Shown: one piece after another, positions 1 to 37,667 of the stretch | Numbering within the stretch: the stretch's first letter is position 1 | Layout of the letters: each line of letters starts with the position of its first letter | Origin: Lachnospiraceae bacterium | Lineage (GTDB): Bacteria > Bacillota > Clostridia > Lachnospirales > Lachnospiraceae | Length of the DNA: 37,667 bases | Direction of reading: 5' to 3' | Assembly: GCA_024682555.1 (NCBI GenBank) | Contig: JAIKZD010000011.1 | Span: 1 to 37,667, forward strand | Translations under genes and position numbers: made by a program | Notes under the pieces: generated by a model | The model's database searches: none | The model's input: the letters and a program-made list of their open reading frames with translations, nothing else | What the model was told of the DNA's origin: nothing

Positions 1-38
1 TTGTCGCCGTACTTAAATGCTGTTCCCTGGGCTTTCAT
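1..38 (-). CDS. leuD: 3-isopropylmalate dehydratase small subunit, N-terminal fragment (cut by window edge)
   Basis: Only the first 12 codons are inside the window. They read MKAQGTAFKYGD, which matches the usual LeuD N-terminus leading into the conserved NVDTD segment. The ATG lies at 38-36, preceded by a good ribosome binding site (AAGGAG about 6 bases upstream). It follows leuC by 56 bases on the same strand, the standard leuC-leuD order. The two subunits form the isomerase that converts 2-isopropylmalate to 3-isopropylmalate. The identity rests on a short peptide plus context. Confidence 0.85.
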   Translation of the reverse strand, partial: MKAQGTAFKYGD

Positions 39-94
39 TTCTTATCTCCTTTTTATATATCATGGTATCGGTCCGTTTATCCGGACAGATCCGT

Positions 95-1354
95 TTACTC
101 TGCGGTTATATATCCCGCGATGGCACTGAAGGCACAGACTGCCGGGCTTGCAAGATATACCTCGCTGTCCACATGTCCCATCCTTCCGACAAAATTTCTG
201 TTGGTGGAGGAGATGCATTTTTCGCCTGCGGCAAGAATACCCATATATCCTCCGAGACAGGGCCCGCAGGTCGGGGTGGATACCACCGCTCCCGCCTCTA
301 TGAAGGTCTTTAAAAGCCCCTCTTCCATGGCCTCAAGGTAAATGTTCTGGGTGGCGGGTATCACGATACATCTTACATTCTTAGCTATCTTTTTGCCCTT
401 CATGATCTTTGCCGCGATCCTTAAGTCATCCAGACGTCCGTTTGTACAGGAACCGATAACGGCCTGATCGATCTTTATCTTTTCACCGATCTCATCCACC
501 GTCTTTGTATTCTCGGGAAGATGGGGAAAAGCGACCGTAGGCTTAAGTTCTGAAAGATCGATGGTATACTCCTCATCATATACCGCATCCTCATCGGCTT
601 CGAATATCTTTGCAGGGCGGCTGCTGTGGGATGCAAGGTATTCTTTTGTTTTTTCATCAACAGGGAAGATCCCGTTCTTTCCGCCTGCTTCGATTGCCAT
701 ATTTGCTATGGTAAATCTGTCATCCATGGAAAGATTTTCAATCCCCGGTCCCGTAAATTCCATGGACTTGTAAAGAGCTCCGTCCACACCGATCATTCCG
801 ATGATATGCAGGATGACATCCTTTCCGCTTACCCACTCCGAAGGCTTTCCGATAAGGTTGAACCTTATGGCCGAAGGAACCTTGAACCAGGCCTTGCCCG
901 TTGCCATTCCGGCAGCCATGTCGGTACTTCCGACACCCGTGGAAAATGCACCCAGAGCCCCGTAAGTACAGGTATGGGAATCCGCTCCTATGATGACATC
1001 CCCCGCCACCGTAAGTCCCTGTTCGGGAAGCAGTGCGTGTTCTATGCCCATCTGCCCCACATCATAATAGTGGCTTATATCATGCTTGAGGGCAAACTCT
1101 CTTACGCATTTGCAGTTTTCGGCGGACTTGATATCCTTGTTCGGTATAAAATGATCCATGACAAGAGCTATCTTATCCCTGTCAAATACGCCTTCCTTTT
1201 TGAGTTTTGATATCTCTCTTATGGCAACCGGAGTAGTTATATCATTTCCAAGCACCAGATCGAGCTCCGCCTCTATGAGCTGTCCGGCCTCAACATACTC
1301 AAGACCGGCATGGGCAGCCAGTATCTTCTGTGTCATTGTCATAGGTTTCTTCAT
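95..1354 (-). CDS. leuC: 3-isopropylmalate dehydratase large subunit
   Basis: This 419-residue protein is the Fe-S isomerase subunit of leucine synthesis (cytoplasmic, with LeuD). The length matches the short clostridial/archaeal-type LeuC rather than the longer enterobacterial form. The [4Fe-4S] ligands are visible as GSCTNG near residue 302 and CGPCLGG near residue 365, followed by the substrate-site stretch [25 protein letters not shown] near residue 125 is another aconitase-family signature. The ATG start has AAGGAGG 10 bases upstream. miaB ends 15 bases before it, so leuCD is probably read from the long operon that also holds fthC and miaB. leuB lies over 34 kb away at the other end of the window, and leuA is not present. 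Confidence 0.97.
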
Positions 1355-1369
1355 GATCCTTTTTCCTCC

Positions 1370-2797
1370 TTATACCCTTTCTCCTATGTAATAAAAATTC
1401 TTACAGCTGTCAAGCCTGACATTCACTATCTGTCCTATTAATGACTCATCTCCCCTGAAATGGACCACAAGGTTTGATGAAAGTCTTCCCGAGACAAAGC
1501 CTTCCGAATGATCGCTTTTCTCTTCCACAAGGACTTTTTCCGTTTTTCCGGTTCTTTTTCCGGCCATCTCCCTGGCCGTTTCCTGTACCTTTGAAAGCAC
1601 CCTGTCAAACTGTTGTTGTGCCAGGTCTCTCGGTACCTGGTCGGGCATCTTTTCCGCGGGAGTATTTTTTCTTTTTGAATAAATAAAGGTGAAGGCGCCG
1701 TCAAATCTTACCTTCTCTATCACATCCAGGGTATCGTCCACGTCTTCTGCCGTCTCCCCCGGAAAACCGATGATGATATCAGTGGTGATCGCGATATCCG
1801 GTATTTTCTCCCTTATCTTAAGTGCCAGCTCAAGATACTGCTCTTTTGTGTATCTCCTGTTCATCCTCTCAAGGATACGGGTGCTTCCCGACTGAAGAGG
1901 CAGATGAAGATGCCTGCATATCTTATCCGAGGAACTCATGACCTCGATAAGTTCGTCGGAAAGATCCTTGGGATGAGAGGTCATAAATCTTATGCGCTCG
2001 ATCCCCGGAACCTTTTCAACCTCCTTAAGAAGCTCCGCAAAGCTTATATTCCTTAAAAGGCCCTTCCCGTAGGAATTGACATTCTGTCCAAGGAGCATGA
2101 CCTCCTTTACTCCGTCCCGGGCCAGTTTTTCTATCTCCCGGATCACCGCTTCGGGCTCCCTGCTTCTTTCCCTCCCCCTTACATAGGGTACTATACAGTA
2201 GGTGCAGAAATTATTGCATCCGAACATTATGTTCACGCCGGACTTAAAGGGATACTTCCGAAGGCTCGGGATATCCTCAACGATCTCATTGCTTCCGTCC
2301 TGTATATCGATGACCATCGTATCCTCAAACTGGCAGGCACTGCAGATAAGCTCCGCCAGCTTATAGATATTATGGGTCCCGAAGATGATATTTACAAAGG
2401 GATAGCTCTTCTTTATCTTTTCAACGGCGCTTTTTTCCTGCATCATGCAGCCGCAGAGTGCTATCACCCTTTTTCTGTCCCTGTTTTTTTTGCCGTGCAG
2501 GTATCCGAGCCTTCCGTACACCTTCTGATCCGCATTGTCCCTTATTGTGCAGGTATTAAAGATCACAAAGTCGGCTTCCTCTTCTTTCTCCTCACAGGTA
2601 TAGCCTATGGCCTCAAGAATGCCCGTGAGCTTTTCCGAATCCCTGGCATTCATCTGGCAGCCGAAGGTTGTCACATGATAGGTGAGAGGTCTGCCGGTCT
2701 CATTCTCCTTCTCTTCCCTGAGCTTTTTTGCAAGCTCTATGAAATAGTACTGTCTTTCCGGCTCATTCTCGGGTATTATCCGAAATTCTTTGTCCAT
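1370..2797 (-). CDS. miaB: tRNA-2-methylthio-N6-dimethylallyladenosine synthase MiaB
   Basis: This is a radical-SAM methylthiotransferase that adds the 2-methylthio group to i6A37 of tRNAs reading UNN codons. The 475 residues show the N-terminal UPF0004 domain with cluster cysteines in TFGCQMNARDSEK, NTCTIRDNA and ALCGCMMQ. The radical-SAM motif CNNFCTYC comes next, followed by PYVRGRERSR, and a C-terminal TRAM domain covers roughly the last 65 residues. All cluster cysteines are present, so the enzyme should be active. The N-terminal extension of about 40 residues before the first cluster domain is typical of clostridial MiaB. The ATG at 2797 has AAGGAT 10 bases upstream. It overlaps the end of fthC by 35 bases. 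Confidence 0.96.
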   Translation of the reverse strand: MDKEFRIIPENEPERQYYFIELAKKLREEKENETGRPLTYHVTTFGCQMNARDSEKLTGILEAIGYTCEEKEEEADFVIFNTCTIRDNADQKVYGRLGYLHGKKNRDRKRVIALCGCMMQEKSAVEKIKKSYPFVNIIFGTHNIYKLAELICSACQFEDTMVIDIQDGSNEIVEDIPSLRKYPFKSGVNIMFGCNNFCTYCIVPYVRGRERSREPEAVIREIEKLARDGVKEVMLLGQNVNSYGKGLLRNISFAELLKEVEKVPGIERIRFMTSHPKDLSDELIEVMSSSDKICRHLHLPLQSGSTRILERMNRRYTKEQYLELALKIREKIPDIAITTDIIIGFPGETAEDVDDTLDVIEKVRFDGAFTFIYSKRKNTPAEKMPDQVPRDLAQQQFDRVLSKVQETAREMAGKRTGKTEKVLVEEKSDHSEGFVSGRLSSNLVVHFRGDESLIGQIVNVRLDSCKNFYYIGERV

Positions 2798-3419
2798 CTG
2801 ATATTATCCTTTTTTCCGTTATCACCATGTCCATCTTTTCATCCCCTTCATCGTGGGGGATCAATTCATAGAGCAGCTCTTCAAAACAAAGGCCAGCCCG
2901 TATTCCTCCTCTGCCCTTTAGATGACCGTCATAAAAGCCTTTTCCGTATCCCATCCTGTTTAAGGATTCATCAAAACACACCCCGGGGACCAGGATGAGA
3001 TCCGGTTCCCCGTCAAAGGGAACAAGTCTGCTTTTATCGGGCTCCGGAATTCCCATGTAACCGGGTTTCAGATCCGTATAAGGATCTTCCACCTCAAAAA
3101 ATTCCAGCCTGTTACGGCCATTCCCGGTTATGCTCAGGGGATAGTATATCTTCTTTCCGTCCTTTAAACATCTCTCCGTAAAAAGTGAAAGCAGAACCTC
3201 GCTCTTTACCGGATAATACAGAAAGATGTTTTCGGCGGAAAGATATGCTTTATGATGAATAAGCCTTTCCGCTATCTCTTCGGAAGCCCTTTCCCTGTAC
3301 TTAAGGCTTAGAAGATCCCGTTTTTTCAAGGCTTCCTTCCTGAAAAGACGCTTATCGGTCTCAGCCTTTTTTTCCATTTTTATTTCCGAATTTCTTTCCG
3401 AGGTTTGTGATGCTTCCAT
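2763..3419 (-). CDS. 5-formyltetrahydrofolate cyclo-ligase
   Basis: This protein probably converts 5-formyl-THF to 5,10-methenyl-THF with ATP, salvaging the folate inhibitor formed by side reactions of serine hydroxymethyltransferase. Family features are the basic N-terminal RKEALKKRD, the middle YYPVKSEV, and the C-terminal substrate/ATP loop DLILVPGVCFDESLNRMGYGKGFYD. The start is uncertain. The ATG at 3419 has AGGA five bases upstream but overlaps the DUF896 gene by 59 bases. An in-frame ATG at 3377 gives a 204-residue protein closer to family length, with a weaker ribosome binding site. The gene sits between the DUF896 gene and miaB and complements the folate genes fhs and folD elsewhere in the window. 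Confidence 0.93.
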   Translation of the reverse strand: MEASQTSERNSEIKMEKKAETDKRLFRKEALKKRDLLSLKYRERASEEIAERLIHHKAYLSAENIFLYYPVKSEVLLSLFTERCLKDGKKIYYPLSITGNGRNRLEFFEVEDPYTDLKPGYMGIPEPDKSRLVPFDGEPDLILVPGVCFDESLNRMGYGKGFYDGHLKGRGGIRAGLCFEELLYELIPHDEGDEKMDMVITEKRIISDGQRISDNTRE

Positions 3420-3591
3420 CCTTTTCCTGAATGTTTATATTATCAAGCTGTGATTTCAGGTTACTTCGTACCGAGGCGATATAGTCCGCCCGCAGTTTCT
3501 TCTGTTCTTCCTTTTCCTCATCCGTAAGTCCCACACCCTGCGACTTATGATACAGCTCATTGATCCTTTTTATCTTTTCATCCATATTCAT
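3361..3591 (-). CDS. DUF896 family small protein (YnzC-like)
   Basis: This is a small, charged, helical protein of 76 residues. Its motif KIKRINELYHKSQGVGLT followed by EEKEEQKKLRADYI is the UPF0291/DUF896 signature of Firmicutes, seen in Bacillus YnzC as a two-helix hairpin. Its biochemical role is not known. The start is the ATG at 3591, with GTGAGG nine bases upstream; a further ATG at 3585 would remove two residues. A GTG at 3606 is part of the ribosome binding site rather than a start. It lies 16 bases after proB, so the pair is probably cotranscribed. The C-terminus is very basic (Lys/Gly/Asn-rich). Confidence 0.88.
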   Translation of the reverse strand: MNMDEKIKRINELYHKSQGVGLTDEEKEEQKKLRADYIASVRSNLKSQLDNINIQEKDGSITNLGKKFGNKNGKKG

Positions 3592-3607
3592 GGGGAATAT
3601 CCTCACT

Positions 3608-4510
3608 TCAGGCCTTGTTTATATAGTCGGAGATATCAAACCCCTCATCTTTTTTTGCGGGGAAAAGGGTACCGTAGTTACGCCCCTCCATTATCTTATG
3701 GATCACCGAAACATCCTTCGCATTTGCTATGATCATGTCACAGCCCGCATTTACGGCTAAGGTGGCCGCATGGAGCTTTGCGCTCATCCCTCCCGTTCCT
3801 ATACGGGAACCGGTGCTTTTTTTGGCAAAGCCCGATACACTTCCTATATCCTCGACCACATCGATAAAACCCGCATTTTTGTTGGTTCTGGGATCGTCCG
3901 TATATAAACCGTCTATGTCCGATAAAAGTATCAGGGCATCGGCACCGACCAGACAGGCAACTATGGCCGAGAGGAAATCGTTATCACCGATGGTATCCTC
4001 AACCTCATGTATGGCAACGGTATCGTTCTCGTTTACCACGGGGATGACGCCCATCTTAAGCAGCTCCGTGAAGGTGTTATGTGCATTTCTTCTGTTGATC
4101 TCATCCACGATGGTATGCTTGGTCATGAGGATCTGTGCGGTCACATGATTATACTCTGAAAACATACGCTGGTATATCATCATGAGCCTTGCCTGTCCTA
4201 TGGCTGCAAGAGCCTGCTTCACCGGAGTGTTTTCCTCCGAGGGATCGGTATTCATGGTCTTTCTCCCGACGGCTATGGCACCCGAGGATACAAGGATAAC
4301 ATCTCTGCCCTGATTCTTGAGTTCGCACAGCTCCCTTACCAGCCTTTCCATCTTGGTCAGGTTTAACTCTCCGGTCTGCATATGATGCAGTGAGGAAGAA
4401 CCGATCTTTACCACGATCCTTTTTTTGTCCTTAAGTCCTGCCCTCAGTTCCCTGATCCTGTCCGCGCCGTCCCGAAGCGCCGTTTTTTCCGTTTCCTTTT
4501 CTTTCTTCAT
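3608..4510 (-). CDS. proB: glutamate 5-kinase (kinase domain only, no PUA domain)
   Basis: This enzyme phosphorylates the gamma-carboxyl of glutamate in the first step of proline synthesis. Visible amino-acid-kinase motifs are KRIVVKIGSSSL near the N-terminus, ILVSSGAIAVGR, PVVNENDTVA and GIGTGGMSAK-type glycines (GSRIGTGGMSAKLHAA). The protein ends about 30 residues after the kinase core, at about 300 residues, so the C-terminal PUA domain of the 370-residue enterobacterial form is missing. The start is the ATG at 4510, one base after the upstream stop (TGA-G-ATG), which indicates translational coupling. A longer frame to 4573 lies wholly inside the preceding gene. proA, the usual neighbour, is absent here. 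Confidence 0.95.
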   Translation of the reverse strand: MKKEKETEKTALRDGADRIRELRAGLKDKKRIVVKIGSSSLHHMQTGELNLTKMERLVRELCELKNQGRDVILVSSGAIAVGRKTMNTDPSEENTPVKQALAAIGQARLMMIYQRMFSEYNHVTAQILMTKHTIVDEINRRNAHNTFTELLKMGVIPVVNENDTVAIHEVEDTIGDNDFLSAIVACLVGADALILLSDIDGLYTDDPRTNKNAGFIDVVEDIGSVSGFAKKSTGSRIGTGGMSAKLHAATLAVNAGCDMIIANAKDVSVIHKIMEGRNYGTLFPAKKDEGFDISDYINKA

Positions 4511-4511
4511 C

Positions 4512-6143
4512 TCAGATACCGTTTCCGTCCCTTTTATTATAACTTTCCAAAAGCTTCCCGGCGGTCCGTACACCGTCTGCCGCCGCCGACATTATGCCCC
4601 CCGCATAACCGGCGCCTTCTCCTGCTGCATACAGACCCCTTATGCAGCTTTCGTGAGCCTCATTCCTTATTATCCTTACGGGGGAGGAGGTTCTTGCCTC
4701 TACCGCCGAAAGCACCGCATCCTCATCATTAAATCCCTCTATGCTCTCATTCCATTTATCGATGGATTCTATGATGGCCTCGTTTATCTCCGGATCCAGA
4801 ACGCCTCGTATATCGGCTTTTTCATATCTTCCCATGATACAGGGTTCAAGCCCGAACTCCTTATCCTTACGGATGTTTCCGGATCTGAATTCCCTAAGGC
4901 TTAGGACCGGGATCTTTCCCTCCGCAAGAGCAAAGGCCCTTTCCTCTATCTTTCTCTGGTATTCCATCCCGGCTAAGACTCCCTCACCGTAATCTTTTTC
5001 ATCAACGGCAACCACTATGGCGGAATTACAGTTTCTTCCGTCACGCTTCGAAAAACTCATGCCGTTTATGCAGAGTCTTCCTTCTTCGGAAGAGGAATCG
5101 ATGACATAACCTCCGGGACACATGCAGAAGGAGTAAACGTTCCTTCCTTTTTTTGTCCTGTTGGTGACCTTGTAGTCCGAGGGCGGCAGGTCTTTGTCAT
5201 ATTCCGTTCCGTACCTGCTCTTATTCATAAGGCTCTGTCTGTGTTCAAGCCTGAGTCCCACCGCAAAGGGCTTCGAAACCATTTTGACATTTTTTTCATA
5301 CAGCATTTCAAAGGTGTCTCTTGCGGAATGCCCTATGGCCATTACGGCTCTGTCCGTCATGATATCCCGGTCATTCGTCCTTATCCCGCCGAGACGCTCC
5401 CCTGTCAGGCAAAAGCCCGTCATCTTTGTATCAAAGAGGAATACAGCGCCGTTTTCCTCCATAAAGATGCGCATATTCTTTATTACCCGCTTAAGCTCAT
5501 CTGTCCCGATATGGGGTTTGGCATCATAAGCTATCTCCTCTTTGGCCCCGAACTTTACAAAGGTCTCAAGTATAAACCGGTTGATGCCGTCTCTGTCCTT
5601 TACGGAGGTGTTCAGCTTTCCGTCGGAAAAAGCGCCCGCACCACCTTCTCCGAACTGAACATTACATTCCGGTGACAGAATCCCGGTTTCAAAAAAGTTT
5701 AATACGGTCTCTGTTCTTTTATCAATGTCCGAACCTCTGTCCATGACTATGGGAGGGATACCCGCAAGAGTGAGTATATAGGCACAGAACAGTCCGCAGG
5801 GGCCCGCCCCGATTATTACGGGTTTTGTGATACCGGACAGCCCTGAAGGATCCTTAAGCCCCGGGGGATCATATTTCTTCTCTTCATAGTATTCCGCCCC
5901 GGCCGCATTCCGGGTATTCAGTATCTTATCCTCAAGCTGCCTGCCAAGGTCCGCACAGACCGTATATACAAAAAAAATATCCGGTCTTTTGCGTGCATCA
6001 ACGGATCTTCTGAGGATCTTATATTCAAACTGCGGGACCTTTCCCCCGCATATCCTGTCAAGGGAAAGAGCTCTTGTGATCTTGTCCCGGAGATGTTTTA
6101 CATCCTCTCCGGGCCTTAGCTTTAAGCCGGATACTTTTATCAT
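4512..6143 (-). CDS. FAD-dependent dehydrogenase of the COG2509 type
   Basis: The protein has 543 residues, with an N-terminal region of about 100 residues (MIKVSGLKLRPGED...) typical of COG2509 proteins. It is followed by a dinucleotide-binding fold with VIIGAGPCGLFCAYILTLAG near residue 112 and MDRGSD after it. The segment NVQFGEGGAGAFSDGKLNT and the C-terminal GLYAAGEGAGYAGGIMSAAADG are the FAD-contacting stretches of this family. The substrate is not known; the fold suggests a flavin oxidoreductase in the cytoplasm. The ribosome binding site is weak. It is coupled to proB (stop and start one base apart), an arrangement that may be functional or merely economical. Confidence 0.88.
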   Translation of the reverse strand: MIKVSGLKLRPGEDVKHLRDKITRALSLDRICGGKVPQFEYKILRRSVDARKRPDIFFVYTVCADLGRQLEDKILNTRNAAGAEYYEEKKYDPPGLKDPSGLSGITKPVIIGAGPCGLFCAYILTLAGIPPIVMDRGSDIDKRTETVLNFFETGILSPECNVQFGEGGAGAFSDGKLNTSVKDRDGINRFILETFVKFGAKEEIAYDAKPHIGTDELKRVIKNMRIFMEENGAVFLFDTKMTGFCLTGERLGGIRTNDRDIMTDRAVMAIGHSARDTFEMLYEKNVKMVSKPFAVGLRLEHRQSLMNKSRYGTEYDKDLPPSDYKVTNRTKKGRNVYSFCMCPGGYVIDSSSEEGRLCINGMSFSKRDGRNCNSAIVVAVDEKDYGEGVLAGMEYQRKIEERAFALAEGKIPVLSLREFRSGNIRKDKEFGLEPCIMGRYEKADIRGVLDPEINEAIIESIDKWNESIEGFNDEDAVLSAVEARTSSPVRIIRNEAHESCIRGLYAAGEGAGYAGGIMSAAADGVRTAGKLLESYNKRDGNGI

Positions 6144-6163
6144 GTTAATATTCTTTAGCCTAT

Positions 6164-6186
6164 ACCGGAGTTAAAAGCTCTCCGGT
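6164..6186 (-). other. stem-loop between flippase and COG2509 genes
   Basis: A perfect 7-base inverted repeat (ACCGGAG/CTCCGGT) with a 9-base loop lies just past the flippase stop codon. On the transcribed (minus) strand no run of T follows it, so it does not look like a strong intrinsic terminator. It may protect or separate the two parts of the transcript. Confidence 0.4.
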
Positions 6187-6195
6187 TTACCGGTA

Positions 6196-7848
6196 TCATA
6201 TAAGGTGCAGGAAACGGGCCACGGCTGCCATCATATTCCCGCCGGGGAAGGCTCTTATCTCCGATTCTCTCACGCCCTTTAAAAGGAGCAGGGCGACAAA
6301 ATAGACGATGACTGCCACCGTCAGAGCGATGATGCATGAAACCGAACTTTCCAGTGTTTTATTAAGAATAAAATAGGTCAGGCCGCATACGAGACCCATT
6401 ATCATCGATGCTAAAAAAGGAATGATAAAGGTTCTGAGTATCTCCTGTCTGTATCCGAGGTGTTTCTTTATGTCTATCCAGTTAAGGATACATACGGTAA
6501 GCGAAAACAGGATTATGGATATCACCACACCGTACAGCTTAAGGTCAAGTACCGCCGTACACAGATAAAGGACCCCAACATGGAGTACCAGAGCTATGGC
6601 CGAATTCCTGACCGGCACGTTCATCCTGTTTATTCCCTGAAGTACTCCGTTTGAAAGGGTAGACATGGAATAGAACACAACCGATAAAGAACCCACTCTC
6701 AAAAGCATGGCCGCGGTATCTATATCCCCGGTAAACAGCATGGACAGTATGGGCCCTCCCAGGATGCTTAAACCCATGGCACAGGGGATTGCAACAATCA
6801 TAACAAATCTCATCCCCATCCTGACTTTTTTTCTTGCACTCTTTCTGTCTCCTCTTTCGATGCTGGCCGTAAGAGAAGGCATCATGGATGAGCACAGGGC
6901 ATTTGCCAGGGCTACCGGAACATTGATGATGGTCTTGTATTTTGTACTGAATATTCCCCAGTAGGAGGATATGTTCAGCTCGGACATTCCCCTGTTTCCC
7001 ATGGCTCTTCCGAATATTCCCTGATCTATGACATCGGAGATGTTATAGATGGTGGAGCTTAATATGACCGGAAGAATGGTGATTATCAGGAAACGGAATA
7101 TCCTTTTGTATGATTCGATATGGGTAGATTCATCCTCCCTCACTCTTTCCTTAAATCTTCTTCTGTGCAGGAAAAAAATGATCAAAAGCAGGAGCATTCC
7201 GGCAAAGGCACCGGAAAGCGTGCCGAAGGTTCCTCCCGCCGCACCGTAGGCGTAGGCATAGGCATCATCCCTTAAAAGACCCGAAACCTTAAGCCCGTAG
7301 TCAAAGAGATAGATCGCCGCAACCACCGATAAAACGGCGTTGACTATCTGTTCCAGGAGCTGGGATACGGCCGTCGGCATCATGGTCCCCGTTCCCTGAA
7401 AAAAGCCTCTCATGACACCCATGAGGGCCACGAGCAAAAGTGCCGGAGCAAGTACCCTTAAGGCTATTGCGCTCCTGGGCAGAGACATTATGCCCGCTGC
7501 CATGACATCCGCGCCGAACACGACCACAAGACAGGCTGCGGTACCTGTAAATGCGGCAAAAACAATTGCACAGTTAAACAGCCTTTTTGCATTTATATAC
7601 TGCTCTTTTGCGATCCTTGCAGCTATAAGTTTGGATACTGCAACCGGAAGGGAATATGATGAAATGATCAGCATTATTGAATAGATCTGAAATGCGGCTG
7701 AATAATAACCCATTCCGCTGTCGCCGATGGTTTTCTGAAGCGGAATGCGATATAAAAGACCTATTATCCTGGATATTATACCGGCGAAAGCCAGGATTCC
7801 GCCCTGTACTATAAAATTTGAACTCTTTCTGTCCTTCTGACTGCTCAT
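6196..7848 (-). CDS. SpoVB/MurJ-like MOP-superfamily lipid-linked glycan flippase
   Basis: This is a 550-residue integral membrane protein with about 14 hydrophobic segments and the MOP/MATE-like layout. The N-terminal signature FIVQGGILAFAGIISRIIGL leads into LLYRIPLQKTIGDSGMGYYS, which is characteristic of Firmicute SpoVB/YtgP proteins. Such proteins flip lipid-linked cell-wall or polysaccharide precursors across the cytoplasmic membrane; the exact substrate cannot be read from sequence. No sporulation gene lies next to it, so the spoV name would overstate the case. The ATG at 7848 has only a poor ribosome binding site and starts 14 bases after ybeY, consistent with coupling. A stem-loop follows its stop. 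Confidence 0.88.
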   Translation of the reverse strand: MSSQKDRKSSNFIVQGGILAFAGIISRIIGLLYRIPLQKTIGDSGMGYYSAAFQIYSIMLIISSYSLPVAVSKLIAARIAKEQYINAKRLFNCAIVFAAFTGTAACLVVVFGADVMAAGIMSLPRSAIALRVLAPALLLVALMGVMRGFFQGTGTMMPTAVSQLLEQIVNAVLSVVAAIYLFDYGLKVSGLLRDDAYAYAYGAAGGTFGTLSGAFAGMLLLLIIFFLHRRRFKERVREDESTHIESYKRIFRFLIITILPVILSSTIYNISDVIDQGIFGRAMGNRGMSELNISSYWGIFSTKYKTIINVPVALANALCSSMMPSLTASIERGDRKSARKKVRMGMRFVMIVAIPCAMGLSILGGPILSMLFTGDIDTAAMLLRVGSLSVVFYSMSTLSNGVLQGINRMNVPVRNSAIALVLHVGVLYLCTAVLDLKLYGVVISIILFSLTVCILNWIDIKKHLGYRQEILRTFIIPFLASMIMGLVCGLTYFILNKTLESSVSCIIALTVAVIVYFVALLLLKGVRESEIRAFPGGNMMAAVARFLHLI

Positions 7849-7862
7849 TATATAGACGCGGT

Positions 7863-8360
7863 TTACTTATCCCTGTTTATATCGAGAAGATCCATGATAA
7901 TCCTCTGCCTCTCCTCCATCAGGATCCTGTCCTCCCCCCTGACATGATCATATCCAAATAAGTGTAACATACTGTGAACGATTAGAAAAGCATATTCTCT
8001 GCGCACACTGTGTCCGTACTCCTCTGCCTGACTGAATATCCTGTCCGTACAAAGGACGATGTCACCAAGCAAAAGTTCCCCGGTATCGGGATCAAAGCAG
8101 TCGGTTTCATCAAAGGATGAAAAATCCGCAGGTTTCTCAAAGGGGATCATAGGGAAGGAAAGTACATCCGTTTCCTTATCGATACCCCTGTTGTCCCTGT
8201 TTATCTCCCTTATCTGCTCAGGTCCCGTAAGAAGGAGGCTTACGGACACCTCATAGGGACAGTTCTCCGCTTCCGTGACCGTTCCTACTATTCTTTCGAA
8301 CAGTTTTTCATGATCAAAATCAAACGTGCACTCTTTTTCCGTTTCTGTATTTAGGGTCAA
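7863..8360 (-). CDS. ybeY: endoribonuclease YbeY, rRNA maturation factor
   Basis: This is a single-strand endoribonuclease involved in 16S rRNA 3'-end maturation and ribosome quality control. The zinc site HSMLHLFGYDH is complete (His129, His133, His139 of 165), and DVLSFPMIPFE plus LLLGDIVLC are the other family stretches. The start is TTG at 8360 with AAGGAG eight bases upstream; no ATG fits better. It overlaps the 3' end of phoH by 41 bases in another frame, which is the usual tight phoH-ybeY arrangement and not a frameshift. Confidence 0.95.
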   Translation of the reverse strand: MTLNTETEKECTFDFDHEKLFERIVGTVTEAENCPYEVSVSLLLTGPEQIREINRDNRGIDKETDVLSFPMIPFEKPADFSSFDETDCFDPDTGELLLGDIVLCTDRIFSQAEEYGHSVRREYAFLIVHSMLHLFGYDHVRGEDRILMEERQRIIMDLLDINRDK

Positions 8361-9345
8361 CTTTGTCGCTCCTTAAAGGGGAGGTCTTTTTCTTCCCCTT
8401 TTCCTCATAATCCTCATAAGCCTTGACTATCTTCTGGACAAGGGGGTGTCTGACCACATCCTTCGCCGTAAGTTCGCAGAAGCTTATCCCATCTATGTTC
8501 TTTAAGACCTTCATGGCCACATCAAGACCCGAGGCACTTCCCGGGGCAAGATCCTTCTGTGTGAGATCACCGGTGATCACCACCTTGGATCCGAAGCCCA
8601 TTCTCGTAAGAAACATCTTCATCTGTGCAGGGGTTGTATTCTGGGCTTCATCCAGGATGATATACGCATTGTCGAGAGTCCTTCCCCTCATATAGGCAAG
8701 GGGTGCGACCTCGATGAAGCCCTTTTCCATATTCTTCAGAAAGCTCTCGTGTCCCATGATCTGGTAAAGGGCATCATATAACGGACGAAGATACGGATCA
8801 ACCTTGCTCTGGAGATCACCCGGGAGAAATCCCAGCTTTTCACCGGCTTCTATGGCGGGTCTTGTAAGGATTATCCTTGTGACTTCTTCGTTCTTGAAGG
8901 CTGTTATCGCCATTGCCATGGCTAAATAGGTCTTTCCGGTTCCCGCGGGTCCGGTGCCGAATACCACCATATTATTCCTGATGGCATCAACATACGCCTT
9001 CTGTCCGAGGGTCTTTGGCTTGACGGGCTTTCCGGCAACGGTATGGCAGATTATATCGGAATCGATACCGGTAAATACATTTTTCAGCTCATCCTCGGCC
9101 AGTGATATGGCGTACATGACCTGCTGTTCATCGATGTCCCGGCCCCTTTCGCAGAGGCTTTCAAGCTCTTCCAGCACGGAAAGCGCCAGGCTGCAGCCCT
9201 CTTCGGAGCCCGTTATCTTTATCCTGTCATCCCTCTCGAATATATTAACGTCAAAAGCCGCTTCTATTTTTCTTATATGACTGTCAAGACCGCCGAATAT
9301 GCTTCTTCTGCTGTCGGCGGGAATGGAGATCGTTTTCTCTGCCAC
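8320..9345 (-). CDS. PhoH-like ATPase (PhoL/YbeZ type)
   Basis: The protein has 341 residues: an N-terminal RNA-binding (KH-like) region of about 75 residues, then a P-loop ATPase domain. Walker A is GPAGTGKT (132-139) and Walker B is YIILDEAQN, followed by MGFGSKVVITGDLTQ. It is thought to act with YbeY in RNA or ribosome metabolism; the shared operon supports this. The start is GTG at 9345 with GGGAG eight bases upstream, three bases after the pdp stop. The C-terminus is strongly basic (EKGKKKTSPLR). Confidence 0.94.
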   Translation of the reverse strand: MAEKTISIPADSRRSIFGGLDSHIRKIEAAFDVNIFERDDRIKITGSEEGCSLALSVLEELESLCERGRDIDEQQVMYAISLAEDELKNVFTGIDSDIICHTVAGKPVKPKTLGQKAYVDAIRNNMVVFGTGPAGTGKTYLAMAMAITAFKNEEVTRIILTRPAIEAGEKLGFLPGDLQSKVDPYLRPLYDALYQIMGHESFLKNMEKGFIEVAPLAYMRGRTLDNAYIILDEAQNTTPAQMKMFLTRMGFGSKVVITGDLTQKDLAPGSASGLDVAMKVLKNIDGISFCELTAKDVVRHPLVQKIVKAYEDYEEKGKKKTSPLRSDKVDPKYRNGKRVHV

Positions 9346-9348
9346 TTT

Positions 9349-10656
9349 TTATTCTCCCAACACATCTATTATCAGGGGATTTTTCTTCCCCGGTTCCGAA
9401 GAGATGACATAAGCATCTTTCAGCCTTTCGCTGCCTTCCCTGAGCTTATGTTTATCATTTGCATAAAGGGTCGCAAGTACATCTCCCTTTGAAACCCTGT
9501 CTGTAAGCTTCTTATTAAGTATGATCCCCACCGAATGATCGATTATATCCTCCTTGTTCCTTCTGCCGCCTCCGAGAAGCAGGGATGCATTCCCGACCTC
9601 CTCACAGTTGATTTCGGATACATAACCGTCCCTGTGGGCTTTCAGTTCATATTTAAGTGAGGCTTTGTCAAACAGGGATGTGTCATATACATATTTTTCA
9701 TCGGAACCCTGATTCTTTACAAACTCGGCAAGCTTTGAAAGCGCGCTGCCGTCCTCTATGGTCTTATCAAGCATTTTCTTTGCTTCTTCCCTGTTATCGC
9801 TCTTTCCGGCCAAAATAAGCATACAGGCTCCCAGTTCCTTTGACACCTCTAAAAGATCGGCTGGCCCCTTTCCTTTGAGTGTATCTATGGCCTCGATGAC
9901 TTCCAGTGTATTTCCAACCGCAAATCCGAGAGGTTCATCCATGTCCGAAATGACGGCGGTAACCCTCTTTTCCGACAGCTTTCCGATGGATACCATCTCC
10001 TGCGCAAGAGCCCTTGCATCTTCAACCGTCTTCATGAAGGCTCCGCTTCCGCAGGTCACATCAAGCACTATGCCGTCGCAGCCCGCCGCAAGCTTCTTGC
10101 TCATGATGGAACTGGCTATAAGCGACATATTATCAACCGTTCCGGTAACGTCCCTTAAGGCATAGAGTTTTTTATCCGCGGGAGCCAGGTCCTTTGTCTG
10201 TCCCATTATCGCTATCCCTATACTGTTGACCGCATTTATGAATTCTTCCTCGGACAGATCCGTTCTGAAGCCCTTAAAGCTCTCAAGCTTGTCTATGGTC
10301 CCGCCGGTATGACCAAGACCCCTGCCCGACATTTTTGCCACCGGCACACCCGTTGCCGCCACCATTGGAGCCAACACCAGTGAAGTCTTGTCTCCCACGC
10401 CGCCGGTTGAATGCTTGTCAACCTTTATACCGCTGATCATCGAAAGATCCAGGATATCGCCGCTGTATTTCATGGCCATGGTAAGATCCAGTGTCTCCCT
10501 TTTGTCAAGGCCCTTATAATAGATCGCCATCATCAGGGCGGAGACCTGGTAGTCCGGGATATCACCTCTTGTATATCCCTCTATTATCCAGTAGATCTCC
10601 TCCTTTGTAAGGGTCTCTCCGTTCCTTTTCTTTTTTATAAGGTCCACCATCAGCAT
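9349..10656 (-). CDS. pdp: pyrimidine-nucleoside phosphorylase
   Basis: This enzyme phosphorolyses uridine and thymidine/deoxyuridine to base and (deoxy)ribose-1-phosphate in nucleoside salvage. The family signature is intact: KHSTGGVGDKTSLVLAP and KMSGRGLGHTGGTIDKLES. The 435-residue length fits the Firmicute Pdp rather than being specific to DeoA. The C-terminal domain has GGGRRNKEDIIDHSVGI. The ATG at 10656 has GGGAGG eight bases upstream. It starts 36 bases after rlmH and leads directly into phoH, so rlmH-pdp-phoH-ybeY-flippase is probably one transcript. Confidence 0.95.
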   Translation of the reverse strand: MLMVDLIKKKRNGETLTKEEIYWIIEGYTRGDIPDYQVSALMMAIYYKGLDKRETLDLTMAMKYSGDILDLSMISGIKVDKHSTGGVGDKTSLVLAPMVAATGVPVAKMSGRGLGHTGGTIDKLESFKGFRTDLSEEEFINAVNSIGIAIMGQTKDLAPADKKLYALRDVTGTVDNMSLIASSIMSKKLAAGCDGIVLDVTCGSGAFMKTVEDARALAQEMVSIGKLSEKRVTAVISDMDEPLGFAVGNTLEVIEAIDTLKGKGPADLLEVSKELGACMLILAGKSDNREEAKKMLDKTIEDGSALSKLAEFVKNQGSDEKYVYDTSLFDKASLKYELKAHRDGYVSEINCEEVGNASLLLGGGRRNKEDIIDHSVGIILNKKLTDRVSKGDVLATLYANDKHKLREGSERLKDAYVISSEPGKKNPLIIDVLGE

Positions 10657-10692
10657 ATCGATTTCCTCCCGTTTACACTGAGAACAACAACG

Positions 10693-11172
10693 TTACTTAT
10701 GATACGGTTCACCGGCATTTATCTTCATGGCCCTGTAGATCTGTTCAAGAAGGATCACCCGCATCAGCTGGTGCGGAAATGTGAATTCCGAAAAGCTTAA
10801 ATGCAGATCGCTTTTTTTGATCACGTCTTCATGAAGTCCCAGAGATCCTCCGATAACAAACTGGAGATGGCTCACTCCGCCTACGGCCAGATCCTTTATC
10901 CTGTCCGCAAGTTCAACCGAGGAAAGCCTTAAACCCTTTATCTCCAGGGTTATGACAAAGGCGTCATCCCTTATATGCTTAAGGATCCTTGCGGCCTCTG
11001 TCTTTAAGACCTTTTCGTTTTCACTCTCCGAAGCCGATTCATCGGTCTTCTCGTCTGCCACCTCATATATTTTCAGGTTTACATATCTTGAAAGCCGCTT
11101 TTCATATTCCTTTACGGCATCCCTGTAAAAACTTTCCTTTATCTTTCCGACACAGATTATATCAGTTTTCAT
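10693..11172 (-). CDS. rlmH: 23S rRNA (pseudouridine-1915-N3)-methyltransferase RlmH
   Basis: This is a SPOUT-class methyltransferase that uses SAM to methylate pseudouridine 1915 in helix 69 of 23S rRNA. The 159 residues show the N-terminal MKTDIICVGKIKESFYR, the knot glycines FVIGGSLGLHEDV and the C-terminal HQLMRVILLEQIYRA followed by INAGEPYHK, all diagnostic. The ATG at 11172 has no clear ribosome binding site. The hairpin terminating nfnAB ends only about 20 bases upstream, so translation or transcription initiation here may be unusual, for example read-through with a hairpin close to the start. Confidence 0.96.
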   Translation of the reverse strand: MKTDIICVGKIKESFYRDAVKEYEKRLSRYVNLKIYEVADEKTDESASESENEKVLKTEAARILKHIRDDAFVITLEIKGLRLSSVELADRIKDLAVGGVSHLQFVIGGSLGLHEDVIKKSDLHLSFSEFTFPHQLMRVILLEQIYRAMKINAGEPYHK

Positions 11173-11191
11173 AATGGATCTTAATAATCTT

Positions 11192-11221
11192 AAAAGGCAC
11201 GAAACCCTAAGTCCGTGCCTT
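11192..11221 (-). terminator. rho-independent terminator after nfnAB
   Basis: On the minus strand the repeat AAGGCACG/CGTGCCTT forms an 8-base perfect stem (10 if the flanking A/T pairs count) with a 12-base loop and a short T run (CCTTTTA). It begins 10 bases after the nfnB stop and ends about 20 bases before rlmH. Confidence 0.75.
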
Positions 11222-11230
11222 CATGTCCTA

Positions 11231-12622
11231 TCAGCCTTCGGAACCGTTGCCCTTCAGGTAATTATCTATTCCCTTAGCCGCCGCCTTGCCGGCACCCATG
11301 GCCAGAATAACGGTAGCCGCACCGGTTACGGCATCTCCTCCTGCAAATACGCCCTTCTTGGAAGTCTGTCCGAACTCTTCTTCGGCGACTATGCACTTTC
11401 TCTTATTGACTGAAAGTCCCTCCGTTGTGGAGGAAATGAGCGGATTGGGCGAGGTTCCGAGGGACATAATGACCGTATCCACATCCAGTTCAAATTCCGA
11501 TCCCTCTACGGGAACGGGTGATCTTCTTCCGGATTCGTCGGGCTCTCCGAGTTCCATCCTGATACAGGTCATTCCCTTTACCCATCCGTTTTCATCCACG
11601 TGGATCTTTGTGGGATTCGTGAGAAGATTGAATTTGATCCCCTCTTCTTCGGCATGATGCACCTCTTCCACCCTGGCGGGAAGCTCATCTCTTGATCTTC
11701 TGTAAACAACTGTGACATCGGCGCCGAGTCTTAATGCCGTCCTTGCGGCATCCATTGCCACGTTTCCGCCGCCGACAACCGCAACCTTCTTTCCGGGATT
11801 GATGGGGGTATCATAGTTCTCATCAAAGGCCTTCATCAGATTGCTCCTTGTGAGATATTCATTTGCCGAATAAACACCGTTGGCGTTTTCTCCCTCTATT
11901 CCCATGAATCTGGGAAGACCTGCGCCTGATCCGATAAATACGGCATCATACTCTAAAAGCAGCTCGTCAACCTTTACGGACTTTCCTATGATAACGTTTG
12001 TTTCGATTTTAACTCCCAGAGCCTTGACATTTTCTATCTCTTTTGCAACAACGGCCTGTTTGGGAAGACGGAACTCCGGAATACCGTATATGAGCACACC
12101 GCCGGGCTCATGGAGCGCTTCAAAGATCGTTACCTCATATCCCATTTTTGCAAGCTCTCCCGCACAGGTAAGTCCCGCAGGACCCGATCCTATAACGGCT
12201 ACCTTTTTCCCGTTCTTCTCCTTCGGTGCTTCGGGCTTTATATTATTCTCTCTGGCCCAGTCAGCCACGAATCTCTCAAGCTTTCCTATGGAAACGGCTT
12301 CGCCCTTTATCCCTCTTACGCACTTGCCCTCACACTGGCTCTCCTGGGGGCAGACCCTTCCGCACACCGCGGGAAGTGATGACGCCTCAGATATTATCCT
12401 GCTTGCCTGTTCAATATTTCCTTCCTTCACCTCATGGATAAAGGCGGGAATATTGATGGAAACCGGACATCCTTCTATGCATCTGGCATTTTTGCAGTTA
12501 AGGCATCTGCCTGCCTCCATCACTGCCTCATCTTTATCATATCCGTAACAAACCTCCTCAAAATTGGTGGCTCTTACCTTCGGATCCTGTTCTCTGACAG
12601 GTACTTTTACATTAACATCCAT
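11231..12622 (-). CDS. nfnB: NADPH-binding subunit of NADH-dependent ferredoxin:NADP+ oxidoreductase (NfnB; glutamate-synthase small-chain-like)
   Basis: The protein has 463 residues. The N-terminal part carries cysteines for two [4Fe-4S] clusters (CLNCKNARCIEGCP and CGRVCPQESQCEGKCVRG). Next come an FAD fold (VAVIGSGPAGLTCAGELAKM, near residue 146), an NADP(H) fold (VAVVGGGNVAMDAARTALRL, near residue 280) and VFAGGDAVTGAATVILAMGAG at the C-terminus. Alone it could be called a glutamate synthase small subunit, but the directly coupled nfnA and the absence of a GltB large subunit favour Nfn, which couples NADH and reduced ferredoxin oxidation to NADP+ reduction. Its ATG shares a base with the nfnA stop (TAATG). 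Confidence 0.92.
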   Translation of the reverse strand: MDVNVKVPVREQDPKVRATNFEEVCYGYDKDEAVMEAGRCLNCKNARCIEGCPVSINIPAFIHEVKEGNIEQASRIISEASSLPAVCGRVCPQESQCEGKCVRGIKGEAVSIGKLERFVADWARENNIKPEAPKEKNGKKVAVIGSGPAGLTCAGELAKMGYEVTIFEALHEPGGVLIYGIPEFRLPKQAVVAKEIENVKALGVKIETNVIIGKSVKVDELLLEYDAVFIGSGAGLPRFMGIEGENANGVYSANEYLTRSNLMKAFDENYDTPINPGKKVAVVGGGNVAMDAARTALRLGADVTVVYRRSRDELPARVEEVHHAEEEGIKFNLLTNPTKIHVDENGWVKGMTCIRMELGEPDESGRRSPVPVEGSEFELDVDTVIMSLGTSPNPLISSTTEGLSVNKRKCIVAEEEFGQTSKKGVFAGGDAVTGAATVILAMGAGKAAAKGIDNYLKGNGSEG

Positions 12623-13512
12623 TATCTGTCACCTCCGCAGTTGCCGCATCCGCCATGATGTGTTTCTTTTTCCTTAACCTTTAAGTACTCTCTTCCTTCT
12701 TCCGTCTTATACAGCTGCTGGCGCTTCATGGCTTCGTCGAAATTCACCTTGTGTCCGTCGAATTCCGGGCCGTCAACACAGGCAAATTTAACCTGCCCGT
12801 CGATGCTGACCCTGCAGGCACCGCACATGCCGGTACCGTCAACCATTATGGGATTTAAGGAAACTATGGTCTTAAGATCATATTCCTTAGTCAGCAGACA
12901 TACGAACTTCATCATGATCATGGGACCGATGGCTATGCAGACATCATATTTCTTTCCTTCATTCTCTATGAGATCCTTTATCACCTCTGTGACCATTCCC
13001 TTTCTGCAGTAGGACCCGTCATCGGTGGTGATATAGAGATTTCCGGCAACTTCCTTCATTTCGTCCTCAAGGATAAGGATATCCTTAGTCTTTGCGCCTA
13101 CGATAACGTCTGCGGAAATACCGTTCTCCTTGAGCCACTTGACCTGGGGATATACGGGAGCCGTTCCCACTCCGCCGGCCACAAAAAGAAGCTTTTTATC
13201 CTTAAGTTCATTTATATCCTCTTTGGTAAATTCGGAGGGTTGTCCCAGAGGACCCACAAAATCCCTGAAATGATCACCTTCCTTTAAGAAGGACATCCTG
13301 TAGGTCGATGCTCCGACAACCTGGAATACTATGGTTATCGTTCCCTTTTTAACATCATAATCACAGATCGTTAAAGGTATCCTTTCCCCTTTTTCATCGA
13401 TCTTAGCGATTATGAACTGTCCCGGAAGGCAGGATCCGGCGATCCGCGGAGCCTCCACCTCCATCAGGTAAATACTGTCTGTCAACATTTCCGCCCTGAC
13501 GATCTTATACAT
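12622..13512 (-). CDS. nfnA: NAD-binding/[2Fe-2S] subunit of Nfn (dihydroorotate dehydrogenase electron-transfer-subunit-like)
   Basis: This ferredoxin-reductase-type protein of about 296 residues has an FAD-binding barrel (residues 1-95, with IPLTICDYD), an NAD-binding domain (LLFVAGGVGTAPVYPQVKWL) and a C-terminal [2Fe-2S] site in GTGMCGACRVSIDG and ACVDGPEFDGH. It ends with a Cys/Gly/His-rich tail (HHGGCGNCGG). PyrK is a homologue, but length and pairing with nfnB fit the Nfn small subunit. The ATG at 13512 has AGGAGG eight bases upstream; a TTG one codon earlier is poorly spaced. A promoter and a stem-loop lie in its leader. Confidence 0.92.
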   Translation of the reverse strand: MYKIVRAEMLTDSIYLMEVEAPRIAGSCLPGQFIIAKIDEKGERIPLTICDYDVKKGTITIVFQVVGASTYRMSFLKEGDHFRDFVGPLGQPSEFTKEDINELKDKKLLFVAGGVGTAPVYPQVKWLKENGISADVIVGAKTKDILILEDEMKEVAGNLYITTDDGSYCRKGMVTEVIKDLIENEGKKYDVCIAIGPMIMMKFVCLLTKEYDLKTIVSLNPIMVDGTGMCGACRVSIDGQVKFACVDGPEFDGHKVNFDEAMKRQQLYKTEEGREYLKVKEKETHHGGCGNCGGDR

Positions 13513-13558
13513 CAAATAAACCTCCTGAAAACTTTATCCCTGCAAAATACAGGCATCC

Positions 13559-13582
13559 GGAAACGGCTGTGGCACCGTTTCC
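13559..13582 (-). promoter_or_regulatory. stem-loop in the nfnAB 5' leader
   Basis: A perfect 8-base inverted repeat (GGAAACGG/CCGTTTCC, 8-base loop) lies between the predicted promoter and nfnA. No T run follows, so it is not a typical terminator. It may stabilise the mRNA or be an operator; a second small hairpin (CCTG...CAGG) follows it before the ribosome binding site. Confidence 0.45.
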
Positions 13583-13596
13583 CACAAATCTATATC

Positions 13597-13625
13597 AATA
13601 TATATTCTGACGGTTCAAAAATCAA
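13597..13625 (-). promoter_or_regulatory. predicted sigma-A promoter of nfnAB
   Basis: On the minus strand TTGATT (-35) and TATATT (-10) are separated by 17 bases, in the 120-base gap upstream of nfnA. It lies just past the stop of the zinc-ribbon gene. The match to consensus is 4/6 and 5/6. Confidence 0.5.
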
Positions 13626-13632
13626 TACCCTG

Positions 13633-15177
13633 TCAGATCGATGAAAGGGTATATTTACCTTTTTCATCATTATACTTTACCATAAACAGGGACCCCGTCA
13701 TCGTATCCACCGCAAAAAGCCTTCCGGTTTCGGCCCCTTTGCCCGAATACTCATAAAGCACATAAAAGCTGCTGTTTGAATAGCCGTATGCCGCTTTCAC
13801 CCTGTAGCTGCGGTCAAGCACGTCCTCGCCCCTGCTCATCAGCTGGAATTTGATGGCATTTGCTGCGGTCTCCTGATCCACAAGACAGTTCATGGCCGTT
13901 GTATATGTGGCAACTATGACATCCGAATGTCTTCCCTTTTCATCCACACTCACAAACCTGTACTCGGTCTTACCTATGGGCATAAGTATTGGCTTTTCAT
14001 ATAATCTGGTGTTATCCTTCTTCCCTTCATCCGAGGTTTCAGTCTCTTCACCCGGGATCACGGGATCCGCACCGTTATCCGTATAATATACCCTGTACTC
14101 CTCGGGATATTCCACCTCCACCGCCTCGGGGATGGTATAGCTGCCGCTCTGGAGCTTAAGCTTCGGAACGGTGACGAAACCGTAATCGATAAGATAACTG
14201 CCTGTGACGGTTTCGCTTTCGACCCCGTATTCGTTTACAAAGAAGGCCTTTATCACCGTCTCGCCTTCCGAAAGCTTTATGGGTTCGCTGTATATAAGGG
14301 AATTCCCGTCCGGTTCGCTTCCGTCGGTGGTATAGTAGATCGTTCCCGGAGTTTTTGCCGTAAGCCAAATCTCCATGTCATCCTCATATTCACCCGAAGG
14401 GTCCGAAAACTCCGGCGGTGCAGCCATATAGGCGGCAAATTTGTTTCTGATGGAGTCCGTGGGGCTGAGCCTTATAAGCTCCTCTACGGCCGAATAATCC
14501 CCGGTTGCAATGCAGTTTTCAAGTATACGGTCATATACCTCGCTGTCCTCGCTGTTCTGGTTTAACAGATTGTACAGTATTGCATTTGATTCATCATATT
14601 TTGAAAGAGCGTAATAATCATCGGATATCAGAAGTGAGGTGTTTCTGTCGCCCTTCTTAAGGTCCAGCGCATGCTTTGCGGTCTTTAGGGAATCCGCATA
14701 ATTGCCTATGTTATAGTAGGACAGGGCGGTCGAATACTGATATTCATGACTGAAATACTGATTGAATTTTATTATGGCATACAAAAGCAGTGATATCGTC
14801 AGGATCCCGAACACAGATATCACCACCAGCTTAAACCCGGTTTCCTTTTTCTCTTTTTTTTCCTTCTTATTCCTTACATCGGCGGATGCGTTACCGTTTT
14901 TTCCCCCGGAGGGGATCTCCCAGGTGATTTCCTGACCGGTCTGCGTGATGATCTCCTGAGTTACCGCGGCTAAGGTCTCCGCCGGAATCTCGGGTTCCTT
15001 TCCGGGTTTCTTTTCGTCATCCTGTCCGGCGACTATCTGCGCTACGTCGCTTACGCCTTCATCTATGATGGTATCAAGCTCGACCTCATAATCGGGCACC
15101 ATTCTGATCTCATGGCCGCATTCCTGACAGTATAAGTATCCTTCTTTTATCTGTGTATTACACCTGGGACACCTCAT
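13633..15177 (-). CDS. zinc-ribbon, single-pass membrane protein with TPR-like and chitobiase-C-type repeats
   Basis: The protein has 514 residues and no assigned function. An N-terminal zinc ribbon (Cys3, Cys6, Cys17, Cys20) is followed by an acidic, low-complexity stretch, a Lys/Glu-rich segment (102-112) and one transmembrane helix (about 116-138). After the helix comes a TPR-like helical region (about 145-240). Two beta-sandwich repeats of the chitobiase/beta-hexosaminidase C-terminal kind follow; the first contains GTIYYTTDGSEPDG (278-291) and the second YRVYYTDNGADP (361-372). The last 85 residues resemble no domain I can name. The basic segment before the helix predicts a cytoplasmic zinc ribbon and an outside C-terminal part. 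It starts 21 bases after folD and probably ends the uppP-ftsK-fhs-folD transcript. Confidence 0.8.
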   Translation of the reverse strand: MRCPRCNTQIKEGYLYCQECGHEIRMVPDYEVELDTIIDEGVSDVAQIVAGQDDEKKPGKEPEIPAETLAAVTQEIITQTGQEITWEIPSGGKNGNASADVRNKKEKKEKKETGFKLVVISVFGILTISLLLYAIIKFNQYFSHEYQYSTALSYYNIGNYADSLKTAKHALDLKKGDRNTSLLISDDYYALSKYDESNAILYNLLNQNSEDSEVYDRILENCIATGDYSAVEELIRLSPTDSIRNKFAAYMAAPPEFSDPSGEYEDDMEIWLTAKTPGTIYYTTDGSEPDGNSLIYSEPIKLSEGETVIKAFFVNEYGVESETVTGSYLIDYGFVTVPKLKLQSGSYTIPEAVEVEYPEEYRVYYTDNGADPVIPGEETETSDEGKKDNTRLYEKPILMPIGKTEYRFVSVDEKGRHSDVIVATYTTAMNCLVDQETAANAIKFQLMSRGEDVLDRSYRVKAAYGYSNSSFYVLYEYSGKGAETGRLFAVDTMTGSLFMVKYNDEKGKYTLSSI

Positions 15178-15198
15178 ATGGCATATATCTCCCGTTAC

Positions 15199-16032
15199 TT
15201 ACAGGTTTTTGCAGCAATTCTTCATGAGCATGGCAATGGTCATGGGGCCGACTCCGCCGGGAACCGGGGTTATGGCGCTGCACAGGGGCATAACGTCATC
15301 AAAGTCCACATCACCGCAAAGCTTTGAATTCTCCATTCTGTGAATTCCCACATCAATGACAACCGCACCGGGCTTCACATATTCATGATCGATCATCTTC
15401 GGCCTGCCCACGGCTGCCACCAGTATGTCTGCCCTTTTGCAGATCTCCTTAAGATCACGTGTCTTTGAATGACACACGGTTACGGTTCCGTTTCCTCTGA
15501 GGAGTAACATCGCCATGGGTTTTCCGACTATATTGCTCCTGCCTATTACCACGCACTCTTTACCTTCCGTCTCTATATCATAACGTTTTAAAAGCTCCAT
15601 TATCCCCTGGGGAGTACAGGACACGAAACAGTCTTCCCCTATGGAAAGAGCGCCCACATTCATGGGATGGAAACCGTCCACATCCTTGGCGGGACTTATC
15701 CTCCTTATGACTTTATCCGGATCTATATGCCGCGGAAGAGGAAGCTGCACCAGGATCCCTGTTATCTTATCATCGGCATTGAGCCGGTCTATAAGCTCCA
15801 TAAGCTCATTCTCCGTGGTCTCCCCGGGAAGTTCAAAGGACTCCGAGCCGATCCCAATATAGGCGCAGGCCTTCTTTTTATTTCCGACATACACCGATGA
15901 TGCCGGATCATTCCCCACCTGTATGACCGCCAGGCAGGCGTGCTTTCCTTCTTTTGCCTTCTCTTCGACAAAGCTCTTAAGTTCATCTTTTATGGCTGCG
16001 GCCACAGCCTTTCCGTCGATCAGTATTGCCAT
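15199..16032 (-). CDS. folD: bifunctional methylenetetrahydrofolate dehydrogenase / methenyltetrahydrofolate cyclohydrolase
   Basis: This enzyme interconverts 5,10-methylene-THF, 5,10-methenyl-THF and 10-formyl-THF using NADP(H). The 277 residues show SVYVGNKKKACAYIGI with the catalytic lysine, GILVQLPLP, the DVDGFHPMNVG loop, VVIGRSNIVGKPMAMLLL and the C-terminal ITPVPGGVGPMTIAMLM, all intact. The ATG at 16032 has AAGGAT just upstream. It follows fhs by 30 bases, so the two steps between formate and methylene-THF are cotranscribed. Confidence 0.97.
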   Translation of the reverse strand: MAILIDGKAVAAAIKDELKSFVEEKAKEGKHACLAVIQVGNDPASSVYVGNKKKACAYIGIGSESFELPGETTENELMELIDRLNADDKITGILVQLPLPRHIDPDKVIRRISPAKDVDGFHPMNVGALSIGEDCFVSCTPQGIMELLKRYDIETEGKECVVIGRSNIVGKPMAMLLLRGNGTVTVCHSKTRDLKEICKRADILVAAVGRPKMIDHEYVKPGAVVIDVGIHRMENSKLCGDVDFDDVMPLCSAITPVPGGVGPMTIAMLMKNCCKNL

Positions 16033-16062
16033 GATATCCTTGCTCCTTAAAATGATCAGATT

Positions 16063-17733
16063 TTAAAACAGTCCCGTTATCTTTCCGTCATCGGTAAGAT
16101 CTATGTCATATGCCGCCGGATGTTTGGGAAGGCCGGGCATTGTAAGTATGGATCCCGTCAGGACAACCACAAATCCCGCACCCGCGGAAACATACAGGTC
16201 TCTTACGTTCATTTCAAAATCCTTCGGTCTTCCGAGTAACCCCGGATCATCCGAAAGTGAATACTGGGTCTTTGCCACGCAGACGGGAAGAGCGTCAAAT
16301 CCAAGATCCTTAAGCTGCTTCAGATGATTCTTCGCTTCCTTTGAATAGCTGACCCTGCCGGCTCCGTAGATCTTTTTTGCTATGGTTTCAATCTTCTCCT
16401 CAAGCGGAAGGGCTTCATCATACAGGAAACGGAAATCCGCCTTTTTGTTTTCAAGGGCGGAAAGGACCTTTTCTGCAAGCTCAATCCCGCCTTCTCCGCC
16501 TTTTTCCCATACCTTTGCCCTTGCAAAGTCACAGCCCAGATCCTTTACGAAGTCTTCAACAAACTCAAGCTCCCTGTCTGTATCGCTGTCAAATACATTT
16601 AAGGCAACCACTATGGGAAGTCCGTACTGCTTGATGTTCTCGATATGCTTTTCAAGATTTACTATACCCTTCTTAAGGGCTTCAAGGTTTTCCGCTGACA
16701 GATCGCTCTTTGCGACACCGCCGTTATACTTAAGGGCTCTTACCGTTGCAACGATCACCACGGCATCGGGCCTTAAGCCGGACTCCCTGCATTTTATGTC
16801 AAAGAATTTTTCCGCGCCGAGATCAGCACCGAAGCCCGCTTCCGTAACACAGTAATCCGCCATCTTAAGAGCTGCCCCGGTGGCTCTCACCGAATTGCAG
16901 CCGTGGGCGATATTTGCAAAGGGGCCGCCGTGGATAAGGGCGGGGGTATGCTCTATGGTCTGTATGAGATTGGGCCTTATGGCGTCCTTTAACAGGGCAG
17001 CCATGGCGCCGACTGCCTGTATGTCCTTTGCGGTGACGGGATTTCCGTCAAGATCGTAGGCTACTATTATCCTTTCAAGTCTTCTCTTTAAGTCTTTTAT
17101 ATCTTCGGACAGACACAGTATGGCCATGATCTCCGAGGCCACGGAGATAACGAAATGATCTTCCCTTACGAATCCGTCGCTTTTGTTTCCAAGACCCACA
17201 ACTATGTTCCTTAAAGCCCTGTCATTCATATCGACGCAGCGTTTCCATACAATATTCCTTGTATCTATCCTTTTTTCATTGCCCTGATGGATATGATTGT
17301 CCAAAAGCGCGGCCAGAAGGTTATTTGCGGAGGTTACGGCATGAAAGTCTCCGGTAAAATGCAGATTGATCTCATCCATGGGAAGGACCTGCGAATATCC
17401 TCCTCCGGCAGCACCGCCCTTTATTCCGAAACAGGGCCCCAGTGAAGGTTCCCTTAAGGCAACCATGGCGTTTTTCGAAAGCCTGCACAGTGCCTGGGTA
17501 AGGCCTATGCTCACCGTTGTCTTGCCCTCTCCGGCGGGAGTGGGATTTATGGCAGTCACAAGTATCAGCTTTCCGTTCTTTTTATCCTTAAGGCTCTCTA
17601 AAAAATCTTCGGAAAGCTTGGCCTTGTATCTTCCGTAAGGTTCGTAGTCCTCTTCCTTCATCCCGAGCTTTTCGCAGATCTCCTTTATGGGACACAGTTC
17701 TGCTTCTCTTGCGATCTCAATATCTGTTTTCAT
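16063..17733 (-). CDS. fhs: formate-tetrahydrofolate ligase
   Basis: This enzyme makes 10-formyl-THF from formate, THF and ATP. The full-length 556-residue protein carries the P-loop [32 protein letters not shown] and [11 protein letters not shown]-type active-site stretches ([15 protein letters not shown]), and ends in [15 protein letters not shown]. The start is the ATG at 17733 with AGAGG five bases upstream; a GTG at 17739 overlaps that ribosome binding site and is unlikely. It follows ftsK by 35 bases and precedes folD. No carbon monoxide dehydrogenase or other Wood-Ljungdahl gene is near, so a biosynthetic one-carbon role is sufficient. Confidence 0.97.
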
Positions 17734-17768
17734 AAACACCTCTTTCAGTCATTGTCTCAAACGGACTG

Positions 17769-20501
17769 TTACAAATATTCTTCCACATACCGGTCAAACT
17801 GTTCATTTGACATGAGTATTTCCCTGGGTTTTGTGCCCTGTTCCTCACCGACGACTCCGGCTTCCGCAAGCTGGTCCATTATCCTTGCCGCTCTGTTGAA
17901 ACCGATCTTGAACATCCTCTGGAGCATTCCGATGGAGGCTTTGTCCTTTTCAATGATAAATCTTGCAGCCTTTTCAAACAGCTCATCCCTTCCGTCCTCA
18001 TCAATTCCGGAAGAAGCGCCGGCACCGTTTGTCACATCGCCCTGGCCTGATTCGAGGCTTGAAAGGACATTTCCGTCATACTCGGCCTCTCCCTGATCCT
18101 TGATGAACTGCACTACACTTGCCACTTCGTCATCGGTGACAAAGGCTCCCTGAAGTCTTGCGGGCTTTGTATAGCCCTGGGGATAGAAAAGCATGTCTCC
18201 CTTTCCTAAAAGCTTCTCGGCACCGGTCATGTCAAGTATGGTCCTTGAATCCACGCCCGAGGTTACGCTGAAGGCTATACGGCTGGGCATGTTTGCCTTT
18301 ATAAGACCCGTGATGACGTCTACCGAAGGTCTCTGGGTGGCTATCACGAGATGTATGCCTGCGGCCCTAGCGAGCTGTGCTATACGGCATATTGAAGCTT
18401 CAACCTCCTTGGAGGCCACCATCATAAGGTCGGCAAGCTCGTCGACTATTATCACGATCTGGGGCATCTTTTCGGGTCTTTCCTCAGGGGGAACATCCTT
18501 AAAATCGTTCTCCACCTTCCTGTTATAGCCCTTCATGTCCCTGACGCCGAATTCCGCAAATTTATTGTATCTGTCCGTCATTTCAGCCACTCCCCACTGA
18601 AGTGCCGCGGACGCCTTTCTGGGATCCGTCACCACCGGTATCATCAGATGGGGGATGCCGTTATATACACTGAGCTCCACCACCTTGGGGTCTATCATGA
18701 TGAGTTTGACTTCATCCGGCCTTGCCTTATAGAGGATACTCATTATCAGGGTATTTATACAGACGGATTTTCCCGAACCCGTGGCACCCGCTATCAGAAG
18801 GTGTGGCATCTTTGCAATGTCACACACAACTACCTTGCCCTCGATGTCCTTTCCTACGGCAAAGGTTATCTTTGAGGATGCATCCGTAAAATTACTGTCC
18901 TCCATAAGTTCCCTGAAATGTACGGGAACCGGCTCCTTATTGGGTATCTCTATCCCTATGGCGGATTTTCCGGGGATCGGAGCTTCGATCCTTACATCCA
19001 TTGCCGCCATATTGAGCTTGATATCATCCGAGAGACTTAAGATCTTGCTTACCTTTACTCCGGTTTCGGGAACCATCTCAAATCTCGTTACTGTGGGGCC
19101 CTGGCTTATCTCCGTCATGGAAACGTTGACCCCGAAGGTTGAGAGAGTCTCCTTAAGCCTTCCTGCCGTATTTCTCAGGGAGGCCATGGTATCTCCTCCG
19201 CTTGAGGCCCTGGGCTTATCAAGGAGCTTTACCGGCGGGATCTCATATGCATCACTGTGTTTTCCGGGTTTTATTCGGGCAGGTTTTTCGGCAGCGGGTC
19301 TTTTTTCCACAGCCTTCTGACTGACCGTATCCGCATTCTGCCCGGTACTTTTCTTCCTTACAGGCGGAGGTAATATCATCTCATCGGCTTCCTCATCTTT
19401 TTTAAGGTCGCCTTTTATCACAAGATCATCATCCCCGTCATCAAAGTCATCAAACAGTGGAATGGGGGGATTTACGTCAAAAGAAACGTCATCATTCTTT
19501 TCGATAAAGTCATCATCCACGGTACCTTCGACACTTATGTGATGATCGTTTTTCAGGCTTAATGCCCTGTAGTCTTCTTCGGTGAGATCATATTTGATCT
19601 CATGTAGATCGTCATTTCTCTCCCTGTCGTCTACAAGCTTTGTATCTAACATAACGCCCCTGACTTTCATCTCGGAACGTCTTTTCTTTCTTTCCTCCGA
19701 GGCGGCAGCCCTTTGGGCTAACTCCTCTTCCTTCACACGGACTCTTTCCTCACGCTTTATATTGCGTTCTTTTTTTCTCTCTGTTCGTTCTTCCTCGCGC
19801 TCGCGTATCCTTTCGAGTCTCTCCCTGTCTCTCTCTTCCCGCTCTCTGCTCCTTAACTCTCTTTCTTTTTCAAACTCTTCCTCCAGGGTTTCTCTGTATT
19901 CCCTGTGGATCTTTGCCTTGTTTACTCCTCTTTCATAGAGAGATCTTGAGCCTCTTTTCAGGCCTCCGATCAGAGACTTTTCCGTAATTATCACCAGTAA
20001 TATGGCCAAAACGGCAAAGAGAACGATGTAGGTCCCTATATCGCCGATGGTATTTGACAGAAAAACGGCTATCGCCGCTCCGAACAGTCCGCCTCCCTTT
20101 CTCTCATCACTGCAGAAAGCATAATACTCGGTGGTCTTAAGCGCCGTATCCTTTAACGTGAACATATGGATAAGGGCGCATACCATGATCAGGGCAAAAA
20201 TGACCGAATATATACGCATGGCTACAACAGGATTTCCCCTGTTTGAAAGATAGAAAACAAAAGAAAAATAAAGAACAAAAGGAACGATGTATGCACAGAG
20301 ACCGAAGATCCCGAACATGACACCGCCTATTGCATTTCCGATCTCCCCAAGAAGCTTAAACGAACTCAATAATAAAAGCACCGAAACAGCAAGCGCAACG
20401 AGAACCAGGACTTCATCATACAGCCCGTTCTTCTTTTTCCCCTGCGCTTTTCTCTGATTAGTGCTCCTTTTCCCCGAAGACCTTGACCCCTTTGCTGCCA
20501 T
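17769..20501 (-). CDS. FtsK/SpoIIIE-family DNA translocase
   Basis: This protein pumps chromosome ends through the closing septum. The 910 residues begin with a basic tail, then four hydrophobic segments (about 28-180). An unusually Arg/Glu-rich segment of about 80 residues (near 205-285) follows, probably a charged coiled coil, then an acidic linker. The motor domain has Walker A GATGSGKS near residue 571 and Walker [10 protein letters not shown]. The C-terminal gamma winged helix ([20 protein letters not shown]) recognises orienting DNA sequences. FtsK and SpoIIIE cannot be told apart from one sequence. It starts 31 bases after uppP, with GGGAGG 11 bases before the ATG. Confidence 0.95.
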
Positions 20502-20532
20502 TAATTATCTGCCCTCCCTGTTTATGCTCCCC

Positions 20533-21411
20533 TCAAAGCATTACCAAAAAAGCTATTACCGATATCGCCCCTATCAGGAAACAATAGAAGGCGAAATATT
20601 TGAAATACCTGTTTAATACGATCTTTATCATGAGCTTTACGGCAATGAAACCGATCACCCCCGCAAATATCATTCCGACTATGTAGGAAAGGATATCCGA
20701 ACCCGATATAAGGGACGTATCCACATCCTTTATCTCCATTACCAGTGCACCGAGTATTGCAGGCATGGACATGATAAACGAATACTTGATGGCAAACTTT
20801 TTATCAAATCCGCACAGCATGCAGGCAACTATGGTGGTTCCCGAGCGGGATAAGCCCGGAAGGGTCGCAACACCCTGAGCCGCTCCTGCGCCCACCGCAT
20901 CAAGCCAGGCCGCATCCTTGGGCTTCTTGTGCCCCTCCGCTATATAGTCGGAAAGGATCAGGATAACCCCGGTGCCTATAAGGGAAATGCCGGTAACCAG
21001 CAGATTCATGCTTACAGCATCCACCACCTTCTTTAAAAGGATCCCGATGACGCCTGTTACCGCTGTGGATATGAGCAGCATCACCACGAATTTTTTGTAG
21101 GAATTTGATACGACATTTACGTAATCCTGTTTATCTTTGGCCGTAAGATTTCTGAAAAACCGCACCAGATTGATGCAGCCGTCCTTCACCACTACAAAGA
21201 ACTCGGTTATGAGCCTTATGACATCTCTGTAAAAAGCGATAAAAACAGCAATAAGCGTCGCAACGTGCAGAAGGACATCAAACAGAAGTCCCGTGTCCGT
21301 TTCCACGCCGAACAGATTTTTAATTATCGCAAGATGGCCCGAACTGGATACGGGAAGAAACTCGGTAAGTCCCTGCACTATACCCATGACTATGGCCTGA
21401 AGAACACTCAT
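20533..21411 (-). CDS. uppP: undecaprenyl-diphosphatase (BacA type)
   Basis: This membrane phosphatase recycles undecaprenyl diphosphate to the monophosphate carrier used in peptidoglycan and other glycan assembly; overproduction of the family gives bacitracin resistance. The diagnostic motifs GLTEFLPVSSSGHLAI (residues 14-29) and LPGLSRSGTTI are present, with several hydrophobic helices. The middle segment (about 78-100) is longer and more basic than in E. coli UppP. The ATG at 21411 has GGGAG six bases upstream. A predicted promoter precedes it, so it probably leads the uppP-ftsK-fhs-folD operon. Confidence 0.95.
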   Translation of the reverse strand: MSVLQAIVMGIVQGLTEFLPVSSSGHLAIIKNLFGVETDTGLLFDVLLHVATLIAVFIAFYRDVIRLITEFFVVVKDGCINLVRFFRNLTAKDKQDYVNVVSNSYKKFVVMLLISTAVTGVIGILLKKVVDAVSMNLLVTGISLIGTGVILILSDYIAEGHKKPKDAAWLDAVGAGAAQGVATLPGLSRSGTTIVACMLCGFDKKFAIKYSFIMSMPAILGALVMEIKDVDTSLISGSDILSYIVGMIFAGVIGFIAVKLMIKIVLNRYFKYFAFYCFLIGAISVIAFLVML

Positions 21412-21450
21412 AAGATACTCCCATACTGATCATTAAGACATACTTTAGAT

Positions 21451-21480
21451 ATCATACCATAAAACCGAAGAAATATGCAA
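21451..21480 (-). promoter_or_regulatory. predicted promoter upstream of uppP
   Basis: On the minus strand TTGCAT and TATGAT are separated by 18 bases, about 40 bases before the uppP ATG. The -10 match is good (5/6); the -35 is weak (3/6). It lies in the 79-base gap after glgB. Confidence 0.4.
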
Positions 21481-21492
21481 ATCTCCCGGTTT
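21462..21492 (-). terminator. possible weak terminator after the glgB-like gene
   Basis: A 6-base stem (AAACCG/CGGTTT) with a 19-base loop and TTTT on the transcribed strand starts at the glgB stop. The stem is short, the loop is large and the element overlaps the predicted uppP promoter, so it is a weak call. Confidence 0.25.
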
Positions 21493-23704
21493 ACATAACT
21501 TCTCCATCGTACCGAAATACCGCGGTCGAAAGGGGTGCAACCTTTATGGTTATGGAGTTGTCTCTCCCGTCACATTCGGAAGCCTTTGAAAACTTGACTC
21601 TGGGATTGACATTGCCTTTTCCGCCGTATTTTTCCCTGTCGGAATTGATTATCTCCTTATATTTTCCGGGATAGGGAACACCCACCTTATGATTCTCGAA
21701 TACAAGATTTGCAAAGTTATGCACGCATAAAAGAGTCTGACCTGCCGATCTTCTCAGGAATATAACGATATTCTCGTTGGCGGATATGTTGTTGATCCAT
21801 TCAAAGCCTTCGGGATCGTTATCCATCTCGTAAAGTGCCGGATTTTCCCTGTATATATGCAAAAGATCCCTTATATAATCATTAAATTCCCTGTTTGCGG
21901 GATTTTCAAGGAGTTCCCAGTCTATTTCCCGATCCTCGCTCCATTCCTCGTTTTCACCGATATCGCATCCCATGAAGCTTAGAAGCTTGCCCGGATGAGT
22001 CACCATGTATCCGTAAGCCGCTTTAAGATTCGCAAATTTACACCATTCATCTCCGGGCATCTTTGAAAACAGGGAGCCTCCTGCGTGAATCACCTCATCA
22101 TGGGAAAAGCTCAGGATGTATTTCTCGGAATAGGCATATACCATGCTGAAAGTAAGCTCGCCGTAATGATGGGTCCTGAAGAAGGGATCGAATCCCAGAT
22201 ATTCCAGCAGATCCTTCGTCCATTCATTGTTCCATTTATAGTCAAAACCAAGTCCCGACTCGTTAAGATCTCCCGTCACATCGGGCCAGGCCGAGGATTC
22301 CTCCGCTATGATTAGGGAACCGTCATCAAGCTTCTTATGAACGGAATTCAGATGTTTGATGAATTCCACAGCCTCAAGGTTTTCATTGCCGCCGTATATA
22401 TTTGCAAGCCACTCTCCGTCGTTTTTCCCGTAATCGAGATACAGCATGGACGAAACCGCATTCACCCTGATACCGTCGGCGTGAAATTCCTTTATCCAGT
22501 ACAGAGCGTTTGCTATGAGATAATTCTTTACCTGGGGGCGGCCGAAATTAAAGATCATGGTCCCGAGGTTCTGATCATACCCTCTTCTCGGATCCAGATG
22601 CTCATAGAGGCAGGTCCCGTCAAAGGAGGAAAGTCCGTGGATATCCTTCGGAAACTGTGCCGGCGCCCAGTCAAGAATGACTCCTATTCCCTTTTGATGC
22701 ATATGATTTATAAAATATTTAAAATCATCCGGAGTTCCGTATCTGCTGGTGGGCGCATAATAACCTATGGTCTGGTAGCCCAAAGAGGCATCATAGGGAT
22801 GCTCCATCACCGGCATGAGTTCGATATGGGTATAACCCATATCCGTAACGTAGTCCGCTATCAGTTCGCTCAGTTCCCTGTAATTGTAGAATTCCCTGCC
22901 GTCCCCGGGCTTCTTAAAGGATCCCGGATGCAGCTCGTATATGGACATGGGCTTATCCAAACCCTGTAGTTCCTTTCTGTTTTCAAGCCACTCATCATCA
23001 TCAAACAGAAAGCTGCTCTCACATACGACGGAAGCGGTCTTCGGACGCAGCTCCGCCCAGAATCCGTAAGGGTCCGACTTAAGGGAAATGTTGTCACCCT
23101 TCAGCTTGAGCTCATATTTATATATCGCCCCGTCCAGGACCCCCGGTATAAAAAGCTCGAAAAGACCGCAGGATTCTATCTTTCTCATCTGGTGCACTCT
23201 TCCGTCCCAGCCGTTAAAATCCCCGACAACGCTGACCCTTACGGCATTGGGTGCCCACACCGCAAAGTTTGTGCCCCGGACTCCGCCGTATTCCATGACA
23301 TGGGCCCCGAGGACCTTGTATATCTCATAATGGATGCCTGCGTTTATCCTTTCTATGTCATCCTTTGTTATGATGGAATCATAGAAATAGGGATCCCTTA
23401 CTATGCTCTCTCTGCCTTTTTTATCTATCACCCGGAAATAATAGCTGTATTTCCATCTTTTGAGTGTCTTGATAAATACGGCATAGAAGCCTTCCTCATC
23501 CGCCATCTCCATGGCGTACTCCTCGGTCCCCTTATTCATCGTAACAACGGCATATACCTTCTTTACTCCCGGAATAAAGGTCTGTATAAGGATCCCGCCG
23601 TTTACGTAATGACCGCCCAGAATGTCATGGGGCTTCTCCTCCTCCGAATATACGACAGCCTCTATCTCGGGCCAGTCCATCATCTTATAAAGCTTTTTAT
23701 TCAT
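21491..23704 (-). CDS. GlgB-like GH13 protein with altered active site (probable pseudo-branching enzyme)
   Basis: The fold matches full-length 1,4-alpha-glucan branching enzymes. It has 737 residues: an N-terminal domain to about 120, a CBM48 (about 140-225), the GH13 barrel and a C-terminal beta domain. Family landmarks include YELHPGSF, ELMPVMEHPYDASLGYQ, GYYAPTSRYGTPDDF and ALYWIKEFHADG. However, the nucleophile Asp of the usual RVDAVASM is Asn (GIRVNAVSSM; Asn415, codon AAT at 22462-22460), and the His of the usual DWVPAHFP is Gln (DWAPAQFP; Gln350). The acid/base Glu (IAEES) and the SHDE motif remain. A normal branching reaction is therefore unlikely; glucan binding may persist. The start is ATG 23704 with GGGGG five bases upstream, overlapping the DUF1015 gene by 8 bases. 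No other glycogen gene is near. Confidence 0.85.
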   Translation of the reverse strand: MNKKLYKMMDWPEIEAVVYSEEEKPHDILGGHYVNGGILIQTFIPGVKKVYAVVTMNKGTEEYAMEMADEEGFYAVFIKTLKRWKYSYYFRVIDKKGRESIVRDPYFYDSIITKDDIERINAGIHYEIYKVLGAHVMEYGGVRGTNFAVWAPNAVRVSVVGDFNGWDGRVHQMRKIESCGLFELFIPGVLDGAIYKYELKLKGDNISLKSDPYGFWAELRPKTASVVCESSFLFDDDEWLENRKELQGLDKPMSIYELHPGSFKKPGDGREFYNYRELSELIADYVTDMGYTHIELMPVMEHPYDASLGYQTIGYYAPTSRYGTPDDFKYFINHMHQKGIGVILDWAPAQFPKDIHGLSSFDGTCLYEHLDPRRGYDQNLGTMIFNFGRPQVKNYLIANALYWIKEFHADGIRVNAVSSMLYLDYGKNDGEWLANIYGGNENLEAVEFIKHLNSVHKKLDDGSLIIAEESSAWPDVTGDLNESGLGFDYKWNNEWTKDLLEYLGFDPFFRTHHYGELTFSMVYAYSEKYILSFSHDEVIHAGGSLFSKMPGDEWCKFANLKAAYGYMVTHPGKLLSFMGCDIGENEEWSEDREIDWELLENPANREFNDYIRDLLHIYRENPALYEMDNDPEGFEWINNISANENIVIFLRRSAGQTLLCVHNFANLVFENHKVGVPYPGKYKEIINSDREKYGGKGNVNPRVKFSKASECDGRDNSITIKVAPLSTAVFRYDGEVM

Positions 23705-24944
23705 TACATCCCCCTTCGATCTCATGAATGTAGAGCCCGCTTCGAAGCTTCGGTTCGAACCAGGTGGATTTCGGGGGCATCAGCCTGTTGGCATCGGCAA
23801 CCCTGAACAGCTCGTGAATGCCCGTAGGATACATGCAGAAAGCGATCCTGCAGTCACTGCCGACTCTTCTTTCAAGCTCGGAAAGCCCCCTGATGCCTCC
23901 CACAAAGTCTATCCTTTTATCGGTCTTGGGATCATTTATGTCAAAAAGAGGCTTCAGTACTTCGTTCTGAAGAACGGCAACGTCAAGGGAATCAACGGGA
24001 TCATCGGGGATCAGTGAAGGATCCGGAGTAAAAAGATACCATTTCCCGTCAAGACAGACGGTGATATCTCCCTTCTTCTCAGGTTTCAAAGCCTTTTCAA
24101 GGGCCGTCACCTGCCCCTTGTCCCTCAGGAAAGCAAGTATTTCCTCCGGACTGTGACCGTTCAGATCCTTAATGACCCTGTTATAATCCATTATCATCAG
24201 CTGGTCATCGGGAAAAAGCACCGAAAGGAAGTAATTGAACTCCTCGGATCCGTTATGATCCTTATATGCTTCTCTTCTCTTAAGCCCAACCTTTACCGCG
24301 GAAGCACATCTGTGATGCCCGTCTGCTATATAGATTTCATTCATGTCATCAAAGGCCTTCCGGACAGCCTTTATATCCCCGGCATCGGAAATGAAGAATC
24401 CCCGGTGCCTGATGCCGTCATCGGAAACAAAATCATAATCGGGGGTCCCCTCTTTGACCCTGTCCACTATGGAATTGATCGTATCATTGCTCTTATAGGC
24501 AAGAAAGATAGGGCCGCTCTGGGCGCTTAAGGCATCTACATGCCTTATCCGGTCTTCTTCCTTGTCGGCCCTGGTATTTTCGTGTTTTCTGATCACATTG
24601 TTAAGATAGTCATCGATGGAACAGACGGCCACAATACCCGTCTGGGTCCTGCCATCCATTGTCAGCTCGTATATATAATAGTTTTCGTTTTCATCCCTGA
24701 CAAAATCGCCTTTTTTTAGCATATCCCGAAACATCCGGGCGGCTTTTTCATATACCTCGTCGGAATAGATGTAAACATCATCGAACTGGGTCTCGGCCCT
24801 GTCTATCCTGAGAAAAGAGTAATCATCATCCTTTACCTTGATCTTTGCCTCTTCACTGCTGTATACATCATAGGGAAGAGCCGCGATCTTACTCTCAAGC
24901 CCTTTTTTGGGTCTTATAGCCTTAAACGGTTTTACTGTTGCCAT
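23697..24944 (-). CDS. DUF1015 family protein (COG4198)
   Basis: The 415-residue protein begins MATVKPFKAIRPKKG and IAALPYDVYSSEEA, the standard DUF1015 N-terminus. The family's most conserved motif, YIADGHHRCASAVKVG, is near the middle. No biochemical role is assigned from sequence. The ADGHHR motif resembles the nucleotide-binding loop of ParB/Srx-fold proteins, some of which are free-serine kinases, and DUF1015 genes commonly sit beside serC-serA in Clostridia (my recollection). Here serCA is the next metabolic operon, 5 kb upstream, beyond an export cassette. The ATG at 24944 has GGAG five bases upstream. It overlaps the glgB-like gene by 8 bases, and a divergent promoter lies upstream. 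Confidence 0.88.
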   Translation of the reverse strand: MATVKPFKAIRPKKGLESKIAALPYDVYSSEEAKIKVKDDDYSFLRIDRAETQFDDVYIYSDEVYEKAARMFRDMLKKGDFVRDENENYYIYELTMDGRTQTGIVAVCSIDDYLNNVIRKHENTRADKEEDRIRHVDALSAQSGPIFLAYKSNDTINSIVDRVKEGTPDYDFVSDDGIRHRGFFISDAGDIKAVRKAFDDMNEIYIADGHHRCASAVKVGLKRREAYKDHNGSEEFNYFLSVLFPDDQLMIMDYNRVIKDLNGHSPEEILAFLRDKGQVTALEKALKPEKKGDITVCLDGKWYLFTPDPSLIPDDPVDSLDVAVLQNEVLKPLFDINDPKTDKRIDFVGGIRGLSELERRVGSDCRIAFCMYPTGIHELFRVADANRLMPPKSTWFEPKLRSGLYIHEIEGGCNE

Positions 24945-25022
24945 TTTTTCTCCATTCAAACTGTTTTTTTCTTATCGTTTCCATAAATAACGATGCCTAT
25001 ATTTTAAGCTACTGCGCCGTTT

Positions 25023-25055
25023 TTGACAAGAAATAATGGGTATGATATATATGAT
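25023..25055 (+). promoter_or_regulatory. promoter of the rightward 88-residue gene
   Basis: A consensus TTGACA at 25023-25028 is followed after 17 bases by TATATA, inside an AT-rich stretch that also offers TATGAT. It lies about 40 bases before the ribosome binding site. It is one of the best-looking promoters in the window and the only rightward one I found. Confidence 0.65.
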
Positions 25056-25088
25056 AAAAGTACGGGATATTTGAAAAGGGAGGATACA

Positions 25089-25355
25089 ATGACAGATTCG
25101 GACAGGGAGTTTCTTAACAGGATAAACAAATACGCGGAAGAGGTATTAAAGGATATAGATCCGCAGAAAACACCCATATCATTTCAGCTTGAAAAATTAA
25201 AGCCCGTTATGAACGAGCTTTCGGAAGAAACGGGTATGAAACTTGAGGATGTTTTTATCAGATATATGGATCTGGCAAGCGAAGCCGGGATCGAAGCCGA
25301 AAACAAGCTCAAAGACGATCTCGGGCCGGATGTGGACATAGAGATCCGTACATAA
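25089..25355 (+). CDS. small acidic helical protein of unknown function
   Basis: The 88-residue protein starts MTDSDREFLNRINKYAEEVL. I do not recognise a named family with confidence. It is acidic and predicted largely helical; there is no signal peptide, membrane segment, cysteine or Gly-Gly cleavage site. Evidence that it is a real gene: a consensus-like promoter, a strong ribosome binding site (AGGGAGG five bases before the ATG) and a hairpin just after the stop. It is the only gene on this strand, divergent from the DUF1015 gene and convergent with the export cassette. Lack of a leader-type cleavage motif argues against it being the cassette's exported peptide. It is more likely a soluble partner or a lineage-specific cytosolic protein. 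Confidence 0.75.
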   Translation: MTDSDREFLNRINKYAEEVLKDIDPQKTPISFQLEKLKPVMNELSEETGMKLEDVFIRYMDLASEAGIEAENKLKDDLGPDVDIEIRT

Positions 25356-25375
25356 ACCGCCTGTATCGGTTTTCT
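25354..25375. terminator. small bidirectional hairpin between convergent genes
   Basis: The 6-base inverted repeat AAACCG/CGGTTT (7-base loop) followed by TTTTCTG on the plus strand lies in the 36-base gap between two convergent genes. The stem is short, so the call depends largely on position. Confidence 0.45.
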
Positions 25376-25391
25376 GCTCATTAACGACGGC

Positions 25392-27575
25392 TCAAGCATC
25401 GAGTCTCTGCCTCTGCACAAGCTCCGCGAAGAACCCGTCCGCTTCTATGAGTTCATCGTAGGTTCCGTCTTCTATTATCTTTCCGCCATCAAGCACGATT
25501 ATCCTGTCACAGTCCTTTATGGTGCTTAATCTGTGTGCGATCACGATCCTGGTGCACTTTAAGCCTTTTAAGGAATCCGCCACCTTTTTCTGTGTGATAT
25601 TATCAAGGGCGGAGGTTGCCTCATCAAACATCAGTATCTTAGGCTTCGGCGCTACGGCTCTTGCGATCATGAGCCTCTGCTTCTGCCCGCCGGATATTCC
25701 GCCGCTTCCCTCGGATATCATCGTAAACATGCCCATGGGCATCTCCCTGATATCATCGGCCATTCCGGCCATTTCAGCTGCTTCCCACGCATCATCCACG
25801 GTCAGTCCCGGAGCCGATATGACAATATTTTCATAAATGTCTCCCTGAAAAAGCTTTCCGTTCTGGGTCACGGCTCCTATTGACCTTCTCAGCGATTTAA
25901 GATCAAGGCTGTTTATATCCTTGCCGTCATAATAGATCGCCCCCTTCTGCGGCTTCTCAAAACCTAGGAGCAGCCTCATAAGGGTGGACTTTCCGCATCC
26001 TGTTTTTCCCACTATGGCAATGTACTGTCCGGGACGTATCCTTAAGGACAGATCATCAAGGACCAGGGGCATATTCTCGTTGTACCGGAAGGAAATATTG
26101 TTTAACTCAATGCCGCCCGAAAGTTTTGTAACCATCTGCTTGCCCTCGGAGATCTCGGGTACCTCATCGAGAATGGGGCTGACCTGATCGATGACCGGTT
26201 TGATCTGGGCTATATCTATACCGATACCGGCAAGTGCCGAGAAAGCTCCCGATACCATTCCATATGCACTTTGAAATGCATAATACTCTGCCACGGCCAC
26301 ACCGTTTTTCACGGCCAGATAATCAAGGAGCACCGCACCGAGGAGAGTTATGCCCGTGGAGATGACGGGAGCGATCTTTAAAAGGAGGGGAGGATCGTAA
26401 TCAAGCTTTGCCTCCTTTGCGTACAGATTACCCCATCTTGCAAAAGCGCGCTTTTCGGATCCTGATAATCTTATCTTCTGTATGCCGGAAATAAGTGCAA
26501 AGCTCATTCCGCTTTCCTTGGCGGAAAGTTCCATCTGCTCCTTTCTGATCCTCATCTGCAAAAGAACCGTTACCGTCGAGGTAATGACGGTAATAAGTAT
26601 TATGATGATCGACGGTACAACCAGGGCCTTTGCATATTTAAATATCTGCCCTATATATATAAGGGAAAAAACACCCGAAAGAGCCGTGGAAAATACGGAT
26701 GACATAAGCATTGAACAAAGGTTGTTCAGATAGCTCATTTTGGCCGAAAGCTCACCGGCTCCGAAGCGTTTGAAAAAGCCTGCGGGAAGGGACAAAAGCC
26801 TCATCATGGCTGCGGACTCAACGCAGATCTGCATTTTGGTATTAAGCCTCGAAATAACAACGGTCTTTGCCGTGTTAAACAGCATTAAGGACAGACTCAC
26901 ACAGACAAGAAAGACCGCTATGCCCATAAGAGCTCTGTAGCTTTCCGATACTATGACCTTTGAAAAGATGATATTATTGATCTTCGGAAGCAGCATTCCC
27001 GTCAGGGTTACCATCAGTGTGATGATGACAGCGATGGCCACATCATTTTTGGATATGGTCCAGCCGATATATCTTATCAGATCGAGCACATTTATCTTTC
27101 TGAGGGGGAAGGGCTTATAGAATACCAGAGCCGCCTCTTCAAAGTCATCCCTGTTTTCCTTTGTTACCTTTGTCTGTTTACCGGTCTTGGGATCCAGAAA
27201 CACATAACCTCTGACGCCATGGGGAATCAGGGCTATCGGGGTCTCATCGGATCTGCGTACGGTGAGCATTGCGCCGATGGCATCTTCATACCAGTTTTCG
27301 GTAAGACGGACCTCTCTGTACATGATCCCGTTGGGACGCAGAAGAAACTCGAGCTGATCCTCGAATTCCCTGACATTATCGGGTATCTCCCTGGGTTTCA
27401 CGCCATAGTACTTCAAAACGCTCTCTATGGCGTTCTTGGCTATCTGACGTTCATCATTGAGCATCCCGGCGATCCCGGACCCCATTATGGATCCGGCTAT
27501 ATTTATAAAAGAATCTTCAAACAGATCGTTATCGGACTTTTTTCTCTCTTTTATCTGTTCATCAAACCAGCCCAC
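25392..27575 (-). CDS. NHLM-type peptide export ABC transporter, permease/ATPase protein (second component)
   Basis: The 727-residue protein has a soluble N-terminal domain of about 170 residues opening MGWFDEQIKERKK, which is characteristic of the second ABC protein of nitrile-hydratase-leader (NHLM/NHLP) bacteriocin export systems and lacks peptidase residues. A six-helix ABC exporter membrane domain follows (about 170-450). The ATPase domain has Walker A GKTGCGKST (523-531), signature ISGGQKQR, Walker B ILMFDEATSALD and AHRLST, all intact. It starts with GTG at 27575, AAGGA nine bases upstream, 24 bases after the peptidase ABC gene, and probably forms a heterodimer with it in the cell membrane. 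Its own substrate is not evident nearby. Confidence 0.9.
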   Translation of the reverse strand: MGWFDEQIKERKKSDNDLFEDSFINIAGSIMGSGIAGMLNDERQIAKNAIESVLKYYGVKPREIPDNVREFEDQLEFLLRPNGIMYREVRLTENWYEDAIGAMLTVRRSDETPIALIPHGVRGYVFLDPKTGKQTKVTKENRDDFEEAALVFYKPFPLRKINVLDLIRYIGWTISKNDVAIAVIITLMVTLTGMLLPKINNIIFSKVIVSESYRALMGIAVFLVCVSLSLMLFNTAKTVVISRLNTKMQICVESAAMMRLLSLPAGFFKRFGAGELSAKMSYLNNLCSMLMSSVFSTALSGVFSLIYIGQIFKYAKALVVPSIIIILITVITSTVTVLLQMRIRKEQMELSAKESGMSFALISGIQKIRLSGSEKRAFARWGNLYAKEAKLDYDPPLLLKIAPVISTGITLLGAVLLDYLAVKNGVAVAEYYAFQSAYGMVSGAFSALAGIGIDIAQIKPVIDQVSPILDEVPEISEGKQMVTKLSGGIELNNISFRYNENMPLVLDDLSLRIRPGQYIAIVGKTGCGKSTLMRLLLGFEKPQKGAIYYDGKDINSLDLKSLRRSIGAVTQNGKLFQGDIYENIVISAPGLTVDDAWEAAEMAGMADDIREMPMGMFTMISEGSGGISGGQKQRLMIARAVAPKPKILMFDEATSALDNITQKKVADSLKGLKCTRIVIAHRLSTIKDCDRIIVLDGGKIIEDGTYDELIEADGFFAELVQRQRLDA

Positions 27576-27599
27576 TAAAGTTCATCCTTTCAATAGAGA

Positions 27600-29789
27600 T
27601 CAGTCATTTGTAACAAGCGAGGTATAGTAACCGCCCTTTTTATACAGTTCGTCATGAGTACCGCGTTCAACCACCCTGCCTTTATCAAGAACGATTATCT
27701 CATCACAGTCTCTTATGGTACTGAGCCTGTGAGCGACAACTATACAGGTGATCCCCCTGTCTTCTATGGCCTTTACAACCTCAAATTCGGTCTTTGCATC
27801 AAGAGCGGAGGTTGCCTCATCAAGGATTATGATCGTCGGATCCTGGGCAAGGACTCTGGCTATCTCCAGACGCTGCCTCTGACCGCCGGAAAAATCCTTT
27901 CCGCCCTCGGTAAGCCTGTACTGATAGCCTCCGTCACGCATCATTATATCCTCATGGATCCTTGCGTCTCTTGCGGCCATGATCATCTCAAAGTCCTCGA
28001 TGGAGCTGTCCCACATCTTTATGTTATTTGCGATGGTATCCTCAAATATTATGATATCCTGATCGACTACCGCAAGAGATCCGGTAAAAACGCTCCTGTC
28101 TATATCTTCCTGGTTTTTCCCGTCAAAAACTATGCTTCCGGACCAGGGTTTGTAAAGACCCGATATGAGCTTTGCGATGGTTGATTTTCCGCAGCCCGAT
28201 GCTCCGACCAGAGCCACCTTTCCGCCTTTTTTGACGGAAAGACTGAAATCCTTTATCAGGGGCTCGGCAAGCTTTGAATATCCGAAAGTGATGTTTTTCA
28301 TCTCTATCTCACCGGAGAGTTTCCCATACTCGGTATCCTTATCATCCGATATCTCCGGTTCGTCCCTGACAGCCTCGGGATACTGCATGACATCCTCGAT
28401 CCTCTCCATCTGGGTCCTCATTTCCATGATGGTCTGACCCGCACCTATGAGAGAATCCGCCGGCGTCGTAAACAGGGTCAGAAAGCCCTGAAAGGCCGAT
28501 ATCATACCCACCGTAAACTGGCCGTTCATGGTAAGGAACACGCCGAGTATCAGGATAAGATTTCCCGTGATCCCCGATACCATCCCCGGAATGAGTCCGA
28601 GCTCATAATTCATCTTCTGAAATTTTATGTTCTGCATATTAACGGATGCCTGATAGCCTGACCATTTATGGAAAAAACCGTTTTCGGCCCCGCTGCTTTT
28701 TATGGTCTCTATCATCTCGATACCGGAAACGGTGGCTCCGGCCAGTTTTCCCGAATCACGCATCATGACCCTGGTGATATTCACCCTCTTCTCCGAGATT
28801 ATCCTGGACAAAAACAGATTGATAAAAATGGAGAATATGCCCACAAAAGAAAGCATTACACTGTATCTGAGCATGACCACCAGATAGAACACCATCATAA
28901 CGGAATCAAGAAAAAGAGGCGCAACCGTATCTATGAGACTTCCGGCAACAGTGGCATTTGATGACTGGCGCTGCTGGATGTCCCCTGCCATCCTCTGCGA
29001 AAAGAAGTCCATCGGAAGTCTCAGTACCTTCCACATATAGGATGTATTTCCCACTGCCGCAAATTTACCGTTGATCCTTAAGGAACAGATAGTCTGTATC
29101 CACAGTACCGTGATCTGTATGACAGAAAAAACCGCAAAGAAGATAAAAAAAGGCGTAACAAGACCCGGTGAGTGGTTTGTGAGAAGCACATCGATAAATA
29201 TCCTGTTAAGCACGGGTGAGATGAGTTCCATAAGATGAGTCAGTACCATTGTTACCGCAACAAAAATAACAGCGGTCTTTGCGCCCTTTAATCTTTTTAA
29301 CGCAAATTCCACCACGCTCTTCTTTTTGCCGCCGGGTTCAAAGCCTTCTTCCGGTTCAAACATCAGACAGATGCCGGTAAAGGATCTGTCAAACTCCTCT
29401 TTGCTGATGACAATGCTTCCCCTTGCGGGGTCGTTTAAGAACACCTTATTGCCCTTCACTCCGTTCATGACCACAAAGTGATTAAACTCCCAGTGCACTA
29501 TGCACGGAAATTCACCCTCTTCGTAAAGAGTTTCCGGCTCCACTCTGTATCCGTTCGCGGAAAGGCCGTAACTCCTTGCGGCAAGAAGTATGTTCTTTGC
29601 ATTCGAACCGTCCCGTGAAACTCCGCAGTCGGATCTCACCTGTTCAAGAGGGATCCACCTGTCATAATAGGCAAGTATCATGGTAAGACAGGCGGCGCCG
29701 CATTCAAGGGCCTCCATCTGCATGACCACCGGGACTTTTGCTTTTCCGTTTTTGACCGGTTTTTTAATCTCTTCTTTTTCAGACATCAT
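27600..29789 (-). CDS. NHLM-type peptidase-containing ABC exporter (C39 peptidase-permease-ATPase)
   Basis: The 729-residue protein has three parts. The N-terminal C39 peptidase has its catalytic set intact: oxyanion Gln24, Cys30 in MEALECGAACLTM, His104 in WEFNHFVVMNG and Asp120 in LNDPARG. Such peptidases cut leader peptides after Gly-Gly/Gly-Ala during export. A six-helix membrane domain (about 165-440) and an ATPase follow, with Walker A GASGCGKST (529-537), signature SGGQRQR, Walker B IIILDEATSALD and AHRLST. Start could be ATG 29789 or the next codon 29786, which has better spacing from AAGGA. It follows the HlyD-like stub by 7 bases. No precursor peptide or maturation enzyme is encoded next to it. 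Confidence 0.92.
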   Translation of the reverse strand: MMSEKEEIKKPVKNGKAKVPVVMQMEALECGAACLTMILAYYDRWIPLEQVRSDCGVSRDGSNAKNILLAARSYGLSANGYRVEPETLYEEGEFPCIVHWEFNHFVVMNGVKGNKVFLNDPARGSIVISKEEFDRSFTGICLMFEPEEGFEPGGKKKSVVEFALKRLKGAKTAVIFVAVTMVLTHLMELISPVLNRIFIDVLLTNHSPGLVTPFFIFFAVFSVIQITVLWIQTICSLRINGKFAAVGNTSYMWKVLRLPMDFFSQRMAGDIQQRQSSNATVAGSLIDTVAPLFLDSVMMVFYLVVMLRYSVMLSFVGIFSIFINLFLSRIISEKRVNITRVMMRDSGKLAGATVSGIEMIETIKSSGAENGFFHKWSGYQASVNMQNIKFQKMNYELGLIPGMVSGITGNLILILGVFLTMNGQFTVGMISAFQGFLTLFTTPADSLIGAGQTIMEMRTQMERIEDVMQYPEAVRDEPEISDDKDTEYGKLSGEIEMKNITFGYSKLAEPLIKDFSLSVKKGGKVALVGASGCGKSTIAKLISGLYKPWSGSIVFDGKNQEDIDRSVFTGSLAVVDQDIIIFEDTIANNIKMWDSSIEDFEMIMAARDARIHEDIMMRDGGYQYRLTEGGKDFSGGQRQRLEIARVLAQDPTIIILDEATSALDAKTEFEVVKAIEDRGITCIVVAHRLSTIRDCDEIIVLDKGRVVERGTHDELYKKGGYYTSLVTND

Positions 29790-29796
29790 ATATCCT

Positions 29797-30033
29797 TCAA
29801 TTGATCAGATAACTTATGGGATGTATCATTTCGGTAACACCGTCTGCATTCTGTACGGGGATCGTGCCCAGAGCGGCCCAGATGATGACCCCTGCAAACA
29901 AAAGAATGATCCCTGCCATGAACAGCCATACCCCGCTTGGGACAACCCTGATATAGTCATCCAGCTGTTCCGGCGAGGAAATCCTCTCCATGCTTTTTTC
30001 TCTGAAAATACCTTTGTTGTTTTTTTCAGCCAT
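29797..30033 (-). CDS. truncated HlyD-like secretion-partner stub (single transmembrane helix)
   Basis: The 78-residue protein opens MAEKNNKGIFREKSMERISS and continues PEQLDDYIRVV, the recognisable N-terminus of the HlyD-type secretion protein of NHLM export systems. One hydrophobic helix follows (about 34-56, VWLFMAGIILLFAGVIIWAA). The protein then stops within about 20 residues (VTEMIHPISYLIN), where the family normally has its periplasmic-type beta/lipoyl portion. There is no room for that part before the next gene, so it is deleted, not frameshifted. The start is ATG 30033 with GGAGA six bases upstream; longer in-frame translation to 30126 lies in the serA terminator region. It may still be expressed as a small membrane protein. 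Confidence 0.8.
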   Translation of the reverse strand: MAEKNNKGIFREKSMERISSPEQLDDYIRVVPSGVWLFMAGIILLFAGVIIWAALGTIPVQNADGVTEMIHPISYLIN

Positions 30034-30060
30034 GCGGATTCTCCATTCATGCTTCAACTG

Positions 30061-30083
30061 AAAAGGCAGGTCAAAACCTGCCC
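30061..30083 (-). terminator. hairpin terminator after serA
   Basis: On the minus strand GGCAGGT/ACCTGCC forms a perfect 7-base stem with a 4-base loop, followed by TTTT. It starts about 47 bases after the serA stop and lies just before the ribosome binding site of the HlyD-like stub, so it should limit read-through from the amino-acid operon into the export cassette. Confidence 0.6.
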
Positions 30084-30129
30084 GTTCACATTTACAAACG
30101 GACAGCCGTGAAAGCCGACCGCTCAAAAA

Positions 30130-31293
30130 TTATTTTACAACTCTGACTCTTATAACGCCGTCGATAGCCTGGAGTTTTCCGACTATCTCGTCGGTGATCT
30201 CGGATTCGACGTCCATCATCGTATAGGCATAATCACCTTTGGATTTGTTTATCATGTCGGTAATGTTGATACCAAGGTCACCGAAATTAGCCGTAAACTT
30301 TGTGATCATGTTGGCTATGTTCCTGTGATGTATGGCAACTCTTCCCGCCGCCTGGCAGACACCCATGTCGGCCTTGGGGAAGTTGACGGAATTATTGATA
30401 TTCCCGTTCTCGAGATAATCCATCAGTTCCTTGACCGCCATCTTGGCACAGTTATCCTCGGATTCCTCCGTTGAAGCTCCGAGATGAGGTATCACTATGC
30501 ATCCCTCCGCTCCCGCGGTTGTGGGATTCGGAAAATCCGATACGTACTTTCTTATCTTTCCGCTCTTTATCCCTTCAAGTACAGCCTCTTCATCAACCAG
30601 AAGATCCCTTGCAAAGTTAAGGAGAATGACTCCGTCCTTCATCCTGCTTATGGCTTCTTTGTTGATGGTATTTCTGGTGGAGTCCATGAGAGGAACATGG
30701 ATAGTGATGATATCGCACTCCTCATATATCTCCTCCACATTCAGCACGTGCTTGATGTCTCTTGAAAGATTCCAGGCTGCATCCACGGAAATATAGGGAT
30801 CGTAGCCGCATACATCCATTCCCATGTGTTTGGCGGCGTTTGCAACTCTCACACCGATGGCTCCGAGACCTATGATGCCTATCTTCTTGTTCATGATCTC
30901 CGTGCCCGCAAATTTCTTCTTTTCCTTTTCGGCAGCCTTGGCAATGTTCTCATCATCCTTGTTTGCCTTGACCCACTCTATGCCTCCCACAACGTCTCTT
31001 GACGCAAGGAGCATTCCGGCAAAAACAAGCTCTTTTACCCCGTTGGCATTTGCTCCGGGTGTGTTGAAAACGACTATGCCTCTTTTTGCACACTCCTCAA
31101 GGGGGATATTGTTAACCCCTGCACCGGCCCTTGCGATGGCAAGCAGACCGTCCGGGAACTCCATGTCATGCATGGATGCGGATCTTACGAGGACGCCCTG
31201 CGCCTCGTTTATATCCTCTGTTTTTTCAAAATTGCCCGTAAATTTCTCGATACCTACTGCTGATATATCATTTAAACATGCATATTTAAACAT
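30130..31293 (-). CDS. serA: D-3-phosphoglycerate dehydrogenase
   Basis: This enzyme oxidises 3-phosphoglycerate to 3-phosphohydroxypyruvate with NAD+, the first step of serine synthesis. The 387-residue short form has a catalytic domain, the NAD fold IGIIGLGAIGVRVANAAKHMG, the substrate Arg in LLNFARDLLVDEE, the catalytic His in CIVIPHLGASTEESE, and a C-terminal ACT domain (about residues 320-387, ending GKLQAIDGVIRVRVV) likely to sense serine. The extra intervening domain of the long form is absent. Its ATG shares one base with the serC stop (TAATG), giving tight coupling. Confidence 0.96.
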   Translation of the reverse strand: MFKYACLNDISAVGIEKFTGNFEKTEDINEAQGVLVRSASMHDMEFPDGLLAIARAGAGVNNIPLEECAKRGIVVFNTPGANANGVKELVFAGMLLASRDVVGGIEWVKANKDDENIAKAAEKEKKKFAGTEIMNKKIGIIGLGAIGVRVANAAKHMGMDVCGYDPYISVDAAWNLSRDIKHVLNVEEIYEECDIITIHVPLMDSTRNTINKEAISRMKDGVILLNFARDLLVDEEAVLEGIKSGKIRKYVSDFPNPTTAGAEGCIVIPHLGASTEESEDNCAKMAVKELMDYLENGNINNSVNFPKADMGVCQAAGRVAIHHRNIANMITKFTANFGDLGINITDMINKSKGDYAYTMMDVESEITDEIVGKLQAIDGVIRVRVVK

Positions 31294-32375
31294 TACGCAT
31301 TCTCCTCTTCGAATTTTCTCATAAACGAAACGAGGGCTTCAACTCCCTCGACGGGCATTGCATTGTAGATCGATGCCCTCATTCCGCCCACGCTCCTGTG
31401 GCCCTTTAAGCTCACAAGACCGTTTTCCGCAGCTTCCTTGACAAACTTTGCATCAAGCTCATCGTTTCCGGTGATAAAAGGTACATTCATGAGAGATCTG
31501 GAATCCTTTTCAACCGTTCCCTTAAAGAGGACCGAACTGTCAAGAAAATCATAAAGGATCTTTGCCTTTTTCTCATTCCTGTCACGCATGGCCGTAAGTC
31601 CGCCCATCTTCTCTATCCACTTAAACACCTTGCCGCAGATATAGATCCCGTATGCGGGAGGGGTGTTATACAGTGAATCCGCATCGGCGTGAGTCTTATA
31701 CTTAAGCATAGTGGGAGTTCCTTCAAGTGTATCCTCGGTTATCAGATCTTCTCTGATGATGACGATAACAACACCTGCGGGTCCGATATTCTTCTGTACA
31801 CCACCGTATATGAGGCCGTACTTTGTAACATCCACGGGCTCCGAAAGGAAGCAGGAGGATACATCGGCTACCAGGGTCTTTCCCTTGGTGTTGGGAAGGG
31901 TCTTAAACTTGGTGCCGTATATCGTATTGTTCTCACAGATGTATACATAGTCTGCATCGGGTGAAACAGGAAGATCCGAACAGTCGGGAATATATGAGAA
32001 GGTCTTATCTTCCGAAGAGGCTATGGCATTTGCTTTTCCGTAGATCTGGGCTTCTTTCCAGGCCTTCTTGGCCCACTGTCCCGTAATGATATAATCCGCA
32101 ACCCTGTTCTTCATGAGGTTCATGGGGATCATGGCAAACTGCTGGCTGGCACCTCCCTGTAAAAACAGGACCCTGTAATTATCCGGGATACCCATAAGGG
32201 ATCTCAGATCCTTTTCCGCCTCCTTGATGATCGCATCATAGGTCTTTGAACGATGGCTCATCTCCATAACGGACATTCCGCTGCCTCTGTAATCAAGCAT
32301 CTCATCCGCTGCTTCCCTCAGAACTTCCTCGGGCAATACGGCAGGTCCTGCCGAAAAGTTGTACACTCTGCTCAA
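31293..32375 (-). CDS. serC: phosphoserine aminotransferase
   Basis: This PLP enzyme makes phosphoserine from 3-phosphohydroxypyruvate and glutamate. The 360 residues begin SRVYNFSAGPAVLPEEVL and carry the PLP lysine in YGGVQKNIGPAGV, LFLQGGASQQFAMIPMN, and the C-terminal HRSVGGMRASIYNAMP. The start is TTG at 32375, with AGGAGG nine bases upstream; no ATG exists at the conserved N-terminus. The ribosome binding site sits in the loop of a small inverted repeat (32378-32398), which with the TTG start may tune expression. serB is not in the window. Confidence 0.96.
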   Translation of the reverse strand: MSRVYNFSAGPAVLPEEVLREAADEMLDYRGSGMSVMEMSHRSKTYDAIIKEAEKDLRSLMGIPDNYRVLFLQGGASQQFAMIPMNLMKNRVADYIITGQWAKKAWKEAQIYGKANAIASSEDKTFSYIPDCSDLPVSPDADYVYICENNTIYGTKFKTLPNTKGKTLVADVSSCFLSEPVDVTKYGLIYGGVQKNIGPAGVVIVIIREDLITEDTLEGTPTMLKYKTHADADSLYNTPPAYGIYICGKVFKWIEKMGGLTAMRDRNEKKAKILYDFLDSSVLFKGTVEKDSRSLMNVPFITGNDELDAKFVKEAAENGLVSLKGHRSVGGMRASIYNAMPVEGVEALVSFMRKFEEENA

Positions 32376-32377
32376 TG

Positions 32378-32398
32378 TATAACGCCTCCTTTGTTATA
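32378..32398 (-). promoter_or_regulatory. inverted repeat with the serC ribosome binding site in its loop
   Basis: TATAAC and GTTATA (6-base perfect arms) flank a 9-base loop that contains AAAGGAGGC on the transcribed strand. The arms are AU-rich and weak. The ribosome binding site is displayed rather than hidden. Confidence 0.35.
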
Positions 32399-32421
32399 TG
32401 TAAATTTTTTCATAATCATAT

Positions 32422-34095
32422 TTACTGTTTCATGTCCGATCCGTCAAAAGCTTCCGAGATAGGTGCCCCGGCGGGAACCATGGGGAATACCTTGTCATCC
32501 TGATCGATGACTGCCTCTATGAGAACGGGCTCATTAAGCGACAGTGCCCAGGAAAGGGTATCCGCAACCTCTTCTTTTTTTGTGATCCTCCTTGCCTTGC
32601 AGCCCAGGGCTTCCGCGACCTTACAATAATCCACCTTATCCGAGAGGATCGTGCTTGAATATCTCCTGTCATAGAAAAGGGTCTGCCACTGTCTTACCAT
32701 TCCGAGCACCGAATTGTTTATCACGATCTCGATGATGGGAATATTGAAACTGCTTGCGGTGGCGAGTTCGTTCATGTTCATGCGAAAACAGCCGTCACCC
32801 GCTATGTTTATGACCTTTTTATCGCTTCTGCCCACCTTTGCACCGATGGAGGCACCCAGTCCGTAGCCCATTGTGCCGAGTCCGCCCGAGGATATAAAAG
32901 TCCTCGGCTCCTTGTATCTGTAGTACTGTGCCGCCCACATCTGATGCTGGCCCACATCCGTGGTTATTATGGCATCTCCTTCCGTAAGCCTGTACAGCTC
33001 CTCGATGACATAAGGACAGGTAAGGGTCGAATGATCATAGTCAAGAGGATACTTTTCCTTAAGATCCTCTACAAACTTTATCCATTCACCATGATCCTGA
33101 TCCTCAAGCTTTGAATTAAGATCTTTGAGTACTTCCTTAACATCGCCTATAACGCTTACATTACATTTGATATTCTTGTTGATCTCCGCGGGATCGATAT
33201 CAATGTGTATGATCTTTGCACCGGTGGCAAACTTCCTGGCATTGCCGATAACACGGTCCGAGAATCTCGCACCTATGGCGATCAGAAGATCACACTGGCT
33301 CACTCCGAAATTGGAAGCCTTGGTGCCGTGCATGCCTATCATTCCGGTATAAAGCGGATCTCTTCCGTCAAATCCGCCTTTTCCCATAAGGGTATCACAT
33401 ACCGGAGCATCGATCTTATGGGCAAATTCCTTTAATTCCTCACAGGCTCCCGAGATAACGGTTCCGCCTCCGGTGTAAATAAAAGGTTTTTTGGCCTTTG
33501 AGATGAGCCTGATCGCTTTATCGATATCCTCATCGGTATATCTCCTGACCTGCGGAAGCTTTTCGGGAGTCTTACTCTTAAATTCTGCCTTTGCGGCCGT
33601 CACATCCTTGGTGATATCCACGATCACCGGACCCGGACGCCCCGAGGTTGCTATGCTGAATGCTTTTCTCAATGTGTCCGCCAGAACATTTACATCCTTG
33701 ACGATATATCCGTGCTTGGTTATCGGCATGGTGATGCCGGCTATGTCAACCTCCTGGAAGGTATCCTTGCCAAGCAGGGGCAGGGCCACGTTTGCTGTAA
33801 TTGCGATAAGAGGGACGGAATCCATATAGGCGGTTGCGATTCCCGTCACGAGATTTGTGGCACCGGGGCCCGAGGTCGCAAAACATACGCCCGGCTTTCC
33901 GGTGGCTCTCGCATAGCCGTCTGCCGCATGGGCAGCTCCCTGTTCATGGGAAGTGAGATAATGTTTGATACTGTCTCTGTAATCATATAAGGTATCGTAA
34001 ATATTCAGAATGGTCCCTCCGGGATAACCGAAAACGGTATCCACTCCGTTCTCCTTCAGAACCTCCATTACGATCTCCGAACCTGTAAGCAGCAT
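32422..34095 (-). CDS. ilvB: acetolactate synthase large (catalytic) subunit
   Basis: This thiamine-diphosphate enzyme condenses two pyruvates, or pyruvate and 2-oxobutyrate, in valine/leucine/isoleucine synthesis. The 557 residues show FGYPGGTILNIYD, the catalytic Glu51 in TSHEQGAAHAADGYAR, and the cofactor motif GDGCFRMNMNELATA; the biosynthetic form is supported by the operon. The regulatory small subunit (ilvN) is not next to it: serC follows 46 bases later. ATG at 34095 with AGGAG seven bases upstream. Confidence 0.95.
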   Translation of the reverse strand: MLLTGSEIVMEVLKENGVDTVFGYPGGTILNIYDTLYDYRDSIKHYLTSHEQGAAHAADGYARATGKPGVCFATSGPGATNLVTGIATAYMDSVPLIAITANVALPLLGKDTFQEVDIAGITMPITKHGYIVKDVNVLADTLRKAFSIATSGRPGPVIVDITKDVTAAKAEFKSKTPEKLPQVRRYTDEDIDKAIRLISKAKKPFIYTGGGTVISGACEELKEFAHKIDAPVCDTLMGKGGFDGRDPLYTGMIGMHGTKASNFGVSQCDLLIAIGARFSDRVIGNARKFATGAKIIHIDIDPAEINKNIKCNVSVIGDVKEVLKDLNSKLEDQDHGEWIKFVEDLKEKYPLDYDHSTLTCPYVIEELYRLTEGDAIITTDVGQHQMWAAQYYRYKEPRTFISSGGLGTMGYGLGASIGAKVGRSDKKVINIAGDGCFRMNMNELATASSFNIPIIEIVINNSVLGMVRQWQTLFYDRRYSSTILSDKVDYCKVAEALGCKARRITKKEEVADTLSWALSLNEPVLIEAVIDQDDKVFPMVPAGAPISEAFDGSDMKQ

Positions 34096-34140
34096 GTGTT
34101 TTCTCCTTATATCCTATCCGGCTGTTTAGGCCGTAATATA

Positions 34141-35829
34141 TCACTTTCGGTACTGTCGGTCTTCATCGGGAACCTTAAGGACTGCTCCCCTGTTTCCGCT
34201 TGTTACAAGCTTTTCATACCTTGCAAGGTAACCCGTGGTAACCCTGGGTTCCCTCTTTTTCCATTCGGACTTTCTCTTTGCGTATTCTTCGTCGCTTATG
34301 ACAAAATCAAGCTTCATCCCCGGAATGTCTATCTTAATGATATCCCCTTCCTTTACAAAGGCTATGGGACCGCCCACGGCAGCCTCCGGGGATACATGCC
34401 CTATGGACGCACCTCTTGAAGCTCCCGAAAAACGTCCGTCCGTGATAAGGGCGACGCTGCTTCCCAGTCCCATTCCTGCAATGGCAGAAGTGGGATTTAA
34501 CATCTCTCTCATGCCGGGACCCCCTTTAGGGCCCTCATATCTTATGACAACAACATCACCGGGAACGATCTTTCCGCCCTTTATGGCCTCTATGGCATCC
34601 TCTTCGCAGTCGAATACCCTCGCAGGACCTTCATGGACAAGCATTTCATCAACTACGGCCGAACGTTTTACAACGCTTCCGTCCGGAGCCAGATTGCCCT
34701 TAAGGACCGCAAGTCCGCCGGTCTTTGAATAGGGGTTGTCATTCGGCCTGATGACTTCGGGATTTAAGTTGACCGAATTCTTTATATTTTCACCGATGGT
34801 CTTTCCGGTAACGGTCATACAGTCGGGATTCAGCAGCGAAAGATCCGAAAGCTGCTTCATTACCGCATATACGCCGCCCGCTTCGTTGAGGTCCTCCATG
34901 TAGGTCGGACCTGCCGGGGCAAGATGACAGAGATTCGGTGTCTTTTCGCTTATCTCATTGGCAAGGGAGATATCAAAATCAAAGCCTATCTCATGGGCTA
35001 TTGCCGGAATATGCAGCATGGAATTGGTGGAACATCCCAATGCCATGTCAACGGTAAGAGCATTCATGATGGCATCCTTCGTGATGATATCCCTGGGGCG
35101 GATGTTCTTTCTGTAAAGATCCATGACCGCCATTCCCGCCTCTTTTGCAAGCCTTAATCTTGCGGAATAAACAGCGGGTATCGTACCGTTCCCCTTAAGT
35201 CCCATTCCCAGAGCCTCTGTAAGACAGTTCATGGAATTTGCGGTATACATTCCCGAACAGGAACCGCAGGTAGGACAGGTATTCTCTTCGAAATATTTAA
35301 GCTCATCATCATCTATCCTGCCGGCAGCTCTTGCACCGACGGCTTCGAAAATGCTGGAAAGTGAGGTTTTATGGCCGTGAACATGACCCGCGAGCATGGG
35401 ACCGCCCGATACGAAAACAGTCGGTACATTGACCCTTGCAGCGGCCATCAACAGACCGGGAACGTTCTTGTCACAGTTCGGCACCATAACAAGAGCATCA
35501 AACTGATGTGCAAGAGCCATGCATTCCGTGGAATCGGCTATCAGATCCCTGGTAACAAGGGAATACTTCATTCCGATATGGCCCATGGCTATACCGTCGC
35601 AGACAGCTATTGCCGGGAACACCACGGGACATCCTCCCGCCATTGCCACACCGAGCTTTACGGCTTCAACGATCTTGTCAATATTCATGTGTCCCGGGAC
35701 TATCTCATTATAGGAGCTTACGATACCTACAAGAGGTCTCTCCATCTCCTCCTTTGTAAAACCAAGTGCATTAAAAAGGGATCTGTGCGGAGCCGCCTGG
35801 GGTCCGGCCTTTACTGCATCGCTCTTCAT
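34141..35829 (-). CDS. ilvD: dihydroxy-acid dehydratase
   Basis: This Fe-S enzyme dehydrates 2,3-dihydroxy acids to 2-oxo acids in branched-chain amino acid synthesis. The 562 residues contain cluster cysteines in [12 protein letters not shown] and [20 protein letters not shown], plus [20 protein letters not shown] near the C-terminus, all intact. The start is ATG 35829 with AGAGGA six bases upstream; an ATG five codons earlier overlaps that ribosome binding site. It lies 39 bases after leuB and 45 bases before ilvB. Confidence 0.97.
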
Positions 35830-35868
35830 ATCTTTTCCTCTCATTTTTTATAGTGAAAAACAGACTGT

Positions 35869-36954
35869 TTACAGGATTTTTTCGGATATCTTTTTGCCCA
35901 TTTCATCCGTACTTAAGGCTGTACAGCCTTCGGACATGATATCTCCGGTCCGGTACCCGTCCTCAAGCACCTTTTTGACCGCATTGTCCACCGAATCCGC
36001 TTCCCTGCCAAGATCAAGGGAAAAACGCAGCATCATTGAGGCTGACAGGATGGTGGCGATGGGATTTGCCTTGTTCATGCCTGCAATATCCGGTGCGGAT
36101 CCGTGTGAGGGTTCGTAGAGTCCGAAACTTGTATCATTGAGGCTTGCGGATGCTAACATCCCGATGGAGCCCGTTACCATGCTGGCTTCATCCGACAGGA
36201 TATCGCCGAACATGTTTTCCGTAAGTATGACGTCAAACTGCTTCGGATCCCTTACAAGCTGCATCGCACAGTTGTCGACCAGCATATGGGACAGGGAGAC
36301 CTCCGGATAGTCCGCCGCAACTTCGTCCACAACGCTTCTCCATAATCTCGATGAGTCGAGGACGTTAGCCTTGTCGACGCTCGTTACAATTCCCCTTCTC
36401 TTTTTCGCGATCTCAAAAGCCTTTACGGCAATCCTTCTGATCTCATTCTCGTTATATGTAAGGGTATCTACGGCACATCTTATGCCGTTCTCCACGTAGG
36501 TTTTTCTTTCCCCGAAATAGAGTCCGCCCGTAAGCTCACGCATTATCATGATATCAAAACCGCCCTCTGTCAGCTCTTCCTTCAGCGGGCATGCGGCCGC
36601 AAGCTCCTTATAAAGAACGGCGGGTCTTAAATTGGCAAAAAGCCCGAGGGCCTTTCTGATACCGAGAAGACCTGCCTCCGGCCTTTTCGACGGCTCGAGC
36701 CTGTACCAGGGCGAAGTCTTTGCGTCACCCCCGATGGAACCCATAAGTACCGCGTCGGCGGCCTTTGCTTTTTCCACCGTCTCATCGGTCAGCGGGACTC
36801 CGTATGCATCTATGGAAGCTCCGCCAAGCAAAAGTTCCGTATATTTGAATTCATGTCCGTATTTTTCCGCAACGGTATCAAGAACCCTGACAGCCTCTCT
36901 CACTATCTCGGGACCTATGCCGTCACCCGGAATACATGCAATATTGTATTTCAT
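35869..36954 (-). CDS. leuB: 3-isopropylmalate dehydrogenase
   Basis: This enzyme oxidatively decarboxylates 3-isopropylmalate with NAD+. The 361 residues begin [18 protein letters not shown] and contain GLFANLRPA, the [14 protein letters not shown] loop, [13 protein letters not shown], and [20 protein letters not shown] with the metal-binding aspartates, then [12 protein letters not shown]. The ATG at 36954 has AAAGGAT about 8 bases upstream. It follows yajC by 36 bases with no terminator or leader, so it is probably read from upstream of yajC. Its partners leuCD are at the other end of the window. Confidence 0.97.
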
Positions 36955-36970
36955 GGTTTGTCATCCTTTG

Positions 36971-36982
36971 CTGTGATCACAG
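36971..36982. promoter_or_regulatory. 12-base perfect palindrome between yajC and leuB
   Basis: CTGTGATCACAG is a perfect palindrome in the 36-base gap directly upstream of the leuB ribosome binding site. It could be a regulator site or chance; no second copy was noticed upstream of the other biosynthetic genes here. Confidence 0.25.
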
Positions 36983-36990
36983 ATTATCTG

Positions 36991-37311
36991 TTATTCGGCA
37001 TCCGCCTTCTCTACCTGGGCGATGGCCGCCTTCTGCATGGGTATACGGCAGTTTTTGTTATTTCCGAATTCAACAATGACGGTATCGTCCTGAATATCTA
37101 TGACGATCCCGTAAAATCCGCTGTTTGTCAGTATGCAGTCGCCCACCGCAAGGTCTGCAAGCATTGATTTAAGCCTGTTCTGTTCCTTCTTCTGGGGCCT
37201 GAATATCATAAAATACATTATGGCGCCGAAAATGGCTATATAAACGATCATTATCAAGATCCCCTGAGACTGTGAGCCTCCGGCTGCCTGTGCAAGAATA
37301 ATATTACTCAT
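36991..37311 (-). CDS. yajC: YajC subunit of the Sec translocon
   Basis: The 106-residue membrane protein has a short N-terminal segment (MSNIILAQAAGG), one transmembrane helix (about 18-37, ILIMIVYIAIFGAIMYFMIF), then the diagnostic RPQKKEQNRLKSMLADLAVGD and a small beta domain (ILTNSGFYGIVIDI). YajC associates with SecDF. The start is ATG 37311 with GGAGG six bases upstream; an in-frame extension to 37374 lacks this site. It follows tgt by 70 bases, the conserved tgt-yajC order, but secD does not follow: leuB does. Confidence 0.95.
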   Translation of the reverse strand: MSNIILAQAAGGSQSQGILIMIVYIAIFGAIMYFMIFRPQKKEQNRLKSMLADLAVGDCILTNSGFYGIVIDIQDDTVIVEFGNNKNCRIPMQKAAIAQVEKADAE

Positions 37312-37381
37312 CTCTTTCCTCCAAAAAAACTTCATTAAATTGCATTTTTGCCCATTTCCTATAAATATACACAATTAAGAC

Positions 37382-37667
37382 CTATACATCAAGTTTTTTT
37401 ACAAACCCCTCAAGCTTGTTCTTCTTATAGGTTTTAAAGGTATTTTCCTCAATACTTTTCCGTATTTCTTCCATCATGCTGTTGTAAAAGAAGAGGTTAT
37501 GCAGAACGCATAAGCGCATCCCCAGCATCTCTTTTGCCTTCAGCAGATGCCTGATATATGCCCGGGAATAGGTACGGCAGGCAGGACAGCTGCAGCCCTC
37601 CTCTATCGGCGACATATCCTTTTCATATTTTTGATTGAACAAATTGAGCTTTCCTTCATTGGTATAT
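37382..37667 (-). CDS. tgt: queuine/preQ1 tRNA-ribosyltransferase, C-terminal fragment (cut by window edge)
   Basis: The last 94 residues are present. The frame continues open to the window edge (YTNEGKLNLFNQKYEKDM), so the apparent TTG near 37642 is an internal Leu. The zinc site CSCPAC plus His in LCVLHNLFFY is complete, with TYSRAYIRHLLKAKEMLG between, which is diagnostic of bacterial Tgt. The enzyme exchanges guanine-34 for preQ1 in tRNAs with GUN anticodons. yajC follows on the same strand. Confidence 0.95.
   Translation of the reverse strand, partial: YTNEGKLNLFNQKYEKDMSPIEEGCSCPACRTYSRAYIRHLLKAKEMLGMRLCVLHNLFFYNSMMEEIRKSIEENTFKTYKKNKLEGFVKKLDV

Follow-up and report, generated by a model that had tools for sequence, protein, structure and literature searches.

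Why does an intact, full-length gene for a glycogen branching enzyme stay in a genome when its product has lost the catalytic nucleophile? This question is raised by glgB2 of a Lachnospiraceae bacterium (genome G000), which lies in a stretch of 37,667 nt (contig JAIKZD010000011.1, assembly GCA_024682555.1), referred to as a whole as the window. The first-pass annotation of this DNA had proposed a conserved pseudo-enzyme instead of a recently decayed gene, and we followed this proposal through the genus, the family and the available literature.

The glgB2 frame is open and encodes 744 amino acids from the first ATG or 737 from codon 8 (Table 1). A GGGGG stretch is found a few bases upstream of the codon-8 ATG, and at this codon ATGAATAA and the stop of the DUF1015 gene overlap by 8 bases. 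We use the 744-aa numbering throughout; the residue numbers of the first-pass annotation (Asp345 etc.) match a start at codon 8. The protein has the complete GlgB architecture of GlgB_N, CBM48, GH13 and Alpha-amylase_C, and its NCBIfam name is 1,4-alpha-glucan branching protein GlgB, with 860 bits against a cut-off of 741. It does not belong to the isoamylases, scoring as GlgB far above GlgX/isoamylase, and the best solved relative is PDB 5gqw (E 2e-198). An AlphaFold model of the protein (P0001, 8-row alignment) reached a mean pLDDT of 68.9 with active-site loops below 50, and we draw no structural argument from this low-confidence model.

Table 1. Features of the window around glgB2, with residues in the numbering of the 744-aa form
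Feature	Position	Strand	Remarks
glgB2	21491..23725	-	GlgB homologue, full length, altered active site; start probably at codon 8 (23704)
GlgB_N domain of glgB2	23387..23674	-	residues 1-117 part: 29 invariant positions, every change common to sister G018
CBM48 of glgB2	23063..23311	-	residues 118-224 part: 42 invariant positions, every change common to G018
Alpha-amylase_C (C-terminal beta domain) of glgB2	21509..21799	-	
W315L (SWGYQ to SLGYQ)	22781..22783	-	among the sites most eroded in other altered rows (0.97)
H357Q, region I	22655..22657	-	CAG; CAT in G018 and G017
H384, P385, W387 (conserved) to D, Q, L	22565..22576	-	
D422N, nucleophile (415 from codon 8)	22460..22462	-	AAT; GAT in G018 and G017
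E475, general acid/base	22301..22303	-	kept
M500, G501, M503, N504 (conserved) to N, E, T, K	22214..22228	-	
H542-D543, region IV	22097..22102	-	kept
K549 (conserved lysine) to Gly	22079..22081	-	
DUF1015 gene	23697..24959	-	overlaps likely glgB2 start; frequent glgB2 neighbour in the family
uppP/bacA	20533..21411	-	downstream neighbour in the genus
serA and serC	30130..32375	-	upstream part of the locus

Within this intact frame, the motifs read GIRVNAVSSM, DWAPAQFP and SLGYQ, and D422N, H357Q and W315L are the three changes at the nine catalytic sites that we checked. Region-I Asp352, Arg420, Glu475, His542 and Asp543 are kept, which leaves the GlgB catalytic triad (Asp nucleophile, Glu acid/base, Asp stabiliser) incomplete through D422N, with E475 and D543 in place. 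The AAT and CAG codons, the drift in SWGYQ, the persistence of the other active-site residues and the full-length frame with its CBM48 had all been described in the first-pass annotation, and every one of these readings was confirmed. A pseudoenzyme is recognized by the loss of catalytic residues from a protein with intact frame and domains, and this applies to the window gene and to its family. Judged from the residues that remain (Glu475, His542, Asp543), some residual activity is conceivable. G000 is a metagenome-assembled genome, and its 159 contigs and estimated contamination of 5.84 % might point to an assembly or sequencing artefact. However, 17 conserved-site changes in one domain, an open frame and a kept gene order are unlike base-calling errors, and we regard an artefact as extremely unlikely.

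The gene order serC-serA-DUF1015-glgB2-uppP-ftsK-fhs is kept in the congeners that were fetched with enough flank, and the glgB2 copies of the genus are therefore orthologues. Between serA and DUF1015, the window additionally carries two NHLP-type bacteriocin export ABC transporter genes (25392-29789, minus strand; one with a C39 peptidase), an insert that is absent at the same place in the sister species G018. A 109-aa ORF beside them (29797-30126, minus strand) has one hydrophobic segment and no Pfam match; at a guess from its look, it may be a truncated membrane-fusion-type partner.

The genus set comprised 37 genomes, 31 of which gave a glgB2 match, the window genome counted. In 27 of these 31, GlgB2 has the canonical residue at all catalytic sites covered, a few copies being partial, and the two nearest relatives, with 79 % and 78 % identity, have both Asp and His. 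Within the genus set, the Asn/Gln/Leu combination is private to the window species, which is represented by a single known genome. The Asn/Gln pair is thus ruled out as a clade marker. The first-pass annotation had named Asp in relatives, pointing to a single recent mutation, as a refuting observation: for this pair the relatives do have Asp, yet a single mutation is ruled out by the 17 conserved GH13 sites changed on the window lineage. Besides G000, three further genomes of the genus have a non-canonical GlgB2. That of G028 combines W to L, H to C, Asn at the nucleophile site, E to A and D to E in a gene that is in two pieces and possibly interrupted, and the pair G001/G007 shares Lys in place of Asp543 together with changes in the SWGYQ region. 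The GlgB2 tree and a tree of DUF1015 and UppP agree on three separate altered lineages in the genus: G000 beside canonical G018, G028 beside canonical G029, and G001 with G007.

In 6 of the 37 genomes glgB2 was not found, two of these being less than 80 % complete. Three of the six (L313, L314 and L315) have serA, DUF1015 and uppP in order, with a gap of ~0.9-1.0 kb between DUF1015 and uppP and no glgB2 match. The role of GlgB2 is thus dispensable, the gene being missing from these three congeners although the rest of the locus is kept. Such absences, together with changes that are private to G000, are in line with a recent loss of function, in which glgB2 would be redundant with GlgB1, its catalytic site would be decaying and the whole gene would be heading to loss. 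The same reading is favoured by a dN/dS above background on the window branch, estimated with codon models in a custom script whose 2ΔlnL tests are uncorrected and whose single omegas are approximate owing to saturated long branches. Using five species (651 codons, the alignment ending before most of the C domain), the G000 branch had a dN/dS of 0.080 vs 0.047 (2ΔlnL 5.6), and omega = 1 was worse by 36 lnL. Larger species sets gave 0.12-0.14, omega = 1 being worse by 13 and 7.6 lnL; the estimates, which vary with species set and codons, span 0.08-0.14 for a single branch on which the time before and after the loss is mixed.

Split by domain, the significant rise was restricted to GH13, which argues against decay of the whole gene. 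For GH13 alone, the G000 branch reached 0.113 vs 0.045 with five species (2ΔlnL 12.2) and 0.130 vs 0.041 with six (2ΔlnL 13.2), and the rise of sister G018 in the six-species set was non-significant (2ΔlnL 2.1). Outside GH13, the G000 values were 0.031 vs 0.034 for five species, where most of the C domain falls outside the alignment, and 0.062 vs 0.026 for six species including the C domain (2ΔlnL 1.5, non-significant); CBM48 and C alone gave 0.093 vs 0.027 (six species, 2ΔlnL 3.0). Here the sister, with its intact site, was raised as much (0.10 vs 0.021, six species, 2ΔlnL 4.6). The dN/dS excess that separates the window gene from G018 therefore sits in GH13. For the other altered congeners, the omega of 0.04 for G028 comes from a saturated branch, and the omega of the G001+G007 stem ran to the bound and was then fixed at 1.

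A test of positions that are invariant in 20 canonical congeners gave the same picture. G000 has changes at 24 of 187 such positions in GH13 and at 1 of 42, 3 of 29 and 5 of 38 in the CBM48, N and C parts, respectively; the corresponding numbers for G018 are 5, 2, 3 and 5. With 24 vs 5 of 187 positions (Fisher p = 3e-4), the change in the GH13 domain of the window gene is beyond chance, and conserved sites outside GH13 show no excess over the sister. Counting only those G000 changes that are absent from G018, 21 of 187 fall in GH13 vs 3 of 109 elsewhere (p = 0.013), and in the family-wide conserved-site set 17 GH13 changes are specific to the window lineage. The sites changed in the window gene are also those most eroded in the 34 other altered rows (mean 0.68 vs 0.27 elsewhere in GH13, p = 5e-7). 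On this single branch with its mixture of pre-loss and post-loss time, the loss is centred on the active site, and general decay is not the pattern. The proposal of a pseudo-enzyme and not recent decay thus stands as far as lost catalytic residues in an intact frame and signs of purifying selection are concerned, and falls short in that the Asn/Gln pair is not clade-wide.

To see how widespread altered forms are, the G007 protein was searched against 299 family genomes, and 147 rows among the matches listed were examined. A few genomes gave two rows, and the deeper-branching rows of four such genomes (L201, L204, L209 and L211, all canonical) may be GlgB1-type, one of these rows (G128:C264) being also the GlgB1 match of its genome. 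Judged at the nine sites, 29 of the 147 rows among the matches listed were non-canonical, and no internal stop was found in the 152 family matches taken. In the tree set of 172 rows, the 29 are joined by L041, L042 and L087, which came from other searches, and by the four altered genus rows. It thus contains 36 non-canonical rows, 34 of which lack one or more of the three catalytic acids; the exceptions are L126 and L202. L041 and L042, from uncultured Eubacterium MAGs, are GlgB-like, have Lys at the nucleophile site and a lost SWGYQ, and sit on a very long branch. A GlgB2-like gene with 45 % identity to that of the window was also seen in L038 (UBA6817), a record titled Candidatus Marinimicrobia, and possibly reflects a mislabelled or contaminated MAG or a transfer. 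Searching 397 genomes across the family with a DNA pattern for Asn at the nucleophile site resulted in 20 matches in 19 genomes (backward control: 10 matches), three of them in GlgB genes, namely L087, L092 (the window gene) and L093. Other altered forms escaped this pattern, as many carry a residue other than Asn at the site or differ in the residue that follows.

Counting changes of state between canonical and altered forms, we obtained 8 from the fast tree of whole proteins, of which starred branches force 7, and 22 from the non-GH13 domains, of which 10 are forced. A DUF1015+SerA+SerC tree of 48 rows, 23 of them altered, gave 11 (7 forced). We estimate that about 7-10 or more state changes are forced, an approximate figure since the star values come from quick methods. 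The number of origins is uncertain, since FastTree unites 30 altered rows in one group in the whole-protein tree. Part of this group is probably due to long-branch attraction, which we suspect because G001 and G007, placed in the window genus by their neighbour genes, are drawn into it. A single ancient clade of non-catalytic paralogues is not favoured, as the neighbour-gene trees set altered and canonical forms side by side.

We then compared 35 altered rows (L126 and L202 included; L087, truncated at a contig end, excluded) with 129 canonical rows, each canonical row being left out in turn. Conserved columns numbered 119 in GH13, 29 in CBM48, 10 in the C domain and 7 in GlgB_N, few for the latter two. 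Mean substitution at conserved sites was 0.315 in GH13, 0.065 in CBM48, 0.022 in C and 0.012 in GlgB_N for the altered rows, against 0.011, 0.010, 0.012 and 0.016, respectively, for the canonical ones. In each of the 35 altered rows, erosion was strongest in GH13. Likewise, the ratio of altered-canonical to canonical-canonical divergence was highest for GH13 (1.56), followed by CBM48 (1.17), C (1.08) and N (1.01). GlgB_N and the C domain thus remain at the level of the canonical rows, and CBM48 shows mild erosion.

Two genera yielded altered copies only. GlgB2 was detected in 18 of 19 genomes of genus g70, and all 18 copies have other residues in place of the SWGYQ Trp and the Asp of region IV; the five copies found in genus g15 all show replacement of the nucleophile and of this Asp. 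These proteins are strongly constrained: dN/dS was 0.075 in g70 (9 of the 18 copies; omega = 1 worse by 1483 lnL), 0.041 in g15 (omega = 1 worse by 881 lnL) and ~0.10 for the G001/G007 tips (omega = 1 worse by 152 lnL). In g70, g15 and G001/G007, selection has therefore acted on these proteins after their active site had changed. As these lineages have stayed altered and constrained through many speciations, we consider a recent loss of function on the way to gene loss unlikely for the window gene as well. The pseudoenzyme idea, which does not hold for a clade-wide Asn/Gln pair, holds on this wider scale, with active-site residues lost in many Lachnospiraceae. Recurrent loss with the other domains kept suggests a job that does not need catalysis.

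A further explanation is that GlgB2 is a diverged enzyme which kept or gained another catalytic activity, such as weak transfer, hydrolysis or a new chemistry. The window protein does keep Glu475, His542 and Asp543, the nucleophile site is still acidic in 16 of the 18 g70 copies, and none of the three catalytic acids is missing from L126 or L202. On the other hand, at least one acid is missing in 34 of the 36 non-canonical rows, in varied combinations, and no common new catalytic set was seen. Loss of D422 or D543 also takes away essentials of the retaining GH13 mechanism. We therefore judge a diverged enzyme to be improbable.

Many GlgB2 proteins (e.g. L006 and L109) have a variable tail behind the C domain, up to ~190 aa long (314 aa in one case) and mostly with 20-50 % Lys+Arg; it is absent from the GlgB2 of the window, G001, G007 and G028. 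A basic C-terminal tail as a sign of an active GlgB2 was ruled out, with tails of at least 20 aa in 19 of 33 altered vs 43 of 56 canonical rows, a canonical count in which loci occur in duplicate. Regarding the position of the gene, DUF1015 adjoins glgB2 at 18 of 29 altered and 10 of 12 canonical loci, and serA without DUF1015 is nearby at three altered and one canonical locus. Linkage to serA or DUF1015 was not found at 8 of the 29 altered loci, some of them near contig ends, and 1 of the 12 canonical loci, nor at L222, a further contig-cut locus.

The check for a second, canonical glgB suggested in the first-pass annotation was successful: GlgB1 of the window genome (G000:C80:41721-43610) has all nine catalytic sites intact. 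Its alignment to the window protein begins at residue 116 of the latter, so GlgB1 lacks the GlgB_N part. Of the 34 genomes with an altered GlgB2, 30 had one GlgB1 locus each checked, and all 30 loci were canonical. Among the remaining genomes, G050 and G045 gave a putative GlgB1 match, the match of G001 is partial (L055) and canonical where covered, and a separate GlgB1 was not found in G084. The GlgB2 of G084 (L087/L222, G084:C4) has the nucleophile Asp to Asn exchange as its only change among the sites covered.

Taken together, the window gene probably encodes a pseudo-branching enzyme, and GlgB2 would have a second, non-catalytic role in many Lachnospiraceae as a recurrently evolved partner of canonical GlgB1. 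Many members of the family combine a canonical GlgB1 with a longer GlgB2 (GlgB_N, CBM48, GH13 and C, often with a Lys/Arg-rich tail), the latter usually encoded in a serC-serA-DUF1015-glgB2 locus. With branching supplied by GlgB1, the active site of GlgB2 would be free to erode, and it has indeed eroded repeatedly, with purifying selection on the rest of the protein. The second role would probably be alpha-glucan binding, by which GlgB2 could position or tune GlgB1 or other Glg enzymes on glycogen, and it would depend on GlgB_N, CBM48, the C domain and the barrel scaffold. The window gene would be a recent instance, altered after the split from sister species G018. The lack of branching activity, the binding of glucan and the partnership with GlgB1 are what we infer from these patterns. 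A conserved CBM48 is no proof of binding, since the CBM48 of the plant isoamylase ISA1 lacks a glucan-binding site (PMC12510319).

In practical terms, annotation of a Lachnospiraceae gene as branching enzyme is no assurance that its product branches glycogen, as the window protein scores above the curated GlgB cut-off without a nucleophile. GH13 pseudoenzymes as such are already known, and the interest of GlgB2 lies in the recurrence: bacteria provide several independent repeats of a glucan enzyme with an altered active site, one of them fresh and with a sister species that is still canonical. Because this sister keeps the canonical site, the retention of such enzymes can be tested by comparing orthologues.

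Compared with known systems, the window GlgB2 has the whole domain architecture in common with GlgB (PDB 5gqw; N1 + CBM48), but is without the nucleophile Asp, the region-I His, the SWGYQ Trp and other conserved GH13 residues. Two glgB genes per genome have been described before (PMC5716241; PMC10395257). The rumen bacterium Butyrivibrio hungatei MB2003 has glgB1 and glgB2, two CBM48-GH13 branching enzymes of 663 and 824 aa, a pair that resembles GlgB1 and GlgB2 by its description; both are annotated as branching enzymes, and the excerpted text of that paper mentions no loss of catalytic residues (PMC5716241). Searches of the open-licence PMC literature found, by title or abstract, no report of a pseudo- or non-catalytic bacterial branching enzyme.

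The nearest described parallel, by analogy, is the plant pair ISA1/ISA2, and GlgB2 itself is not an isoamylase. As a GH13 paralogue without catalysis, ISA2 binds to ISA1, and the polymer changes when ISA2 is lost, even if ISA1 has no activity; why a non-catalytic isoamylase stays under selection is described there as not understood (PMC12510319). Like GlgB2, it is a paralogue of a GH13 glucan enzyme that has lost catalytic residues including the nucleophile and is selected beside an active paralogue (PMC12510319). The two differ in that ISA2 is a homologue of plant debranching enzymes and has been non-catalytic since the common ancestor of the Chloroplastida (PMC12510319), whereas GlgB2 is a bacterial branching enzyme with several separate losses. 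Moreover, ISA2 binds its active paralogue, whereas for GlgB2 the known link is a canonical GlgB1 gene in the same genome. ISA2 changes the glucan without catalysis of its own (PMC12510319), and for GlgB2 we draw this parallel by analogy. It is possible, and we put it forward tentatively, that GlgB2 is to bacteria what ISA2 is to plants and arose many times over, as a branching-enzyme paralogue without catalysis that would bind glycogen in a regulatory or scaffold complex with GlgB1, the ancestral active GlgB2 already having had this second role. Sister species with an active or an altered orthologue at the same locus would then offer a series for testing why dead glucan enzymes are retained.
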